Positions 1 to 64,000 of a stretch of DNA of 64,000 nt are shown here, one piece after another. Each line of letters starts with the position of its first letter. The stretch's first letter is position 1. A model generated the notes under the pieces. That model saw only the letters and a program-made list of their open reading frames with translations. It was not told the DNA's origin and made no database searches. The position numbers and the translations under genes are program-made. Origin of the DNA: Salinimicrobium profundisediminis (lineage in GTDB: Bacteria > Bacteroidota > Bacteroidia > Flavobacteriales > Flavobacteriaceae); contig NZ_JAPJDA010000002.1 in the NCBI RefSeq assembly GCF_026241755.1, positions 186,001 through 250,000 of the forward strand, written 5' to 3'.

Positions 1-1777
1 CGTTATAGGCTTTTTCGGGCTCAAGATCGGGATTGGGCACTACCACAAGGCCCGGAGCCGAATCGAAGATCTTCCCTACATCATCTATATTAGGCGATCT
101 AAAGCCGGTAGAAAGGTTGAATTGCCATCCAAAAATGTCATTTTGCTGCCAGTTTAATCCGGCACTTCCCGTTAAAGCGCCAGTTCGTAAATTGGCATCT
201 GAAAATGGAAAATCGTAAATATCCTCATCAAAAACAGCGTCTAAAAGAATGTAATTATATCTGGCCCCGGTTTGCAACGTAAGGGAAGGATCAATTTCCC
301 ACTGCAAATTACCATAGGCAGCCAAAGATTGCCAGGTGGCATCATCGGGATACCTCGAAGTGCCGGCAGACCACTCTCCGGTGATGATGTTCTTTTCACT
401 CCCTTTAGACCCTACTTTGTTGTACACATATTCTGCTCCGTAAGAAAGTGTGGTAAGGTGGAAGTTCTTTTCAAAATCAAGGTTAAGAGAATAAGCATCG
501 ACTTCTTCCTGCGTATGATAAAAGATGTCATCTCCAAAAGCACGGTCATTACGGCTCTCTTCAAAATTTTGGTATGCTGCAGTCAATTTTGCTTCATTAT
601 AAATTTTTCCATTCCCGACTTTATTAAGCTGAAAATTAGTTTGCAGCCATTCCTGTGGGCCATAATACCATTCGGCAGCTCTTAAAACTCCATTCTTTTT
701 ACGGTAAAGCCGGTCGTAACGCGGATAATCGGTAGTAGTTGAATAGATCATTCCGAGGGAAAAATTGTATTCTTCATTGGGTTTGAATCTTATTTTCTGA
801 AGTAGATTGAGCTGCTCATATCCCGTAGGTTTTTGCACCTGCGGATTGTCATTTTCTACCATCACATCCTGCCCGTTTCGCCTCACCACATAGTTGGGAC
901 GCAAATATTCTTCGGGCCCGTGGCTTCCCATGCGCATATTTCCAAAATCTGAATAAGAAGCACTGCTTAAGAATGCCCATTCCTTTAGACCGTAAGACAA
1001 ATTGAGATGCCCGGTTTTCTCATTATTGGCAGTAGCATACCGGCTGTAAGCGCGGCCGGAAAGATTTCCTCCTTTTGCCACCGAAAAAGCAGGAGAAAGG
1101 GTGAGAAAATTGATCACGCCACCAATAGCGTCGCTCCCAAAAACTAAAGATCCGGGGCCGGGAACAACTTCGGTCCTTTCAACCGAAAGAGGATCTATAG
1201 AGATCACGTTCTGCACATTACCACCCCTAAAAATGGCAGTATTCATACGAACCCCATCTACAGTGATCAACAACCTATTGGTTGCAAATCCCCTAATCAT
1301 GGGGCTCCCACCACCTAACTGACTCTTTTGAACATATACCTGCCCGGTACTCTCCAGTAGATCGGCTGAAGTTTGAGGTGCCGCGGTAAGTATATCTTTC
1401 CGGTTAATGGTGATGACCTTTTGGGGGACCATGTTTCGGTTCTGCTCAAATTTTGAGACCGAAAGCACTACTTCTGAAAGTTCATTTTTAGTAGATGCCA
1501 AATATACTTTTCCTTTCTTCTGAAGGATTTGCCGTTTGGTCGCATGAAAATCTGAATGCGAAACATGCCTGAAGAAGATGACTTCATTAGAAGAAAAACC
1601 TGAAATATTGGCCTCCCCGTTAAAACCAGTAAGAAGGTTTTTCGACTTATCCTTATTAAAAACTGCAACATTGAAAACAGGCTCTCCTGTTTCTTTATCA
1701 AGCACCGTAATTTCCTGAGCTGAACAAACAGAAAAAAGCAGGAAAAACAGGGCTAAACCAGAGTAAAGTCTCATCAT
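1..1777 (-). CDS. TonB-dependent receptor, haemoglobin/transferrin/lactoferrin type (3' end outside window)
   Basis: Outer-membrane gated channel that imports a large ligand, probably haem or an iron complex, using TonB energy. The frame is open from the ATG at 1777 to the window edge (592 codons). An N-terminal signal peptide ends near SVCSA-Q, followed by a small carboxypeptidase-regulatory-like domain (about residues 21-75), then a plug domain with the sequence GGGSPMIRGFATNRLL and GSDAIGGVINF, typical of this family. The barrel is still running at position 1 with FRSPNIDDVGKIFD. Its ATG overlaps the recO stop as ATGA, so it is probably co-transcribed with recO. The ligand is not readable from sequence. 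It was not listed as one open frame because its end lies outside the window. Confidence 0.88.
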   Translation of the reverse strand, partial: MMRLYSGLALFFLLFSVCSAQEITVLDKETGEPVFNVAVFNKDKSKNLLTGFNGEANISGFSSNEVIFFRHVSHSDFHATKRQILQKKGKVYLASTKNELSEVVLSVSKFEQNRNMVPQKVITINRKDILTAAPQTSADLLESTGQVYVQKSQLGGGSPMIRGFATNRLLITVDGVRMNTAIFRGGNVQNVISIDPLSVERTEVVPGPGSLVFGSDAIGGVINFLTLSPAFSVAKGGNLSGRAYSRYATANNEKTGHLNLSYGLKEWAFLSSASYSDFGNMRMGSHGPEEYLRPNYVVRRNGQDVMVENDNPQVQKPTGYEQLNLLQKIRFKPNEEYNFSLGMIYSTTTDYPRYDRLYRKKNGVLRAAEWYYGPQEWLQTNFQLNKVGNGKIYNEAKLTAAYQNFEESRNDRAFGDDIFYHTQEEVDAYSLNLDFEKNFHLTTLSYGAEYVYNKVGSKGSEKNIITGEWSAGTSRYPDDATWQSLAAYGNLQWEIDPSLTLQTGARYNYILLDAVFDEDIYDFPFSDANLRTGALTGSAGLNWQQNDIFGWQFNLSTGFRSPNIDDVGKIFDSAPGLVVVPNPDLEPEKAYN

Positions 1778-2496
1778 GAATTATAGATTTCATTCATTAC
1801 CGCAAGAGACTTTGGCTTGTGAAAACCCTGAAGGTGAATTTCATAATATTTCAAAAGCATTAAAAGAAATCCCGAACGGGTGGTTTGGTTAAGTTTAATG
1901 GCAGAAAGCGCATCAAAGTCTGTGCCTAACAGGCGCTGTAGAAGTACCACGTTTTCATCATTTATGCAATCTGGATTAGTCTCCACATCCTGAAAAGTAC
2001 CATCCACAAGATTAAAAACCGGCGCATCCTGTTGATAATCATCGGGGTAGAACCCAAGGTAACGGCTAAGCTTCAGCAGAAAAAGCAAATGAAAATTTAC
2101 CGTACTGCTATGGGTGTCAAACCATTCAAGGCTGGTCTCGAGAAAATTGTAAAGGGCCGGGTTAGCTTCCTCCTCCTTAATGGCATTTTTGAGCACTTCA
2201 GAAAGGAACATTACCACACTGGCTTTAACCACATTGGTATGCAGGCTTTGATAAACTTTACCAAGTTTAGCTTCCTTCATGTACTCCATCGTACCCTTGT
2301 CTTTGTGATTGGCCACAATTTCAAGCTGGGTGAGCGGCTGAAAAAGTGAGGCTTTGAATTTGCCCTTTTTAGACTTTAGCACTCCGCGTAGCAGGTAAGT
2401 CTTTAAACCGCTTTGCAGGGTGAAACATTTCACAATAAGATCGGCTTCCCCGTACTTTAAGGCGCTAAAAACAATTCCTTTGGTTGTGATCAACAT
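1774..2496 (-). CDS. recO: DNA repair protein RecO
   Basis: Recombination mediator that helps load RecA on SSB-coated gaps in the RecFOR pathway. The 240-residue length fits the family. The N-terminal OB-fold is recognisable (MLITTKGIVFSALKYGEADL, then FTLQSGLKTYLLRGV with KSKKGKF), followed by a helical C-terminal half. The usual zinc-binding cysteines are absent, as in many Bacteroidota RecO proteins. It overlaps the downstream receptor start by four bases. Upstream spacer 2497-2678 carries two copies of the dispersed palindrome. Confidence 0.93.
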   Translation of the reverse strand: MLITTKGIVFSALKYGEADLIVKCFTLQSGLKTYLLRGVLKSKKGKFKASLFQPLTQLEIVANHKDKGTMEYMKEAKLGKVYQSLHTNVVKASVVMFLSEVLKNAIKEEEANPALYNFLETSLEWFDTHSSTVNFHLLFLLKLSRYLGFYPDDYQQDAPVFNLVDGTFQDVETNPDCINDENVVLLQRLLGTDFDALSAIKLNQTTRSGFLLMLLKYYEIHLQGFHKPKSLAVMNEIYNS

Positions 2497-2528
2497 GTAT
2501 TACTGGTCTTTCAGGAGAAAACAGGTTT

Positions 2529-2545
2529 CAAAAATGGCATTTTTA
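2529..2545. repeat. Dispersed palindrome, copy in recO/gdhA spacer (1)
   Basis: Exact core AAAAATGGCATTTTT at 2530-2544 with a left C. It lies 46 bases from a second exact copy and about 33 bases upstream of the recO start. See finding on the dispersed motif. Confidence 0.8.
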
Positions 2546-2572
2546 AGAGGTAATAATTACTTCAGCTTACCT

Positions 2573-2591
2573 GTCAAAAATGGCATTTTTA
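2573..2591. repeat. Dispersed palindrome, copy in recO/gdhA spacer (2)
   Basis: Exact core AAAAATGGCATTTTT at 2576-2590 with the left flank GTC that recurs at other copies. It sits between the gdhA terminator and recO. Confidence 0.8.
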
Positions 2592-2623
2592 GCAGTTGTT
2601 CTTCAGAAGCAATAAATGTAAGC

Positions 2624-2652
2624 TAAAAAAAGAAAAAGCCGCAAAAGCGGCC
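2624..2652 (-). terminator. Intrinsic terminator of gdhA
   Basis: On the minus strand a GCCGC stem (2647-2651 with 2638-2642) and TTTT loop are followed by a long T-rich tract (2624-2637). It lies 27 bases after the gdhA stop. Confidence 0.85.
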
Positions 2653-2678
2653 TTTTCAGAATTTATTTCAGCAAAAGT

Positions 2679-4055
<1,377 letters not shown>

Positions 4056-4070
4056 TTATACGATTCGATG

Positions 4071-4078
4071 CAAATATA
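4071..4078 (-). promoter_or_regulatory. Promoter -7 element of gdhA
   Basis: Minus strand reads TATATTTG, matching the Bacteroidota -7 consensus TAnnTTTG. No clean TTG was found at the expected -33 distance, so the call rests on one element. A short palindrome AAAACGTTTT (4048-4057) lies between it and the start codon. Confidence 0.5.
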
Positions 4079-4178
4079 CATTATCTGCAAATTTTAGCCT
4101 TGAAATTTTTGTTATTCCTTTTATAATTAATCATTTTCTGAAAGCCCCATAATTCCAATTTTCCTTAAGATGTTTTTA

Positions 4179-4186
4179 TATATTTG
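4179..4186 (+). promoter_or_regulatory. Promoter -7 element of the outer-membrane protein gene
   Basis: TATATTTG, 20 bases before the ATG at 4207. No clear -33 partner is visible. Confidence 0.45.
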
Positions 4187-4206
4187 CTCGTATCGTAATT
4201 TTCTAT

Positions 4207-4983
4207 ATGGCCAACATTCTCAAATCTTTAATGCTGGGTTTGTTCCTTTTTTTCTTCGGAAAAGGAACTGCTACCGCACAGGTGGGAATGGTAGGCCAGG
4301 AAATAGGTATAGTAGCGGGACCGGTAGCCTATTTCACCGATTACGGTTTGCGCTGGAATTTTGAAACAAATTCATCTAACGTAGGTTTTGGAGTAGGCCT
4401 GGTTTACTATCTCAACTTCGCATATAGGGCCGATTGTAATTGTTATGCCCGCTACAGTTATTTTAACGATCATTTTAGAGTTAGGGCCGAAATTGATTAT
4501 CACCAGGGGGAGCTTAATCACTATGGGCCTCTTTCTCAAAAAGCAAGTACCGGTGGTGAACAGCTGCGTTCAATGATTGGAGAAGTAAAGGTTTATGAAA
4601 TGGGCGCCCATCTTGAATACTACCCACTAAGCATAAGAGATTATACAGCTTTTGCCTATCCCATTGCCCCTTATGTAAGCCTTGGTTTCAACTTTGTGGG
4701 TTATGATCCTAATACTTATTCAACCCTGGGGCCACTTGACGAAAATATTTTCCCTACCTTTAAAGGTTACGTAAGCCAGGAAGAAGGCTCTACCTGGGGC
4801 GTGACCCTGGGCGCAGGATTCCGTTACAGGCTGGCAGTCTCCAGCGATTTGGTGATGAATATGCAGTGGCGGTATTACGACACCGACTGGCTGGATGGAC
4901 TTGATCACGACAACCCCCAAAACAAGTTTAACGACATGATGTTCTGGTTAAACTTCGGGTATATTTATTACCTGAATTTTTAA
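4207..4983 (+). CDS. Outer-membrane beta-barrel protein of unknown function
   Basis: Residues 1-25 form a signal peptide (hydrophobic LMLGLFLFFF, ending TATAQ). The mature part alternates aromatic and polar residues (for example LVYYLNFAYRADCNCYARYSYF and the closing FWLNFGYIYYLNF), as expected for an outer-membrane barrel. The last residue is phenylalanine, the usual C-terminal signal for BAM insertion. I do not recognise a named family. The gene stands alone between gdhA, which is transcribed away from it, and the PIN/HTH pair, which faces it. The start at 4207 is preferred over an out-of-frame ATG at 4170 because it gives the signal peptide. Confidence 0.75.
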   Translation: MANILKSLMLGLFLFFFGKGTATAQVGMVGQEIGIVAGPVAYFTDYGLRWNFETNSSNVGFGVGLVYYLNFAYRADCNCYARYSYFNDHFRVRAEIDYHQGELNHYGPLSQKASTGGEQLRSMIGEVKVYEMGAHLEYYPLSIRDYTAFAYPIAPYVSLGFNFVGYDPNTYSTLGPLDENIFPTFKGYVSQEEGSTWGVTLGAGFRYRLAVSSDLVMNMQWRYYDTDWLDGLDHDNPQNKFNDMMFWLNFGYIYYLNF

Positions 4984-4989
4984 TTAGGC

Positions 4990-5017
4990 GGTAGACTGTA
5001 GACGGTAGGCGGGAGAT
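4990..5017. repeat. Degenerate 7-bp tandem repeat
   Basis: Consecutive heptads GGTAGAC, TGTAGAC, GGTAGGC, GGGAGAT in the short spacer after the outer-membrane protein gene. Two other spacers in the window show the same 7-base period with different sequence. Confidence 0.55.
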
Positions 5018-5040
5018 TTATTGAGAGTTAGAAGCAATTA

Positions 5041-5604
5041 TTATAGACAGGAGTGTAAATAGTTTGCTGTACTATTTAAGCCCAAATTTCTTAATCGATC
5101 AAGAATTTCAAATTCATCTAAATCAGGATTTGTTCTATTCAGAACAAGCTTTTTAAATGCTTCAACTGCTTTTTCTGGATTTAGGTCAATTATATCAGTT
5201 AAAAACTCATCACTAGATTTAGCACTTAAACCAAAAGATGCCAGGTAATCTTCAGGAAAATCCTTCAGGTTTTCAGTTACAATTATATTAGCATTAGTCT
5301 TTATAGCTGCAGCTAAAACGTGTCTGTCTTTCTCATCGGGTAATTCTAAGCTTGTTATTAGTTGCTCATAATTATCAACCATTGCGTCAGGAAATGCTCT
5401 ATTAGCTATATTAATTCGTTTGGTTATTTCTTCTTCTGAAATGCCTTTTCTTCCCATTACATTAATCCATTCATCAAAAATATGTTGACTCCATTTTGGA
5501 GTAAACAATTCATAATAAGCAAACCAAAACATTAGGTCCCTAATTAGTAGAGGATAAATCACATTGGTGTCTAAAACACAAATAAACCTAACACTATGAA
5601 TCAT
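5041..5604 (-). CDS. PIN-domain protein, probable toxin or RNase of a two-gene module
   Basis: PIN nucleases use a cluster of acidic residues to bind metal and cut RNA. The N-terminal acidic residue is in CVLDTNVIYP (Asp12). A second cluster, LPDEKDRHVLAAAIKTNA, is followed by IIVTENLKDFP, the usual C-terminal acidic motif. It overlaps the end of the upstream HTH gene by 11 bases, a typical arrangement for toxin-antitoxin operons. The C-terminal tail after about residue 135 is outside the PIN core. Base composition is much more AT-rich than neighbouring housekeeping genes (sampled lines near 30 percent GC), suggesting acquisition. Toxicity is inferred and not shown. Confidence 0.8.
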   Translation of the reverse strand: MIHSVRFICVLDTNVIYPLLIRDLMFWFAYYELFTPKWSQHIFDEWINVMGRKGISEEEITKRINIANRAFPDAMVDNYEQLITSLELPDEKDRHVLAAAIKTNANIIVTENLKDFPEDYLASFGLSAKSSDEFLTDIIDLNPEKAVEAFKKLVLNRTNPDLDEFEILDRLRNLGLNSTANYLHSCL

Positions 5605-6049
5605 ATAGACCAGATTCTTCGTCTGATTTCATCATTTGAATAATTAAATCTTCCTGCTCTTTCTTCATTCGATCTTTATAATTAGATACATCTTCAAATT
5701 TTACTCTTCGATGTTTGCCAATTTTTGTGAATGGAATTTCCCCTTTCTCTAAAAGTTTTACAAAATGAGGTCTGGAACAATTTAAAAATTCTGCTGCTGC
5801 CTGAGTCGTCATTTCAGCAGCGACAGGCACTACAGAAATGGGTTTTCCCTCACCCATGGCTTTTAAAATTTTGGCTAATAGTTTTAAAGCCTTAAGAGGA
5901 ATTCTTATTTTATCTTTGGTTTCTTCTATCTCAATTTTAGGAGATTTATCTCTGATTTCTTTCAATACAGCTTCCAGCGCATTATAAGATTCAAATGCCG
6001 TAGTTTGTTCTTCCTTTGATGGTCTCTTGATATTTTTTAATTCTTCCAT
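5594..6049 (-). CDS. Helix-turn-helix excisionase-type DNA-binding protein, probable antitoxin/autoregulator
   Basis: A 151-residue protein whose C-terminal half holds a MerR/excisionase HTH: MTTQAAAEFLNCSRPHFVKL, then KIGKHRRVKFEDV. The N-terminal half (about 1-65) is a helical segment with IPLKALKLLAKILKAMGEG, seen in HTH partners of PIN proteins. I chose the ATG at 6049. Longer starts at 6073 and 6112 are open, but the region 6083-6109 holds three 9-bp iterons that look like an operator, and the extra residues are an unconserved hydrophobic run. It precedes and overlaps the PIN gene. The likely role is neutralising the PIN protein and repressing the operon. Confidence 0.75.
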   Translation of the reverse strand: MEELKNIKRPSKEEQTTAFESYNALEAVLKEIRDKSPKIEIEETKDKIRIPLKALKLLAKILKAMGEGKPISVVPVAAEMTTQAAAEFLNCSRPHFVKLLEKGEIPFTKIGKHRRVKFEDVSNYKDRMKKEQEDLIIQMMKSDEESGLYDS

Positions 6050-6082
6050 TGCTTCACGAAATTGATTACACATAAATTTAAT

Positions 6083-6109
6083 CGAAATAAACGAAACAAT
6101 CGAAATAAA
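6083..6109. promoter_or_regulatory. Three 9-bp iterons upstream of the HTH/PIN pair, candidate operator
   Basis: CGAAATAAA (6083-6091), CGAAACAAT (6092-6100) and CGAAATAAA (6101-6109) are head-to-tail. The outer two lie in a perfect 13-base direct repeat (6080-6092 and 6098-6110). Position just upstream of the preferred HTH start suggests an autoregulatory site. Confidence 0.55.
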
Positions 6110-6163
6110 CAAAAATGTTTAACAAAAACTGTGACTAATAATGAAAATTAAAATTTCGAAATA

Positions 6164-6190
6164 GCTTTCAAAAATGACATTTTTGAAAGC
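6164..6190. repeat. Dispersed palindrome, extended 27-bp perfect copy
   Basis: Core AAAAATGACATTTTT at 6170-6184. The symmetry extends to GCTTTC/GAAAGC, giving perfect 13-base arms about one central base. It abuts the stop codon of the trans-sulfuration gene at 6191. It could fold as a hairpin, but there is no downstream T run beyond the arm. Confidence 0.8.
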
Positions 6191-7333
6191 TTATTCTAAA
6201 GCCTGTTGAAGGTCGTTGATGAGATCTTCTTCATCTTCAATCCCTACACTCAGTCGAATCATGGAATCTACTACCCCGGTCTTTTCCCGCTCTTTCTTCG
6301 GAATAGAGGCATGGGTCATGGTGGCAGGGTGACCCGCAAGAGACTCCACGCCGCCAAGGGATTCGGCCAGCGTAAAAACCTTCAGTTTTTCTACAAATTT
6401 CACAGCGCTTTCCATAGTTCCTTCAGCAGTGGTAAAAGAAACCATTCCGCCGAAACCGCTCATTTGCCTTTTTGCAATTTCGTGATTAGGATGATCTTGA
6501 AATCCCGGCCAGTACACATTTTCCACATTTGGATGTGCCTTCAGAAACCTTGCTACAGCTTCCCCGTTCTCACAATGCCGCTGCATACGCAGGTGCAGGG
6601 TTTTGATGCCGCGCAGCACCAGGAAACTGTCCTGCGGCCCACACACCGCCCCGCTGGCATTCTGGATAAAATATAATTTTTGGGCAAGTTCCTGATCTTT
6701 CACTACCAGGCTCCCCATGATCACATCGCTATGCCCGCCCAAATATTTTGTAGCACTGTGCATTACAATATCGGCTCCCAAATCCAGCGGCTGCTGCAAA
6801 TATGGGGTTGCGAATGTATTGTCTACCGCCAGTAACAGTCCGTGTTTTTTGGAAATACCGGCCATGGCTTCAATGTCGATGATATTCATCATTGGGTTGG
6901 TTGGAGTTTCCACCCAAATCATTTTGGTATTTAGATTAATATACTGCTCAATCTCTGCGGAATTTTGCATGCTCACAAACCGGAATTTAATACCTAACTT
7001 TTCAAAAATTCCGGTAAAAAGCCGGTAAGAACCTCCATAGAGATCATTGGTAGAAATAATCTCATCACCGGGACCAAACAGCTTTAGCACGGCATCTATT
7101 GCGGCTAGACCCGAGCCAAAAGCAAGGCCAAAATTGCCATTTTCAAGACTGGCAAGAGATCTCTCGAGGGCAGCGCGGGTAGGATTTCCGCTTCGGGAAT
7201 ACTCAAAACCTTTGTGGCCTCCCGGAGTATCCTGCCTGTAAGTGCTTGTCTGGTAAATGGGCGGCATTACAGATCCATAAGCAGGGTCTGTGTTCTCCTG
7301 GCCTCCATGAATGGTTTTGGTATTGAACTTCAT
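6191..7333 (-). CDS. PLP-dependent trans-sulfuration enzyme (cystathionine gamma-synthase/lyase family)
   Basis: Cytoplasmic Cys/Met metabolism enzyme. The PLP-binding lysine lies in SATKYLGGHSDV (Lys196). Other family motifs are YSRSGNPTR (45-53), FGSGLAAI and VETPTNPMM (141-149), plus SLGGVESLAGHPATMTHA near the end. At 380 residues it has the usual length. Sequence alone does not separate cystathionine gamma-synthase (MetB) from gamma-lyase, so no symbol is given. It is monocistronic, with a TTTG-N20-TACCTTTG promoter 22 bases upstream and the 27-bp palindrome directly after its stop. Confidence 0.92.
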   Translation of the reverse strand: MKFNTKTIHGGQENTDPAYGSVMPPIYQTSTYRQDTPGGHKGFEYSRSGNPTRAALERSLASLENGNFGLAFGSGLAAIDAVLKLFGPGDEIISTNDLYGGSYRLFTGIFEKLGIKFRFVSMQNSAEIEQYINLNTKMIWVETPTNPMMNIIDIEAMAGISKKHGLLLAVDNTFATPYLQQPLDLGADIVMHSATKYLGGHSDVIMGSLVVKDQELAQKLYFIQNASGAVCGPQDSFLVLRGIKTLHLRMQRHCENGEAVARFLKAHPNVENVYWPGFQDHPNHEIAKRQMSGFGGMVSFTTAEGTMESAVKFVEKLKVFTLAESLGGVESLAGHPATMTHASIPKKEREKTGVVDSMIRLSVGIEDEEDLINDLQQALE

Positions 7334-7354
7334 TTTTACATTTTATTTAAGATA

Positions 7355-7386
7355 CAAAGGTAGCATTGACCTTGGGCTTTCCCAAA
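7355..7386 (-). promoter_or_regulatory. Promoter of the trans-sulfuration gene
   Basis: Minus strand: TTTG (plus 7383-7386), 20-base spacer, TACCTTTG (plus 7355-7362). This matches the Bacteroidota -33/-7 pattern and lies 22 bases before the ATG at 7333. Confidence 0.7.
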
Positions 7387-7426
7387 ATAGCCCGTACCTT
7401 TCAGATCAGTTTAACATCAAGAATTT

Positions 7427-8206
7427 ATGTTCCGCAATTTATTGGCCCTGGTATGCCTGGCACTGGTCTTTACAGGGTGTAAACAAGACAAAGAAGAAGA
7501 AAAACCAGTAAGAAATTTAGCCCCTTTAAGCTTTCAAAAGGAGAGCCTGGTTAGAAAGGCCGGAGAACACTGTGATACGGCCGATTATGATTGTTCTATC
7601 ATTGCGCTGGACGTGGTGAGGGCCAAGGGGGCTTCGGAAGTTTCAGAAAAAATAAACCGCAGGCTTGATGAACACACCATTGGGCTGGTTGCTACCCAGG
7701 AAAATCCTGATATCTCAAATCTCGAGGAACTGGCTGAAAAATTCCTGAAAGACTATCGCGAGGCTGCCGAAAATTTTTCGGAAGAACCACCATGGGAAGC
7801 ATACGTAGATCAAAAGGTGTATATGCAATCAGACAGCCTGATCTCTATTGGTATAACCACCGAGATCTTTAGCGGTGGCGCCCACGGCTATAAAACACTT
7901 ACCTTTCTTAATATTGATCCTGCCACCGGAAAAAAGTTATCCAAAAATGACATTTTTGAAGAGGATTTTTCTCCATTTGTAGAGCAAATATTTCGGCAGG
8001 AACAGGGAATTCCTGAAGATGAAAACATCAACAGCACAGGGTTCTGGTTTGAAAATGAAACCTTCAGCCTACCCGAAAATATTGGCTTTTCCGAAGAAAA
8101 AGTGATCCTTATATACAACTCTTATGAGATTGCTCCTTATGCAGCCGGGGATATCGTAATGGAAATTCCGCTGCACGAAGTTCGGCCTTTCATGAAGATT
8201 GAATAA
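7427..8206 (+). CDS. Lipoprotein with DUF4163/DUF3298 (PdaC/RsiV-like) domains
   Basis: A signal peptide with lipobox LVFTGC (cysteine near residue 18) indicates a lipid-anchored envelope protein. The middle (about 45-130) resembles DUF4163 and the C-terminal part contains FSGGAHGYKTLTFLNIDPATG, the hallmark of DUF3298; these domains co-occur in PdaC and RsiV-like proteins, where they may bind cell-wall glycans. The enzymatic role is unknown here. A dispersed palindrome copy (7943-7957) is embedded in frame as KNDIF. It is followed closely by the ArsC-like gene (9 bases). Confidence 0.8.
   Translation: MFRNLLALVCLALVFTGCKQDKEEEKPVRNLAPLSFQKESLVRKAGEHCDTADYDCSIIALDVVRAKGASEVSEKINRRLDEHTIGLVATQENPDISNLEELAEKFLKDYREAAENFSEEPPWEAYVDQKVYMQSDSLISIGITTEIFSGGAHGYKTLTFLNIDPATGKKLSKNDIFEEDFSPFVEQIFRQEQGIPEDENINSTGFWFENETFSLPENIGFSEEKVILIYNSYEIAPYAAGDIVMEIPLHEVRPFMKIE
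7942..7958. repeat. Dispersed palindrome copy inside the DUF3298 gene
   Basis: CAAAAATGACATTTTTG, exact core 7943-7957, within codons for Lys-Asn-Asp-Ile-Phe. Confidence 0.8.
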
Positions 8207-8215
8207 TTTTACCCC

Positions 8216-8569
8216 ATGAAGAAAATCTATTACCTGTCTACCTGCGATACCTGCAAAAGGATTCTAAAAGAACTTGACCCACCTGCTGATTATGAACTGC
8301 AGGACGTTAAAAAAGTACCTCTTACTTTAGACCAGCTTCAGGAATTAAAACACAGAGCGGGCACTTATGAATATCTTCTTAATAAACGGGCAAAAATGTA
8401 CCAGGAGCGGGATTTAAAGAATAAACAACTCTCGGAAGAAGATTATAAAAATCTCCTTTTGGAGCATTATACTTTTCTAAAGCGACCTGTGATTATAAAC
8501 AATCAAAAGATCTTTATTGGCAATTCCAAAAAGGAAGTCTCTGCCGCAAAAGCTGCGCTAAGTGAATAG
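8216..8569 (+). CDS. ArsC/Spx-family thioredoxin-fold protein
   Basis: A 117-residue arsenate-reductase-like protein. The redox motif CDTC is at 10-13, right after a first beta strand (KIYYLST), and the conserved late segment FLKRPVIINNQKIFIGN marks the ArsC/Spx/YffB family. No ars neighbours are present, so the substrate is unclear and arsenate reduction should not be assumed. It overlaps the following EamA gene by eight bases, so the two are probably co-translated. Confidence 0.85.
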   Translation: MKKIYYLSTCDTCKRILKELDPPADYELQDVKKVPLTLDQLQELKHRAGTYEYLLNKRAKMYQERDLKNKQLSEEDYKNLLLEHYTFLKRPVIINNQKIFIGNSKKEVSAAKAALSE

Positions 8570-9461
8570 CAGGCTGCTGGCTATTCTCGCAGCCATTGGT
8601 GCCGGCACTATCTATGGTATTAACCACACGGTAGCAAAAGGTTTGATGCCTGTTTACATCCAGCCATTTGGTTTTATCCTGCTGCGGGTAACGGGAGCTG
8701 CTATTCTTTTCTGGCTCATTAGCCCGTTGGGACCCAAAGAGAAAATCGCCACCAGTGACTGGCCGCGACTGCTTGGTTGTGCCGTGCTGGGAATGTGTAT
8801 TAACATGCTGTTCTTCTTCAAAGGCCTTAACCTCACTACCCCAATCAACAGCTCGGTGATCACCACCATCACACCAATTATCGTGCTGGTGCTGGCTGCC
8901 ATTCTTATCAAAGAAAAGATTACCCTGCTAAAAACGGTAGGAATAATAACAGGGCTTGCCGGGGCGCTTGGCCTCATACTTTTTAGCAGTAGCGAAGTAA
9001 GGAACGCCAGTAACATTCCGCTGGGAAACTTCCTGGTGCTTATTAATGCCACTTCTTACGGACTTTACCTCATCCTGGTAAAGCCGCTTACCAGCAAGTA
9101 TCACCCGGTCACCCTAATGAAATGGCTTTTTACAATGGCGATTATTATCAATTTGCCGTTCACCCTGAAGGAATTCACACAGGTGGAATGGAGCAGCCTA
9201 CCTACCGAAGCTATTTTTGGGATGAGCTTTGTTGTTGTAGGAACCACTTTTCTCACCTACCTGCTCAACGTATATGCACTTAGACAGCTAAGCGCCTCCA
9301 CCATAAGCGCTTTTGTGTACTTACAGCCCCTTATTGCGATTGTTTACGCAGTTTCGACCGGGGCCGATTCTCTGAATATGCTCAAAATAGTGGCGGCACT
9401 TCTAGTCTTTGCAGGGGTTTATATGGTAACCCGAAAGCCTAAACCTAAGCCTGCAGCATAG
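8562..9461 (+). CDS. EamA/DMT-family transporter
   Basis: A 299-residue inner-membrane protein with about ten hydrophobic segments in two EamA repeats (roughly 1-140 and 150-290). The first repeat opens with IYGINHTVAKGLMP and closes before a short linker; the second ends with YLQPLIAIVYA, a common DMT sequence. The short lysine/proline tail is cytoplasmic. The substrate is unknown; relatives export metabolites or amino acids. It converges on the thioesterase gene with a 17-base tail-to-tail overlap. Confidence 0.88.
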   Translation: MNSRLLAILAAIGAGTIYGINHTVAKGLMPVYIQPFGFILLRVTGAAILFWLISPLGPKEKIATSDWPRLLGCAVLGMCINMLFFFKGLNLTTPINSSVITTITPIIVLVLAAILIKEKITLLKTVGIITGLAGALGLILFSSSEVRNASNIPLGNFLVLINATSYGLYLILVKPLTSKYHPVTLMKWLFTMAIIINLPFTLKEFTQVEWSSLPTEAIFGMSFVVVGTTFLTYLLNVYALRQLSASTISAFVYLQPLIAIVYAVSTGADSLNMLKIVAALLVFAGVYMVTRKPKPKPAA

Positions 9462-9939
9462 CCGGATCTATATCTTTTGGCTTCTTGCCATACCTCCTGG
9501 TGTCTTCACGGGTTAGGATCTTGAAATCTTCGGTGTGGGATAGGTGGTTAATATTGTCAAACAGTTCTTTTGGGAGACCTGTTAATTTGCGCTCTTTTAG
9601 ATCTATCCAGCCGCCCATCATTTCACAGCTCGCAAAGTTCCTACCCTTGTGATCATAAAAATCATGGATGAATTCAAAATACATTCCGTCTTCAGAAAGG
9701 CCTTTTAATTGTAAAGTAACGGTTACCGGCTTACCTGCAAAAACTTCTTTGAAGTATGAGATATGTTCATAAAACACCACCGGCCCCAGGTTGTGCTGCG
9801 CCATTTCTTTTTGTCCGAAGCCGTTTTCCATTAGAAAACTCATTCGGGTGTGGCTCATAAAATTTATATAGGCAGTGTTAGCCAAATGCCTGTTTGCATC
9901 GATATCACTCCATCTTATTTCAAAACTCTTCTTGTACAT
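9445..9939 (-). CDS. Acyl-CoA thioesterase (hotdog fold, 4HBT family)
   Basis: Predicted to hydrolyse acyl-CoA thioesters in the cytoplasm. The 4HBT signature is visible at the N terminus: EIRWSDIDANRHLANTAYIN, where the Asp is the usual catalytic acid, followed by the long central helix region and hotdog beta strands. The length (164 residues) fits. It is a single gene, convergent with the EamA gene, so nothing nearby indicates the acyl group. A possible -7 element TAAATTTG (plus 9964-9971) precedes it. Confidence 0.85.
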   Translation of the reverse strand: MYKKSFEIRWSDIDANRHLANTAYINFMSHTRMSFLMENGFGQKEMAQHNLGPVVFYEHISYFKEVFAGKPVTVTLQLKGLSEDGMYFEFIHDFYDHKGRNFASCEMMGGWIDLKERKLTGLPKELFDNINHLSHTEDFKILTREDTRRYGKKPKDIDPAMLQA

Positions 9940-10031
9940 TTTTCAAATTTTGAGATAAAATTACAAATTTATACTATGCATGCATAACGAATTTTTCTTT
10001 CATTTACAGTTCTAAAACCTTACACCGCTCG

Positions 10032-10991
10032 ATGCCCATAGTAGAAAGTACATATAAACCCCCAATGATCTTCAGGAATTATCACGTCTCAACCGTGTAT
10101 TCTGCCATGATTAGACGGGCACCTGTAGCGCAGCAGCGCGAGCGGATAAACCTTCAGGATGGGGATTTTCTGGATCTTGACTGGAGCTTTTCCGAAGAAA
10201 GATCAGAAAAAGTACTTATTGTAATTCACGGGTTGGAGGGCAGTGCAAAACGCCCTTACGTTACCGGGCTTGCCAAATATTTCACTCAAAAAGGCTGGGA
10301 TGTTGCTGCCGTGAACCTTAGAGGTTGCAGCGGCGAGATCAACCGCCATTTCAGGTCTTACCATGCCGGGGCCACCAATGACCTTCAGGAAGTGGTGGAG
10401 CATATTCTGAAGAAAAACAAGTATGCTACAATGGCCTTTAACGGCTTCAGCCTTGGTGGGAATTTAATGCTTAAGTACCTTGGCGAAGACAGGGAAATTC
10501 CGAAGCAACTCAAAGCAGCAGTGATGGTCTCGGTGCCCTGCGACTTACATGGCAGTTGGAAACAACTCGAGAAGAGGGAGAATTTTCTCTACGCAAAACG
10601 TTTCCAGATCAAACTTCAAAATCATTTACGCCAGCGCGCACAGCATTTCCCCAACCAGTTAACCACTGAAGAAATCAATGCCTGTGACAGCCTGTTAGAC
10701 ATTGATGACCTGTATACCAGCAGGGCCCATGATTTTGAAAATGCGCTAGATTACTACCACAAAAACAGCTCCCGTCGTTTTCTTGAAAATATTGGGGTGC
10801 CCACCCTGCTTATAAATGCTAAGAATGATGGCTTTTTATCTCCTGCCTGCTATCCTTTTAAAATTGCTGAAGAAAGCAAATATCTTTACCTGGAAACGCC
10901 TGAGTATGGCGGACATGTAGGTTTCATGCAAAACAAACCGGAGACCTATACCGAAGAGCGCGCATACCAGTTCATACATTCCCACCTCTAG
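10032..10991 (+). CDS. YheT-family alpha/beta hydrolase
   Basis: A 319-residue serine hydrolase of the YheT/ABHD1-3 group. The oxyanion region is VIHGLEGSAKRPYV, the nucleophile elbow NGFSLGGNLMLKYLG (catalytic serine), the acid NAKNDGFLSP and the histidine YGGHVGFM near the C terminus, so the triad is complete. The natural substrate is unknown; relatives act on esters or acyl lipids. No signal peptide. It stands alone upstream of the yicC operon. Confidence 0.87.
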   Translation: MPIVESTYKPPMIFRNYHVSTVYSAMIRRAPVAQQRERINLQDGDFLDLDWSFSEERSEKVLIVIHGLEGSAKRPYVTGLAKYFTQKGWDVAAVNLRGCSGEINRHFRSYHAGATNDLQEVVEHILKKNKYATMAFNGFSLGGNLMLKYLGEDREIPKQLKAAVMVSVPCDLHGSWKQLEKRENFLYAKRFQIKLQNHLRQRAQHFPNQLTTEEINACDSLLDIDDLYTSRAHDFENALDYYHKNSSRRFLENIGVPTLLINAKNDGFLSPACYPFKIAEESKYLYLETPEYGGHVGFMQNKPETYTEERAYQFIHSHL

Positions 10992-11000
10992 CCACTTTTC

Positions 11001-11030
11001 TTTGTACCGCCTTGAATTTGTTTATCTTTG
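11001..11030 (+). promoter_or_regulatory. Promoter of the yicC-gmk-nadD operon
   Basis: TTTG (11001-11004), 18-base spacer, TATCTTTG (11023-11030), 20 bases before the yicC ATG. Good fit to the Bacteroidota housekeeping promoter. Confidence 0.75.
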
Positions 11031-11050
11031 TGCATCAATAAAATTACCGT

Positions 11051-11908
11051 ATGATTCAGTCCATGACCGGTTTTGGAAAAAGCGTTTTACAGCTGCCTTC
11101 CAAAAAGATCACCGTAGAGATCAAATCCCTCAACAGCAAAAATTTAGATTTAAATGCGCGCATCCCATCCCAGTACAGGGAAAAGGAGTTGCAGCTACGC
11201 AATAAAATTTCACGGGAACTCACCCGCGGAAAAGTTGATTTTTCGGTTTATGTTGAAGTTACAGGAGAAGAAACCAGCTCGGCAGTCAATGCGGCTGCAG
11301 TAAAAAAATACATGAACCAGTTGCGGGAGATCTATTCGGCACCTGATGTTGACCTTCTTCAAATGGCAGTGCGCATGCCCGATGCCTTTAAGACGGAAAG
11401 AGAAGAAATTGATGAAGATGAATTCCAGGCTATAGAAGAAGCCGTTGATGAAGCTCTTAGAGAGATCAATGATTTTCGCTCGGCTGAAGGGAAGGTACTC
11501 GAAGATGAACTGGAACAAAGAGCCGGAAACATTCAGGAGCTGTTGCAAAAAGTAATCGCCATGGATCCCGAAAGAATTGCCGGGGTGAGAGAACGCCTGC
11601 AAAAAGGAGTAGCCGAACTAAAAGAAAACGTTGACCAGAACCGCTTTGAACAGGAGTTGGTCTTCTACATCGAGAAATTCGATATTACCGAAGAAAAGGT
11701 GAGGCTGGAAAATCACATGGACTATTTTCAGAAGACGCTTGGATCATTAGATTCCAACGGGAAAAAACTCGGTTTCATCTCTCAGGAGATGGGTCGTGAG
11801 ATCAATACCATTGGCAGCAAATCAAACTATGCACCCATGCAGCAACTGGTGGTGCAAATGAAAGACGAATTGGAAAAGATCAAAGAACAACTTCTAAACG
11901 TACTCTAA
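11051..11908 (+). CDS. YicC-family endoribonuclease-like protein
   Basis: A 285-residue YicC protein with the family opening MIQSMTGFGK and the C-terminal DUF1732 segment (EMGREINTIGSKSNYAPMQQ). Studied members act as RNases affecting RNA stability. The middle is rich in acidic helices. First gene of a tight three-gene operon: its TAA overlaps the gmk ATG as TAATG. yicC next to gmk is a common order in bacteria. Confidence 0.92.
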   Translation: MIQSMTGFGKSVLQLPSKKITVEIKSLNSKNLDLNARIPSQYREKELQLRNKISRELTRGKVDFSVYVEVTGEETSSAVNAAAVKKYMNQLREIYSAPDVDLLQMAVRMPDAFKTEREEIDEDEFQAIEEAVDEALREINDFRSAEGKVLEDELEQRAGNIQELLQKVIAMDPERIAGVRERLQKGVAELKENVDQNRFEQELVFYIEKFDITEEKVRLENHMDYFQKTLGSLDSNGKKLGFISQEMGREINTIGSKSNYAPMQQLVVQMKDELEKIKEQLLNVL

Positions 11909-12498
11909 TGGCTGATGGCAAATTAATCGTTTTTTCGGCACCATCAGGATCGGGAAAAACAACTATAGTAAAATACCTGCTTGCCCAGGAAGAACTAAAT
12001 CTTGAATTCTCCATCTCTGCAACCTCGCGCGAACCAAGAGGTACAGAAGTGCACGGTAAAGATTACTACTTTCTGGACCTTAAGGAGTTCAAAAATAAGA
12101 TCAAGAACAACGAATTTTTGGAATGGGAAGAAGTTTACCGTGATAATTTCTACGGAACGCTTAAGAGTGAAGTAGAGCGCATTTGGTCACATGGCAAAAA
12201 TGTCATTTTTGACATCGATGTGGTGGGCGGGCTCGACATTAAGAACATCTATCCTGAAAAAACCCTGGCCGTATTCGTAAAACCCCCCAGTATTGAGGAG
12301 TTAAAGATACGCCTGAAGAAACGCAAGACAGAATCGGCCGACAAGATTAGCATGAGGGTGGCAAAAGCCTCTATTGAGCTGGCTACTGCCCCACAGTTTG
12401 ATCACATTATCATCAACAACGACCTCAATACTGCCCTCGAAGAGGCTTACACTTTGGTGACCGATTTTGTGGGCGCTACTAAAGTCTCAAAAAAGTGA
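11908..12498 (+). CDS. gmk: Guanylate kinase
   Basis: Phosphorylates GMP to GDP with ATP, an essential step in nucleotide recycling. The P-loop APSGSGKTT is at 11-19, and the GMP-binding segment follows with SATSREPRGTEVHGKDYYF. The 196 residues fit. A dispersed palindrome copy (12195-12211) is embedded, read as KNVIFD. Middle gene of yicC-gmk-nadD: the stop TGA overlaps the nadD GTG start. Confidence 0.97.
   Translation: MADGKLIVFSAPSGSGKTTIVKYLLAQEELNLEFSISATSREPRGTEVHGKDYYFLDLKEFKNKIKNNEFLEWEEVYRDNFYGTLKSEVERIWSHGKNVIFDIDVVGGLDIKNIYPEKTLAVFVKPPSIEELKIRLKKRKTESADKISMRVAKASIELATAPQFDHIIINNDLNTALEEAYTLVTDFVGATKVSKK
12195..12211. repeat. Dispersed palindrome copy inside gmk
   Basis: CAAAAATGTCATTTTTG, exact core 12196-12210, inside the gmk reading frame as Lys-Asn-Val-Ile-Phe. 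Confidence 0.8.
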
Positions 12499-13079
12499 AA
12501 AAAAGAATAGGTTTATTTTTTGGCACTTTTAACCCTGTACATGTAGGGCATCTTATTTTGGCCAATCACCTGCTACAGTATTCAAACCTCGATGAAGTAT
12601 GGATGGTGGTAACGCCACACAACCCCTTCAAGAAGAAAAGCAGCCTTTTAAATAACCATCACCGATTTGAAATGGTTTGGCAGCTGTGCGAAGAATATCC
12701 CGGGATAAAACCGAGCGATATTGAATTCAATCTGCCACAGCCCAATTACACGGTGTACACCCTGGCACACCTGGAAGAAAAGCATCCAGGTTATGAATTT
12801 GTATTGATCATGGGAGAAGATAACCTGAAGAGCTTCCCGAAGTGGAAAAATTATGAGGTTATTCTCGAAAGGCATGATATCCTGGTGTACCCCAGATATT
12901 CTGAAGGAGAAAATCACCCCGAATTGCTGGAGCATCCCAGAATTACCCTTACCGATGCCCCAAGAGTAGAAATTTCATCCACTTTTATAAGAAATGCAAT
13001 TAAAGAGGGAAAAGATGTGCGGCCTTTATTACCTCCCACAGTTTGGAAGTATATTGATCAAATGAACTTCTACCGCTAA
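12495..13079 (+). CDS. nadD: Nicotinate-nucleotide adenylyltransferase
   Basis: Converts nicotinate mononucleotide to its adenine dinucleotide in NAD synthesis. The nucleotidyltransferase motif GTFNPVHVGH is at 10-19, and the C-terminal ISSTFIRNAIKEG motif is intact. The length of 194 residues is normal. The start is GTG at 12495, sharing GTGA with the gmk stop; the first residues KKRIGLFFGTF confirm this start. Last gene of the operon. Confidence 0.96.
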   Translation: MKKRIGLFFGTFNPVHVGHLILANHLLQYSNLDEVWMVVTPHNPFKKKSSLLNNHHRFEMVWQLCEEYPGIKPSDIEFNLPQPNYTVYTLAHLEEKHPGYEFVLIMGEDNLKSFPKWKNYEVILERHDILVYPRYSEGENHPELLEHPRITLTDAPRVEISSTFIRNAIKEGKDVRPLLPPTVWKYIDQMNFYR

Positions 13080-13117
13080 AAAAAATTGCCTCCGAAGCTT
13101 AAGCTTCCGGAGGCAAT
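13078..13117 (-). terminator. Strong hairpin with T run on the minus strand
   Basis: Arms at 13085-13100 and 13101-13117 pair almost perfectly (one bulged G) around the centre AAGCTT/AAGCTT. On the minus strand the hairpin is followed by eight T residues; on the plus strand no T run follows nadD. It therefore reads best as a terminator for a minus-strand transcript, although it may also protect the nadD mRNA end. Confidence 0.6.
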
Positions 13118-13331
13118 CCTCACTAACTAACCAACCAAAAAAGAAAACTCTTCTTTTAATTATAATCTTTCTTATATCATAACGCAATTGAAGTGCTAAT
13201 CGTACATCATTAACACCTGCAAAATGTTAAAGTTTTAAAGTTTATAAATAGCTTTTTAAACTATTCTTTGCTACGGCTATTCTTATCAACCCCTTTATTT
13301 TGCTTATTTTTGGTGACACAATTACCATTCT

Positions 13332-14327
13332 ATGGAGAAATCGCCGAAATTTGCCGTTATAGGCGGAGGGAGCTGGGCTACAGCTAATGTAAAAATGCTT
13401 TGTGAGAACCTCGACGAGGTTACCTGGTACATGCGAAGTGTTTATGCTATTGAACACATTAAAAAACAGGACCACAACCCCAATTACTTAAGCTCGGTAG
13501 AATTTGACAATTCTCAACTCTATCTCACCAGCGACATAAACGAAGCCGTTAGACGGGCAGATGTATTGATCTTTGCAATTCCTTCAGCTTTTCTAAAGCG
13601 GGAACTCGATCATCTCACTGAAAGCCTCCAGGACAAGATCATCTTTTCGGCCATTAAAGGAATTGTACCCGAAACCAGTCTTATTGTGGGTGAACACTTC
13701 CACAAGACTTACAACATACCTTACGAAAACATTGGGGTAATTACAGGGCCGTGCCACGCAGAAGAAGTGGCACTGGAGCGTCTTTCTTACCTCACCATTG
13801 CCTGTTCTGATGAAGAGAAGGCAAAACTGGTTGCCAAACACCTTAGCAGCGACTACATCACCTGCAAAACAAGTGATGACATTGTGGGTACCGAATATGC
13901 TGCAATGCTGAAGAATATTTACGCTATTGCTGCAGGTATTGCTCACGGCCTTGGGTATGGAGATAATTTTCAAAGCGTCTTGATGAGCAATGCCATAAGG
14001 GAGATGAAGAAATTCATCAAAAAGGTACATAAGATGAAACGGAATATCAACGATTCGGCTTACCTGGGCGACCTTTTAGTGACGGGATATTCTACCTTTA
14101 GCCGTAACCGGATGTTTGGAAATATGATTGGAAAGGGCTACACGGTAAAGAGTGCACAAATGGAGATGAGCATGGTAGCCGAAGGTTATTACGCTACAGA
14201 CAGTGCTTATAAAATAGTGCAGGAAACGGGAGCTAAAACTCCTATTATAAACGCCGTTTACGGAATTTTATACCAGGGAAAGGAACCAAAGAAGGTTTTC
14301 AATAAACTGGCCGAGAAACTGGACTGA
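13332..14327 (+). CDS. gpsA: NAD(P)-dependent glycerol-3-phosphate dehydrogenase
   Basis: Reduces dihydroxyacetone phosphate to sn-glycerol-3-phosphate for phospholipid synthesis. An N-terminal Rossmann motif GGGSWATANVKML replaces the more usual GxGxxG (residues 11-23). The catalytic lysine region is MLKNIYAIAAGIAHGLGYGDN, and GPCHAEE is also conserved. The length of 331 residues is standard. Monocistronic; a TATTTTTG element (13305-13312) precedes the ATG by 19 bases without a clear -33 partner. Confidence 0.93.
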   Translation: MEKSPKFAVIGGGSWATANVKMLCENLDEVTWYMRSVYAIEHIKKQDHNPNYLSSVEFDNSQLYLTSDINEAVRRADVLIFAIPSAFLKRELDHLTESLQDKIIFSAIKGIVPETSLIVGEHFHKTYNIPYENIGVITGPCHAEEVALERLSYLTIACSDEEKAKLVAKHLSSDYITCKTSDDIVGTEYAAMLKNIYAIAAGIAHGLGYGDNFQSVLMSNAIREMKKFIKKVHKMKRNINDSAYLGDLLVTGYSTFSRNRMFGNMIGKGYTVKSAQMEMSMVAEGYYATDSAYKIVQETGAKTPIINAVYGILYQGKEPKKVFNKLAEKLD

Positions 14328-14332
14328 TACGG

Positions 14333-14412
14333 AGACCTGCGAGGTTTTTGAAACCTTGTAGGTCTTTCATTCTGATAAGACCTACAAGGTCAAAAAAAGA
14401 CCTTGCAGGTCT
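14333..14412. repeat. Two tandem hairpins built from the unit AGACCTNCAAGGT
   Basis: Hairpin 1 is 14333-14365 (AGACCTGCGAGGT pairing with ACCTTGTAGGTCT). Hairpin 2 is 14378-14412 (AGACCTACAAGGTC pairing with GACCTTGCAGGTCT). It lies directly after gpsA. Similar units are common intergenic repeats in flavobacteria as I remember them; a role in ending or protecting the gpsA transcript is plausible. Confidence 0.65.
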
Positions 14413-14467
14413 TCCAAATATTTATCGCAAATATACTCCTCTCCTTTACAGAGGCGGGGAAGAGGTT

Positions 14468-14863
14468 TTACTTCAGCAGCACGCCTTTCTTCGGCATTAC
14501 CGGAAGGTCTTGCAGGGCTTTTTCATTGATGCTGTTCTTCTGGAAGACAAATTTCTTGTGAAACATCTTTCCTTCAGCAAAAAAAGATACTGAGAATTCG
14601 TTGTTCAGTTGCAACACGTCGTCCTGCAAAAATTCCACTTTAGCAAAAGATTGCGGCGGCAGGTTGGTTATACTGTGCCTCATGGTTGAAGTTTCCTTCT
14701 TTCCGTCGTAACCTTTAGAAACAATCAGGACTCCTTCAATGGCTTCGGCACGATCATTTATAAGGTAGATGTTCCAGTCAAGGCTGCCATATTCCTCGTG
14801 TTTTTCACGTACGGCTGCTATGAATACATTCTTCACCTGCGGGATATCAATATCCTTTTTCAC
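14468..14863 (-). CDS. Conserved hypothetical protein in the pheS operon
   Basis: A 131-residue soluble protein with no signal peptide and no motif I can name. It is rich in charged residues with beta-type segments (DWNIYLINDRAEAIEGVLIVSKGYDG, split around a turn). The start is GTG at 14863, sharing one base with the stop codon of the 55-residue membrane protein upstream, which itself overlaps pheS. This tight coupling is the main support that it is a real gene. Function unknown. Confidence 0.7.
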   Translation of the reverse strand: MKKDIDIPQVKNVFIAAVREKHEEYGSLDWNIYLINDRAEAIEGVLIVSKGYDGKKETSTMRHSITNLPPQSFAKVEFLQDDVLQLNNEFSVSFFAEGKMFHKKFVFQKNSINEKALQDLPVMPKKGVLLK

Positions 14864-15030
14864 TAACGATCTAATTTGCTTTTAGCCCATTTGTACACAC
14901 CCCATAAAATTAATGCGGCAACAACCACTAAAATTGCTCCTATTGTGAATTCAATGATCTCAATAGCTACTAATAGGATGATGATCGCAACTGCAATGAT
15001 TCCAATAAATACCAGGCCTGCTGTTTTCAT
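14863..15030 (-). CDS. Small membrane protein, 55 residues, overlapping pheS
   Basis: Reading the minus strand from ATG 15030 to TAG 14863 gives [20 protein letters not shown] followed by a second hydrophobic stretch (about 30-46) and a basic tail KWAKSKLDR. It therefore probably has two transmembrane helices with a polar hairpin around EIIEFT. Its ATG overlaps the pheS stop as ATGA and its stop touches the next GTG start. It is below the usual length cut-off. No known family recognised. Confidence 0.75.
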
Positions 15031-16046
15031 ATAGACGATTTAAACTGTTCCAGAAATCTCATGTCGTTCTCATAGAACATTCTAATATCCCCAATTTGGT
15101 AAAGCAGCATGGCAATTCTTTCTATTCCCATTCCAAAAGCAAAACCTGAATATTCTGAAGGATCTATGTTACAATTGCGAAGTACGTTTGGATCTACCAT
15201 ACCGCAGCCCATGATCTCCAGCCAACCCGTACCTTTTGTGATGCGGTAATCGGTTTCTGTTTCAAGGCCCCAGTAGATATCAACCTCTGCACTTGGCTCT
15301 GTAAAAGGGAAGTAAGAAGGGCGCAACCTGATCTTAGATTTCCCGAACAACTGCTTTGTAAAATACAACAAAGTTTGCTTCAAATCTGCAAACGACACAT
15401 TTTTATCAACATACAGGCCTTCTACCTGGTGAAAGATACAATGTGATCTTGCTGAAATTGCCTCATTTCTGAAAACCCTTCCGGGAGAGATCGTTCTAAT
15501 TGGCGGCTTGTTATCCTCCATATACCGCACCTGTACCGAAGAAGTATGCGTGCGCAACAGCACATCGGGGTTGGTTTGGATAAAGAAAGTATCCTGCATA
15601 TCCCTTGCCGGGTGGTATTCCGGAAGGTTTAATGCAGTAAAGTTATGCCAGTCATCTTCCATCTCGGGCCCTTCAGAAACATTGAACCCAATATTGGAAA
15701 AGATCTCGATGATCTGGTTCTTTACGATAGAAATTGGATGGCGCGCACCTATCTCAACCGGCTCCCCGGGGCGTGAAAGGTCTCCGTAAACCCCTTTCTC
15801 CTCCTCGCGGCTCTCCAGTTCTTCCTTTAATTTCTGAACTTTATTGGTAGCAGCATCCTTCAGCTCATTCACCGCCTGCCCAAATGCTTTTTTCTCTTCA
15901 TTGGGCACCGCCTTAAATTCAGCAAAATACCCGTTCAAAATGCCCTTTTTGCCAAGGTATTTTATACGAAAATTTTCAACTTCATCTTTAGTATTCGCCG
16001 TGAAGGCTTCAATTTCAGAGATATGCTCCTTAATAGTTTCTGTCAT
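15027..16046 (-). CDS. pheS: Phenylalanyl-tRNA synthetase alpha subunit
   Basis: Class II synthetase subunit that carries the active site and charges tRNA-Phe together with PheT, which is not in this window. The N-terminal coiled coil spans about 1-90. Class II motifs follow: [19 protein letters not shown], motif 2 with [21 protein letters not shown] (split here around its turn), the phenylalanine pocket [12 protein letters not shown], and motif 3 [14 protein letters not shown]. The 339 residues match the family. It heads a three-gene overlapping operon and has a clear TTG-N19-TAAATTTG promoter. Confidence 0.97.
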
Positions 16047-16069
16047 GGTCCCTTGTCTTTAGGAAGCTG

Positions 16070-16099
16070 CAAATTTAGGAAAATAATACGGCACTCCAA
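16070..16099 (-). promoter_or_regulatory. Promoter of pheS
   Basis: Minus strand: TTG (plus 16097-16099), 19-base spacer, TAAATTTG (plus 16070-16077), 23 bases before the pheS ATG. A good match to the Bacteroidota consensus. Confidence 0.75.
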
Positions 16100-16137
16100 C
16101 TGTGGGTGCCGGTGCAATATTTGGGTAGCTAACCTGC

Positions 16138-16153
16138 CAAAAATGTCATTTTA
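16138..16153. repeat. Dispersed palindrome, near-exact copy at a stop codon
   Basis: CAAAAATGTCATTTTA; one mismatch in the last core base. The stop codon of the adjacent minus-strand gene (16146-16148) lies inside the motif. Confidence 0.65.
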
Positions 16154-16502
16154 TATATTCCTTTTCCAAAAAGTACTGCACTATAGCTTCTTTCATGAGT
16201 ACCGCCTGTTCTCCGGGTTTTAAGGTCGGCAGGTTTTCAACCACCTTATAATGAGGCCAACCTTCATCATCAAAATATTCAAATTCATAGTAACCATAAG
16301 GCTCCAGGAGTCGGCAAATGGCGATGTGCATCAAATCGAGCTTGTGATCTTTTTTGAATTTCCTGTGAATTTGCCCCAGTTCCTGCAGGCCAATTATATA
16401 TATGATAGCATCGAGCTCGAGCTTCTCCCCGTCGGCAAACTGCTTTGAAAGTTTAGTTTCGACCTCGGCCCAACGTTGTTTTAATTGTTCATCTCTAGAC
16501 AT
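16146..16502 (-). CDS. Conserved hypothetical protein, 118 residues
   Basis: A small cytoplasmic protein of no family I can name. It has a helical N-terminal half (LKQRWAEVETKLSKQF, ELDAIIYIIGLQELGQIH) and an aromatic central stretch (YGYYEFEYFDDEGWPHYKVV). Its start at 16502 is only four bases beyond a -7 promoter element, so its mRNA is probably leaderless. It diverges from the CvpA gene through a 47-base spacer. Function unknown. Confidence 0.7.
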   Translation of the reverse strand: MSRDEQLKQRWAEVETKLSKQFADGEKLELDAIIYIIGLQELGQIHRKFKKDHKLDLMHIAICRLLEPYGYYEFEYFDDEGWPHYKVVENLPTLKPGEQAVLMKEAIVQYFLEKEYIK

Positions 16503-16505
16503 GGC

Positions 16506-16544
16506 GCAAAGATAATTACTAAGAACCGGAAATTGCTATCTTTG
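16506..16544. promoter_or_regulatory. Back-to-back -7 elements of two divergent, probably leaderless genes
   Basis: Minus-strand TATCTTTG (plus 16506-16513) lies 3 bases from the start at 16502; plus-strand TATCTTTG (16537-16544) lies 5 bases from the start at 16550. Initiation a few bases downstream of each would fall at or near the start codons. Confidence 0.55.
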
Positions 16545-16549
16545 GGAAT

Positions 16550-17080
16550 ATGAATATCCTGGATCTGCTGCTTAGCATTTTTCTACTTTTAGGGCTTGTA
16601 AGAGGGCTATTTAAAGGCTTCTTTGCAGAACTTGCAGCCCTGTTGTCTCTCATTTTAGGAATATATGCTGCCATTCACTTTTCGGGCAGCACCTATGTTT
16701 TTCTCGGTTCCTTTATCAACTGGGATGAAAAATACCTGAGTATCCTGTCTTTTGCCCTTACCTTTTTCGTGGTGGCGCTCATCATTTCTCTGGCGGGGAG
16801 CTTTCTCACCAAAATGGTACATATGGTGGCACTGGGTATTATCAACAGACTGGCAGGTGCAGCTCTGGGAGTGTTAAAAATGGCATTTTTGGCAAGTATT
16901 TTTATAATGTTCGTAGATGGCTTTGAAGTCTTTGATGCCGAAGAAGCTACGAAAGAAGAATCTGTATTATACGCCCCGGTGAGTGTACTTGCACCGGCAA
17001 TTCTTCCTACTATTATTAAAGAAATAAAAGAAGGGGATCTTTTTGAGACTTCTTCTGAAGCTGAAACAACTCCAAAATAA
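16550..17080 (+). CDS. CvpA-family membrane protein
   Basis: A 176-residue inner-membrane protein with about four hydrophobic helices (roughly 2-20, 25-45, 65-87 and 100-123). The N-terminal LDLLLSIFLLLGLVRGLFKG is the family hallmark. CvpA is needed for colicin V production in E. coli and affects envelope homeostasis. An acidic cytoplasmic tail follows the last helix. An exact dispersed-palindrome copy at 16876-16890 codes for Lys-Met-Ala-Phe-Leu at the start of helix 4. Confidence 0.88.
   Translation: MNILDLLLSIFLLLGLVRGLFKGFFAELAALLSLILGIYAAIHFSGSTYVFLGSFINWDEKYLSILSFALTFFVVALIISLAGSFLTKMVHMVALGIINRLAGAALGVLKMAFLASIFIMFVDGFEVFDAEEATKEESVLYAPVSVLAPAILPTIIKEIKEGDLFETSSEAETTPK
16875..16892. 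repeat. Dispersed palindrome copy inside the CvpA gene
   Basis: Exact core AAAAATGGCATTTTT at 16876-16890 followed by GG. Here the frame reads AAA ATG GCA TTT TTG, a different phase from the gmk and DUF3298 copies. Confidence 0.8.
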
Positions 17081-17111
17081 TCTCCGAAAAATCCCCTTTT
17101 TGGAAGGTATA

Positions 17112-17747
17112 TTAGAAGTTTAACTGGTAAACCTCGTCCAGTTCAGAATTGTTGCTGATGTTTACACCCAGATCTTTGATAATTCCTGAGCCAACCCCGT
17201 ACACAGCGCCGTGCAGGAATAGATCCTGATTGTTGTTCCATGCATTTTGAACAATAGTGGTCTTAGCCAGGTCATAAACCTGCTCTACCACGTTCAACTC
17301 AACAAACCTGTCAAATCGCTCTTTTTCATCAGCAATACTATCCAGTGTATTCTTATGCACACGGTACACATCTTTTATATGACGAATCCAGTTGTCTATA
17401 AGCCCGATAGACTGGTTCTTCATTGCAGCCTGCACACCCCCGCAGCCGTAGTGGCCCACAACCATCACGTGTCTTACTTTTAAATGATTTACAGCATAAT
17501 CGAGCACACTTAACATATTCATATCGCTGTGTATAACCATATTGGCTATGTTTCTGTGAACAAAGACTTCCCCGGGTGCCGCCCCAATAATCTGGTTGGC
17601 TGGTACACGGCTATCTGCACAACCTATCCAAAGAAGCGGTGGCTGTTGTCCCTTTTCAAGTCTTTTAAAAAATTCAGGGTCTTTACTTAACTCATGTTCT
17701 ACCCACTCCTTGTTATTCTTTAATATTTGATCAAATAATTGTGCCAT
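17112..17747 (-). CDS. can: Beta-class carbonic anhydrase
   Basis: Hydrates CO2 to bicarbonate in the cytoplasm. The zinc and catalytic residues are complete: CADSR at 43-47 (Cys43, Asp45, Arg47) and HYGC at 99-102 (His99, Cys102). The 211 residues are typical. It lies 69 bases after the SulP transporter gene on the same strand. This pairing suggests bicarbonate import coupled to interconversion with CO2. A 14-base perfect palindrome precedes it in the spacer. Confidence 0.95.
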   Translation of the reverse strand: MAQLFDQILKNNKEWVEHELSKDPEFFKRLEKGQQPPLLWIGCADSRVPANQIIGAAPGEVFVHRNIANMVIHSDMNMLSVLDYAVNHLKVRHVMVVGHYGCGGVQAAMKNQSIGLIDNWIRHIKDVYRVHKNTLDSIADEKERFDRFVELNVVEQVYDLAKTTIVQNAWNNNQDLFLHGAVYGVGSGIIKDLGVNISNNSELDEVYQLNF

Positions 17748-17776
17748 TTTATTTATTATTTAGTTTTTTAGATTCA

Positions 17777-17790
17777 CCTGCTATAGCAGG
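17777..17790. other. Perfect 14-bp palindrome in the sulP/can spacer
   Basis: CCTGCTATAGCAGG, 30 bases upstream of the can ATG and 26 bases after the sulP stop. It could be an mRNA hairpin or a dimeric-protein site; no T run follows on the minus strand. Confidence 0.4.
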
Positions 17791-17816
17791 CATATTCTGT
17801 TTGAATTTAGTTTGTC

Positions 17817-19367
17817 TTAAGCTGTCTTAGGTCTCATAAAGAACTGCTGATAGCTGGACGGGTTTTCTACCGTGCCTCTTTGAGAAATAATTTTAATGTT
17901 AATTTTTTTCTCTTCTGCCTTGATTCTGAAATCATCAAATATCTCTATAATATCACTATCAAGATAATGAGTTTTGCTCACATCCATGATGAGATATGAA
18001 TTTTCTTCAAGCCGATTAAGCTCTTTTATAATTGCCCCTTTATTGATAAAGGTAACTTCTTCGGCCAACCTCATTTTCACCGTCTTTTGCCCGTTTTGCA
18101 CATCCTCTTTATGCAGGAAGTAAGAGTTTTGGTAACTCTTGATAAGGATCACACAAATACCAACCAGTAATCCCATGGTAATCCCTACCAGCAAATCTCC
18201 AAAGATAATACCTACTACCGTAACTATAAAGGGTACAAATTGCTTCCATCCGGCGTTGTACATCTGCACAAAAAGCTGCGGTTTTGCAAGTTTATAACCC
18301 ACAAGAAACAACACGGCCGCAAGTACCGACAACGGAATGAAATTAAGGATTGTAGGAATAATAATTACAGAGATAAGCAACAAAAATCCGTGGATGATGG
18401 CAGAGAGTTTGGTTTGCCCTCCAGACTGGATGTTAGCCGAACTTCTTACAATTACCTGTGTGATAGGTAAACCTCCAATAAATCCGGAGACAAGGTTTCC
18501 GGTTCCCTGTGCAAATAATTCCCTGTTTGTAGGCGTAGTTCTTCTATGAGGATCAAGCTTATCTGTAGCTTCTACACAAAGAAGGGTTTCAAGGCTGGCA
18601 ACAAGCGCCATAGTAAAAGCCGTGATCCAAATCTCTGAACTTCCAATCATTTTAAAGGAAGGAAAAGTGAATTGCCCTATAAAAGAGTCAAAACTATCAG
18701 GTACGGGCACGTTTACCAGGAACTTCTCATCAATAGCAAACATGGAGGAATCACGGGTTACAATAAAGAAAATAATTCCTACTACCACTGCCACGAGCGG
18801 CCCCTGTATCAACCTAAAGATCTTGCTTTTCTTAGTAAGCACCGAGTCCCATAGAATGAGGATCCCCATTCCTATCAGGGCAATTACAGTAGCCCCCACA
18901 CTTATACTATTAAAAGCATTACCTATTCCTTCAAGAGAATAAATATCCCCAATGTTTCCATCATATCCAAAGAAGTGCGGGATCTGTTTTAGAATAATAA
19001 TTATCCCAATTCCCGTCAACATTCCTTTAATTACAGACGATGGAAAATAGTACCCGATGATCCCGGCTTTGAGCACACCAAATAAGATTTGGATAACTCC
19101 TGCCAAAACCACGGCTAAAAGAAAGTCTTCATAACTTCCCAAACTGGCAATTGCGGCAAGAACTATTGCCGCCAGTCCGGCAGCGGGGCCACTCACCCCT
19201 ACGTTAGAACCACTTATGGCTCCAACCACAATACCTCCAACAATTCCGGCAATTAATCCTGAAAATAAAGGTGCGCCACTGGCTAAGGCGATTCCTAAAC
19301 AAAGTGGTAAGGCGACAAAAAATACTACAACACTGGCCGGCAAATCACTTTTGAGTTGCTTGAACAT
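17817..19367 (-). CDS. SulP-family anion transporter with STAS domain
   Basis: An inner-membrane transporter of the SLC26/SulP family, here probably carrying bicarbonate or sulfate. About ten to twelve hydrophobic helices span 1-400, starting LKSDLPASVVVFFVALPLCL and including the family segment GVSGPAAGLAA; a C-terminal STAS domain follows (about 415-505). I use the ATG at 19367 (MFKQLKSDLPAS, 516 residues) rather than the GTG at 19388 because family members start there. The carbonic anhydrase gene follows at 69 bases, which favours bicarbonate as substrate. Sodium or proton coupling cannot be told. Confidence 0.9.
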   Translation of the reverse strand: MFKQLKSDLPASVVVFFVALPLCLGIALASGAPLFSGLIAGIVGGIVVGAISGSNVGVSGPAAGLAAIVLAAIASLGSYEDFLLAVVLAGVIQILFGVLKAGIIGYYFPSSVIKGMLTGIGIIIILKQIPHFFGYDGNIGDIYSLEGIGNAFNSISVGATVIALIGMGILILWDSVLTKKSKIFRLIQGPLVAVVVGIIFFIVTRDSSMFAIDEKFLVNVPVPDSFDSFIGQFTFPSFKMIGSSEIWITAFTMALVASLETLLCVEATDKLDPHRRTTPTNRELFAQGTGNLVSGFIGGLPITQVIVRSSANIQSGGQTKLSAIIHGFLLLISVIIIPTILNFIPLSVLAAVLFLVGYKLAKPQLFVQMYNAGWKQFVPFIVTVVGIIFGDLLVGITMGLLVGICVILIKSYQNSYFLHKEDVQNGQKTVKMRLAEEVTFINKGAIIKELNRLEENSYLIMDVSKTHYLDSDIIEIFDDFRIKAEEKKINIKIISQRGTVENPSSYQQFFMRPKTA

Positions 19368-19449
19368 AAAATATATACGTTTACTCACAGGAACTTCTTT
19401 TGCTCCTGCAATTGGTTATTAAAATTTGATAAAAAATGAAAGGCCTTGC

Positions 19450-19496
19450 CAAAAGTGCAAATACAGCACATGGAATATCTGGGCCGCAAAAGTGCA
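19450..19496. repeat. 10-bp direct repeat upstream of sulP
   Basis: CAAAAGTGCA occurs at 19450-19459 and again at 19487-19496, 37 bases apart, about 85-130 bases upstream of the sulP ATG. The distance is not an exact number of helical turns. Possible regulator sites, unproven. Confidence 0.35.
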
Positions 19497-19530
19497 GCCA
19501 CATAAAAGCAGACCTAAAAAACGGATATAA

Positions 19531-19821
19531 TTATGTGTTCTTGGGCGGGGGAGAAATTACCTCCAGGTAAACCGGATAATAATTTTTGGTGTAAGAAAAA
19601 TTTTCTTTTTGATGGCCTTTTAGATATTCAATACTAACGTGATTTGAATAATTATCTTCTATTACAGTTTCAAAAGAAGAAAGGTTTTTTGAAGAGTTTT
19701 CCTCCTCGTTTGCGGTAAAGGCAAAAGATATATCTACAGAATCATCTATTAAAGCAATAGTTGTAGGCCCCACAATAAATGTGAGGAAAACAAAGAACAA
19801 TATGTAAGCGATCTTTTTCAA
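19531..19821 (-). CDS. Small exported or membrane-anchored hypothetical protein
   Basis: A 96-residue protein with one N-terminal hydrophobic segment (YILFFVFLTFIVGPTTIALI) that may be a signal anchor, then a polar, acidic segment (NEEENSSKNLSS) and a C-terminal tail ending PPPKN-T. No family recognised. The start codon is seven bases from a near-copy of the dispersed palindrome. It lies between batE and sulP, all on the minus strand but with large spacers, so it is probably its own transcript. Confidence 0.65.
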   Translation of the reverse strand: MKKIAYILFFVFLTFIVGPTTIALIDDSVDISFAFTANEEENSSKNLSSFETVIEDNYSNHVSIEYLKGHQKENFSYTKNYYPVYLEVISPPPKNT

Positions 19822-19827
19822 AGGTTA

Positions 19828-19844
19828 CAAAAATAACATTTTTG
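19828..19844. repeat. Dispersed palindrome, diverged copy
   Basis: CAAAAATAACATTTTTG; both five-base arms are intact, but the centre is TAAC instead of TGNC. It lies 7 bases upstream of the small exported gene. Confidence 0.6.
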
Positions 19845-19966
19845 ACGAGTGTCACAAACCTTACCACCCCTCAAAGTCCTCTAAAACACCGGAATTGTGG
19901 AAATTTTCAATTCTTTTTAACTATGGGAAATAAGCGAAATTTATACTTATTTGCAGAAAGACTGAT

Positions 19967-20716
19967 TTACAACCTTTTGAGATTGTCTTCTTCTAACCAT
20001 CCCCGGCTTCCGTTGGGCAGCGCTATTTCTACCCAGTCCTGGAAATTTTCAGTGATCTTCACCTTCGCCCCTTCATGAAGTAAAAAGGCATCTTCGGCCC
20101 TGGGAGAGGGTTCGTTCTTTATTTGTACTTCTTCAGAAAAAACAATAGCATAATTACTCTCCTTATCAAAGCTCTGTTTTGTCGCAGCCACTACTGCTGA
20201 AGATATAGCCATCACCAAAAAGAACATCGCACCTATAAACAGCAGCCTTTTCACCAAAGTTTTGTTACTGAAATAGTAAACAAGGAAAAAGACCACAAAC
20301 ACGAGCATACAAAAAATAGCTACCAATCCCCATCCTGAAGCTGAGAACGCTGCAGTAGAGGTGTCAAAAATGCCTCTAAAGCCTGCCTGTTCTTCCTCTC
20401 CTATGGCGTCAATCGCCATGTTCCTGGCAAAGCCAAGATTATTGTGCACGTCTTCATCACCGGGTGCGAGTTGCAATGCTTTTTCGTAATGGAAAATACT
20501 TGGCGCGACCCGGTTAAGCTTATAATAGCTATTTGCGAGGTTGTAATGCAGTGCTGCCGAAGTTTGTCCGTTTTCCAGGATCTGTTCGTATTGTGTTATG
20601 GCTTCCTCATAATTTCCTGCAGCGTAAGCTTTATTTGCAGCCTCAAAAACCTGAGAGTTCTGTGCTGTTGCACTTAAGCTGAAACACAGTGCCAGTAAAA
20701 AGATCAGCTTTTTCAT
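19967..20716 (-). CDS. batE: BatE, TPR and SH3-like protein
   Basis: Last gene of the bat operon. A signal peptide (ending SATA-Q) is followed by TPR units (about 25-95, for example YAAGNYEEAITQYEQILEN), two transmembrane helices (about 127-150 and 157-177) and a C-terminal SH3-like domain (about 190-245, ending GSRGWLEEDNLKRL). It is probably a periplasmic/inner-membrane assembly factor working with BatA-D. Its ATG overlaps the batD stop. Confidence 0.9.
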   Translation of the reverse strand: MKKLIFLLALCFSLSATAQNSQVFEAANKAYAAGNYEEAITQYEQILENGQTSAALHYNLANSYYKLNRVAPSIFHYEKALQLAPGDEDVHNNLGFARNMAIDAIGEEEQAGFRGIFDTSTAAFSASGWGLVAIFCMLVFVVFFLVYYFSNKTLVKRLLFIGAMFFLVMAISSAVVAATKQSFDKESNYAIVFSEEVQIKNEPSPRAEDAFLLHEGAKVKITENFQDWVEIALPNGSRGWLEEDNLKRL

Positions 20717-22479
20717 ACTTGTTTATCCAATTCTGAAATTACACGTACTGCCTTATCATAATCCTGCTGCATGGCCACATTTGAAGCCGGGGTGTAGCGG
20801 GCAAATTCACAGCTCTTAAGCAGTTCATTAAATTCTGCTACTGTGCCTGCATTAGCACCTCTGCTTTCCAGCAGTTCCTTTATGCGCTCCTTGCTCATCT
20901 CGCTGGTTTGTATGTGCAGTTTTGCCTTTAAATAATTGTGCAATGCCCTTTCCAAAGATTCGTAGAACTTGGTTTGGTCTCCCAGGTTCTTTTTAGCTTC
21001 AGACAAATATTTGCGTGCCAGTCGGTCAGCTTTTCTTATTTGGTTACCCCGCACATCACCTGCTTTTGCCCGTCTTCTTTTTCCGAAGAGAATTACCAGC
21101 GGAATGAAAAGCAACGGACTCAAAAACAAGGTCCAGAATAAAGCCGATCCCATAAATGCTGTATCTCCAATAGTTTTTAAAGAAGTATTGAGTTTGATAT
21201 ACCTAAATTGATTTGTCGCAGCTGGCACCTGTTGTGCTACCGCAGACTGATTACCACCCGGCGTGGCACGGCTTCCTGCCGGCGCTGCCTCAACTTCGAG
21301 CAGGATCTCCTGTGAAGTAAGGGTTTTGTAGGAACGGGAATCAAGATCAAAGTAACTAAAACTCACCGGCGGAATAGGAACCTTGCCTTTGGCCTGTGGC
21401 ACAAGTGTATATTGATTAGCAATGCTTCCCTGCATCCCGTTGATCGTGGTGTTTACATTTTCAGTATACTCCGGCTCATATTTTTCCATAGAGGCCGGTA
21501 CTGTTAACGGTGGAAGATCAAATAATTTAAGGTTCCCCTGGCCCCGCACCTCAACTGTAGCCTGTAAAGATTCTGTTGCCCTAAGTTCAGTTTTGTCTGT
21601 GGTAACTTTAAGGTTAAGATTTTTACCCACAGCCCCTGTAAAATCGCCAGGGCGGCCTTCCTGTGGCAGCGGTTTTACATCAATCACCCGGTTACCCGCA
21701 GCGACTACTTTATCTACTGTTTCGTAGAACCTGTTTCCAAAGATATCCCTTCGGTTGCCCGGAACTTCTACTGAAATATTCAATGTAAGGGGTTCTATAT
21801 TTAGTTTTCCGGTCTTCTGCGGATAAAGGACTGTTTTCCGAAGTACTACAAAGCGATAAGGCTCTCCTTCATAAGTGCCGTTTTCTACTTCCAGCCTTCT
21901 AATGTCAATATTCTGACTCCAGAAATCACTAAACTTGGGGCTATCAAGCTGCCGCCAGTCACTCACGTTAATCCGCGGACTCACATACAGCTTGTACACT
22001 ACCGTAATGGCTTCATTGAGATAAGGATTGGTGTTGGAGATTTCTGCCACCAAATGAAGATTTTCTGAAGCCACATACTCTGAATTCTCCCCATCGGTAG
22101 GCTGATCTACGGCAGCCGTTACCTCCACCTGTACTGGTGTTGTTTTATAAAGCTTACCATCAATTGTGATCTCGGCCTGCCCAATGGTAAATTTACCACG
22201 CCCTTTTGGGGCAAGAAAATAGCTGTAGGTTTTAGAATAAGTCCGTTTGCCGTTGATCCAGCTGTTGCTCACCGCCTGGTTGGGACCTCCCACTACGGTA
22301 AAATTGGTGAACTCTGGCGGATTAAAATTATCTCCATCCTGGTTCATCTCAAAATCTACCCTAAGGCGCTCATTCACCCCCAGCCTGTCCTTACTTACCT
22401 TAGCCTCAAACTGCACCTGCCCAATGGCAAGACCAGAGAGTAGTAACATTACTAAAAGTACCAGTTTATGCTTCATCAT
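20713..22479 (-). CDS. batD: BatD, oxygen-tolerance family protein
   Basis: A 588-residue envelope protein: signal peptide (ending LAIG-Q), several beta-sandwich domains in the periplasm (about 25-400), one transmembrane helix (about 440-463, ALFWTLFLSPLLFIPLVILF) and a cytoplasmic helical tail. The N-terminal FEAKVSKDRLGVNERLRVDF is typical of BatD. Bat proteins were named for Bacteroides aerotolerance; the precise function is unsettled. Sits between batC and batE with minimal spacing. Confidence 0.92.
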   Translation of the reverse strand: MMKHKLVLLVMLLLSGLAIGQVQFEAKVSKDRLGVNERLRVDFEMNQDGDNFNPPEFTNFTVVGGPNQAVSNSWINGKRTYSKTYSYFLAPKGRGKFTIGQAEITIDGKLYKTTPVQVEVTAAVDQPTDGENSEYVASENLHLVAEISNTNPYLNEAITVVYKLYVSPRINVSDWRQLDSPKFSDFWSQNIDIRRLEVENGTYEGEPYRFVVLRKTVLYPQKTGKLNIEPLTLNISVEVPGNRRDIFGNRFYETVDKVVAAGNRVIDVKPLPQEGRPGDFTGAVGKNLNLKVTTDKTELRATESLQATVEVRGQGNLKLFDLPPLTVPASMEKYEPEYTENVNTTINGMQGSIANQYTLVPQAKGKVPIPPVSFSYFDLDSRSYKTLTSQEILLEVEAAPAGSRATPGGNQSAVAQQVPAATNQFRYIKLNTSLKTIGDTAFMGSALFWTLFLSPLLFIPLVILFGKRRRAKAGDVRGNQIRKADRLARKYLSEAKKNLGDQTKFYESLERALHNYLKAKLHIQTSEMSKERIKELLESRGANAGTVAEFNELLKSCEFARYTPASNVAMQQDYDKAVRVISELDKQV

Positions 22480-22482
22480 TAA

Positions 22483-23364
22483 CTACCAGTCTTTTTCTGT
22501 TTGCACAGGAACTCCTTTAGCCTTTTTGGCATTTATCCTTTCCTGAACTTTCTTTTCTTCATTTCCCATAGCTTCCAGTAAATTCTTCACCTGTTGTGGT
22601 GAAAGCTGGCCCGGTCGCTGCTGTGGCTGTTTAGGCTGCTCTCCTTCTTTTGGCTGCTCCTGTTTTTTCTGTTCTTTATCATCGGGTTGGCCGGCTTTGT
22701 CTTTCTTCTGCTCGCCTTCCTTGTTCTCATCTTCTTTTTTATCGCCACCTTCCTTTTCATCAGGCTTGCCATCTTCGTTCTGCTCCTTCTCGCCTTCGCC
22801 GTCCTGCTGCTCTTTTTGATCCTCTTGCTTTTGTTGATCCTGTTGATCTTTCTCTTTGCTGTCGCCGCCGCCACCTTGTTTTTGCTCTTCTTCCAGCATC
22901 TTTTTAGCCAAAGCCAAATTGTAGCGGGTCTCGTCGTCTTTAGGATTATTGCGCAGGGACTGCTTATAAGCCTCAACAGCTTCACTATACTTCTTTTGCT
23001 TCATATAGGCATTCCCCTGGTTGTGAAAAGCATCGTGTTTTAAAGGCTTTTCTTCGGCTGTTGCTGCAGCACCGCGATGTCGCTCCAGCGCCTGATACGT
23101 TATATCTTTGTTGTAGTAAAGATTTCCGAGGTTGTATTTTGCTTCGGCATTTGCCGGGTCTTTTGCTATTGCCTTACGGTAATACGCCTCGGCCGTAGCA
23201 GGGTCATTATCTGCCAAAGCAGCTTCGGCCTCCTGCATATACTTTCTTGCAGCTTTAACTGCTGCTTCAGGATTTTCCTGTGCACCTGCAACCAACGGAA
23301 AAGAAAAAAGCAAACCCAAAAACAGCATTTTTGGCAGGTGTGGTTTCATCATCCTATTCATCAT
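22483..23364 (-). CDS. batC: BatC, TPR protein with charged low-complexity tail
   Basis: A signal peptide (about 1-28) is followed by TPR units (about 30-155, including PATAEAYYRKAIAKDPANAE and YSEAVEAYKQSLRNNPKDDE) and then a long Lys/Glu/Gln/Asp/Gly-rich region (about 165-250). The C terminus PGQLSPQQVKNLLEAMGNEE is the conserved BatC end. The low-complexity tail makes long open frames in the other phases, which are not genes. Its start overlaps the batB stop as TGATG. Several nearby ATGs leave the exact start uncertain. Confidence 0.9.
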   Translation of the reverse strand: MMNRMMKPHLPKMLFLGLLFSFPLVAGAQENPEAAVKAARKYMQEAEAALADNDPATAEAYYRKAIAKDPANAEAKYNLGNLYYNKDITYQALERHRGAAATAEEKPLKHDAFHNQGNAYMKQKKYSEAVEAYKQSLRNNPKDDETRYNLALAKKMLEEEQKQGGGGDSKEKDQQDQQKQEDQKEQQDGEGEKEQNEDGKPDEKEGGDKKEDENKEGEQKKDKAGQPDDKEQKKQEQPKEGEQPKQPQQRPGQLSPQQVKNLLEAMGNEEKKVQERINAKKAKGVPVQTEKDW

Positions 23365-24404
23365 CAGCTTCTTTTTTCGTTAAACAAATTTAACCTTTTT
23401 AACCAGGAAGTTTGTCGCTCAAGCAAAAGTATATCGAGCAACAGGAAGAGCAGACCCAGGGCTAAAAACCACTGAAACTGGCTTTTGTAATCGGCCACCT
23501 GCTGGGATTCAAACTCCTTCTTGTCCATATTCTGAAGAATGTCGGTCACTTCTTCCACTACCTGCGCTGTATTACTGCCATCAATATATCTGCCGTTTGC
23601 TTCGGAAGCTATCTCCTTCAGGGTTTCCTGGTCAAGCCGGGTGATCACCGTTTCCCCCTGATTATTTTTCTTATAATTCTGAACTACTCCGTTCCTTTTG
23701 ATGGGAATTGGCCCACCTTTAGAAGTTCCCACTCCAATAGTTACTATCCTGATGCCTTCTCGGGCGGCTTCAGCAGCAATATCTTCAATATTACCCTCAT
23801 GATCTTCCCCGTCGCTAATAAGGAATAAAACCCTATTGGTTTGCTCGTCATCATTAAAGTAGGACTTAGACAGCTCAATCGCTTCCCTAATGGCTGTTCC
23901 CTGCGATGAAAGCATGTCGGTATTCATGCCCTGCAGAAACATTTTTGCCGCAGCATAATCTGTCGTGATTGGCAACTGCGGAAAAGCACTTCCGGCATAA
24001 GCTATGATCCCCACGCGGTCACTCTCCAGGTTATTGATGATTTGGGTTACCAGTTGTTTTGATTTCTCAAGCCGGTTGGGGGCAATATCTTCGGCCAGCA
24101 TACTTTTCGAGACATCTATTGCAAAAACAACATCAACCCCTTCCCGTTTTACAGTTTCCAATTTTGTGCCAAACTGCGGATTCACCAGGGCAATAACAAA
24201 ACTGGCAATAGCCAGGCAAAGCAGCACAATTTTAAGCACCTGCTTTCCGGTAGAGCGATTAGGGCTCAACCTGTCCAGCAACTCCTTATCGGCAAACTTC
24301 CGCTGCGTTCTTTTTTGCCAAAAGATGACCATGGCATACAGCAGTACAATGACCGGGATACCTATCAATAACCACAAGTAAGTCTTATCTTCTAACAAAA
24401 ACAT
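23364..24404 (-). CDS. batB: BatB, membrane-anchored von Willebrand A protein
   Basis: A 346-residue protein with two N-terminal helices (about 9-29 and 55-74), a vWA domain with the metal-binding MIDAS motif DVSKS (Asp97, Ser99, Ser101) and SDGEDHEG later, and a C-terminal helix (about 313-330). The vWA domain faces the periplasm between helices. It is likely to bind BatA or other Bat partners through a bound metal. Confidence 0.93.
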   Translation of the reverse strand: MFLLEDKTYLWLLIGIPVIVLLYAMVIFWQKRTQRKFADKELLDRLSPNRSTGKQVLKIVLLCLAIASFVIALVNPQFGTKLETVKREGVDVVFAIDVSKSMLAEDIAPNRLEKSKQLVTQIINNLESDRVGIIAYAGSAFPQLPITTDYAAAKMFLQGMNTDMLSSQGTAIREAIELSKSYFNDDEQTNRVLFLISDGEDHEGNIEDIAAEAAREGIRIVTIGVGTSKGGPIPIKRNGVVQNYKKNNQGETVITRLDQETLKEIASEANGRYIDGSNTAQVVEEVTDILQNMDKKEFESQQVADYKSQFQWFLALGLLFLLLDILLLERQTSWLKRLNLFNEKRS

Positions 24405-24416
24405 CTTATTCTCTTT

Positions 24417-25421
24417 TTAAACAAAGCTTCTGAAAATAGTAAATCTCAACAGCACTTCCACCAATAACAGGAATCCTGCCAGTAAAATCAAAGGCCGGAA
24501 TTTCTCTTCATAATTATAGAACCTGAATTCTTCTATTTCAGTTTTTTCCAATTCATCTATCTCATCATAAATTGCCTCGAGGGACTTATTATCGGTCGCC
24601 CGGAAGTATTTTCCACCCGTGGTTTCAGAAATATCTTTTAAAAGAGCTTCATCGATCTCTACCGGTACCCTGCCGTACTGGAAACTTCCGTTAGGTAAAA
24701 TTGCTATGGGAGAAAGTGCGGTTCCATTACTTCCCACTCCAATGGTATAAACCTTAATCCCAAATTCCACTGCCAGTTCGCTGGCAATCTTTGGATCTAT
24801 AAAACCGGCATTGTTCATCCCGTCGGTAAGCAGGATCACTACTTTACTTTCGGCTTTGCTGTCTTTTAATCTATTTACTGCTGTAGCGAGGCCCATTCCA
24901 ATTGCGGTACCATTTTCGAGTACATTATTGTATTCAATATCTTCAAGCGCACTTAGCACTATACTCTTATCACTTGTAATTGGGGTTTGGGTAAAACTTT
25001 CCCCGGCATAGACTACTAGCCCAATTCTATCTGCAGGACGGTTTTTCACAAAATCGGCTGCCACTTCTTTTGTAGCTTCCAGCCGGTTGGGATCTAAATC
25101 GCGTGCGAGCATACTGGCCGAAACATCTATAGCCATGACAATGTCGATACCAAAGTTGCTGCTGGTACGAGAAGAGACATCAACGCTGCGGGGCCTGGCC
25201 AGGGCAGTGATCACCAGCGCAAGAACCAACAACCTGAGCACCATGAGAATGGGCCGCAACTTCCCTAACATACCGGGTTTAGCCTCAAAACCTTTGATGC
25301 TCGAGATCCTGAGTTCGGCGGTTTGCCGGTGTCGTTTCCAAATGTACCAGCCCAGGGCCAGTGGCAAAAGCAACAATAACCAAAAGAACTGCGGATCTTC
25401 AAAAACTAATCTTTCGAACAT
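24417..25421 (-). CDS. batA: BatA, membrane-anchored von Willebrand A protein
   Basis: Same architecture as BatB: helices near 11-28 and 57-74, vWA domain with MIDAS DVSAS (Asp99, Ser101, Ser103), the threonine motif LLTDGMNNAG, and a C-terminal helix. BatA and BatB are paralogues encoded in tandem. Its ATG overlaps the stop of the upstream gene by one base (TAATG). Role: chaperone or assembly factor presumed to act with the MoxR ATPase. Confidence 0.93.
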   Translation of the reverse strand: MFERLVFEDPQFFWLLLLLPLALGWYIWKRHRQTAELRISSIKGFEAKPGMLGKLRPILMVLRLLVLALVITALARPRSVDVSSRTSSNFGIDIVMAIDVSASMLARDLDPNRLEATKEVAADFVKNRPADRIGLVVYAGESFTQTPITSDKSIVLSALEDIEYNNVLENGTAIGMGLATAVNRLKDSKAESKVVILLTDGMNNAGFIDPKIASELAVEFGIKVYTIGVGSNGTALSPIAILPNGSFQYGRVPVEIDEALLKDISETTGGKYFRATDNKSLEAIYDEIDELEKTEIEEFRFYNYEEKFRPLILLAGFLLLVEVLLRFTIFRSFV

Positions 25422-27055
25422 TAATTGCTGTTGTTTATAAGTTCAACCGATGTGGTGATGCGCTGGGCGATCTCATCGGCATATTTGTCATTTTCATTAT
25501 AGATCACTACCACCTGCTGGAATCCTTCTCCCATTCCGAAGTTTAGGATAGTGTATTCTTTGGAAACAGGTTGTGATTTTTCATCTTTTTGAAGGCTCAT
25601 GGTTCCAAATATTTTGAAACCGGGAGCTCCGTTCAAAGTTTCATAACCTTCCTGTTTGGTGATGATGTTCTTTGCACCGTTAGCCTCAAGGAAGGCATAA
25701 ACATCTTCTACAGCCATCTCCACATCAAAATCTTCACTGGCGGGGCGCGTACTTACACTTACAAACAGGTTGGTATCAAGGCTGCCAAAGTTAAAGGTCT
25801 CTTTGCCCTGCGACATTCCTACGCTATCGCGGATATTTCTTACCAACACATCGGGCGTGGCAATAGTAACAGACGGCGTACCATATTCACTGGAGATCCA
25901 ATCGCTCTCAAGCATCTCTTTACTGCTGTTCCCAATGTAGGTGTCTGTGAAATATTCTATCCCGCGGGTAGAAATGAGGTATGCAGCACCTGCACTTATA
26001 AGAAGTACAACTGCAACGATCCCAAAAATGATCTTTTTGACCTTCCTTTTTCTTTCAAGTCGCTCCCTGTATTCACGATCTCTCAACAGTTCTTCTTCTG
26101 TTGGCTGCGGGATAGAAGCTTTAGTGTCTTTTATAACATTTTCAACACTGCTGCGGTCTTCTTTTGCCGTAAGCACATCGGGTTTGGAGTTGGCAAATTT
26201 TGCAAGATCGGCTCTTTCCAGTATTTCTTTTAAGCGGCTAATGGTGGTGTTTTCCAGTTTCAGTTTACCCTTGTCTCTTTCGGCTTCAAGGTAGGTGATA
26301 AGCTCATTGGTGGTACTTTCCAGTGCATGGTCATAGATCTCTCCATCAAGGTATCGCCTTACTGCGGCAGAGAGCTGGGAGTAGTATTCTTTTATTTCCC
26401 GTTGCTCCAAAAGATGAGAATCGTCCAGCTGCTTTAGCTCAAAAAGTGCACGCTCATAAGGCGGAAGCTGTTTTGCAGCCTCTTTTCTCTTTTTCCTGCT
26501 CCTGTAAAGCAGATATGCTACTATCCCCAAAAGAATAAGCCCCAGCAGCCACCAGAGCCAGGTGGGAACACCAAAGGCCGGCGGTACTTCAACAGCAGGT
26601 TTTATGGGAAACATTTTTTGTTTGGTAGTATCAACTACCACATCATTCACTACCACCGAAAACGAATCGGTGCGAAATTCCCTGTCGTTTATTAAAACAC
26701 GCTGCCGCGGAATAGAATAGCTGCCAGAATCAAACTGAGTAAGCGCATATTCGCGGGTAAGGCGGTAACGGTCGCTTATCTCGCTGGTGTCTATTGCAAA
26801 AGTCTCTATCATTTCGAGCGGAGAGAAGCTCTGCCCTTCGGGAAAAACAACCAGGTCTTCACGACTGGTTTCCACAGCCAGTTTATAGGTGATCTGCTCC
26901 CCTATCTTTATCGTAGTGGTGTCTACGGAAGCAGAAACTTCCTGTGCCTGCCCCCTAAAATTGTTAAGCAGCAGAAAAAATGTACACAGGCAGAAAAAGA
27001 GAACGCTCTTCGCGGGGGTGTCAAAAATGCCATTCTGCCTTACTATTTTTTGCAT
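25421..27055 (-). CDS. Bat-operon membrane protein of BatD/DUF4381-like architecture
   Basis: A 544-residue protein between DUF58 and batA. A signal peptide region (to about 38) is followed by a beta-sandwich like the BatD N terminus, a transmembrane helix near 165-184 (PTWLWWLLGLILLGIVAYLL), a cytoplasmic DUF4381-like helical part (YERALFELKQLDDSHLL, LSAAVRRYLDGEIYDHALES), a second helix near 340-360 and a C-terminal domain with GYETLNGAPGFKIFGTM. The first part resembles short BatD-like proteins. Function unknown beyond the operon. A near-copy of the dispersed palindrome lies in codons 6-13. Confidence 0.8.
   Translation of the reverse strand: MQKIVRQNGIFDTPAKSVLFFCLCTFFLLLNNFRGQAQEVSASVDTTTIKIGEQITYKLAVETSREDLVVFPEGQSFSPLEMIETFAIDTSEISDRYRLTREYALTQFDSGSYSIPRQRVLINDREFRTDSFSVVVNDVVVDTTKQKMFPIKPAVEVPPAFGVPTWLWWLLGLILLGIVAYLLYRSRKKRKEAAKQLPPYERALFELKQLDDSHLLEQREIKEYYSQLSAAVRRYLDGEIYDHALESTTNELITYLEAERDKGKLKLENTTISRLKEILERADLAKFANSKPDVLTAKEDRSSVENVIKDTKASIPQPTEEELLRDREYRERLERKRKVKKIIFGIVAVVLLISAGAAYLISTRGIEYFTDTYIGNSSKEMLESDWISSEYGTPSVTIATPDVLVRNIRDSVGMSQGKETFNFGSLDTNLFVSVSTRPASEDFDVEMAVEDVYAFLEANGAKNIITKQEGYETLNGAPGFKIFGTMSLQKDEKSQPVSKEYTILNFGMGEGFQQVVVIYNENDKYADEIAQRITTSVELINNSN
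27022..27037. repeat. Dispersed palindrome, near-exact copy in a bat-operon gene
   Basis: Plus strand GTGTCAAAAATGCCATTCTG around 27018-27037; one arm is exact with the extended GGTGTC flank and the other has a C for T. Confidence 0.6.
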
Positions 27056-27065
27056 TGGTATTCTT

Positions 27066-27929
27066 TTATCTGGCCTTGAAATAGCCCAGTAATTTTTTTA
27101 CATAACTTTCATCTACACGGGTGCTAAGGCTTCCCGCTCCACTTCTTCGGAAGCTTTCAGTAAAATATTCCACCCTTTCGTGGTAATACTTCGAATAATT
27201 GCGGCGCACTGATTTGGAAGAAGTATCTACAAGTATCCTTTTTCCGGTTTCTTCATCCTGCATGGCGACCATTCCCAGGTTAGGAATCTCTTCCTCGCGC
27301 TCGTCATAAACCCTAATCCCGGTCACATCATGCCTACCACTGGTGATCTTTAGGGTACGCTGATAATCTTCAGCAATAAAATCGGAAAGCACAAATACAA
27401 TGGCCTTCTTCTTCATGACGCGTGAAAGGTAGCTCAGGGCATTTTCCAGGTTGGTCTTTTGGCTTTTAGGTTCAAATTCCAGCAGTTCGCGGATAATACG
27501 AAGTACATGAGAACGCCCTTTTTTAGGCGGAATATAAAGTTCAATAATATCTGAAAACAGGATAAGCCCTATCTTATCATTGTTTTGGGTAGCCGAAAAT
27601 GCCAAAGTAGCGGCAATTTCAGTAATAATGTCCTGCTTGAACCCATTGCGGGTACCAAACAATCCGGAGCCGGAAACGTCAACCACCAACATCATGGTAA
27701 GCTCGCGCTCCTCTTCGAACACCTTCACAAAAGGTTCAGAATAGCGGGCAGTAACATTCCAGTCAATATTCCTTACATCATCCCCAAACTGATACTGGCG
27801 TACCTCGCTAAAGGTCATTCCCCGCCCTTTGAAGGTAGAGTGATATTCCCCGCCAAAAATGTGGTCACTTAACCGGCGGGTCTTAATCTCTATTTTTCGT
27901 ACTTTCTTGAGTAACTCCTTAGTATCCAT
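27066..27929 (-). CDS. DUF58 domain protein of the bat operon
   Basis: A 287-residue cytoplasmic DUF58 protein with a vWA-like core: VDVSGSG (Asp84, Ser86, Ser88 in this numbering). Family motifs are FKGRGMTFSEVRQYQFGDDV and NIDWNVTARYSEPFVKVFEE. I start at ATG 27929 (MDTKELLKKVRKIEIKTRRL), the conserved family N terminus; an in-frame TTG at 27944 would add five residues and run into the heptad spacer. DUF58 proteins pair with MoxR ATPases. Confidence 0.92.
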   Translation of the reverse strand: MDTKELLKKVRKIEIKTRRLSDHIFGGEYHSTFKGRGMTFSEVRQYQFGDDVRNIDWNVTARYSEPFVKVFEEERELTMMLVVDVSGSGLFGTRNGFKQDIITEIAATLAFSATQNNDKIGLILFSDIIELYIPPKKGRSHVLRIIRELLEFEPKSQKTNLENALSYLSRVMKKKAIVFVLSDFIAEDYQRTLKITSGRHDVTGIRVYDEREEEIPNLGMVAMQDEETGKRILVDTSSKSVRRNYSKYYHERVEYFTESFRRSGAGSLSTRVDESYVKKLLGYFKAR

Positions 27930-27934
27930 TTCTT

Positions 27935-28028
27935 CAATTGACAATGATCAATAAACAATTATCAGTGACTAATTAACAGCTGACAGACCTTCAAATTCTG
28001 TTCATTGCTAATTGCTAATTGTTCATTG
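27935..28028. repeat. 7-base-periodic spacer between moxR and DUF58
   Basis: Almost the whole spacer is in 7-base phase: CAATTGA, CAATGAT, CAATAAA, CAATTAT, CAGTGAC, TAATTAA, CAGCTGA, CAGACCT at 27935-27990, a 10-base break, then TTCATTG, CTAATTG, CTAATTG, TTCATTG at 28001-28028. Confidence 0.65.
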
Positions 28029-28029
28029 T

Positions 28030-29034
28030 TTAAGGTACTTCGATCTCGTTGACGATCTTGTTGATGATATCTTCAGAAGTTACATTTTCGGCTTCGGCTT
28101 CATAGGTAATTCCAATCCTGTGGCGCAGCACATCGTGTACTATGGCGCGAACATCTTCGGGCACCACATAACCCCTGCGCTTGATAAAGGCGTAGCATTT
28201 TGCCGCCGTTGCCAGGTTGATACTTCCCCTTGGCGAAGCACCAAAGTTGATTAAAGGCTTAAGACTTTCAAGTCCGTACTTTTCAGGGAAACGAGTTGCA
28301 AAAACGATATCCAGGATATATTTTTCGATCTTTTCATCCATATAAACCTCGCGCACCGCTTGCTGGGCTCTGGCAATTTGATCCAGGCTCACCACCGGAT
28401 TCACCTTTTCAAAACTACCTTTTAAATTGGCACGAATGATCATTTGCTCATCGGCCATTTCAGGATATTTAATGACGGTTTTCAGCATAAAACGGTCAAC
28501 CTGCGCCTCGGGCAGCGGATAAGTTCCTTCCTGCTCTACCGGGTTCTGGGTTGCCATTACTAAAAACGGCCTGTCCAGCACAAAGGTCTCTTCCCCAATG
28601 GTCACCTGCTTTTCCTGCATGGCTTCCAGCAAAGCCGACTGCACTTTGGCCGGCGCCCGGTTAATCTCATCGGCAAGCACGAAATTTGCAAAGATGGGCC
28701 CTTTCTTTATGCTGAAATCATTCAGCTTCATATTGTATATAAGGGTACCTACAACATCTGCCGGAAGAAGATCGGGTGTAAACTGTATACGGCTGAAGGA
28801 ACCATGTACGGCTTGTGACAGCGTATTAATAGCAAGGGTTTTTGCCAGCCCCGGCACACCTTCAAGAAGAATATGCCCCTGGCCCAGCAAACCAATTAAC
28901 AGACGTTCAACCATATGCTTCTGGCCCACAATGACCTTCTTCATTTCTGAACTTAAAATATCAACAAAGGCACTTTCGCGCTCAATTTTTTCATTGATAC
29001 TGGCTATGTCTACCGAGCTGTTATTTTCCTGCAT
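28030..29034 (-). CDS. MoxR-family AAA+ ATPase
   Basis: Chaperone-like ATPase heading the bat operon. The Walker A motif GVPGLAKT is at 59-66, Walker B is in VLADEINRAP near 117, and the sensor regions FLVMATQNPVEQEGTYPLP and PEAQVDRFML are intact. The 334 residues are typical. MoxR proteins work with vWA/DUF58 partners to mature or insert metal or protein complexes; the client here is unknown. Transcription then runs through DUF58 and batA-E. Confidence 0.95.
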   Translation of the reverse strand: MQENNSSVDIASINEKIERESAFVDILSSEMKKVIVGQKHMVERLLIGLLGQGHILLEGVPGLAKTLAINTLSQAVHGSFSRIQFTPDLLPADVVGTLIYNMKLNDFSIKKGPIFANFVLADEINRAPAKVQSALLEAMQEKQVTIGEETFVLDRPFLVMATQNPVEQEGTYPLPEAQVDRFMLKTVIKYPEMADEQMIIRANLKGSFEKVNPVVSLDQIARAQQAVREVYMDEKIEKYILDIVFATRFPEKYGLESLKPLINFGASPRGSINLATAAKCYAFIKRRGYVVPEDVRAIVHDVLRHRIGITYEAEAENVTSEDIINKIVNEIEVP

Positions 29035-29131
29035 GGATAAAAAATTTTATTTAGGTGAAGATACTTATCTATTGTCAACGGCGCAACCTCAGCAAATATT
29101 CAACCAAAGTATCTTAAATTTTTGTTAAAAC

Positions 29132-29160
29132 AAAAAAAGCAGCGGGGTTACCGCTGCTTT
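29132..29160 (-). terminator. Intrinsic terminator of the DUF4382 lipoprotein gene
   Basis: Stem AAAGCAGCGG (29136-29145) with CCGCTGCTTT (29151-29160), loop GGTTA, and a T run on the minus strand (plus 29132-29138). It lies 24 bases after the stop. Confidence 0.85.
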
Positions 29161-29184
29161 AAAAATGCTTTTTTAAAGACTTAT

Positions 29185-30003
29185 TTACTCTCCGTCAAGG
29201 AACATAGGATCAAGAGGCACTGTTTCCCCCTGTTCAACCTCAACGTTATTCACTACTGCAGAATTAAGCCCGGAACCTTCGGCAGGGACAGCGGTAACTT
29301 TATAAGTACCTGCAGGCAGCCCGTGTACTTCAAACTTTCCATTGGCATCGGTATAAGCAGAAGCATTCACAGTAGCGTTTTGAACTTTGATCAAAGCCTG
29401 CTCTGTAGTTGGATGTACGCTCCCCATAATAGAACCTGATTTCTCTTCAACTGCCATTCTTATTACAGGGTGAAGGTTGTAACCATCGGCTGAAGTATTT
29501 TTCACAGATTGGTCTACATCAAAATCAAGAATAAAAGTGTACTCGGCATTTGCTTCCAGTTCCTGCCCCACCATTACTTTCAAGCCAGATTGTTGACCGC
29601 TCGGGGTTTTCAAAGCAAATTCCTGCTCTACATCTCCATTCATAACAACAACACTGTTGTCACCACCTAATATAAGTCTTATCTGGTGAAGGTAACCGGC
29701 TTCAATTTCGGTGTCTACCAATAATTCGGTCACACCACCTGTAAGGCTTAAAAGATCAATTACTCCTGTGTTCACTCCTTCAAGGCTCGTCCAGCCTTCT
29801 TCGTCATTACCTTCGGTGATTGTTTTTATCATTACATCTTCAACTTCCACGTATACGTGCTTGTAATCACCGGGAGCATCGGTTAGTTCTACTGCCACTC
29901 TTGCAGTACCCCTGTCGGAACCACTGGCATCGTCATCTGAACTACAACTAACAAGCCCGCTAAGCAGGGCAGAAAAGAATAAAAATAAATGATACTTTTT
30001 CAT
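29185..30003 (-). CDS. DUF4382 lipoprotein with carboxypeptidase-regulatory-like domain
   Basis: A lipobox GLVSCSS (cysteine about residue 20) is followed by an acidic linker (SSDDDASGSDRG), the DUF4382 domain (about 32-185, with VELTDAPGDYKHVYVEVEDV) and a C-terminal beta-sandwich regulatory-like domain (about 195-265, with TDANGKFEVHGLPAGTYKV). It is a surface-exposed or periplasmic lipid-anchored protein. Function unknown. It is monocistronic with a strong terminator. Confidence 0.88.
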   Translation of the reverse strand: MKKYHLFLFFSALLSGLVSCSSDDDASGSDRGTARVAVELTDAPGDYKHVYVEVEDVMIKTITEGNDEEGWTSLEGVNTGVIDLLSLTGGVTELLVDTEIEAGYLHQIRLILGGDNSVVVMNGDVEQEFALKTPSGQQSGLKVMVGQELEANAEYTFILDFDVDQSVKNTSADGYNLHPVIRMAVEEKSGSIMGSVHPTTEQALIKVQNATVNASAYTDANGKFEVHGLPAGTYKVTAVPAEGSGLNSAVVNNVEVEQGETVPLDPMFLDGE

Positions 30004-30151
30004 AAATGATTTGTTTTGGTTTAGGCATGATAACGCTCGATGAAAGGGTTTAATCTATCGATAAACGAAGTTTAACTCTTTTTAACTCTCCTTCGAATTC
30101 TTTAACAATCCGCCTCCTTCGTAGAAGAATAGAGTTCATTACTTTTAAAAC

Positions 30152-30919
30152 ATGAGGCAAAGAAATTCTTATTCCCGTATTATTCAGGATCCTGAAGCCT
30201 GGCAACAACTTTCAAAAGGAAAGAAAATTCAGCTTTTTCAACATTGCGTGGAAAAAGGAATCACCAGTTTTTTAATTGACCTTTCCGGGACCCAAAGCTA
30301 CACTCATGACCTGGGAGCTGCATTTAGCGAGAGCGGATTAAGCCGTGACCAGGTACAAATAGCAGCCTGTCCCGGTACAAATCTTACAGAAGAACAAGCT
30401 ATTTTTGACCGGGTAGATGAAATTCTCGAACTTCTGGATACCGACTACCTCGATCTATTGCTTCTCGATTTTGACGTACCATCAGAAGTCCTTCTTTCGG
30501 CTATAAAAAAGCTAAGGGCAGTGGGTAAGATTGTGGAAGTTGGAATAGTGGAAAAACGCCTGGGAGAGAAAAAGGCATTTTTGGAAGATTTTCCTGCCAG
30601 CGCCACACTTTCTGCCTTCAGTTTTACACCCGCAACCGTGAAAAGCCTTACCTTAGCTGAAGCTGCTTCCGAAGGGATCACTCAAATGATCATTCCTGAA
30701 AGCGGGGACTGGGAAAATGAGCATGAAGAGCTCCAAAAAGCCGCCGGAAAGTACAACCTGCGCCCAAAAGAGCTGCTTTTTGCATGGTTACTGCACCACA
30801 AAGCCCAGTTTCATGCTGTGATTAAAGGAAATTCTGAAGCGATAATAGATTCGGCATATAAAGCTTTCCATACCTCTATCATTGAAGAGGATTTTAAAAA
30901 GCTGCCGGAAAGACTTTGA
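30152..30919 (+). CDS. Aldo/keto reductase-like protein, probably catalytically altered
   Basis: The fold is recognisable by order: ITSFLIDLSGTQSYTHDLG aligns with the DTAxxYG...E..LG region, then SRDQVQIAACPG, then DTDYLDLLLLDFDVP, then LRAVGKIVEVGI. Compared with active enzymes, the catalytic lysine position reads Cys (IAAC where ITTK is normal) and the catalytic histidine position reads Asp (LLDFD for llHxP). At 255 residues it is also shorter than most members. It probably is not a standard reductase. The SDR gene follows 22 bases later. Confidence 0.75.
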   Translation: MRQRNSYSRIIQDPEAWQQLSKGKKIQLFQHCVEKGITSFLIDLSGTQSYTHDLGAAFSESGLSRDQVQIAACPGTNLTEEQAIFDRVDEILELLDTDYLDLLLLDFDVPSEVLLSAIKKLRAVGKIVEVGIVEKRLGEKKAFLEDFPASATLSAFSFTPATVKSLTLAEAASEGITQMIIPESGDWENEHEELQKAAGKYNLRPKELLFAWLLHHKAQFHAVIKGNSEAIIDSAYKAFHTSIIEEDFKKLPERL

Positions 30920-30941
30920 AAAAAACACTTTTTTGACACCT

Positions 30942-31694
30942 ATGAACAAAACAGCTTTAGTCACCGGCGCCAGTAGTGGAATTGGCAAAGCAACCGCGAA
31001 AGCACTGGCCGGTGCAGGTTATCGCCTGGTTATTTGCGGCAGAAGAAAAGAAGCCCTGGAGACCTTAAAAAATGAACTAAGCGGTAAAACTGAAGTTCAC
31101 ATCCTTCAGTTTGACGTGAGAGATAAAGAAAAGGTGAAGGAGGCCATCCAAAGCCTTCCGCAGGACTTTAAGACCATTGATGTACTGATTAATAATGCAG
31201 GAAATGCCCACGGTCTTGACCCAATTCAAACGGGGAACATTGAAGACTGGGACGCAATGATAGATATTAATGTAAAAGGCCTGTTGTACGTAAGCCGGGA
31301 GATCATTCCGCAGATGGTGGAAAGGGGCGCCGGAGACATCATCAATATTGGCTCACTGGCGGGAAAAGAAGTTTACCCAAACGGGAACGTATACAGCGCC
31401 AGCAAACACGCTGTTGATGCTATAAACCAGGGAATGCGCATAGACCTCAACGGAAAGGGGATAAGAGTGGGCGCCATTAACCCGGGGCTGGTAGAGACCA
31501 ACTTTAGTGAAGTGAGGTTTAAAGGAGATTCCGAAAGGGCAAAATCTGTATACACTGGCTTTAATGCCCTTAAACCTGAAGACATTGCCGAGATCGTAGC
31601 TTTTGTGGTGACCCGCCCGCCACATGTGAACATTGCCGACCTGCTGGTACTGCCTACCGCACAGGCAACTTCTACCATTGTGCACAAGGAATAG
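30942..31694 (+). CDS. Short-chain dehydrogenase/reductase (YdfG-like)
   Basis: Classical SDR of 250 residues: cofactor motif TGASSGIG (8-15), NNAG (84-87), catalytic Ser138, Tyr151 and Lys155 in NVYSASKHAV. The arginines in ICGRRKEALE suggest NADP preference. Closest in style to YdfG/serine or 3-hydroxy acid dehydrogenases, but the substrate is open. I use ATG 30942 (MNKTALVTGAS); a longer open frame from 30882 overlaps the previous gene and adds nothing conserved. Confidence 0.9.
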   Translation: MNKTALVTGASSGIGKATAKALAGAGYRLVICGRRKEALETLKNELSGKTEVHILQFDVRDKEKVKEAIQSLPQDFKTIDVLINNAGNAHGLDPIQTGNIEDWDAMIDINVKGLLYVSREIIPQMVERGAGDIINIGSLAGKEVYPNGNVYSASKHAVDAINQGMRIDLNGKGIRVGAINPGLVETNFSEVRFKGDSERAKSVYTGFNALKPEDIAEIVAFVVTRPPHVNIADLLVLPTAQATSTIVHKE

Positions 31695-31700
31695 GAAGAA

Positions 31701-32837
31701 ATGATTAATAAGCGCCTTCTTATCAAAAACCTGCTTGCGCATAACAGCGAAAATAGTTTTTACGATAAAAAGCGCCAGATCAACCTGGGGGAAAAAGAAG
31801 GAAAGGCCAAATTTTTAAAACATATATGCGCCCTTGCCAATTCCAACCCCAACAATAATTCTTATATGGTGATTGGCGTAGAAGACGCCGACAACGAAAT
31901 ACAGGGAGTAGATTTTTTTGACGACAGCAAGATCCAGAACCTCGTGAATGCCTATCTCAAGAACCCTCCGCTGGTAGCCTATGAGAATATTCCATTCCCG
32001 CATTTGCCCCACGACATGGTGGTGGGATTGGTGACCATTAAACCCAACAAAGGTACAACCTGTTCGTTGCGAAAAGGCATCTGGAAGTATCCTGCGGGCA
32101 GTACATTCTTCAGGGAAGGCAGCATAAGCATAGCTTCAGAATTTTCCCGGGGCATTCAAAGCGATAATTCAGAAGTAGTGGGTGCCATTGAGGCGCATTC
32201 TCAGAATAACGTACAACTTACCCTTGACGGGGTATTCGACTTCATGGGAAAACATGAGAACCTGAGCCCCGAGTATAAGGTTTTTAAAGAGTACTTTGTA
32301 GTGTGCTGGAGCGGCAAGAAGAAAGAAATCAACCAGGAAGTTTACTACTCGAGAGTAGATATTGAACTTATTAATGAGCAGGTAAAACTTTTTTATTCTG
32401 AACTTGATGAGGTGAGCATTAATATTTCTGAAGACCTTTTTACCATTTTGGAGTATGTAAAACTGGGGCTTAATGACAGGTTTAAATACTATCCGCTTGA
32501 AGAAGTAAAGATCCTCTTTAAGGATAATGCCACTTACGAGATTAAAACCAACATGCTTTTTGAACCTCCGCAATTCGAGAAAAGAACGCTTTACCACATC
32601 TACAATTCCAATATTGCACTGGTACAAAAGCTGAAACAAAACTTGCAGCTGACCCCTTCCGAAGAAAAAGACCTTTATAATGTGCCTGCCACTTATTTAT
32701 TATGTCATTTCAACGGCTTTAGCGAAGCCCTTGACAGGCTGGAAGATGCTAAAGAAGAACTGAAAAATTTTGATGAAAGAATATATCAGCAGTACAAGGA
32801 AAGCCTGCGGATATTGAGGAAAGTAAAATATAATTAA
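31701..32837 (+). CDS. AlbA_2 (Schlafen-type) domain protein
   Basis: A 378-residue cytoplasmic protein. The N-terminal third (about 25-130) reads as an AlbA_2/Schlafen core: LGEKEGKAKFLKHICALANS, then SYMVIGVEDADNEIQGV, and later TTCSLRKGIWKYPAGSTFFREG. The rest is helical with no named domain. Such proteins are often labelled ATP-binding or putative DNA-binding, without established function. It sits six bases after the SDR gene and directly abuts the phosphatase gene (stop at 32837, ATG at 32838), so the three are probably one operon. Confidence 0.72.
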   Translation: MINKRLLIKNLLAHNSENSFYDKKRQINLGEKEGKAKFLKHICALANSNPNNNSYMVIGVEDADNEIQGVDFFDDSKIQNLVNAYLKNPPLVAYENIPFPHLPHDMVVGLVTIKPNKGTTCSLRKGIWKYPAGSTFFREGSISIASEFSRGIQSDNSEVVGAIEAHSQNNVQLTLDGVFDFMGKHENLSPEYKVFKEYFVVCWSGKKKEINQEVYYSRVDIELINEQVKLFYSELDEVSINISEDLFTILEYVKLGLNDRFKYYPLEEVKILFKDNATYEIKTNMLFEPPQFEKRTLYHIYNSNIALVQKLKQNLQLTPSEEKDLYNVPATYLLCHFNGFSEALDRLEDAKEELKNFDERIYQQYKESLRILRKVKYN

Positions 32838-33566
32838 ATGAAAAGGACTCTTGTAATAGGAGATATTCATGGAGGTTTAAAAGCGCTTGTTCAATTACTG
32901 GAAAGGGCCAAAATAACGCCAGATGATAAGATCATATTCCTGGGAGATTATGTAGATGGCTGGAGCGATTCGGCCAATGTGGTTTCCTATCTAATAGAAT
33001 TTTCAAAACAAAACACCTGCATTTTTTTACGCGGAAACCATGACGACCTCACCCACCGTTGGTTAAAAACCGGCGAGCTGAATGATAAATGGCTGCAACA
33101 CGGGGGGCAGTCGAGCATTGATGCCTACCGTAGATTTACCAATAAAGAAAAACAGGAGCACATCAGGTTCTTTGAAGAAATGGTCAATTATTATATTGAT
33201 GCCGAAAACCGGCTTTTTGTACACGCCGGGTTCACCAATCAAAAAGGCCCCGAAGAGGAATATACCCCCACGCCGTTCTACTGGGACCGCACCCTCTGGG
33301 AAATGGCCATGGCTGTTAATCCCGCATTAAAGCCGGGAGAAACGCATTATCCAAAACGCCTGGAGCTATTCAGGGAGATCTATATTGGCCATACGCCGGT
33401 TACCAGGATTGGTGAAGACAAACCTGCGAATTTTGCAAATGTTTTTAACATAGACACCGGTGCGGCCTTTATGGGAAAGCTATCTTTACTCGATGTAAAT
33501 TCAAAAAAAGTGGTTCAAAGTGACCCGGTACATAGCCTTTATCCTGACGAATCGGGTAGAAATTAA
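32838..33566 (+). CDS. Metallophosphoesterase, PPP serine/threonine phosphatase-like
   Basis: Dinuclear metal phosphoesterase. All motifs are present in order: GDIHGG (8-13), GDYVDG (36-41), GNHDD (66-70), a histidine in LFVHAGF, and IGHTP later. The 242 residues match bacterial PrpA/ApaH-like phosphatases. The substrate may be a phosphoprotein or a dinucleotide; the sequence does not decide. Abuts the AlbA_2 gene with no spacer. Confidence 0.88.
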   Translation: MKRTLVIGDIHGGLKALVQLLERAKITPDDKIIFLGDYVDGWSDSANVVSYLIEFSKQNTCIFLRGNHDDLTHRWLKTGELNDKWLQHGGQSSIDAYRRFTNKEKQEHIRFFEEMVNYYIDAENRLFVHAGFTNQKGPEEEYTPTPFYWDRTLWEMAMAVNPALKPGETHYPKRLELFREIYIGHTPVTRIGEDKPANFANVFNIDTGAAFMGKLSLLDVNSKKVVQSDPVHSLYPDESGRN

Positions 33567-33599
33567 GAATTTTTTTAACGCTCTCCTCTATTAACTTTC

Positions 33600-33607
33600 T
33601 ATCTTTG
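33600..33607 (+). promoter_or_regulatory. Promoter -7 element of the desaturase gene
   Basis: TATCTTTG, 64 bases before the desaturase ATG. The -33 position has no clear TTG. A nine-codon open frame (33652-33681) lies between it and the start and overlaps the ATG. Confidence 0.5.
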
Positions 33608-33671
33608 TAGATTACCAAAATTATAATGGTTCGGTTCTTGAGAATATAACCATGAAAAACACCCTACCTAT

Positions 33672-34676
33672 ATGGCGCTAGAGAATATTAGATTAGAAGT
33701 AATGAAGACTGTTGAAAAGTCTATCGATGAATTTGTAGAAAAGTATCTCATTCCGGTGGAAGATATCTGGCAGCCTACAGATCTTTTGCCAAATTCGCAG
33801 AAAGAGAATTTCTTTGAAGAAGTGACCCAGATCCGTGAAGAAGCACAGGAACTCGGATACGATTTCTGGGTGGTGCTCGTAGCCGATATGGTCACCGAAG
33901 AAGCCCTGCCTACTTACGAATCCTGGCTTATGGACATGGAAGGTGTAGAACAACACGGGGCCTCAAAAGGGAATCAAAACGGATGGGCTAAATGGATTCG
34001 CCACTGGACCGGCGAAGAGAACCGTCATGGAGATACACTCAATAAATACCTTTATTTATCGGGAAGAGTAAACATGAGGGAAGTGGAAAAAACCACGCAA
34101 CACCTCATTAATGATGGTTTTGACATTGGTACCGGGCGTGATCCTTACCGCAATTTCGTATATACCAGCTTCCAGGAACTGGCAACCAATATTTCTCACA
34201 AACGAGTAGGGCAACTTGCGAGAAAGAAAGGTAATAAAATGCTGGCCAAGATGTGTAACATCATCGCGGGAGACGAAATGCGTCACCACCTTGCCTACAG
34301 GGAGTTTGTAAAGACCATTTTTGAGTACGATCCAAGTGAGATGATGCTTGCTTTTGAAGATATGATGAAAAAGAAGATCGTTATGCCTGCCCAGTTCATT
34401 AGAGAGAGTGGCCAGGGCATTGGCGAGGCTTTTGAAAACTTCTCAAATGCTGCTCAAAGGCTTGGCGTCTACACTACACAAGATTACATCGAGATCCTTC
34501 AAAAACTGAATGACTACTGGGAAATTGACAAAATGACTTCCCTTACAGATAAAGCCGAAAAAGCCCGTGATTACCTCATGAAACTTCCAGACAGGATGAC
34601 GAGAATTGCTGAGAGGATCAAAGTTCCACAAGATCCGCACCAGTTTGCCTGGGTAACACCAAACGGAAAGTTATAA
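33672..34676 (+). CDS. Acyl-ACP desaturase (soluble di-iron, ferritin-like)
   Basis: Introduces a double bond into acyl-ACP using O2 and a di-iron centre, setting membrane fluidity. The iron ligands are complete: EE near 76-77, EENRH at 115-119 and DEMRHH at 201-206. The 334 residues match bacterial and plant-type stearoyl-ACP desaturases. No membrane helices. It is monocistronic with a strong terminator. Confidence 0.93.
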   Translation: MALENIRLEVMKTVEKSIDEFVEKYLIPVEDIWQPTDLLPNSQKENFFEEVTQIREEAQELGYDFWVVLVADMVTEEALPTYESWLMDMEGVEQHGASKGNQNGWAKWIRHWTGEENRHGDTLNKYLYLSGRVNMREVEKTTQHLINDGFDIGTGRDPYRNFVYTSFQELATNISHKRVGQLARKKGNKMLAKMCNIIAGDEMRHHLAYREFVKTIFEYDPSEMMLAFEDMMKKKIVMPAQFIRESGQGIGEAFENFSNAAQRLGVYTTQDYIEILQKLNDYWEIDKMTSLTDKAEKARDYLMKLPDRMTRIAERIKVPQDPHQFAWVTPNGKL

Positions 34677-34683
34677 GCATTGG

Positions 34684-34717
34684 GAGGCTGTTCTTAAAAA
34701 GACAGCCTCTTTTTTTT
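34684..34717 (+). terminator. Intrinsic terminator of the desaturase gene
   Basis: GAGGCTGT (34684-34691) pairs with ACAGCCTC (34702-34709), followed by eight T residues. Confidence 0.9.
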
Positions 34718-34743
34718 GTTTTCTTTCTGCGGAAGTTTCCTTC

Positions 34744-34760
34744 CAAAAATGGCAATTTTG
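34744..34760. repeat. Dispersed palindrome, near-exact copy after the desaturase
   Basis: CAAAAATGGCAATTTTG; one arm is exact, the other has an extra A in place of a T. It lies in the spacer before the EamA gene. Confidence 0.6.
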
Positions 34761-34929
34761 AGCAGCTTTTCCAGGAACTCTTTCAGTAAAAATTATGTCT
34801 AAAAAGGAAATCAATTTTCCTGCTGAAGATTTTTCAAAAACTATCCACAGGAATCCTGTTTTTTAAAGAAAAAATCGCGGTAGCTGAAGCAGCCGTTTTA
34901 TTGCTAAGTTTGCACAGCAAATTTTTAGC

Positions 34930-35874
34930 ATGGGTACCACCAAAAATCCGCTTTTTATAGTTCTGGCCTTTTTCTCCATCTATGTGATCTGGGGCTCCAC
35001 TTACCTGCTCAACAAGATCGCGGTGACCGAGTTGCCGCCATTCATGCTGGCTTCTATCAGGTTTGCCACAGCGGGCCTCCTCATATTCGGGATAAGCCGT
35101 GCCATGGGCAAAAGACTGCGAATTACCCGCGCACAATTCTTCAATACCGCGATTGCGGGATTCCTTTTCCTGGCTTTTGGAAACGGCGTGGTGGTTTGGA
35201 CTCTCAGGTATGTAGACAGCGGCTTTGCAGCCCTGATAATTTCGGCACAACCCCTGGTAGTGCTGGTGTTTATGCGCATTTTTGAGGGAAAAAAGATCCT
35301 GCCCATGTCTATGGTAGGGGTCGCATTGGGCTTAACAGGTATTTACCTACTCGTGAGCCAGAAGCAGGTCACTTCAGAAGAAAATTCAGTTTTGGGAAGT
35401 ATCATGATCTTCTGCTGTCTTCTTAGCTGGTCTTACGGAAGCCTTTTTGTGGGAAAAGCAAATTTACCAACCAATCATTTTGTCAATACGGGCTATCAAA
35501 TGTTTGCAGCAGGCATCATTTTGGCCATAGCAAGTCTTGCCTTCAACGAGCCCTGGAGCTCTCCTTTCAACTGGAGCACCCCGGTACAATACTCGATGCT
35601 ACTGCTCATTATCTTCGGAAGTATTGTAGCATTTACAGCCTTTAATTACCTGCTGAAGGTGATCTCTCCCGAAAAAGTGGCCACTTCCACCTATGTAAAT
35701 CCGGTTATTGCCATGATTCTGGGCTGGTACTTTTTAGATGAACAAATCACAAGCCAGTCGGCCATTGCCGCAGCCGTTCTTCTCACGGGAGTATACTTTA
35801 TAAACACCAAGAAAAAACTGATGGTGCTTTCGCGATTCACAAGCAAAGCATCTACTTTTCTGAAGAAAAATTAG
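34930..35874 (+). CDS. EamA/DMT-family transporter (second)
   Basis: A 314-residue protein with ten hydrophobic helices in two EamA repeats. The first opens with IYVIWGSTYLLNKIAVTELP, the WGS/TY segment typical of RhaT/YdcZ-like EamA exporters; the second ends with TYVNPVIAMILGWYFLDEQI. The substrate is unknown. It differs in sequence from the EamA protein at 8562-9461 and is not a recent duplicate. It is a single gene with palindrome copies on both sides (34745 and 35880). Confidence 0.88.
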   Translation: MGTTKNPLFIVLAFFSIYVIWGSTYLLNKIAVTELPPFMLASIRFATAGLLIFGISRAMGKRLRITRAQFFNTAIAGFLFLAFGNGVVVWTLRYVDSGFAALIISAQPLVVLVFMRIFEGKKILPMSMVGVALGLTGIYLLVSQKQVTSEENSVLGSIMIFCCLLSWSYGSLFVGKANLPTNHFVNTGYQMFAAGIILAIASLAFNEPWSSPFNWSTPVQYSMLLLIIFGSIVAFTAFNYLLKVISPEKVATSTYVNPVIAMILGWYFLDEQITSQSAIAAAVLLTGVYFINTKKKLMVLSRFTSKASTFLKKN

Positions 35875-35878
35875 GGGC

Positions 35879-35895
35879 GAAAAATGCCATTTTTC
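35879..35895. repeat. Dispersed palindrome, exact-core copy after EamA
   Basis: GAAAAATGCCATTTTTC with exact core 35880-35894, five bases after the EamA stop codon; the right flank CACACC resembles the extended half-site GACACC. Confidence 0.8.
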
Positions 35896-35952
35896 ACACC
35901 TTAGCAGCATTTCCTTTCTTCGGAAATAACCGCTCCTGTTATTCCTGAATCT

Positions 35953-36330
35953 CTACTTTACCTCCAGATTCTTGTGGCTCACGTTGACCGCATTCTGCTG
36001 AATGTCAAAAACCAGGGTCTTCTTAAAATAATCGTCTCCCTCCTGGAGATAACTTCCGGTAACCGATTCTTCTTTTCCGTTGTTGCGGGTAAACCTGAAG
36101 GTGTACTTACCATCAACAGCATCTCCGGGCACCTGAAGGGTATGCGCTATTTCCTGCCCTGCCGGCAAGGCATCGACCTCAAAACTTACTTTTTCCCCGG
36201 CAGTGAAGACCCGCAGGTTTTTAACTGTTTCAGAAGTATTGTTGACAAGTTCCAGTTCCAGAACATGATCTTCGGGGACGCAGGAGAAAATAAGGCCGAT
36301 AAACAACAAGACTGTAAAGATTCTTTTCAT
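35953..36330 (-). CDS. Small lipoprotein of unknown function
   Basis: A 125-residue protein with lipobox GLIFSC (cysteine 17) and a single beta-rich domain (LELELVNNTSETVKNLRVF, KYTFRFTRNNGKEESVTG). No recognised family. It diverges from the old-yellow-enzyme gene through a 203-base spacer in which I find no clear operator. Confidence 0.72.
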   Translation of the reverse strand: MKRIFTVLLFIGLIFSCVPEDHVLELELVNNTSETVKNLRVFTAGEKVSFEVDALPAGQEIAHTLQVPGDAVDGKYTFRFTRNNGKEESVTGSYLQEGDDYFKKTLVFDIQQNAVNVSHKNLEVK

Positions 36331-36533
36331 TTGAGTAGTTGGTTTAGTTTGTTCTAAGATAAAGAATCTGTCACTTTAAAAGAAGTGGTTTTTCTACGCA
36401 AGGGTTTTAACAGGCTTAACTTAACATACTTTAACCCTTTCCTTTGACATACATCAATTCTAACCCGCCAGGCCTTTATTACCTTTACACTGTTGAGGAT
36501 TAACCTCATAACAAGACAAATAAAATTATAGAT

Positions 36534-37652
36534 ATGAACAAAGAACAAGCACTATTACAACCGTATAATAAAGGAAGTTTGAACCTGAAAAACCGCGTGG
36601 TCATGGCTCCCATGACACGAAGCCGGGCCACAAACGCTGAAAATAAACCTACCGGAGAACTTCAGGGGGAGTATTATAAACAACGGGCCAGCGCCGGACT
36701 CATCATTACCGAAGGGGCCCAAATCTCTAAACAGGCCGTGGGTTATATCAATACGCCGGGGATCCATTCTGAAGAACAAATTCAAGGCTGGAAAGAAGTC
36801 ACCGATAAAGTTCATGAAGCCGACGGAAAGATCTTTATACAGCTTTGGCATGTGGGTAGAATGTCTCACCCCGATTTTCACAACGGAAATTTACCCGTGG
36901 CACCTTCAGCCATAAATCCAAATTCAAAATCCTTCACTTCCGAAGGTTTAAAAGACACGGTCACGCCAAAAGAAATGAGCGTGGAGGAAATCAAATCTAC
37001 CGTGCAGGATTTTAAACAAGCCGCTGCAAACGCCATGAAAGCCGGTTTTGACGGGGTAGAAATCCATTCCTCAAATGGTTATTTGCTGCACCAGTTCTTT
37101 AATGGAACCTCAAACCAACGCACCGATGAGTATGGTGGCAGCATTGAAAACCGTGCAAAGATCCTTTTTGAAGTGATTGACGCCATTAAAGAAGTAATGC
37201 CCGAAGAGAAAATTGGCCTGCGCCTTAACCCTTCCCTGCACGGGATCTTTGGGATGACCATGGATGAAGAAACCATTCCTACTTTTGATTACATCATTAA
37301 GAAGCTGAATGATTACAACCTGGCTTACCTTCACCTTTCTGAACCTTTTAATGATGTTTCCGATCTTCCTTTTGCTGAAACTGAGATCGCGAAACGTTAC
37401 AGGCCTATGTATAACGGGACTTTAATGATCAATACCAACTTTGACCAGGAAAGTGGAAATACCGTTCTGAAAGCAGGCAATGCCGATCTTGTAGCCTTCG
37501 GAAAACCTTACGTTTCAAACCCCGACCTGGTAGAGCGGTTTGAACAGGGCGTTGAACTAACCGAATGGGATGAGAAAACCTTCTACACCCCCGGAAAAGA
37601 AGGATATTTAGATTACCCGGTAAAAACTGAAAGAGAACCTGCACTAAAATAA
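36534..37652 (+). CDS. Old yellow enzyme family alkene reductase (NemA-like)
   Basis: FMN enzyme that reduces activated C=C bonds with NAD(P)H. TIM-barrel motifs: NRVVMAPMTRSRA (21-33), IFIQLWHVGRMSHP, and the catalytic HSSN pair in GVEIHSSNGYLLHQF, followed by TDEYGGSIENR. The 372 residues fit. Physiological roles usually include detoxifying electrophiles. Followed by a bidirectional terminator shared with the convergent aldehyde dehydrogenase gene. Confidence 0.92.
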   Translation: MNKEQALLQPYNKGSLNLKNRVVMAPMTRSRATNAENKPTGELQGEYYKQRASAGLIITEGAQISKQAVGYINTPGIHSEEQIQGWKEVTDKVHEADGKIFIQLWHVGRMSHPDFHNGNLPVAPSAINPNSKSFTSEGLKDTVTPKEMSVEEIKSTVQDFKQAAANAMKAGFDGVEIHSSNGYLLHQFFNGTSNQRTDEYGGSIENRAKILFEVIDAIKEVMPEEKIGLRLNPSLHGIFGMTMDEETIPTFDYIIKKLNDYNLAYLHLSEPFNDVSDLPFAETEIAKRYRPMYNGTLMINTNFDQESGNTVLKAGNADLVAFGKPYVSNPDLVERFEQGVELTEWDEKTFYTPGKEGYLDYPVKTEREPALK

Positions 37653-37672
37653 GGTTCCAAAAATGCTAAAAT

Positions 37673-37702
37673 AAAGAGGCTGTCTTTCGGGACAGCCTCT
37701 TT
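37673..37702. terminator. Bidirectional terminator between the convergent OYE and ALDH genes
   Basis: AAAGAGGCTGTC (37673-37684) pairs perfectly with GACAGCCTCTTT (37691-37702) around TTTCGG. The stem core GAGGCTGTC is the same as in the desaturase terminator at 34684. Confidence 0.85.
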
Positions 37703-37724
37703 ATTGTTTCAGCGTGTTTAGCTC

Positions 37725-39284
37725 TTACAAATCAAACTTGATTCCCTGCGCCAGTGGCAGTTCAGTCGTGTAGTTGATCGTATTTGTTTGTCGGCGCATA
37801 TAGACCTTCCAGGCATCAGAACCTGATTCTCTACCACCACCGGTTTCTTTCTCACCTCCAAAGGCTCCACCAATCTCGGCGCCCGAGGTTCCTATGTTCA
37901 CATTGGCGATTCCGCAGTCAGATCCTTCTACCGAAAGGAATCTTTCAGCCTCTCTTAGGTTGTTGGTCATAATTGCAGATGATAATCCCTGTACCACTCC
38001 ATTTTGAAGTTCCAGCGCATTTTCGAGATCTCCCGAATACTTCATAATGTATAAGACCGGAGCAAAGGTTTCGTGTTGTACAATCTCAAATTCATTTTTG
38101 GCTTCAGCAATTGCCGGTTTTACATAGCATCCACTTTCATAACCCTCACCTTCAAGCACCCCACCTTCTACAAGGATGTTTCCGCCTTCTTCAACTACTT
38201 TGTCTAAAGCAGCCTGGTAATTTTTAACCGCGTCCTTATCGATAAGTGGCCCTACATGGTTATTTTCATCTAATGGGTTACCAATTCGTATTTGCTTATA
38301 GGCATCAACAATAGCGTTCTTCACCTGGTCGTAAACATCTTCGTGCACAATTAATCTACGGGTTGAAGTACAGCGTTGCCCGCAAGTTCCCACGGCTCCA
38401 AAAACGGCTCCAATCACTGTATTTTTAATATTGGCATCGGGAGTTACAATGATGGCATTGTTTCCACCAAGTTCCAGAAGAGATTTTCCAAGTCTTGCAG
38501 CAACTGCCTGGGCAACTATTTTACCCATTCTTATAGACCCGGTTGCAGATAGCAAAGGAACCCTTTTATCATTGGTCATCATTTCACCAACTTTGTAGTC
38601 TCCGGTGATCAAACAGGAAATACCTTCAGGAAGTCCGTTTTCTGAGAAAACTTTGGCTGCAATATTCTGGCAGGCCACAGAGGTTAAAGGGGTCTTTTCA
38701 GATCCTTTCCACACGCATACATCGCCACATACCCAGGCAAGAGCGGTGTTCCACGACCATACAGCTACAGGGAAATTAAAAGCCGAGATCACTCCCACTA
38801 TCCCCAGCGGATGGTACTGTTCGTACATGCGGTGCCCGGGCCGTTCTGAGTGCATGGTAAGCCCGTGCAACTGCCGGCTTAATCCCACTGCAAAATCACA
38901 GATATCGATCATCTCCTGTACTTCTCCCAGCCCTTCCTGGTAAGATTTTCCCATTTCATAAGAAACCAGTTTCCCAAGAGGCTCTTTTAAGCGGCGCAAT
39001 TCGTCATTAAATTTCCTTACTATTTCCCCTCTTTGAGGCGAAGGCATTGTTCTCCAGGCTTTAAAAGCTTCCTGTGCAGTTTTGATGGTGCGTTCATAAT
39101 CTTCGCGGGTAGTAGACTTTACTTTTCCAATTAAAGCTCCGTCAACCGGGGAGTAAGATTCGATGACCTCTCCCGAAGAAAACCATTCCTTCCCGGTAGA
39201 AGTACCGTTGTTCACCTTGTCTACATTAAGACCAAGATCTTTTAAAGCCTGATTTATTCCGAATTTTTCAGCAATTGCGCTCAT
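37725..39284 (-). CDS. Aldehyde dehydrogenase, ALDH7-like (aminoadipate semialdehyde type)
   Basis: Oxidises an aldehyde to the acid with NAD. The catalytic residues are in place: Asn170 in SAFNFPVAVW, Glu271 in LLELGGNNA and Cys305 in GTCGQRCTST. The 519 residues and the N-terminal sequence YEQYHPLGIVGVISAFN match ALDH7 (piperideine-6-carboxylate/aminoadipate semialdehyde dehydrogenase of lysine breakdown). The 3-hydroxyanthranilate dioxygenase gene lies upstream on the same strand, but the ALDH is not obviously the kynurenine-pathway aminomuconate enzyme. Confidence 0.93.
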   Translation of the reverse strand: MSAIAEKFGINQALKDLGLNVDKVNNGTSTGKEWFSSGEVIESYSPVDGALIGKVKSTTREDYERTIKTAQEAFKAWRTMPSPQRGEIVRKFNDELRRLKEPLGKLVSYEMGKSYQEGLGEVQEMIDICDFAVGLSRQLHGLTMHSERPGHRMYEQYHPLGIVGVISAFNFPVAVWSWNTALAWVCGDVCVWKGSEKTPLTSVACQNIAAKVFSENGLPEGISCLITGDYKVGEMMTNDKRVPLLSATGSIRMGKIVAQAVAARLGKSLLELGGNNAIIVTPDANIKNTVIGAVFGAVGTCGQRCTSTRRLIVHEDVYDQVKNAIVDAYKQIRIGNPLDENNHVGPLIDKDAVKNYQAALDKVVEEGGNILVEGGVLEGEGYESGCYVKPAIAEAKNEFEIVQHETFAPVLYIMKYSGDLENALELQNGVVQGLSSAIMTNNLREAERFLSVEGSDCGIANVNIGTSGAEIGGAFGGEKETGGGRESGSDAWKVYMRRQTNTINYTTELPLAQGIKFDL

Positions 39285-39364
39285 TCTTGTTGTTGTTTTA
39301 GTATGTTTTTGTTTGGATAGTTGCGAATATAAAAAAATTAAAGAGGAAAGCCTTGTTTAAACCC

Positions 39365-39886
39365 CTACTTCGGCTTTTCCATCACCGTTCCGCAGTTGTT
39401 ACAGGTGCGCAGTTCCTCACTGTTGTAGAAATGTTCAAAATGCTTCTGAAAATCATTCTCGATATCATTCAGCGGGAAATAGACTTCATATAATTTATTA
39501 TTACAGTTTTCACAAAACCACAATAAACCGTCTTTAGCATCAAGCTCTATCCTTCTTCGCTCCACCACAAGCCCTACAGAACCCTCTGTACGCTCGGGCG
39601 AATGCGGCACTTTTGCGGGGTTGAGATACATATCGCCGGGCCCCAGCTCAAAAGTCCTTTTTTGACCCTCTTCCTGAACGTGCACTTTTATTTGCCCCTC
39701 CAGCTGGTAAAACAACTCTTCGGTTTCGTTGTAATGGTAATCTTTCCGCGAGTTTGGGCCGCCCACTACCATTACAATATAATCTTCGGCGTCGGGATAG
39801 ATGCTTTTATTGGCCACAGGCGGTTTTAGAAGATCCCGGTTCTGCGCTATCCACTTATTTAAATTAAAAGGTTTTGAAATTGCCAT
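39365..39886 (-). CDS. haaO: 3-hydroxyanthranilate 3,4-dioxygenase
   Basis: Iron-dependent cupin that opens 3-hydroxyanthranilate in the kynurenine route of tryptophan breakdown or NAD synthesis. The cupin segment NSRKDYHYNETEELFYQLEG holds the metal ligands; GDMYLNPAKVPHSPERTEG gives the third histidine. A C-terminal rubredoxin-like metal site has FCENCN and RTCNNCG. I use ATG 39886 (MAISKPFNLNKW, 173 residues) because homologues start here; the longer frame to 39940 adds unconserved residues. Other kynurenine genes are not in the window. Confidence 0.93.
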   Translation of the reverse strand: MAISKPFNLNKWIAQNRDLLKPPVANKSIYPDAEDYIVMVVGGPNSRKDYHYNETEELFYQLEGQIKVHVQEEGQKRTFELGPGDMYLNPAKVPHSPERTEGSVGLVVERRRIELDAKDGLLWFCENCNNKLYEVYFPLNDIENDFQKHFEHFYNSEELRTCNNCGTVMEKPK

Positions 39887-40001
39887 GTCTCTATTTTTGG
39901 ACCTTAAATTTACGCAATCTTTTCCTGAAGCACCACCCAAAGCATTACTTGCTGTGATACCGCTCTTTTTTTATAACTTTCCTGCTGAAAAACTTCCGGT
40001 T

Positions 40002-41078
40002 ATGAAAAAAATACTTCTCGTTTTTGCCATTTTTGGCACCCTGGCCTGTAATAATGCTGAAAAACAAAGTAAGGTAGAGGGGGCAACCCCTGAAGCAGCT
40101 TCCGAAGAGAAAGATACAGCACCCAACTTTGGGATTGTGATTCACGGTGGCGCCGGCACCATCTTAAAAGAAAATATGAGCGACAGCCTGGAGCAGCAAT
40201 ACCGGGCAAAGCTTGAAGAAGCCATAAGAACAGGACATGAGATCCTGGCCAATGGCGGTACTGCGGTAGAAGCCGTGCAAAGAACCATTAATGTGATGGA
40301 AGATTCGCCATTGTTTAACGCCGGGAAAGGTGCTGTTTTCACCAACGAAGGCACTAATGAGCTCGATGCATCAATTATGGACGGCTCTAACCTCAATGCA
40401 GGCGCAGTGGCCGGGGTCACTACCATCAAGAACCCCATCAACCTGGCTTATGAAGTCATGGTAAATTCTGAACACGTGATGCTGGCCGGTAAAGGCGCCG
40501 AAAGATTTGCCAAAGAACAGGGCATCGAGATCGTAGACCCGCAATATTTTTATACCGAAAACCGGTACAGGAGTCTGCAGCGTATTAGGGAACAGGAGAA
40601 AACACAGCTGGACCATGACGATCAAAAAACAGCATTTTTGGATCCCTATATTAAAGATTCCAAATTTGGAACTGTGGGTTGTGCTGCGCTCGATAAACAC
40701 GGAAATCTTGCCGCAGGAACCTCTACCGGCGGAATGACCAACAAAAGATACAACCGCATTGGCGACGCCCCTATAATTGGCGCGGGTACCTACGCCAATA
40801 ATAAAACCGTGGCGGTATCTAGCACGGGCTGGGGCGAATTCTTCATCCGCGGTATGGTGGCCTATGATATTTCGGCACTTATGGAATACGGCGGATTAAG
40901 CCTGGAGGATGCCGCAAGGGAAGTAATCCAAGAAAAGGTCCCGGCATTGGGCGGAGACGGTGGCATTATTGCAATAGATCACAATGGAAATGTCGCCATG
41001 GAATTTAATACCGCCGGAATGTATCGCGCAAAAATGAACCGGGATGGAGACCTGGAAATAGGCATCTACGGCGAGTAA
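40002..41078 (+). CDS. Isoaspartyl peptidase/L-asparaginase, Ntn hydrolase, lipoprotein-type
   Basis: Precursor of a self-cleaving N-terminal-nucleophile hydrolase. The cleavage site lies before Thr224 in KFGTVGCAALDK, with STGGMTNKRYNRIGDAPIIG after it forming the substrate site. Residues 1-16 are a lipoprotein signal with lipobox TLAC (Cys16), so it is probably exported. I use ATG 40002; a longer frame from 39801 is antisense to haaO and has no conserved extension. The gene diverges from haaO. A variant palindrome AAAAACAGCATTTTTGG (40625-40641) lies inside. Confidence 0.9.
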   Translation: MKKILLVFAIFGTLACNNAEKQSKVEGATPEAASEEKDTAPNFGIVIHGGAGTILKENMSDSLEQQYRAKLEEAIRTGHEILANGGTAVEAVQRTINVMEDSPLFNAGKGAVFTNEGTNELDASIMDGSNLNAGAVAGVTTIKNPINLAYEVMVNSEHVMLAGKGAERFAKEQGIEIVDPQYFYTENRYRSLQRIREQEKTQLDHDDQKTAFLDPYIKDSKFGTVGCAALDKHGNLAAGTSTGGMTNKRYNRIGDAPIIGAGTYANNKTVAVSSTGWGEFFIRGMVAYDISALMEYGGLSLEDAAREVIQEKVPALGGDGGIIAIDHNGNVAMEFNTAGMYRAKMNRDGDLEIGIYGE

Positions 41079-41101
41079 TATTCCTTCCGAATACACCTCC
41101 T

Positions 41102-41180
41102 AAAAAGCTGTATTAAAAGCTCTTAAAATGTCATTTCTGAAACTTCAGGATGACAACAATAGCTTTTAGGCGGCTTTTTT
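41102..41180. repeat. Nested stem-loop spacer after the peptidase gene
   Basis: Inner hairpin TGTCATTTCTGAA (41129-41141) with TTCAGGATGACA (41144-41155); middle stem AAAAGCT (41115-41121) with AGCTTTT (41161-41167); outer AAAAAGC (41102-41108) with GCTTTTT (41173-41179). The inner unit resembles a common flavobacterial intergenic repeat. It probably also ends the upstream transcript. Confidence 0.6.
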
Positions 41181-41221
41181 CATATTCAGGCAGCAGGCAT
41201 TAACAAAATTTTATAGTTCCT

Positions 41222-41257
41222 TTAGTTCGGAAATTCCCGAACTAAGTGGTAGTTTTG
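41222..41257 (+). promoter_or_regulatory. Inverted-repeat operator candidate and promoter of the efflux operon
   Basis: TTAGTTCGG (41222-41230) and CCGAACTAA (41237-41245) form a perfect inverted repeat with a 6-base spacer. Four bases later TAGTTTTG (41250-41257) fits the TAnnTTTG -7 element. The dyad covers the -33 to -7 region, so a bound dimer would block the promoter. The MarR/GbsR gene starts at 41285, so autorepression is likely. Confidence 0.65.
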
Positions 41258-41284
41258 CAGCTTCAAATTTGAGAAGTTAAAAAC

Positions 41285-41773
41285 GTGGACTTAGAAATTC
41301 AGCGAAAGACGCTAATAGAAGAACTGGGAGTACACCTGGAGGAGGACAATCTTGCCCCCCTTGCAGCGCGTATTCTTGCTACTCTTATTCTTGCGGGAAG
41401 AAGAGGGGTGACTTTCGATGAGATGGTGTGTGAATTAAGTGCAGGAAAAAGTACGGTTTCTACTCATCTGGATCATCTTCAAGCAACAAACAGGGTAACA
41501 TATTTTACCAAACCTGGGGACCGCAAGCGGTACTTTGTCATTGACCCTAATCTTATCCTCAACCTAATGGAGGAAATGATCACAAAATGGGACAAAGAGA
41601 AAAGGCTCCACCTCAAAATTCGGGCATATAAAGAGCAGTGCAATTGCGAAGCCAGGGAAACCGGCGGCTTTCAATTTGATCTGGAATTTCAGGAAGATTT
41701 TCTCACTTATTTAGAGGAAACTTCAAACGCAGTAAAAAAATTCAGGGACAAACTTTTATCTAGAAACAATTAA
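41285..41773 (+). CDS. GbsR/MarR-family transcriptional regulator
   Basis: A 162-residue winged-helix repressor-type protein. The recognition helix is in MVCELSAGKSTVSTHLDHLQ, followed by the wing NRVTYFTKPGDRKRYFVID and a long dimerisation helix at the C terminus. The start is GTG at 41285. It is the first gene of the four-gene efflux operon (20 bases to the adaptor gene). It probably controls the pump through the dyad at 41222-41245. Confidence 0.88.
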   Translation: MDLEIQRKTLIEELGVHLEEDNLAPLAARILATLILAGRRGVTFDEMVCELSAGKSTVSTHLDHLQATNRVTYFTKPGDRKRYFVIDPNLILNLMEEMITKWDKEKRLHLKIRAYKEQCNCEARETGGFQFDLEFQEDFLTYLEETSNAVKKFRDKLLSRNN

Positions 41774-41792
41774 AACAGACAGAAAGCAGAAT

Positions 41793-42911
41793 ATGAGAAA
41801 ACTACACGCTATAGGAATGATGTTAATTGCCTTTATGGCTTTTTCATGCCAGGACCAGCAGGCAGGCGCAGCCCAACGTGGTGCTGCCACTCCTTTTCCG
41901 GTTATTGAAGTTCCACAAAGAACCATCACAGGTTTTACTTCATATCCCGTTAGTATTGAAGGTACTGTAAGCAGTGCCGTGAGAGCAAAAGTCCCAGGAT
42001 ATGTCACGCAGGTATTAGTAGATGAAGGAGAAAAAGTGAGAAAAGGCCAAACGCTTTTCAGGCTTGAAACTGAGTCTTTATCACAGGAAGCCGGTGCAGC
42101 TAAAGCTAACGTAAATGCCGCACAGGTAGAGGTAGATAAACTACAGCCCCTTGTAGAAAAAGGGATTATAAGCCCGGTACAACTTGAAACTGCAAAAGCA
42201 AGACTTGAGCAGGCAAAAGCCGGTTATAGCAGTATTGCTGCAAATATTGGTTACGCCACTATAAAGAGCCCTGTAGACGGTTATGTAGGTGCCATTAATT
42301 TTAGAGAAGGAGCGCTGGTTAGTCCGGGTGATCCAACACCACTCACCACTGTTTCAGACATTGATGAGGTTTATGCCTTTTTCTCTATGAATGAAAGAGA
42401 TTATTTAGACTTCATTCAAAATGCTGAAGGGGAAAACCTTTCAGAAAAAATAGAGAATTTCCCGCCGGTACAACTTCAACTGGTGAACGACAGGATCTAT
42501 TCTGAAACAGGAGAGATTCAAACCGTAACAGGGCAAATTGATCCATCAACAGGAACAGTGAGCTTTAGAGCTATGTTCCCTAACCCTAGCGGTATTCTTG
42601 CCAGCGGTAACAGCGGGAGAATTAGAATTCCGCGTACCTATGAAGACGTTCCGGTAGTACCCGAATCTGCTTCCTTTGAACAACAGGGAATTGTGTATGT
42701 GTACGCAGTACAGGGAGACAGCCTTGCTACCAGTGCACCAATCGAAGTGCTTGACCGCGTTCAAAATCTTATTGTAGTGGGAGAAGGACTTAAACCTGGC
42801 GACAAGGTCGTAGCGCAGGGAGTTGGAAAATTGAGAAATAACACTCCAATTATTCCTCAGCCTGTATCCTTTGACAGTATTGCCACTTCCATTAAACCAA
42901 TCTTTAAATAA
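41793..42911 (+). CDS. RND efflux periplasmic adaptor (AcrA/MexA-type lipoprotein)
   Basis: Membrane-fusion subunit joining the inner-membrane RND pump to the outer-membrane channel. The lipobox is MAFSC (cysteine about residue 19). The barrel-sandwich halves are seen as VRAKVPGYVTQVLVDEGEKV and ATIKSPVDGYVGAINFREG, with a helical hairpin between them (QVEVDKLQPLVEKGIISP). The 372 residues fit. Second gene of the operon. Confidence 0.94.
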   Translation: MRKLHAIGMMLIAFMAFSCQDQQAGAAQRGAATPFPVIEVPQRTITGFTSYPVSIEGTVSSAVRAKVPGYVTQVLVDEGEKVRKGQTLFRLETESLSQEAGAAKANVNAAQVEVDKLQPLVEKGIISPVQLETAKARLEQAKAGYSSIAANIGYATIKSPVDGYVGAINFREGALVSPGDPTPLTTVSDIDEVYAFFSMNERDYLDFIQNAEGENLSEKIENFPPVQLQLVNDRIYSETGEIQTVTGQIDPSTGTVSFRAMFPNPSGILASGNSGRIRIPRTYEDVPVVPESASFEQQGIVYVYAVQGDSLATSAPIEVLDRVQNLIVVGEGLKPGDKVVAQGVGKLRNNTPIIPQPVSFDSIATSIKPIFK

Positions 42912-42920
42912 GAACGACTA

Positions 42921-45900
42921 ATGCTAAAGACTTTTATAGAGAGACCTGTACTATCTACAGTAGTCTCGATAGTTATAGTTATGCTGGGAATTTTGGCCAT
43001 CACCACTTTACCGGTGACCCAATATCCCGATATTGCTCCCCCCACGGTGCAGGTAAATGCCAATTATGCCGGGGCCAACGCAGCTACCGTACTCGAAAGT
43101 GTGATCATTCCCATTGAAGAGCAAATTAACGGGGTTGAGGGAATGGACTACATTACCTCTACTGCCAGTAACAACGGTAGTGCAAGTATCAATGTATTCT
43201 TTAAACAGGGAATAGACCCCGATATTGCTTCGGTAAACGTACAGAACAGGGTAGCCCGTGCTACTCCTTTACTGCCACGCGAGGTGACTCAAAGTGGGGT
43301 TACCACCCAAAAGCAGCAAACCAGTGCCCTCATGTTCCTTACGGTACTTTCTGAAAATGAAGCTTACGACGCTACTTTTATTCAGAATTACCTTAACATC
43401 AACGTGATCCCTGAACTTAAAAGGATCAACGGGGTTGGTGACGTGAGTGTGTTTGGGGCCAAGACCTACGCGATGAGGGTTTGGTTACAACCTGAGAAAA
43501 TGGCCGCCTACAACCTGATCCCTTCAGATGTTATTGGTGCTATTAACGAGCAAAGCCAGGAAGCTGCAGCCGGATCTTTAGGTCAAAATAATGCTGAAGC
43601 TTTTGAATATGTTATTAGGTACAGTGGTAGATATAATACCCCCGAAGACTACAATAATATTGTTATTAAAGCCCTTGATGACGGAAGGTTCTTAAAGCTT
43701 CAAGATGTTGCCCAGGTAGAACTTGATGCCCAGGGTTATAACGTGATATCTTTCACCAACGGAAAACCGGGGGTGAGTATGGCAGTTTATCAAACCCCGG
43801 GATCAAACGCCCAGGAAATTATCGAGACCGTTCACGATAAACTTGATGAGCTTGAAAAAAATTATCCTACCGGACTTAAAACGGTGATCAACTTCGACTC
43901 TAACGAATTCCTGAACGCTTCTATAAGCAAGGTGGTAATGACCATTTTTGAAGCCTTCTTGCTGGTATTCCTGGTAGTGTTTATCTTCCTTCAGGATTTT
44001 AAATCTACGCTCATTCCTGCCATTGCAGTGCCGGTGTCTATTATTGGAACTTTCTTCTTCCTCAACCTTTTTGGTTACTCCATCAACCTGCTTACGCTGT
44101 TTGCACTCGTGCTGGCTATTGGTATTGTGGTAGATGATGCCATTGTGGTTGTAGAGGCGGTGCACGCCAAACTGGAAGAAGGTGCCAAAAATGCCAAAAA
44201 AGCGACCCATTCGGCCATGGAAGAAATTGCCGGTGCAATTATCTCTATTACTTTGGTGATGGGTGCGGTGTTTATTCCGGTTACCTTCATTACAGGTCCC
44301 ACAGGAGTTTTCTATGAACAGTTTGGGGTAACTTTGATGGTGGCAATCGCAATTTCAGCAGTAAACGCCTTAACTCTGAGTCCGGCCCTTTGTGCGCTCT
44401 TCCTGAAGCCTCACCACGAAAAAGAGGGGAAAAGAAAAGGCTTTTTGAAGCGCTTCTTTTCAACCTTTAACGTGGCTTTTGATGTCACCACGAAGAAGTA
44501 TGTGAATTCGGTTTCTTTTCTGTACAAACACAAATGGATAACCGGGGCGATCATTATAGCTGCCATAGGAGGTATCTTCTGGGCTTCGTCTACGACTCCT
44601 ACAGGGTTTGTTCCCGATGAAGACCGTGGGATGATCTTCGCCAATATCGAATTGCCTGCAGGTGCTTCTCTAGATAGAACTGCCGAGGTTACTGCGGAAT
44701 TGAGCCGAAGAGCACAACAAATTCCCGGAATTAATATGGCTTCTGTAGTAAACGGTTTCAGCTTCCTTGGAGGTGCCGGTAGTAACTACGGGATTGGCTT
44801 TATCAAACTAGACAACTGGGATGAAAGGACCGAAGACGGTATGTCGGCCGAAGATATCATAGCAAAACTCTTTGGTGCCGCTGCAGGAATATCTGATGCC
44901 AACATTCTCTTTTTCCAGCCTCCAAGTGTACCAGGATTTGGAACATCTTCAGGATTTGAATTAAAGGTACTAGACCGTACAGGAGGTAGTTTTGAAGACC
45001 TTGATGCCGCTACACGAAATTACCTGGCCGATCTTTCAGCCAGACCCGAAATCTTGTACGCCAACAGTTCGTTCAACACTAATTATCCGCAGTACGAGAT
45101 CGACTTAAATATTCCGAAGGCAAAAGAAGCAGGAGTAGATATCGGAACTATTTTCTCTACGTTGCAGTCTTACATAGGATCTGTATACGCAGCCGATTTT
45201 GCCCGCTTTGGAAAACAATACAGGGTTTATGTACAGGCGCTGCCCGAAGACCGTGCCACTGTAGATGACCTCAACTCGATCTTTGTGCGTAACTCCCAGG
45301 GAGAAATGGCGCCTATCACGCAGTTTGTAACCCTAAGCAGGGTTTACGGGCCACAGTCGGTTACCAGGTTCAACCTCTTTAACTCGGCCAGTGTGAATGG
45401 TGCACCGGCACCAGGATTTTCTTCGGGAGATGCTATTGCTGCCGTACAGGAAGTGGGAACAGGATCTCTTCCGGAAGGATTTGATATCGGATTTTCTGGG
45501 CTTACCAGGGAAGAGGTATCGGCCGGAAACCAAACGACTTTCATCTTCTTTCTAAGTGTGCTATTTGTATTCTTTATTCTTGCAGCACAATATGAAAGTT
45601 ATTTACTTCCGCTTGCCGTACTGCTATCGCTACCGGTTGGGGTAATGGGAGCTTATGTTACCACAGCCCTTACAGGACTGGAGAACAACATCTATTTCCA
45701 GATCGCGCTTATCATGCTACTGGGCTTACTTGCCAAAAATGCCATTTTGATTGTGGAATTTGCCGTGCAAAGGCGAAATGCCGGAAACTCAATTGTTGAC
45801 TCGGCTCTTGGAGCTGCAAAAGCACGTTTACGTCCTATTCTTATGACCTCGTTTGCCTTTATTGTGGGGCTTCTTCCTCTGGTGTTCGCTACAGGAACAG

Positions 45901-46058
45901 GAGCTGCAGGAAACAGGTCTATTGGTACAGGTGCCGTTGGTGGATTGTTAATAGGTACCCTACTGGGAATCTTTATCATCCCAATTCTATACATCCTGTT
46001 CCAATGGCTCCAGGAAAAAATCTCGGGACAACCTAAAGCCGCAAATGAAAACCTATAG
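42921..46058 (+). CDS. RND multidrug efflux permease (AcrB/HAE1 family)
   Basis: Proton-driven inner-membrane pump with twelve helices and large periplasmic loops, expelling drugs or other amphipathic compounds. Helix 1 opens with the family start FIERPVLSTVVSIVIVMLGI; the proton-relay aspartates are Asp405 and Asp406 in GIVVDDAIVVVEAV. The length of 1045 residues is canonical. A near-exact palindrome copy (45735-45749) is embedded near the end in AKNAILIVEF, a stretch the family conserves. Confidence 0.96.
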   Translation: MLKTFIERPVLSTVVSIVIVMLGILAITTLPVTQYPDIAPPTVQVNANYAGANAATVLESVIIPIEEQINGVEGMDYITSTASNNGSASINVFFKQGIDPDIASVNVQNRVARATPLLPREVTQSGVTTQKQQTSALMFLTVLSENEAYDATFIQNYLNINVIPELKRINGVGDVSVFGAKTYAMRVWLQPEKMAAYNLIPSDVIGAINEQSQEAAAGSLGQNNAEAFEYVIRYSGRYNTPEDYNNIVIKALDDGRFLKLQDVAQVELDAQGYNVISFTNGKPGVSMAVYQTPGSNAQEIIETVHDKLDELEKNYPTGLKTVINFDSNEFLNASISKVVMTIFEAFLLVFLVVFIFLQDFKSTLIPAIAVPVSIIGTFFFLNLFGYSINLLTLFALVLAIGIVVDDAIVVVEAVHAKLEEGAKNAKKATHSAMEEIAGAIISITLVMGAVFIPVTFITGPTGVFYEQFGVTLMVAIAISAVNALTLSPALCALFLKPHHEKEGKRKGFLKRFFSTFNVAFDVTTKKYVNSVSFLYKHKWITGAIIIAAIGGIFWASSTTPTGFVPDEDRGMIFANIELPAGASLDRTAEVTAELSRRAQQIPGINMASVVNGFSFLGGAGSNYGIGFIKLDNWDERTEDGMSAEDIIAKLFGAAAGISDANILFFQPPSVPGFGTSSGFELKVLDRTGGSFEDLDAATRNYLADLSARPEILYANSSFNTNYPQYEIDLNIPKAKEAGVDIGTIFSTLQSYIGSVYAADFARFGKQYRVYVQALPEDRATVDDLNSIFVRNSQGEMAPITQFVTLSRVYGPQSVTRFNLFNSASVNGAPAPGFSSGDAIAAVQEVGTGSLPEGFDIGFSGLTREEVSAGNQTTFIFFLSVLFVFFILAAQYESYLLPLAVLLSLPVGVMGAYVTTALTGLENNIYFQIALIMLLGLLAKNAILIVEFAVQRRNAGNSIVDSALGAAKARLRPILMTSFAFIVGLLPLVFATGTGAAGNRSIGTGAVGGLLIGTLLGIFIIPILYILFQWLQEKISGQPKAANENL
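45734..45750. repeat. Dispersed palindrome, near-exact copy in the RND pump gene
   Basis: CAAAAATGCCATTTTGA; one mismatch from the core in the last base. It codes for the conserved Lys-Asn-Ala-Ile-Leu of RND pumps, so the protein may itself favour this sequence. Confidence 0.5.
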
Positions 46059-46061
46059 AAA

Positions 46062-47465
46062 ATGAGAAGACTAAATATATACAAGTTCATTTTAATTCCC
46101 GCGGTCCTGCTATCTCTTCAGTCATGTTTTGTAGCTAAGGAATATTCCAGGCCCGAAGAAGTAGTTGAAAACGAAGCTTACAGAACCGATAATCTGCCTA
46201 CAGATACTTTGTCTATGGCCAGGATCTCGTGGAGAGAACTCTTTACAGACCCTGTACTGACAAACCATATAGACCGGGCTCTTGAGAATAACATAGACAT
46301 TCGCATTGCCCTACAGCAAATAGAAGCGGCAGGCGCCTATCTCAAGCAGGCAAAAGCAGCATATTTGCCAACACTGGGAGTTTCTGCGCAGGTAACCCAT
46401 CAGGAATTAGCACAAAACAGCCAGTTTGGAAGCTTCTTTGATGGTGGTATTACTCAATATGATGCTACCGCCAACCTGTCCTGGGAAGCCGATATATGGG
46501 GAAGGATAAGAAGCAATGAAAGGGCACAAAGAGCGGCCTACCTACAAACAGTAGCTGCACACCAGGCTGTGAAGACCAGGTTGGTTGCCAATGTTGCCAA
46601 CCTGTATTATCAACTTTTGGCTTTAGATGAACAACTGGAAATTACCCGGGAAACGGTGGCGAACAGGATCAATAGCGTGGAAACTATTAGAGCTCTTAAA
46701 GAAGCAGGGAATGTGACCGAGGTGGGCGTAAAGCAAACTGAAGCCCAGCTATATCAGGCACAAGCTGTTGAAATAGAACTTGCTAACCAAATAAGGCTTC
46801 TGGAAAATACTTTCTCAATCCTCTTAGGAGAAGCCCCTCATGCCATTGTAAGGAGCGACCTTGGACGGCAGGAGCTCAATACCGAACTAAGAACAGGAGT
46901 GCCGGTACAGCTGTTGAGAAACAGGCCCGATGTTATTGCGGCAGAATATAATCTTGTCAATGCTTTCCAGCTAACCAATGCTGCACGAAGCAACTTTTAT
47001 CCGGCATTGCGGCTTAGTGCGAATGGAGGATTCCAGAGTCTGGACCTGGAAGAACTTATCGACACCAATTCCTTGTTTGCAACCATTGTAGGTAATCTTA
47101 CTCAGCCTATCTTTAACCGAAGAGAGATAAGGACGCAGTACGAAGTAGCCCAGGCCCGACAGGAAATCGCATTTTTAGAATTTAGAAGAGCTATTCTGGA
47201 TGCCTCCAGAGAAGTTTCGGATGCCCTTTATAATTATGCTGCAGCCGATAGAAAATTTGATTTCAAACAGGATGAGTTTGAGGCCTACGATTTGGCCACT
47301 TCTTACTCAGAAGACTTGCTTAACAGTGGCTTTGCAAACTATCTTGAAGTATTGACAGCAAGAGAAAATGCTCTTAATTCTCAACTGGAACTGGTGAATA
47401 TAAGGTATGATGAGCTTAGTGCCATAGTAGATCTATACCAGGCGCTGGGAGGCGGCTGGGAGTAA
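46062..47465 (+). CDS. RND efflux outer-membrane channel (OprM/NodT family)
   Basis: TolC-like trimeric channel, lipid-anchored by lipobox LQSC (cysteine about residue 22). Two repeated helical units are visible, for example RALENNIDIRIALQQIEAAG and LLRNRPDVIAAEYNLVNAFQ, the latter being the family signature. The 467 residues match the family. Last gene of the pump operon; a strong terminator follows. Confidence 0.94.
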   Translation: MRRLNIYKFILIPAVLLSLQSCFVAKEYSRPEEVVENEAYRTDNLPTDTLSMARISWRELFTDPVLTNHIDRALENNIDIRIALQQIEAAGAYLKQAKAAYLPTLGVSAQVTHQELAQNSQFGSFFDGGITQYDATANLSWEADIWGRIRSNERAQRAAYLQTVAAHQAVKTRLVANVANLYYQLLALDEQLEITRETVANRINSVETIRALKEAGNVTEVGVKQTEAQLYQAQAVEIELANQIRLLENTFSILLGEAPHAIVRSDLGRQELNTELRTGVPVQLLRNRPDVIAAEYNLVNAFQLTNAARSNFYPALRLSANGGFQSLDLEELIDTNSLFATIVGNLTQPIFNRREIRTQYEVAQARQEIAFLEFRRAILDASREVSDALYNYAAADRKFDFKQDEFEAYDLATSYSEDLLNSGFANYLEVLTARENALNSQLELVNIRYDELSAIVDLYQALGGGWE

Positions 47466-47498
47466 CTTTTCATGATTGGATTTTTAGTTGTTGGAGTG

Positions 47499-47528
47499 GC
47501 CCCGTTTTTTCGGGGCTGCTTTTTTTTG
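47499..47528 (+). terminator. Intrinsic terminator of the efflux operon
   Basis: GCCCCG (47499-47504), TTTTTT loop, CGGGGC (47511-47516), then a run of T residues to 47527. Confidence 0.9.
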
Positions 47529-47537
47529 CTTCAGTTC

Positions 47538-48041
47538 CTATTTAAGCGCGCTGCCTTTTGCTGCCCACCATGGATAGACTTCAATGGCTAACCTTCCAGC
47601 CACAACCATAGGATCAAGCCTTGCCAGGCTATCGGCCATCTCGAAGTTTGGGGTATTATAAACTGCTATTCCTCTAATGTCACCCTCGTCCCCAAACGGA
47701 CCTGCCATACTGAGATATCCTTCTGAAGCCATTCGCTCAAGATGCGCCAGATGCTCTTGCTGAAGCTTCGCAGCTGTAAGAGAATCCTGGCCTCTATCTT
47801 CTCCTCTTTTCAGAAACACTATAAAGTACTGCTGCATGAGCTGCTGCTGTTCCCCTTCACCATATAAAAAAGTCTGATACCCCTGCTTCTTAAGCTCTGC
47901 CGCTTCATGTTCAGGATCCCTAATGGTATCGGGCATTCTTGCCTCCACCTCTTCGGGCCCGGGAATACCCCTGGTGTCGCGGCTCTGGTTGCATGATGTG
48001 ATCAACAAAAGTGCACTTCCTAAAAAGATAAGTTTTTTCAT
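47538..48041 (-). CDS. YCII-related domain lipoprotein
   Basis: A lipoprotein (lipobox LITSC, cysteine about residue 17 when started at ATG 48041) with a C-terminal YciI-like ferredoxin fold: QYFIVFLKRGEDRGQDS, HLAHLERMASEGYLSMAGPF, DIRGIAVYNTPNFEMADSLA. YciI proteins are small dimers of uncertain, possibly catalytic, role. I use the ATG at 48041 rather than 48059 because it directly precedes the signal sequence and overlaps the upstream CYTH stop as ATGA. Confidence 0.82.
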   Translation of the reverse strand: MKKLIFLGSALLLITSCNQSRDTRGIPGPEEVEARMPDTIRDPEHEAAELKKQGYQTFLYGEGEQQQLMQQYFIVFLKRGEDRGQDSLTAAKLQQEHLAHLERMASEGYLSMAGPFGDEGDIRGIAVYNTPNFEMADSLARLDPMVVAGRLAIEVYPWWAAKGSALK

Positions 48042-48523
48042 GGTCTTGATATTTGCCATTCCTTAAAAGGAAATTTACTGAGGTAAGAATTGTAGTAACG
48101 CTTTTCTCCTGTCACTTCTTTACCCAGCCAGGCCGGCCTGGAAAATTCCTCATGTTCAGATTGGAGCTCCACTTCAGCCATTAACAGGCCTTCATTAAGG
48201 CCGGTAAACTCATCGACTTCAAAAATGTGCTCACCTACTTCAATTTCATACCTGAATTTCTCAATGACACCTGGCTCACAAAGCTTCAGCAGTTCTTCGG
48301 CTTCAAAAAGGGGAATTTCTTTCTCCCATTCAAAACGCGAGAGGCCGTCACTGCTACTCCTCCCCTTTATGGTCAAAAAGCCTTTATCTCCCTTGATTCG
48401 TACCCTCACCGTTCTGTCGGGTGCCGAGTTGAGATAGCCCTGCACGATTCTGGTCTTGTTTCGGACTTCCTCTTTAAAATCCGGGGCCTCTAAAATGAGA
48501 AATTTGCGCTCTATTTCCTGCAT
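48038..48523 (-). CDS. CYTH-domain triphosphatase/adenylate cyclase-like protein
   Basis: A 161-residue CYTH protein; the fold is a beta tunnel that binds triphosphates. The N-terminal signature EIERKFLI (3-10) and charged strands VRVRIKGDKGFLTIKGR and YEIEVGEHIFEVDEFTG are all present. Likely activities are inorganic triphosphatase or thiamine-triphosphatase; class IV cyclase is less likely at this length. Overlaps the YCII gene by four bases. Confidence 0.88.
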   Translation of the reverse strand: MQEIERKFLILEAPDFKEEVRNKTRIVQGYLNSAPDRTVRVRIKGDKGFLTIKGRSSSDGLSRFEWEKEIPLFEAEELLKLCEPGVIEKFRYEIEVGEHIFEVDEFTGLNEGLLMAEVELQSEHEEFSRPAWLGKEVTGEKRYYNSYLSKFPFKEWQISRP

Positions 48524-48532
48524 GTGTAATGG

Positions 48533-49195
48533 TTAACGATAACTTTCGGCAATTTCCCTAATTTCCGAAGATTTTATACAGGTAGCTGAATATTTATTGT
48601 TGGCCACGTAAATCATGGCATCGGCGATCTTTCCGGCAGGAATGCTCCTGTACTTTTTAAGAGGGCCTACAAGCAGGTGGTTACCCACACTCATGGCCTT
48701 TTGCCACGCGGCTTCAAAAGGGCGTTTTTCATCGCGTTTCCCGGCGATAAGGGAAGGTTCAAAAATGTAAGTTTCGTCAATACCCTGCGCCTTTACGTCG
48801 CGTTCCATTTCTCCTTTTGTACGGTTGTAGAAAAAGCGGCTTTCCTCATCGGCTCCCAGTGCTGAAATCACCAAAAACCTTGAAATTCGGTTCTTTTGGG
48901 CCAGTTTTGCGGCATTTACGGGAATTCCGTAGTCAATTTTGTGATAAGTATCCTCATCGGGCGTTTTCGCCTGGGTGGTGCCAATACAGCAGTAGACTTC
49001 ATCGGCCACAAAATCATCTGCGTGTTTTTCCAGTTCGAACAGGTCAATTAAATGTTCTTCAATTTTGTCATTTTTGACACCTGCGGTAGAGCGGGAGAAA
49101 AGTTTGATCTTGTCATAGCGCTTATCCTCAAGCAGCCTTTCGAGCAACTCTCCCCCTGTAAGGCCTGTGGCTCCCAATATAATAGCAGTTTTCAT
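48533..49195 (-). CDS. NAD(P)-binding SDR-like protein (HTATIP2/YbjT type)
   Basis: A 220-residue atypical SDR. The dinucleotide-binding motif GATGLTGGELL lies near the N terminus (MKTAIILGATGLTGGELL), followed by CCIGTTQAKTPDE and VISALGADEESRFFYNRTKG. The family includes the HTATIP2/CC3-like oxidoreductases; the substrate is unknown. I use ATG 49195; an open frame to 49261 adds residues overlapping a palindrome copy. It is separated from the CYTH gene by nine bases. Confidence 0.87.
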   Translation of the reverse strand: MKTAIILGATGLTGGELLERLLEDKRYDKIKLFSRSTAGVKNDKIEEHLIDLFELEKHADDFVADEVYCCIGTTQAKTPDEDTYHKIDYGIPVNAAKLAQKNRISRFLVISALGADEESRFFYNRTKGEMERDVKAQGIDETYIFEPSLIAGKRDEKRPFEAAWQKAMSVGNHLLVGPLKKYRSIPAGKIADAMIYVANNKYSATCIKSSEIREIAESYR

Positions 49196-49248
49196 AGTTT
49201 TTTCTTTTTTTATGAAGGTAGCAGATTTCTGTTTCAAATCAAAGGGAG

Positions 49249-49267
49249 TCAAAAATGGCATTTTGAA
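49249..49267. repeat. Dispersed palindrome, near-exact copy in the dinB/SDR spacer
   Basis: GTCAAAAATGGCATTTTGA; core AAAAATGGCATTTTG (one mismatch). It lies between the divergent SDR-like and dinB genes. Confidence 0.65.
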
Positions 49268-49334
49268 ACTTATTTTTTCTTCGGAAGTAGCGCCATTTCA
49301 AACTTGAAGCTGAAGATTCACTAATTTTACAGCG

Positions 49335-50432
49335 ATGGAGGAGATCATACAGCGGAAGATTATTCACGTAGACATGGATGCGTTCTATGCCTCGGTAGAA
49401 CAGTTAGACAACCCAGAACTGCGCGGTAAACCTATTGCAGTGGGCGGTAGTTCGCAGCGCGGCGTTGTAGCGGCGGCAAGTTATGAAGCCCGCAAATTTG
49501 GGGTGAAAAGTGCCATGAGCAGTGTGCTAGCAAAGCGCAATTGCCCCGATCTCATCTTTGTAAAGCCAAGATTTGAACGCTACAAGGAACTTTCACAGCG
49601 CATAAGGAATATTTTCTTTGAGTATACAGATCTTGTAGAACCTTTATCGCTGGACGAGGCTTACCTTGACGTGTCCCAGAATAAAAAAGGCAATCCAAGT
49701 GCCACTATGATCGCCAAAGAAATTCGGCAGAGAATAAAAGAGAAAACTGGTTTAAATGCTTCCGCAGGGATATCGATCAATAAATTCATTGCCAAGGTAG
49801 CCAGTGACGTCAACAAACCCAACGGACAAAAGACCGTAAACCCCGAAGAGGTGGAGGCTTTCCTGGAAGACCTTGAAATAAGGAAGTTCTACGGTGTAGG
49901 CAAGGTCACTGCCGAAAAGATGTACAGGCTGGGCATCTTTACCGGAAAAGACCTCAAAACCAAACCTCTTGATTTTCTCAATGACCACTTCGGAAAGAGC
50001 GGGGAATACTATTATCAAGTAGTGCGGGGAATTCACAATAGTGAAGTAAAACCTTCACGAATAAGGAAATCTTTGGGTGCAGAGCGCACTTTTGAAGAGA
50101 ATATATCTTCAGAAGTATTTATGCTGGAGCGGCTGGAGAATATTTCCGAAGAAATTGAGCGGCGCCTTACCCGGAGTAAGGTTGCTGGAAAAACGATCAC
50201 CCTAAAGATAAAATACAGCGATTTTACGCTGCAAACCCGCAGTAAAACGCTGTCTTACTACATCTCTTCAAAAGAATTGATCCTGGAAGCCGCAAAAGAG
50301 CTGTTGTACCAGGAAAAAATGAGGGAAAGCGTGCGCCTGCTGGGAATTTCCCTGTCTAACCTCAATACCGATAAAGCGGAAGAAAAAGAGGAGAAGAAGG
50401 AAATTGCAGTACAGCTAAAGTTTGATTTTTGA
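49335..50432 (+). CDS. dinB: DNA polymerase IV (translesion, Y-family)
   Basis: Error-prone polymerase that copies past damaged bases. The catalytic site is HVDMDAFYASVEQ (Asp13, Asp15) and SLDEAYLDV; the HhH and little-finger domains follow. The C terminus IAVQLKFDF is a sliding-clamp binding motif of the QLxxF kind. The 365 residues are standard. No LexA box is apparent upstream, so SOS control cannot be claimed. Confidence 0.94.
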   Translation: MEEIIQRKIIHVDMDAFYASVEQLDNPELRGKPIAVGGSSQRGVVAAASYEARKFGVKSAMSSVLAKRNCPDLIFVKPRFERYKELSQRIRNIFFEYTDLVEPLSLDEAYLDVSQNKKGNPSATMIAKEIRQRIKEKTGLNASAGISINKFIAKVASDVNKPNGQKTVNPEEVEAFLEDLEIRKFYGVGKVTAEKMYRLGIFTGKDLKTKPLDFLNDHFGKSGEYYYQVVRGIHNSEVKPSRIRKSLGAERTFEENISSEVFMLERLENISEEIERRLTRSKVAGKTITLKIKYSDFTLQTRSKTLSYYISSKELILEAAKELLYQEKMRESVRLLGISLSNLNTDKAEEKEEKKEIAVQLKFDF

Positions 50433-50465
50433 AGGAGTGGGAAGTGGAGAGAAGATTCCATAAAG

Positions 50466-50503
50466 AAAAAAGCCACAGATCTTTGCGATCTATGGCTTTT
50501 TAA
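50466..50503. terminator. Bidirectional terminator between dinB and pyk
   Basis: AGCCACAGATC (50471-50481) pairs with GATCTATGGCT (50487-50497) with one mismatch, flanked by A and T runs, so it can serve dinB (plus) and pyk (minus). Confidence 0.8.
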
Positions 50504-50514
50504 AATTAATTCTC

Positions 50515-50545
50515 AGTACTCAATACTAAGTACTCAATACTAAAT
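50515..50545. repeat. Perfect 14-bp tandem repeat (heptad phased)
   Basis: AGTACTCAATACTA occurs at 50515-50528 and again immediately at 50529-50542, followed by a related ATATTA. In 7-base phase it reads ACTCAAT, ACTAAGT, ACTCAAT, ACTAAAT. Confidence 0.8.
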
Positions 50546-50546
50546 A

Positions 50547-51977
50547 TTATTCAATTTCTGAAATTCTCAACGTATTCACCATTCCTTTACTGGTAATAGG
50601 CATGGCTGCGAGGTTGATGGTGAAATCACCCTTTTCAACAAATTTATTTTCTGAAGCAATCCTGTTGATATCATCAATAGTCTCGTCTGTACTTACCATT
50701 TTATCGTAGTAAAACGCACGTACCCCCCATAAAAGGCTTAATTGATTAAGGATCCTTTTATTAGAAGTGAACACAAGAATATTAGATTCTGGTCTCCAGG
50801 CCGAGATCTGGAAAGCTGTATAACCACTATTGGTCAAAGTACAAATAGCTTTAGCTTTGATCTCATTGGCCATATGGGCAGCGTGGTAACAGATAGATTT
50901 GGTGATGTATCTCTTGGTACGCACGTGAGGTGGCTCATGAGGTACTTTAATAAGCGGTGAATTCTCAACGCTCATAATAATTTGGCTCATTTTTTCAATC
51001 ACCTGCACCGGGTAATTACCTACTGAAGTTTCTCCACTTAACATCACGGCATCGGCCCCGTCCATTACAGAGTTCGCCACGTCGTTCACCTCGGCCCTTG
51101 TAGGGGTAAGGCTGGTGATCATGGTTTCCATCATTTGGGTAGCAATTATAACCGGAATACGGGCTTTTTTAGCCTTTAGCACCAGTTGCTTCTGAATAAG
51201 CGGAACTTCCTGTGCAGGAATTTCCACTCCCAGGTCACCGCGCGCTACCATTAGTCCGTCGCAATAAGCCACGATCTTGTCGATATTATCAACACCTTCA
51301 GGCTTTTCGATCTTGGCGATGATTGGGATCTTGTGATCTGTATGTTCTTTTATTAAATTCTGAAGTTGAATAAGGTCATCGCTGTTTCTTACAAAAGAAA
51401 GTGCAATCCAGTCTACACCCTGCTCAACTGCAAAAATGGCATCCTGAATATCTTTTTCGGTAAGGGCCGGAAGGGAAATCTTTGTATTAGGAAGGTTAAC
51501 TCCTTTTTTAGATCTCAATGGGCCTCCCTGTATCACTTTTGCAAGAACCTCATCTTTTTGGTTGGTAGACACCACTTCAAAGATAAGTTTACCATCATCA
51601 AGAAGAATTCGCTCTCCGGCTTTTACATCCTGAGGGAATTCATCGTAGTTCATGTAAACCCTGGAAGCGGTACCTTCAAATTCTTCACCGGTGGCAAAGG
51701 TGATTTCATCTCCTTTGGTTACCACCACTTCTTCCTTCATCTTCCCTACCCTTAATTTGGGTCCCTGCAGGTCACCAAGTATGGCCGCGGTAAAGCCATT
51801 TTCTTCATTTAGTTCCCTTATAAGCTTTATGCGTTGTTTTACATCTTCATAATCGGCGTGAGAAAAATTGATCCTAAACACGTTTACACCTGCATGCATC
51901 ATATCTCTCAAAACGTCTTTCGAACTCGTTGCTGGCCCTAGGGTGGCCACAATTTTAGTCTTTTTCGTATTCGGCAT
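50547..51977 (-). CDS. pyk: Pyruvate kinase
   Basis: Last step of glycolysis, making pyruvate and ATP from PEP. Motifs: TKIVATLGPATSS (6-18), AKIEKPEGVDNID (catalytic Lys region), MVARGDLGVEIP (metal ligands) and IIATQMMETMI. The 476 residues are standard. The IPExxxVDY gene directly precedes it with a shared base. No allosteric site can be judged from sequence reading alone. Confidence 0.97.
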   Translation of the reverse strand: MPNTKKTKIVATLGPATSSKDVLRDMMHAGVNVFRINFSHADYEDVKQRIKLIRELNEENGFTAAILGDLQGPKLRVGKMKEEVVVTKGDEITFATGEEFEGTASRVYMNYDEFPQDVKAGERILLDDGKLIFEVVSTNQKDEVLAKVIQGGPLRSKKGVNLPNTKISLPALTEKDIQDAIFAVEQGVDWIALSFVRNSDDLIQLQNLIKEHTDHKIPIIAKIEKPEGVDNIDKIVAYCDGLMVARGDLGVEIPAQEVPLIQKQLVLKAKKARIPVIIATQMMETMITSLTPTRAEVNDVANSVMDGADAVMLSGETSVGNYPVQVIEKMSQIIMSVENSPLIKVPHEPPHVRTKRYITKSICYHAAHMANEIKAKAICTLTNSGYTAFQISAWRPESNILVFTSNKRILNQLSLLWGVRAFYYDKMVSTDETIDDINRIASENKFVEKGDFTINLAAMPITSKGMVNTLRISEIE

Positions 51978-52465
51978 TAGTCAAAAATTAAATTTTCTTT
52001 AGTTTTTATGTGATGAAAATCAACGGCATACGCCGTAGAAACCTGTGGGATCTCGAGGATCAATGCGTTGAGCATCTTTAAAGATACCGCATCCAGTTCA
52101 TCCTCGATCTTCAGCAAAAAATCTACCTGCTTAAATTCTGGTAATAGAATTGATTTTTGGACAGCCAGTTCATCCCCAAAAAAAAGAGAGTCCTTATTAG
52201 AACCCGTTCTTCCTTCCCGCCTGGCAACGTTACTTACCAGGTGATAAGTACAATATTGCCGTAGATCTTCATAGATAAAATGCGCAAAATAGTTGCTCTC
52301 ATTTCCTTTATGAAGATCAATATCCTTTGGCGTTCTGGCTAATTTAAGGCCTAAATGTTTGTTCAACAGGTAAGCCAGCTTGTACTCTTCTACCGAAGAA
52401 TGTACTGCAAGTAGCTTGTAGGGCTGTTCAAAAACGTCATTTAAAACCAGTTTATGCGCCGGCAT
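51977..52465 (-). CDS. IPExxxVDY-family protein
   Basis: A 162-residue Bacteroidota protein named after its C-terminal motif, here EIPQVSTAYAVDFHHIKTKE (IPQ...VDF variant). The rest is soluble with charged helices. Function unknown; it is regularly found next to pyruvate kinase, as here (stop and start share a base). It is transcribed with pyk, downstream of rnc. Confidence 0.85.
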   Translation of the reverse strand: MPAHKLVLNDVFEQPYKLLAVHSSVEEYKLAYLLNKHLGLKLARTPKDIDLHKGNESNYFAHFIYEDLRQYCTYHLVSNVARREGRTGSNKDSLFFGDELAVQKSILLPEFKQVDFLLKIEDELDAVSLKMLNALILEIPQVSTAYAVDFHHIKTKENLIFD

Positions 52466-52573
52466 ATGATTTTACATCAAAGGTTAAAGATAATTATTGC
52501 ATCGCAGAAAAGTAATTTTTTGGGGTATATTTTCAGAATATCTTACGAAAACGTTATAGTTTCTGCTATATTT

Positions 52574-53311
52574 TTAAGGGTGGTCAATTTTGCTCTGCAG
52601 GGCGTAATATGCCCTTTTGGATGCTTTTTCTTCGGCTTTCTTCTTTGAAGTCGCCCTGGCTTTAGCCACAACCCTGTTCTCAATCCTTAATTTTACAGCA
52701 AAATGTTTTAGCTCGTCTTTTCCTGTATCTTCATAGACTTCAAAGCTAAACTCTTTCTTCTCCTTTTGGCACCACTCGATTAAGAGTCCTTTATAACTTA
52801 TAACCGTGCCTTCCAGTTGCTCGATATCTACATAAGGCTCAATTACCCTTTCATAAATAAATTTTTTGGTATACCTGTAGCCTCTATCAAGGTAAATGGC
52901 ACCTACAAGGGCTTCAAAAAGGTTTCCATGGATGTTTGTGCCAAACTGCTCTATGGGAATATTAGTCTGAATATATTTGATCAACTCGAGATCTTTCCCA
53001 AGTTCATTCAGGTGTTTACGGCTTACAATCTTGGAGCGCATTTTTGTGAGGTAGCCTTCGTTACCACTTGGCACTTCATTGAACAGGTGCGAAGCTATAA
53101 CGGCACTTAGCATAGCATCTCCAAGAAATTCCATCCTTTCAAAGTTGATGGCGTTGCCCTCTGCATCTTTCTGGTTTAAAGAGCGGTGGGTGAATGCTTT
53201 TTTGTAGTGTGCAATATTGCGGGGTTTGAACCCCATTATCTTTGTTAATTCAACAAAAAAATTCCCGCCTCTGGAGGAGCGGGAATTTAATATGTTTCTT
53301 ATTACACTCAT
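52574..53311 (-). CDS. rnc: Ribonuclease III
   Basis: Double-strand-specific endoribonuclease that processes rRNA precursors and regulatory RNAs. The catalytic signature FERMEFLGDAM (57-67) with Glu61 and Asp65 is intact, and a C-terminal dsRNA-binding domain follows from about 165 (SYKGLLIEWCQKEKKEFSFE, KKKAEEKASKRAYYAL). It starts nine bases after the fabF stop. Its first codons contain a long hairpin followed by T residues (see separate feature); an alternative start at Met26 would lie after the hairpin but would remove the conserved first helix. Confidence 0.95.
   Translation of the reverse strand: MSVIRNILNSRSSRGGNFFVELTKIMGFKPRNIAHYKKAFTHRSLNQKDAEGNAINFERMEFLGDAMLSAVIASHLFNEVPSGNEGYLTKMRSKIVSRKHLNELGKDLELIKYIQTNIPIEQFGTNIHGNLFEALVGAIYLDRGYRYTKKFIYERVIEPYVDIEQLEGTVISYKGLLIEWCQKEKKEFSFEVYEDTGKDELKHFAVKLRIENRVVAKARATSKKKAEEKASKRAYYALQSKIDHP
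53254..53288 (-). terminator. Terminator-shaped hairpin in the first codons of rnc
   Basis: Minus strand: AAATTCCCGC (plus 53279-53288), a 10-base loop that can pair further (CTC/GAG), GCGGGAATTT (plus 53259-53268), then T residues to 53254. It lies within rnc codons 8-20, after the acpP-fabF genes. Confidence 0.7.
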
Positions 53312-53319
53312 GGAAGAAT

Positions 53320-54573
53320 TTACTCGTCCAGTTTTTTAAACAAAACGCAGGCATTATGACCTCCAAAACCAAAGGTATTGCTCATAGCCACTTTCACATC
53401 TCTCTTCTGCGCCTTATTAAGGGTAAGATTTAATTCGGGATCAATATTTTCATCCTGAACTTCGTGATTGATTGTAGGTGGTACAATTCCATGTTTCATG
53501 GCGAGAATAGAGGCAATTGCTTCTACAGCTCCCGCAGCACCCAACAGGTGACCTGTCATGGATTTTGTAGAGTTGATATTAATATCTTTAGCATGCTCTC
53601 CAAACACCTTCTTAATAGCCTTAAGTTCAGCCACATCACCCAACGGTGTTGATGTTCCGTGTGTGTTGATGTGATCTACATCTTCCGGTTTAAGTTCTGC
53701 ATTTCTAAGGCAATTCTCCATTACAGCCACTACTCCTATCCCTTCGGGATGTGGGGCAGTCATGTGGTGGGCATCCGAAGATAACCCGCCCCCAAGTACT
53801 TCTGCATAGATCTTCGCTCCTCTCGCTTTTGCATGTTCATATTCTTCAAGAACAAGTGCACCCGCACCTTCACCTAAGACAAAACCATCTCGTGTTGCAT
53901 CAAAAGGTCTTGAAGCAGTCTCGGGACTCTCATTTCTTGTTGAAAGCGCATGCATGGCATTAAAACCACCCATTCCGGCAGGAGCAACTGCCGCCTCACT
54001 TCCCCCTGTGACTATTATATCACTGTGGCCCAACCTAATATAGTTCAACGCATCTATAAGCGCATTGGCTGCAGATGCACATGCTGAAACTGTAGTATAG
54101 TTAGGGCCCATGAAGCCGTGCTTGATGGAAATATTTCCCGGAGCAATATCGGCAATCATTTTAGGGATAAAGAAAGGGTTGAATCTTGGGGTTCCGTCAC
54201 CTTTACCAAAAGCCAAAACTTCATCCTGGAAGGTTTCGAGACCTCCAATCCCGGCACCCCAGATAACTCCTACACGAAGCTTATCAATAGCATCGAGGTC
54301 CAGCCCCGAATCTTTGATAGCCTCATCTGAAGCTACCAGGGCGTACTGGGCGAACTTGTCAAGCTTCCTGGCTTCCTTTCGATCAAAATAATCTTCAACC
54401 TTGAAGTTTTTGATCTCGCAAGCGAATTTAGTTTTGAATTTCTCGGTATCAAAATAGGTAATGGGTGCAGACCCGCTTTTACCATTTACCAGGGCTTCCC
54501 AGTATTCCTCAATGTTATTTCCAATGGGGGTAAGGGCACCTAATCCAGTTACTACAACTCGCTTCAACTCCAT
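53320..54573 (-). CDS. fabF: 3-oxoacyl-ACP synthase II
   Basis: Elongating condensing enzyme of fatty-acid synthesis. The active site is complete: Cys165 in TVSACASAANA, His305 in NTHGTSTPLGD and His342 in KSMTGHLLGAAG. The 417 residues match FabF. The acpP gene precedes it by 17 bases, giving acpP-fabF-rnc, a common bacterial order. Confidence 0.97.
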   Translation of the reverse strand: MELKRVVVTGLGALTPIGNNIEEYWEALVNGKSGSAPITYFDTEKFKTKFACEIKNFKVEDYFDRKEARKLDKFAQYALVASDEAIKDSGLDLDAIDKLRVGVIWGAGIGGLETFQDEVLAFGKGDGTPRFNPFFIPKMIADIAPGNISIKHGFMGPNYTTVSACASAANALIDALNYIRLGHSDIIVTGGSEAAVAPAGMGGFNAMHALSTRNESPETASRPFDATRDGFVLGEGAGALVLEEYEHAKARGAKIYAEVLGGGLSSDAHHMTAPHPEGIGVVAVMENCLRNAELKPEDVDHINTHGTSTPLGDVAELKAIKKVFGEHAKDININSTKSMTGHLLGAAGAVEAIASILAMKHGIVPPTINHEVQDENIDPELNLTLNKAQKRDVKVAMSNTFGFGGHNACVLFKKLDE

Positions 54574-54590
54574 AAGGATATGTTAGTTTT

Positions 54591-54827
54591 TTATTTTTTT
54601 GCGTCTTCAATATAAGAGATTGCCTGACCCACAGTAGCAATGTTCTCTGCCTGGTCGTCTGGAATCTGGATATCAAATTCCTTCTCGAACTCCATGATCA
54701 ACTCTACAGTGTCTAGTGAATCAGCGCCCAAGTCGTTGGTGAAGCTAGCTTCGTTTACTACTTCATTCTCGTCAACTCCTAACTTGTCAACGATAATCGC
54801 TTTTACTCTTGATGCAATGTCTGACAT
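54591..54827 (-). CDS. acpP: Acyl carrier protein
   Basis: A 78-residue carrier that holds growing acyl chains on a phosphopantetheine arm attached to Ser37 in [12 protein letters not shown]. The helix III region VGQAISYI completes the four-helix bundle. First gene of acpP-fabF-rnc; a TATTTTTG element (plus 54859-54866) lies 31 bases upstream. Confidence 0.98.
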
Positions 54828-54858
54828 AACTTGTGTTTTTAATTTTTAATTTAAGTGG

Positions 54859-54866
54859 CAAAAATA
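54859..54866 (-). promoter_or_regulatory. Promoter -7 element of acpP
   Basis: Minus strand TATTTTTG, 31 bases before the acpP ATG. No clear -33 TTG, so moderate support. Confidence 0.5.
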
Positions 54867-54976
54867 AAAAACTTTATTTTAAAACCTGTTTTTACTTTAA
54901 AAATGTGAATGTAAATTACATAATTTCCGCCTAAAGCCAGTATTTTTACCTGCCAATAATTGTTAACACCCTACGC

Positions 54977-55579
54977 TTGCAACAAGTAAGAAATTCAAGA
55001 AAGAACAAAATTGTGATCTTTGCTTCGGGTAATGGATCAAATGCCGAGAATATTATTAAGTACTTTCAGCAAAAAGACACTGCTGAAGTTATCGCGGTTT
55101 TCTCCAACAACCGCAGGGCAAAAGTACTGGAAAGAGCACATAATCTGGGCGTAAAGGCCCTGCATTTTGACCGCCAGGCGCTTTATCATTCCAATGAGGT
55201 ACAACGTTTATTGATTGACATGAACCCAGACCTTATTGTACTGGCCGGCTTTCTTTGGATCTTCCCTACCAATATTCTGCAACACTTTCCTAATAAGGTG
55301 ATCAATATTCATCCTGCTCTTCTTCCAAATTACGGCGGAAAAGGTATGTATGGCATGAATGTTCACAAAGCTATACATGAAAATAAGGAAGTGGAAACAG
55401 GTATAAGTATACATTACGTCAATGAAAATTATGACGAGGGAAAAATGATCTTTCAGGCTACCACTGCTATTAAACCTGAAGACTCGGTAGAAGATATTGC
55501 CCACAAGATCCATGAACTGGAACAGGAACACTTTCCGAAGGTAATAGAAAACCTCTTACTCCCTGCTAAGAATGATTGA
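54977..55579 (+). CDS. purN: Phosphoribosylglycinamide formyltransferase
   Basis: Transfers a formyl group in purine synthesis using 10-formyl-THF. The substrate site ASGNGSNAENI lies near 17-27 and the catalytic region INIHPALLPNYGGKGMYG is intact. The first start codon in frame is TTG at 54977, with no ATG before the conserved core, so a TTG or an unrecognised start is used. It overlaps rnhA by eight bases and diverges from acpP. Confidence 0.93.
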   Translation: MQQVRNSRKNKIVIFASGNGSNAENIIKYFQQKDTAEVIAVFSNNRRAKVLERAHNLGVKALHFDRQALYHSNEVQRLLIDMNPDLIVLAGFLWIFPTNILQHFPNKVINIHPALLPNYGGKGMYGMNVHKAIHENKEVETGISIHYVNENYDEGKMIFQATTAIKPEDSVEDIAHKIHELEQEHFPKVIENLLLPAKND

Positions 55580-56054
55580 TGCCAATGTTCACATATATAC
55601 CGATGGGGCAGCCAGGGGTAACCCGGGGCCCGGCGGTTATGGAATTGTAATGGAATGGGTAGGAAAACCGTACCGCAAGGAGTTTGCAAAAGGCTATAAA
55701 CACACCACCAATAACAGGATGGAGCTGCTCGCAGTAATAGATGCCCTTAAAAAACTGAAAAACCCCGATACCCGTGTGGTCGTTTTCACCGACTCCAAAT
55801 ATGTTGCCGACGCTGTAGAAAAAGGCTGGGTTTTTAACTGGGAGAAAAAAGGTTTTAAGGAGCGAAAGAATGTGGACCTTTGGATAGAATTCCTGAAAGA
55901 ATATCGCAAACACAAGGTGAAATTCCAGTGGATAAAAGGCCACAACGCACATCCTCAAAATGAACGCTGCGACAGTCTGGCCGTAGAGGCCTCAAAAGGA
56001 AAACGCCTTTTAATAGACACAGGATTTGAAGGAGACTCGAAAAGCCTTTTTTGA
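55572..56054 (+). CDS. rnhA: Ribonuclease HI
   Basis: Cuts RNA in RNA-DNA hybrids. Catalytic residues are complete: Asp11 in HIYTDGAARGNPGPGG, Glu51 in RMELLAVI, Asp74 in VVFTDSKYV and Asp134 in ERCDSLAVEA. The 160 residues fit. It starts inside the last codons of purN. Confidence 0.96.
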   Translation: MIDANVHIYTDGAARGNPGPGGYGIVMEWVGKPYRKEFAKGYKHTTNNRMELLAVIDALKKLKNPDTRVVVFTDSKYVADAVEKGWVFNWEKKGFKERKNVDLWIEFLKEYRKHKVKFQWIKGHNAHPQNERCDSLAVEASKGKRLLIDTGFEGDSKSLF

Positions 56055-56080
56055 GTATCAGGGCTTGAAAAACAAAAACG

Positions 56081-56088
56081 TATATTTG
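56081..56088 (+). promoter_or_regulatory. Promoter -7 element of the PfkB kinase gene
   Basis: TATATTTG, 22 bases before the ATG at 56111, in the spacer after rnhA. Confidence 0.5.
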
Positions 56089-56110
56089 CACCTCATTTTT
56101 AAAGAACGTT

Positions 56111-57034
56111 ATGAATAAATTATTAATAGTGGGCACGGTCGCCTTTGATGCCATCGAAACCCCTTTTGGTAAAACAGATAAAATTCTTGGTGGTGCAGCC
56201 ACTTATATTGGTCTATCTGCAGCACAATTCGATATTAAAAGCGCTATAGTATCTGTGGTAGGAGAAGATTTTCCGCAGGAATATCTGGATTTGCTAAAAA
56301 ACAGGAATATCGACCTTAGCGGCACTGAAATAATTAAAGGAGGAAAAACCTTTTTTTGGAGCGGTAAATACCACAACGACCTTAATTCCCGAGACACGCT
56401 TGACACGCAATTAAATGTACTTGCCGATTTTCAGCCGGTGGTGCCCGAAGATTTCAAATCTCCCGATGTGGTGATGCTGGGAAACCTTCACCCACTTGTG
56501 CAACTTAGTGTTCTTGAACAAATTGAAAGACCAAAGCTGGTAGTACTTGATACTATGAACTTCTGGATGGACAATACCTGGGATGACCTTATGAAGGTGA
56601 TTGGCAAAGTAGACGCCCTTACTATTAATGACGAAGAAGCAAGGCAGCTTACAGACGAGTATTCTTTGGTGAAAGCTGCCCGTAAGATCGCCGACATGGG
56701 ACCTAAATATGTAGTTATTAAAAAAGGGGAGCACGGGGCTTTACTGTTCCATAACGAACAGATCTTTTTTGCTCCTGCCCTTCCGCTAGAAGAAGTTTTT
56801 GATCCTACAGGAGCGGGAGATACTTTTGCCGGGGGGTTCACAGGATACCTGGCGCATACAGGGGATATCTCGTTCAAAAACATGAAAAATGCAGTGATCT
56901 ACGGCTCTAATCTCGCCTCCTTCTGTGTAGAAAAATTCGGGACCGAAAGAATGCAGAACCTCAAAAAAGAAGAAGTGCATCAACGCCTGGAAGAGTTTAA
57001 ATCCTTAACACAATTCCAAATCAAACTTACTTAA
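56111..57034 (+). CDS. PfkB-family sugar or nucleoside kinase
   Basis: A 307-residue ribokinase-fold kinase. The glycine-rich ILGGAATYIGLSAAQFD opens the substrate domain, and the catalytic motif DPTGAGDTFAGGF (231-243) with Asp237 is intact. The substrate cannot be told (fructose, ribose or a nucleoside). It lies between rnhA and the PurF-like gene and is followed by its own terminator. Confidence 0.92.
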   Translation: MNKLLIVGTVAFDAIETPFGKTDKILGGAATYIGLSAAQFDIKSAIVSVVGEDFPQEYLDLLKNRNIDLSGTEIIKGGKTFFWSGKYHNDLNSRDTLDTQLNVLADFQPVVPEDFKSPDVVMLGNLHPLVQLSVLEQIERPKLVVLDTMNFWMDNTWDDLMKVIGKVDALTINDEEARQLTDEYSLVKAARKIADMGPKYVVIKKGEHGALLFHNEQIFFAPALPLEEVFDPTGAGDTFAGGFTGYLAHTGDISFKNMKNAVIYGSNLASFCVEKFGTERMQNLKKEEVHQRLEEFKSLTQFQIKLT

Positions 57035-57040
57035 TATTGT

Positions 57041-57065
57041 GCCCTGTAATTTCAGGGCTTTTTTT
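57041..57065 (+). terminator. Intrinsic terminator after the PfkB gene
   Basis: GCCCTG (57041-57046) pairs with CAGGGC (57053-57058) followed by seven or more T residues. Confidence 0.88.
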
Positions 57066-57097
57066 ATGACTAAACCCGGGCCAAACAACAACAAGAT

Positions 57098-58996
57098 ATG
57101 AGTGATGCTTTAAAACACGAATGCGGAATTGCCCAATTGCGCCTACTTAAGCCATTAGAGTACTACAAAGAAAAGTATGGTACTGCATTTTATGGGGTAA
57201 ACAAGATGTACCTCATGATGGAGAAGCAGCATAACCGCGGGCAGGATGGTGCCGGTTTTGCCAGTATTAAACTCAACACCCAACCCGGAGATCGCTATAT
57301 AAGCCGTGTAAGATCTAATGCAGCACAACCCATACAGGATATTTTTGCTCAAATCAATGCGCGCATTAATGATGAGATAAAGGAGCATCCCGAATATGCC
57401 GATGATGTTGCCCTTCAAAAAAAGCATATTCCCTACCTGGGAGAGCTGTTTTTGGGACATGTGAGATATGGCACTTTTGGAAAGAACAGCGTAGAAAGCG
57501 TTCATCCGTTTTTGCGCCAAAACAACTGGATGCACCGCAACCTTATTGTTGCCGGAAACTTCAATATGACCAATGTGCACCAGCTCTTCAACAACCTGGT
57601 AGAGTTAGGTCAGCATCCAAAAGAAAAGGCCGATACCGTTACAGTAATGGAGAAAATAGGCCATTTTCTGGATGATGAAGTTAGAAAACTTTACAAAAAA
57701 CTTAAAACTGAAGGCTATTCTAAAGTAGAAGCCTCCCCCCTCATTGCCGAGCAGTTAAAAATTGGAAAGATCCTTAAAAAATCGGCAAAGAACTGGGATG
57801 GCGGCTATGCAATGGCCGGCCTCTTAGGGCATGGAGACTCCTTTGTATTAAGAGATCCTGCCGGGATAAGGCCCTGTTACTACTACTGTGATGACGAGGT
57901 GGTTGTAGTTGCTTCGGAAAGACCTGTGATCCAAACAGTATTTAACGTAGAATTTGACAAGGTCAAAGAACTGCCACCGGGCCATGCAATTATTACCAAA
58001 AAGAACGGAAATGTGCGTATCAAGCAAATCCTTGAACCACTGGAAAGAAAAGCCTGTTCTTTTGAACGCATCTACTTTTCCCGCGGAAGTGACTCCGAAA
58101 TTTACCGCGAGCGCAAAATGCTTGGAAAGCTCCTGATGCCCGAAGTACTTAAGGCCATAGATCACGATACCGTAAATACCGTTTTCTCATTCATCCCAAA
58201 TACTGCGGAAACTTCATTTTATGGCATGGTGGAAGCTGCACAGGATGAGCTCAACAAACAGAAGAATGATACCATTCTTGCTGAAAAAGAGACTTTGACC
58301 GATGCCCGCCTGCAGGAGATTCTTAATCACCGTTTAAGAACTGAAAAGATTGCCATAAAAGATGCCAAACTGCGTACCTTTATTACTGAAGACAGTAGTC
58401 GCGATGACCTCGTGGCACACGTTTACGACGTTACCTACGGGGTGGTAAAACCCGAAGACAACCTGGTGATCATTGATGACAGTATTGTGCGAGGTACTAC
58501 TTTGAAGAAGAGTATCCTTAAAATGCTTGACCGTACCAAACCTAAAAAGATTGTTGTAGTTTCTTCGGCACCGCAAATACGGTACCCAGACTGCTACGGC
58601 ATAGACATGGCAAGGCTTGAGAACCTTGTGGCATTTCAGGCTGCTTTAGAGCTCCTTAAGGAAACTAATCAATATCAAATTGTAGATGAGGTCTATGAGA
58701 AGTGCAGGCAGCAGGTAGAACTTGATGACAGGGATGTAAAGAATTTTGTGAAAGAAATCTACGCCCCTTTTACAAATGAACAAATCTCTGATAAAATTGC
58801 CGAATTGCTTAGCAATGATACTATAAAAGCTGAAGTGAAGATCATCTTTCAAACTGTAGAAAACCTTCACAAAGCATGCCCTCAAAACCTGGGAGACTGG
58901 TACTTTACCGGGAACTATCCTACCTTTGGAGGTAACAGGGTAGTAAACCGGGCATTTATCAATTTTTATGAAGGAAGTACAGACAGAGCATATTAA
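57098..58996 (+). CDS. Amidophosphoribosyltransferase-like protein, long form
   Basis: PurF family: class II glutamine amidotransferase at the N terminus, phosphoribosyltransferase in the middle. The nucleophile is Cys9 in KHECGIAQLRL, so an eight-residue leader must be removed or tolerated. NRGQDGAGFA and VRYGTFGKNS are amidotransferase motifs; the PRPP loop is VIIDDSIVRGTTLKKSI. At 632 residues it is longer than canonical PurF (about 500). I leave the symbol open because Bacteroidota often also have a shorter PurF elsewhere. Role: first step of purine synthesis or a related reaction. Confidence 0.85.
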   Translation: MSDALKHECGIAQLRLLKPLEYYKEKYGTAFYGVNKMYLMMEKQHNRGQDGAGFASIKLNTQPGDRYISRVRSNAAQPIQDIFAQINARINDEIKEHPEYADDVALQKKHIPYLGELFLGHVRYGTFGKNSVESVHPFLRQNNWMHRNLIVAGNFNMTNVHQLFNNLVELGQHPKEKADTVTVMEKIGHFLDDEVRKLYKKLKTEGYSKVEASPLIAEQLKIGKILKKSAKNWDGGYAMAGLLGHGDSFVLRDPAGIRPCYYYCDDEVVVVASERPVIQTVFNVEFDKVKELPPGHAIITKKNGNVRIKQILEPLERKACSFERIYFSRGSDSEIYRERKMLGKLLMPEVLKAIDHDTVNTVFSFIPNTAETSFYGMVEAAQDELNKQKNDTILAEKETLTDARLQEILNHRLRTEKIAIKDAKLRTFITEDSSRDDLVAHVYDVTYGVVKPEDNLVIIDDSIVRGTTLKKSILKMLDRTKPKKIVVVSSAPQIRYPDCYGIDMARLENLVAFQAALELLKETNQYQIVDEVYEKCRQQVELDDRDVKNFVKEIYAPFTNEQISDKIAELLSNDTIKAEVKIIFQTVENLHKACPQNLGDWYFTGNYPTFGGNRVVNRAFINFYEGSTDRAY

Positions 58997-59071
58997 AATA
59001 AGCTTTTTCTGCCACTCGTGAAATCGTTTGTGCAGTTTAACTAAAATTTATGTACTTCATCTAAAAAGCTA

Positions 59072-59173
59072 TTGGAAACAAAGATTAATATCTACTTTTA
59101 CAAAGCCATAACATAAGTAGGTTAAGTTCATGGTAGATTTGGGGCAAAAAAGGTGGATCTTTCCACCTTTTTT
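59072..59173 (+). ncRNA. Candidate small RNA or long leader ending in a terminator
   Basis: TTG (59072-59074), 18-base spacer and TACTTTTA (59093-59100) resemble a promoter. About 45 bases later AAAAAAGGTGGA (59146-59157) pairs with TCCACCTTTTTT (59162-59173). The hairpin is 150 bases after the PurF-like stop, so it may end a separate short transcript instead. Weak call. Confidence 0.3.
59146..59173 (+). terminator. Intrinsic terminator in the 58997-59293 spacer
   Basis: Perfect 12-base arms AAAAAAGGTGGA and TCCACCTTTTTT around TCTT. The rest of this 297-base spacer holds no gene I can support. Confidence 0.85.
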
Positions 59174-59293
59174 ATTTTCAGCACTTTTCATCCCTTCAAA
59201 ATCCCCTTCCCTTAGTACAAATTTAGACCTGTATCCCACTGTTAAGGCCGAAAAATAGCTTATTTTTATACTCCATATTTAAGAGTTATTACC

Positions 59294-59962
59294 ATGCCAA
59301 AAAAGGCTATTTTCCTTCTCTCCTTTCTTTACACTATTTCACTTTCGGCCCAAAACAAAGAAGATCTTTTAGGATCCTGGACAGAAATAATTGGCCAGCA
59401 TCACATTTCTGAAAAATGGAGCATTCCCACGGTGGCACTACTTCAGCATTACGAGATGTTTGATAAATTTCAGTTTATTATGCTGCGCAGCGGGGTCACT
59501 TATGCCTTTTCAAAAGATTTTTCGGCTTCTGTGGGCTACGATTATGTCTATTCTGAAGCATTTTCCGAAGATAGTTTCACAATACAGCACAGGGTCTGGG
59601 AAGAAGCGACCTTAAAAACGCCATTTTTGAGCCCCTATATTGCTCATCGTTTTAGGCTGGAATCTACCTGGAAAAGGCAGGAACCAGAATATGATCTTAG
59701 CCATCGCGTGCGTTACCGACTTAAATTTGACCGGCCTTTGTACAAAAGTTTATACTTTACGGCTTTTAATGAGGTGTTTATAAACCTGAAAGAGCCATAT
59801 TTTAATCAAAACCGCTTCCATTTTGGGCTTGGGTACAGCTTACATCAAGATCTAAAAATAGAAATAGGATATTTAAAAAACCATTTTAGGCGCGCACATT
59901 ACGACCGGATAAGAGTGGGAATGGTTTTTAAGACCAGGTTCTTAGAACAAAAAGAACGCTAA
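59294..59962 (+). CDS. DUF2490 outer-membrane-type protein
   Basis: A signal peptide (ending SLSA-Q) is followed by a beta-barrel-like protein of 222 residues with WTEIIGQHHISEKWSIP and HRFRLESTWKR, typical of DUF2490. Probably sits in the outer membrane; function unknown. A near-exact palindrome copy (59614-59628) lies inside. It converges on the decarboxylase cluster with a shared terminator between. Confidence 0.82.
   Translation: MPKKAIFLLSFLYTISLSAQNKEDLLGSWTEIIGQHHISEKWSIPTVALLQHYEMFDKFQFIMLRSGVTYAFSKDFSASVGYDYVYSEAFSEDSFTIQHRVWEEATLKTPFLSPYIAHRFRLESTWKRQEPEYDLSHRVRYRLKFDRPLYKSLYFTAFNEVFINLKEPYFNQNRFHFGLGYSLHQDLKIEIGYLKNHFRRAHYDRIRVGMVFKTRFLEQKER
59614..59628. repeat. Dispersed palindrome, near-exact copy in the DUF2490 gene
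   Basis: AAAAACGCCATTTTT; one mismatch (C for T) with both arms intact. Confidence 0.6.
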
Positions 59963-59980
59963 GCGGGAGAGAGAAAAGCG

Positions 59981-60020
59981 GCAGCAAAAGAAAGGGCTCC
60001 ATGTATCTCGAAGCCCTTTC
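59981..60020 (-). terminator. Terminator of the decarboxylase cluster
   Basis: GAAAGGGCT (59990-59998) pairs with AGCCCTTTC (60012-60020); on the minus strand the stem is followed by TTTTGC. It lies 20 bases after the mmdB stop. Confidence 0.75.
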
Positions 60021-60039
60021 AATCAACTACCAATAGTTT

Positions 60040-61293
60040 CTACATTAAGAAACTAATCATAATACCAGCGGCAACAGCCGATCCTATCACACCACTAACA
60101 TTGGGTGCCATGGCATGCATGAGCAAGTGGTTTGAAGGATCGCTTTTGATCCCTTCCTGTTGAACTACACGGGCACTATCAGGCACTGCCGACACGCCGG
60201 CCGCACCTATGAGAGGATTAATCTTATTCTTTTCACTGAGGAATAAGTTCATTATTTTGGCAAAAAGGAGTCCGCCGGCAGTGGCAATGATAAAAGAAAC
60301 TGCCCCCAGCGCGAATATTTTGATTGAACTCCCTGTAAGGAACACGCTTGCCTGTGTTGAAGCTCCCACAGTTACCCCCAAAAGAATGGTCACAATATCT
60401 ATCATTTTTGTCCTGGCTGTATCGGCTAAACGGTCTGTAACCCCACTTTCTTTAAGTAAGTTTCCGAAGAAAAGCATACCAAGAAGCGGAATAGCCGATG
60501 GAGAAATGAAGGTGGTGAGCAACATCCCTATAATTGGGAATAATATCTTCTCAGTTTTAGAGACGGCACGAGGTGGCTTCATTCTTATAAGCCTCTCCTT
60601 TTTGGTAATCAACAGCTTCATGATAGGAGGCTGAATTACCGGTACAAGAGCCATATATGAATAGGCCGCAATAGCAATACTACCAATTAATTGAGGAGCC
60701 AGTTTAGCCGAAGCAAAAATGGCTGTAGGGCCATCGGCACCACCAATGATAGAAATTGCTCCTGCTTCATGTACTTCAAACCCAAGGGCGATAGCTCCAA
60801 TAAAGGTTCCAAAAACCCCAATTTGAGCAGCTGCACCCAGCAACATAAGGCGCGGGTTGGATATGAGAGACGAGAAATCTGTCATGGCTCCAATCCCCAG
60901 AAAGATCAATGGAGGATAAATACCCTGGGTGACCCCGAAATAAAGATAATTAAGCACAGAACCAGATTCGTAGATCCCAACCCCTGCCCCAGCAGGAAAA
61001 GGAATATTACCTAAAAGGATACCTGTACCTATGGGAATGAGCAATAGTGGTTCATAATGAAAGCGAATAGCCAGGAAAATAAAAAACAGGCCTACAGCTA
61101 TCATAATGAAATTACCAAAGGTCGCATTCGCAAAACCGGTGTATTCCCAAAAGTGAAGCAGCCCTTCTGTAAGATCTCCTCCTTCTTTTGGTATGTTAGG
61201 AACTAAATCCTGAGCCATTAATTCTCCTCCCAAAAGAGTTGGGATGAGGTAAAGAATGCCCAGTACAACTATAACAGTTAATAATTTTTTCAC
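60040..61293 (-). CDS. mmdB: Sodium ion-translocating decarboxylase, beta subunit
   Basis: Membrane subunit that couples decarboxylation of the carboxybiotin to Na+ export. It has about ten hydrophobic helices and the family motifs GGADGPTAIFASAKLAP and NPLIGAAGVSAVPDSARVVQ, which carry the sodium-binding aspartates. The 417 residues match OadB/MmdB. Downstream of the biotin protein and carboxyltransferase. Symbol is assigned from the cluster, not from a unique sequence feature. Confidence 0.92.
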   Translation of the reverse strand: MKKLLTVIVVLGILYLIPTLLGGELMAQDLVPNIPKEGGDLTEGLLHFWEYTGFANATFGNFIMIAVGLFFIFLAIRFHYEPLLLIPIGTGILLGNIPFPAGAGVGIYESGSVLNYLYFGVTQGIYPPLIFLGIGAMTDFSSLISNPRLMLLGAAAQIGVFGTFIGAIALGFEVHEAGAISIIGGADGPTAIFASAKLAPQLIGSIAIAAYSYMALVPVIQPPIMKLLITKKERLIRMKPPRAVSKTEKILFPIIGMLLTTFISPSAIPLLGMLFFGNLLKESGVTDRLADTARTKMIDIVTILLGVTVGASTQASVFLTGSSIKIFALGAVSFIIATAGGLLFAKIMNLFLSEKNKINPLIGAAGVSAVPDSARVVQQEGIKSDPSNHLLMHAMAPNVSGVIGSAVAAGIMISFLM

Positions 61294-61335
61294 AATCTTG
61301 TTTTTAGAATTAGGGAAAGATTTGTTGAAATAGGG

Positions 61336-61761
61336 CTATCCTATTACCAGGAGTAGATCATTTTGTAGAACAGCATCTCCTTCCTTAACTTTTATTTCCT
61401 TAATGACTCCTGCCTGGTCTGCCAACACATCATTTTCCATTTTCATGGCCTCAAGAATAAGCAGGGAATCTCCCTTGGCTACCGTGTCACCTTCCTTCAC
61501 CTTCAATTTGAAGATACTGCCTGGCAAAGGTGCTTCTACAGGGAAACCTCCAGGGGAAGCTTTCTTCGCAATGTGCCCCTCTCCGGGTTGCCGCACTACG
61601 TTTTCCCTTACCAGTTTAGGGGTTTTAACACGCTTCTTTTCCTGGTGTACTTCCACCAGGTATTCGGTTCCATTTACATGAATGGTAGCTTGTTCATCTT
61701 CAAACTCTTTGATATCAACCGAATATTTATTTCCGTTTATTGTAAAATCGAATTTCTTCAT
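61336..61761 (-). CDS. mmdC: Biotin carboxyl carrier protein of the decarboxylase
   Basis: A 141-residue biotinyl domain protein. The biotin-accepting lysine is Lys107 in the EAMKMEND motif, on the C-terminal barrel (about 70-141); the N-terminal part is a linker domain with a Lys/Pro-rich stretch. It shuttles the carboxyl group from the carboxyltransferase to the membrane pump. It sits between the OadG and beta-subunit genes. Confidence 0.9.
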
Positions 61762-61772
61762 TTTTGTATTCT

Positions 61773-62144
61773 TTACCGTGGGTTATTGTTTACTCCATAG
61801 ATCTTAGAACTCCAGGGAGAATAAGTGCGGGCAACTCTTTTAATAGTGATAACACCGCTTTCTTCATCATGCTGCTCCTTAAAGTATAAATGTAGCGCCG
61901 TTGCTATAGCAGCACTAATCTCTCCCGAGAGGTAGCGTTCTTCTTCGGCGTTTCCATTCTCTTTAGAACGCGATTTCTCTCTAACCTCTTTGATCTTTTT
62001 TCCGATTCCGAGATTAAGGATTTGTGGCATTTTCTTAAATACGAACATGAGCAGAAGGAGAGCAAGAAAAACAACGGTATAACCCACCCCTGTAATGATC
62101 CATATTTGTGACCAGTCTGTGGCCGATGTTGAAGCATATTCCAT
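61773..62144 (-). CDS. OadG-family small membrane subunit
   Basis: A 123-residue protein with one N-terminal transmembrane helix (about 13-35, [20 protein letters not shown]) and a basic cytoplasmic tail. OadG/MmdD proteins hold the complex together at the membrane. Placement between mmdA and mmdC supports the call; the sequence itself is poorly conserved, as usual for this subunit. Confidence 0.8.
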
Positions 62145-62154
62145 AGTTATTTAT

Positions 62155-63714
62155 TTATAGGGGGATATTACTGTGTTTCTTCGGCGGATTGGTGACTTTC
62201 TTTGTCTGTAACGTCTGGAGGCCTCTAATGATCCTAAAACGGGTATTACGGGGCTCTATCACGTCATCTATGTACCCATATGCAGCTGCCTGGTATGGAT
62301 TTGCAAATTTCTGCTGATACTCCTGTTCTTTTTCAGCTTTGAATTTGGCCCTTTCTTCAGGATCTTTGATCGCACCCATAGCTCTTCCTTCAAGTACCTC
62401 AATAGCTCCTGAAGCTCCCATTACAGCAATCTCTGCCGATGGCCAGGCGTAGTTAAGGTCTCCTCTAAGTTGTTTACAGCTCATCACATCATGCGCCCCA
62501 CCATAAGATTTTCTCAAGGTGATAGTGATCTTAGGCACGGTAGCCTCACCATAGGCGAACATTAGTTTTGCCCCATGAATAATAATACCTGCATACTCCT
62601 GCCCGCTACCGGGTAAAAATCCGGGAACGTCTACAAGGGTAAGGATGGGAATATTAAATGAATCGCAGAAGCGCACAAACCTGGCGGCCTTTCTCGATGC
62701 ATCACTATCCAGCACCCCGGCAAGGAAATTAGGCTGGTTGGCCACAATACCTACAGACTGCCCGTCCATTCTTCCAAATCCAACAATAATATTCTTCGCG
62801 TAATTTCTGTGCACCTCGAGAAACTCACCCTCATCAACAATGCTGTAAATCACCTCCTGCATGTCGTAAGGCTGGTTGGGGTTATCGGGGATAATAGTGT
62901 TAAGAAAATCGTCCCGCCTGTCTATAGGGTCAGTACTGTTTTGAATAGGAGCTTCTTCGAGGTTATTCTGCGGAAGGTAAGACAGCAGCTTTCTTATAAG
63001 CAGCAATCCATTTTCTTCAGAAGTAACCTTAAAGTGGGAAACCCCCGATTTTGATGCGTGAATATTGGCACCACCAAGATTTTGAACCGAAATATCTTCG
63101 CCGGTCACTGTTTTAACCACCTTTGGCCCGGTAACGAACATGTAGCTGTTCTCTTCGGTCATCATTACAAAATCTGTAAGGGCCGGTGAATACACGGCTC
63201 CTCCTGCACAGGGCCCAAAAATGGCAGAAATTTGAGGGATTAATCCAGAGGCAAGAATATTGCGTTCAAAGATCTCGGCATACCCTGCAAGTGAGGTCAC
63301 CCCTTCCTGTATACGGGCACCACCGCTGTCGTTTATTCCAATTACCGGTGCCCCGGCCTTCATAGCCATATCCATCACCTTACATATCTTCTGGGCAAAA
63401 GTTTCAGACAGCGAGCCACCAAAAACGGTAAAGTCCTGTGAAAAGACGTAGACTACCCTGCCATCAATCGTGCCGTGGCCTGTAACTACACCATCTCCAA
63501 GTATCTTATTTTCTTCCATTCCAAAATTGGTACACCTGTGGGTGACAAACATGTCGAATTCTTCAAAACTACCTTCATCTAAAAGGATTTCCAGACGTTC
63601 TCGTGCCGTAAGTTTTCCTTTTTCGTGTTGGGCATCTATACGTTTTTGTCCACCACCCAAACGGGCTATTTCCCGTTTCTGGATCAATTCGTTTACTTTA
63701 TCCTGACTTGACAT
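62155..63714 (-). CDS. mmdA: Acyl-CoA carboxyltransferase (methylmalonyl-CoA decarboxylase alpha subunit)
   Basis: Moves the carboxyl group between methylmalonyl-CoA and biotin. The crotonase-fold motifs [31 protein letters not shown] and [12 protein letters not shown] are complete. The 519 residues fit the carboxyltransferase beta family of propionyl-CoA carboxylases; the adjacent OadG, biotin and OadB genes identify a Na+-pump decarboxylase instead, which would run methylmalonyl-CoA to propionyl-CoA. The epimerase gene directly precedes it. Confidence 0.93.
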
Positions 63715-63730
63715 TTATCTATTATTTAAA

Positions 63731-64000
63731 TTACTGTTGAGGTTGTTCACAGAGTTCTGTCAATACACCAAAAGTTGATTTTGGATGTAAAAAGGCAATA
63801 TTGAGCCCCTCTGCGCCTTTTCGGGGAGTTTTATCTATAAGCTTTACTTCTTTTGTTTCCAGTTCATCCAATTGATGCTGAAGATCATTTACTGCAAAAG
63901 CTATATGGTGTACCCCCTGACCTTTTTTCTCGATAAACTTTCCAATAGGCCCATCGGGGGCTGTAGATTCAAGCAATTCAATTTTTGTTTGGCCTACTTT
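63731..64000 (-). CDS. mce: Methylmalonyl-CoA epimerase (5' end outside window)
   Basis: Interconverts the R and S forms of methylmalonyl-CoA. The visible C-terminal part (90 residues, open to the window edge) has GQGVHHIAFAVNDLQHQLDE with the metal-binding histidine, GAEGLNIAFLHPKSTFGVLTELCE and the metal glutamate at the end. It starts beyond position 64000; any start codon inside the window is internal. It supplies the (S)/(R) isomer to the neighbouring decarboxylase. Confidence 0.93.
   Translation of the reverse strand, partial: KVGQTKIELLESTAPDGPIGKFIEKKGQGVHHIAFAVNDLQHQLDELETKEVKLIDKTPRKGAEGLNIAFLHPKSTFGVLTELCEQPQQ

Follow-up and report, generated by a model that had tools for sequence, protein, structure and literature searches.

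The rnc gene of Salinimicrobium profundisediminis, which encodes RNase III, carries a GC-rich hairpin followed by a T tract within its first codons, and this arrangement raises the question of whether the element ends the transcripts arriving from upstream genes or plays another role. The locus was analysed in a window of 64,000 nucleotides (contig NZ_JAPJDA010000002.1, positions 186,001 to 250,000), in which acpP, fabF, rnc, a 162-aa ORF, and pyk succeed one another on the minus strand (Table 1). The closest named matches of rnc were Salinimicrobium records, with 93-95% identity. The 162-aa ORF showed no Pfam match at E 0.001 and is presumably IPExxVDY by name. The genome also has a gene for tmRNA. 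Directly 3' of pyk, at window positions 50467-50501 on the minus strand, a terminator-like hairpin of 15 pairs was observed, which is perhaps the end of the operon.

Table 1. Features of the rnc region, in positions of the window.
Feature	Positions	Strand	Description
pyk	50547..51977	minus	pyruvate kinase; downstream of the rnc element
162-aa ORF	51977..52465	minus	downstream of the rnc element
rnc	52574..53311	minus	RNase III, 245 aa; ATG start at 53311
Seven-T tract	53255..53261	minus	rnc codons 17-19, ending TTT TTT; putative RNA release site
GC-rich stem-loop	53259..53288	minus	rnc codons 8-18; 11 pairs, 8-nt loop
AAC ATA TTA, codons 6-8	53288..53296	minus	upstream flank; synonymous conservation without explanation
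fabF-rnc gap	53312..53319	minus	8 nt between fabF stop and rnc ATG
fabF	53320..54573	minus	beta-ketoacyl synthase; transcript the element would end
acpP	54591..54827	minus	acyl carrier protein

The stem is formed by minus-strand positions 53288-53278 pairing with 53269-53259 (ten Watson-Crick pairs and one T-G), and the first three T of the T tract are also paired within it. A preliminary description, which had noted a terminator-like hairpin inside rnc just after fabF, was borne out by the 11 pairs and seven T, which together occupy rnc codons 8-19 behind the short intergenic gap. The segment 53254-53291 folds at -15.4 kcal/mol (z -4.2), and none of 200 shuffles was equally stable. The element thus has the stable GC-rich hairpin of an intrinsic terminator and, directly after the stem, the T tract, here of seven conserved T; this combination is not due to chance. 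A simple terminator scanner listed the element as terminator-like and reported 17 sites on both strands of the surrounding 8 kb, compared with 7.8 in shuffles. Hairpin-plus-T sites with a score of at least 19 numbered 81 across 250 kb of this contig, and 14 of them lay in sense inside a mechanically called ORF, the rnc site scoring 22.7. Among these 14, one was compact (score 19.4, at nt 218 of another ORF), and one with a score of 22.8 was also listed as a terminator 14 nt after the stop of another ORF, so that the start of its own ORF was probably called too early; the other 11 were hairpins spanning 33-45 nt. When a covariance model built from relatives, with the window sequence included, was run on the genome itself, rnc was the best match (58.1 bits, against 34.3 for the next). 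Repeated or mobile sequence was rejected on account of this second-best match, 23.8 bits lower. An antisense terminator was likewise rejected, as the plus strand folds as well but is then followed by TTTAATATG and not by a T tract. Nor was a known RNA family recognised: the four Rfam matches with E up to 5 in 52000-55200 all stayed well short of their gathering scores.

The distribution of the element was assessed in three sets of loci. The own-family set of 121 loci comprised 12 genus loci (our own included), 80 relatives from named genomes, counted in without a check of each one's family, and 29 loci from an order-wide search; the 40 stretches from other Flavobacteriales were drawn from the 171 genomes, out of 196, that gave a match, and the 40 outgroup loci from the rest of the phylum were taken from 147 matching genomes among 148, a search that also held family and order genomes. 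Presence was scored over the first 110 nt of rnc with a measure of our own, the hairpin energy plus twice a T-tract score, at a cut-off of 17.5 chosen after the scores were seen. By this measure, the element stood at the rnc start in 113 of the 121 own-family-set loci (110 of 118 distinct loci, three being duplicates), in 16/40 other Flavobacteriales, and in 1/40 outgroup loci, and the hairpin was directly followed by a T tract in 129/161 Flavobacteriales loci. As a control, other coding windows were scored in the Flavobacteriales loci, of which 24 of 1970 reached as high a score, and the single outgroup positive (L195) is in line with this background. Gene order alone is not sufficient for the element, since fabF lies within 20 nt upstream of rnc in 22/40 outgroup loci; fabF was upstream on the same strand in all 161 Flavobacteriales loci, so that no relocated rnc offers itself as a natural test. 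The element is dispensable, being missing by score in 24/40 other Flavobacteriales and 8/121 own-family-set loci. Start codons were set by script, in the outgroup as well, and are too early in several loci (e.g., L035, L040, L094, L095, L113, L114, and L119), which shifts the distances given below. A scan of 196 order genomes with the covariance model under strict filters gave a match at E <=0.01 in 59; judged by eye, 25 of 30 family genomes and 10 further genomes had their best match at the beginning of rnc, and the remaining ones had it elsewhere.

Some loci depart from the common form and count against a pure terminator. In L125 and L126, the first 75 nt of rnc contain a -22 kcal/mol hairpin at the same place without a T tract, and five loci of the Aequorivita group have a weakened T tract, a weakened stem, or both: L056, L063, and L088 keep the hairpin with a shorter T tract, while in L069 and L074 the stem is degraded or refolded. 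The 3' arm of L056, L063, and L069 is able to pair with a downstream ATTCCC, and the fold of L069 shows the alternative hairpin; apart from this possible alternative in some Aequorivita-group loci, no competing antiterminator was seen in the element folds. In the outgroup loci L169, L189, and L199, which have a long fabF-rnc gap, terminator-like hairpins were seen by eye inside the gap.

The hairpin is conserved as an RNA structure. In an alignment of 87 loci of the 110 listed, 94.3% of the cells were standard pairs, and RNAalifold recovered 9 of the 11 stem pairs unaided. Changes on both sides of a pair affected 35 cells, compared with 9.0 in shuffles, and 6 of the 11 pairs, compared with 3.4 in shuffles; only 2 of 500 shuffles reached 6, a control that is inflated by kinship among the sequences. 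When the partners were slid by 1-3 columns, paired cells dropped to 44-66%, although with the slide of -3 two-sided changes still occurred in 5 pairs and 24 cells. Conservation as a structure is supporting, without being strictly defining, for an intrinsic terminator, and the aligned sequences point to it here. Certain pair exchanges alter the protein: N9 and N17 are replaced by K9 and I17 in eight loci with the pair kept (the same pair is broken in six), and R11 becomes H11 in five loci together with a synonymous matching change at codon 15. The earlier idea that the RNA element restrains the protein sequence is upheld by the first of these, in which two amino acids change jointly and one stem pair is thereby swapped. 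The pair at columns 11-34 was broken in 6/87 loci and, on a FabF tree, changed at least 14 times, pairing not always being kept. On the same tree of 152 loci, which leaves out 41 near-duplicates and 7 loci without fabF (L064 is short, and L152 was set absent by hand), element presence and absence require at least 14 changes, gain and loss being indistinguishable; we read this as an old element that was probably lost several times.

Synonymous sites provided a further view of this constraint. The first codons were randomised 200 times in 151 loci with each locus's own codon use, and among the element-bearing loci, 111 of 119 had none of 200 recodings as good, seven had 1-3, and L152 had 17. Codon identity, measured among loci with the same amino acid, showed a mean excess at codons 6-19 of 0.379 in rnc, compared with 0.122 in fabF and 0.089 in the next gene, and fell to 0.032 at rnc codons 20-36. 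At codon 10, TCC accounted for 104 of 113 synonymous occurrences (background 0.085), at codon 16 GGG accounted for 110 of 111 (background 0.099), and Phe was TTT in 114/116 loci at codon 18 and 108/111 at codon 19 (background 0.761); since the loci are related, the significance of these counts is overstated. The recoding, the codon identity, and the codons of the T tract agree that the element is conserved at synonymous sites, the check that the preliminary description had proposed.

With respect to the protein, the predicted RNase III model had a mean pLDDT of 86.9, with values below 50 for residues 1-14 and a first long helix from residue 13, and among the matches listed to 41 solved sequences, no best match started before residue 17. 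From these match starts and the low pLDDT, the 5' stem arm probably codes for a flexible tail, and in the model the 3' arm and T tract would code for the start of the first long helix. The protein motif, for which a pattern was written after the sequences were seen, is mostly missing where the RNA element is missing (both present in 121 loci, neither in 29, element only in 8, and motif only in 3; n=161).

We consider it likely that rnc codons 8-19 constitute an intrinsic (Rho-independent) terminator of acpP-fabF transcripts and that RNase III is made only from readthrough. RNA polymerase coming from acpP-fabF would form the hairpin and U tract about 30 nt past the fabF stop codon, where a ribosome at this stop or at the rnc start should leave the element still uncovered, and most transcripts would probably end at the T tract. 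In 116 loci, the median distance from the fabF stop to the stem was 32 nt, and the stem begins about 25 nt past the rnc AUG. The former distance is not far from the median of 22 nt at which terminators follow 37 of 218 other ORFs within 250 kb of the contig. With its place downstream of the rnc start codon, the element would have to be read through by all rnc mRNA, whichever promoter it comes from; RNase III, and perhaps the products of the 162-aa ORF and pyk as well, would be made only from the readthrough fraction, which a ribosome already moving on rnc could raise. Termination would plausibly keep RNase III low. The terminated RNA is predicted to carry the start and about 19 rnc codons (median 19.3 in 109 loci) and, lacking a stop codon, would be a non-stop message for tmRNA rescue. 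In 13 element-bearing loci, the stem lies at least 70 nt past the fabF stop, leaving room for an intergenic terminator, and the element is kept; in these loci its function may lie in rnc and not in ending fabF transcripts, which supports an additional role in rnc expression.

Other explanations of the hairpin must be weighed against this one. That the codons are kept for the protein or by a low mutation rate at the 5' end, with the hairpin as a by-product, has in our judgement next to no chance of being correct. Synonymous change at gene 5' ends can be low without selection, for mutational reasons, according to PMC12725619, and codons 2-5 are about equally conserved in both genes (excess identity 0.286 in fabF and 0.252 in rnc). 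In contrast, the excess at codons 6-19 recurs neither in fabF nor in the next gene, and with these two neighbours as controls and the stem pairs covarying, it is hardly a mere 5'-end effect; moreover, recoding keeps the protein and loses the element, which argues against a protein by-product, and the low-confidence tail of the model covers residues 1-14. It is also highly improbable that polymerase slips on the T run by the hairpin, so that frameshifted rnc mRNA lowers or diversifies RNase III. Slippage stimulated by a stem-loop is a known phenomenon, described as having features in common with intrinsic terminators (PMC5009743), but the reading frame of rnc continues through the T run, with no stops inside it in the 12 genus loci, and slippage is therefore not needed for the enzyme.

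Autoregulation, in which RNase III would bind the hairpin and cut its own mRNA within the coding sequence, had been the alternative in the preliminary description and appears very unlikely here. L125 and L126, with a strong hairpin and no T tract, would suit it; however, the stem in the alignment has 9-11 bp, which falls short of a long double-stranded stem. The usual RNase III substrate stem is about twice that length. Passages of PMC3386247 describe how RNase III of S. aureus cuts its own coding sequence, and passages of PMC10126417 report autoregulation in Streptomyces. The former resembles our case in that an RNA structure within the rnc coding sequence limits RNase III, but the S. aureus cut, at position 296 of the coding sequence, falls deep within the gene, in a helix that is long and irregular, and both systems act by cleavage, whereas the present element lies close to the start and combines a short stem with a T tract that is conserved. 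The TTT TTT kept at synonymous sites would be useless for cleavage, and this constrained tract, together with the short stem, disfavours the idea. It is quite unlikely, in turn, that the hairpin terminates nothing and only slows rnc translation or protects the 3' end of a processed fabF RNA. In L056, L063, L088, L125, and L126, the hairpin persists with a weaker T tract or none, and structure near the start codon tunes translation in F. johnsoniae according to passages of PMC6847099; on the other hand, the zone given there is -20 to +20, outside which our stem lies, and a T tract directly follows the hairpin in most Flavobacteriales loci, with its T conserved at synonymous sites.

The proposed intrinsic terminator can be compared with several known systems. 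The nearest in geometry is an engineered tR2 terminator in E. coli, described in PMC4824070, which lies 30 bp past the AUG of the second ORF of an operon and works there, with translation costing it about 10% of its efficiency; the RNA that it yields has no stop codon for the second ORF, and the upstream gene is expressed at about half the reference level. The same paper states that repression of terminators is nearly total when only a few bases separate them from the gene, and that they become stronger again with distance. About 30 nt past fabF and 25 nt past the AUG, the rnc element would avoid both problems. The tR2 case is a plasmid construct, whereas the rnc element is natural and conserved across many genera, its termination being deduced from sequence. 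Intrinsic terminators at operon ends share the GC-rich stem, the direct T tract, and a distance of tens of nt past the stop, but the rnc element differs from them in being inside the next gene, past its start codon, and in encoding protein. Premature termination near gene starts is also known from the ORF-internal 3' ends and attenuators covered in passages of PMC7815308 (E. coli) and PMC10319736 (Borrelia), some of which are sensed by ribosomes; in contrast to these attenuators, no separate leader peptide was seen here, and the first codons of RNase III itself hold the putative terminator.

Among the titles listed from the open-licence literature, none named a terminator inside rnc of a flavobacterium; neither rnc nor fabF is named in the main text of the F. 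psychrophilum transcriptome study (PMC9723704), and the available passages of PMC7366714 and PMC13323073 contain nothing on the element. If termination occurs, this would be a natural terminator embedded in the codons of an enzyme with a global part in RNA processing, retained by most of one bacterial family and by part of the order around it, in which an RNA structure dictates amino acids, as in the exchange of N9/N17 for K9/I17; conserved N-terminal residues may then reflect RNA and not protein function, a warning for their interpretation. It would make testable the effect of ribosomes on intrinsic termination in Bacteroidota, the control of RNase III levels in these bacteria, and the means by which cells tolerate a built-in source of non-stop mRNA.

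The conserved flank upstream of the stem is a separate matter. The Ile codon 7 (53291-53293, minus strand) was ATA in 113/116 loci, while ATA makes up 0.246 of Ile codons; inserted codons alter its spacing to the stem in some loci. This conservation is not accounted for by a terminator, and the codon may be a ribosome timing signal or a control codon. A tentative and rather doubtful extension is that rnc serves as its own leader peptide: the ribosome on the first codons would decide whether polymerase passes the terminator in codons 8-19, perhaps timed at the ATA codon, so that RNase III output would report translation capacity and failed rounds would leave non-stop fabF-rnc RNA.

Base use ahead of the start codon gave a mixed picture on whether translation starts more weakly in rnc than in fabF. 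The frequency of A before the start in rnc and fabF, respectively, was 0.27 vs. 0.57 at -13, 0.51 vs. 0.45 at -12, 0.26 vs. 0.38 at -6, and 0.25 vs. 0.18 at -3. In a further group of loci (L026, L065, L068, L075, L077, L081, L083, L086, L090, L093, and L097), the fabF-rnc gap measures 83-108 nt. The extra stretch, which is perhaps a promoter and operator for rnc, had no second long copy, only short matches elsewhere, in two genomes, which likewise speaks against a repeated or mobile sequence. Most of these loci share a related inverted repeat, AATAAACCAT ... ATGGTTTATT, followed by ACATCTGA, and in several the old start has apparently been left behind as ATG AAA TAA.
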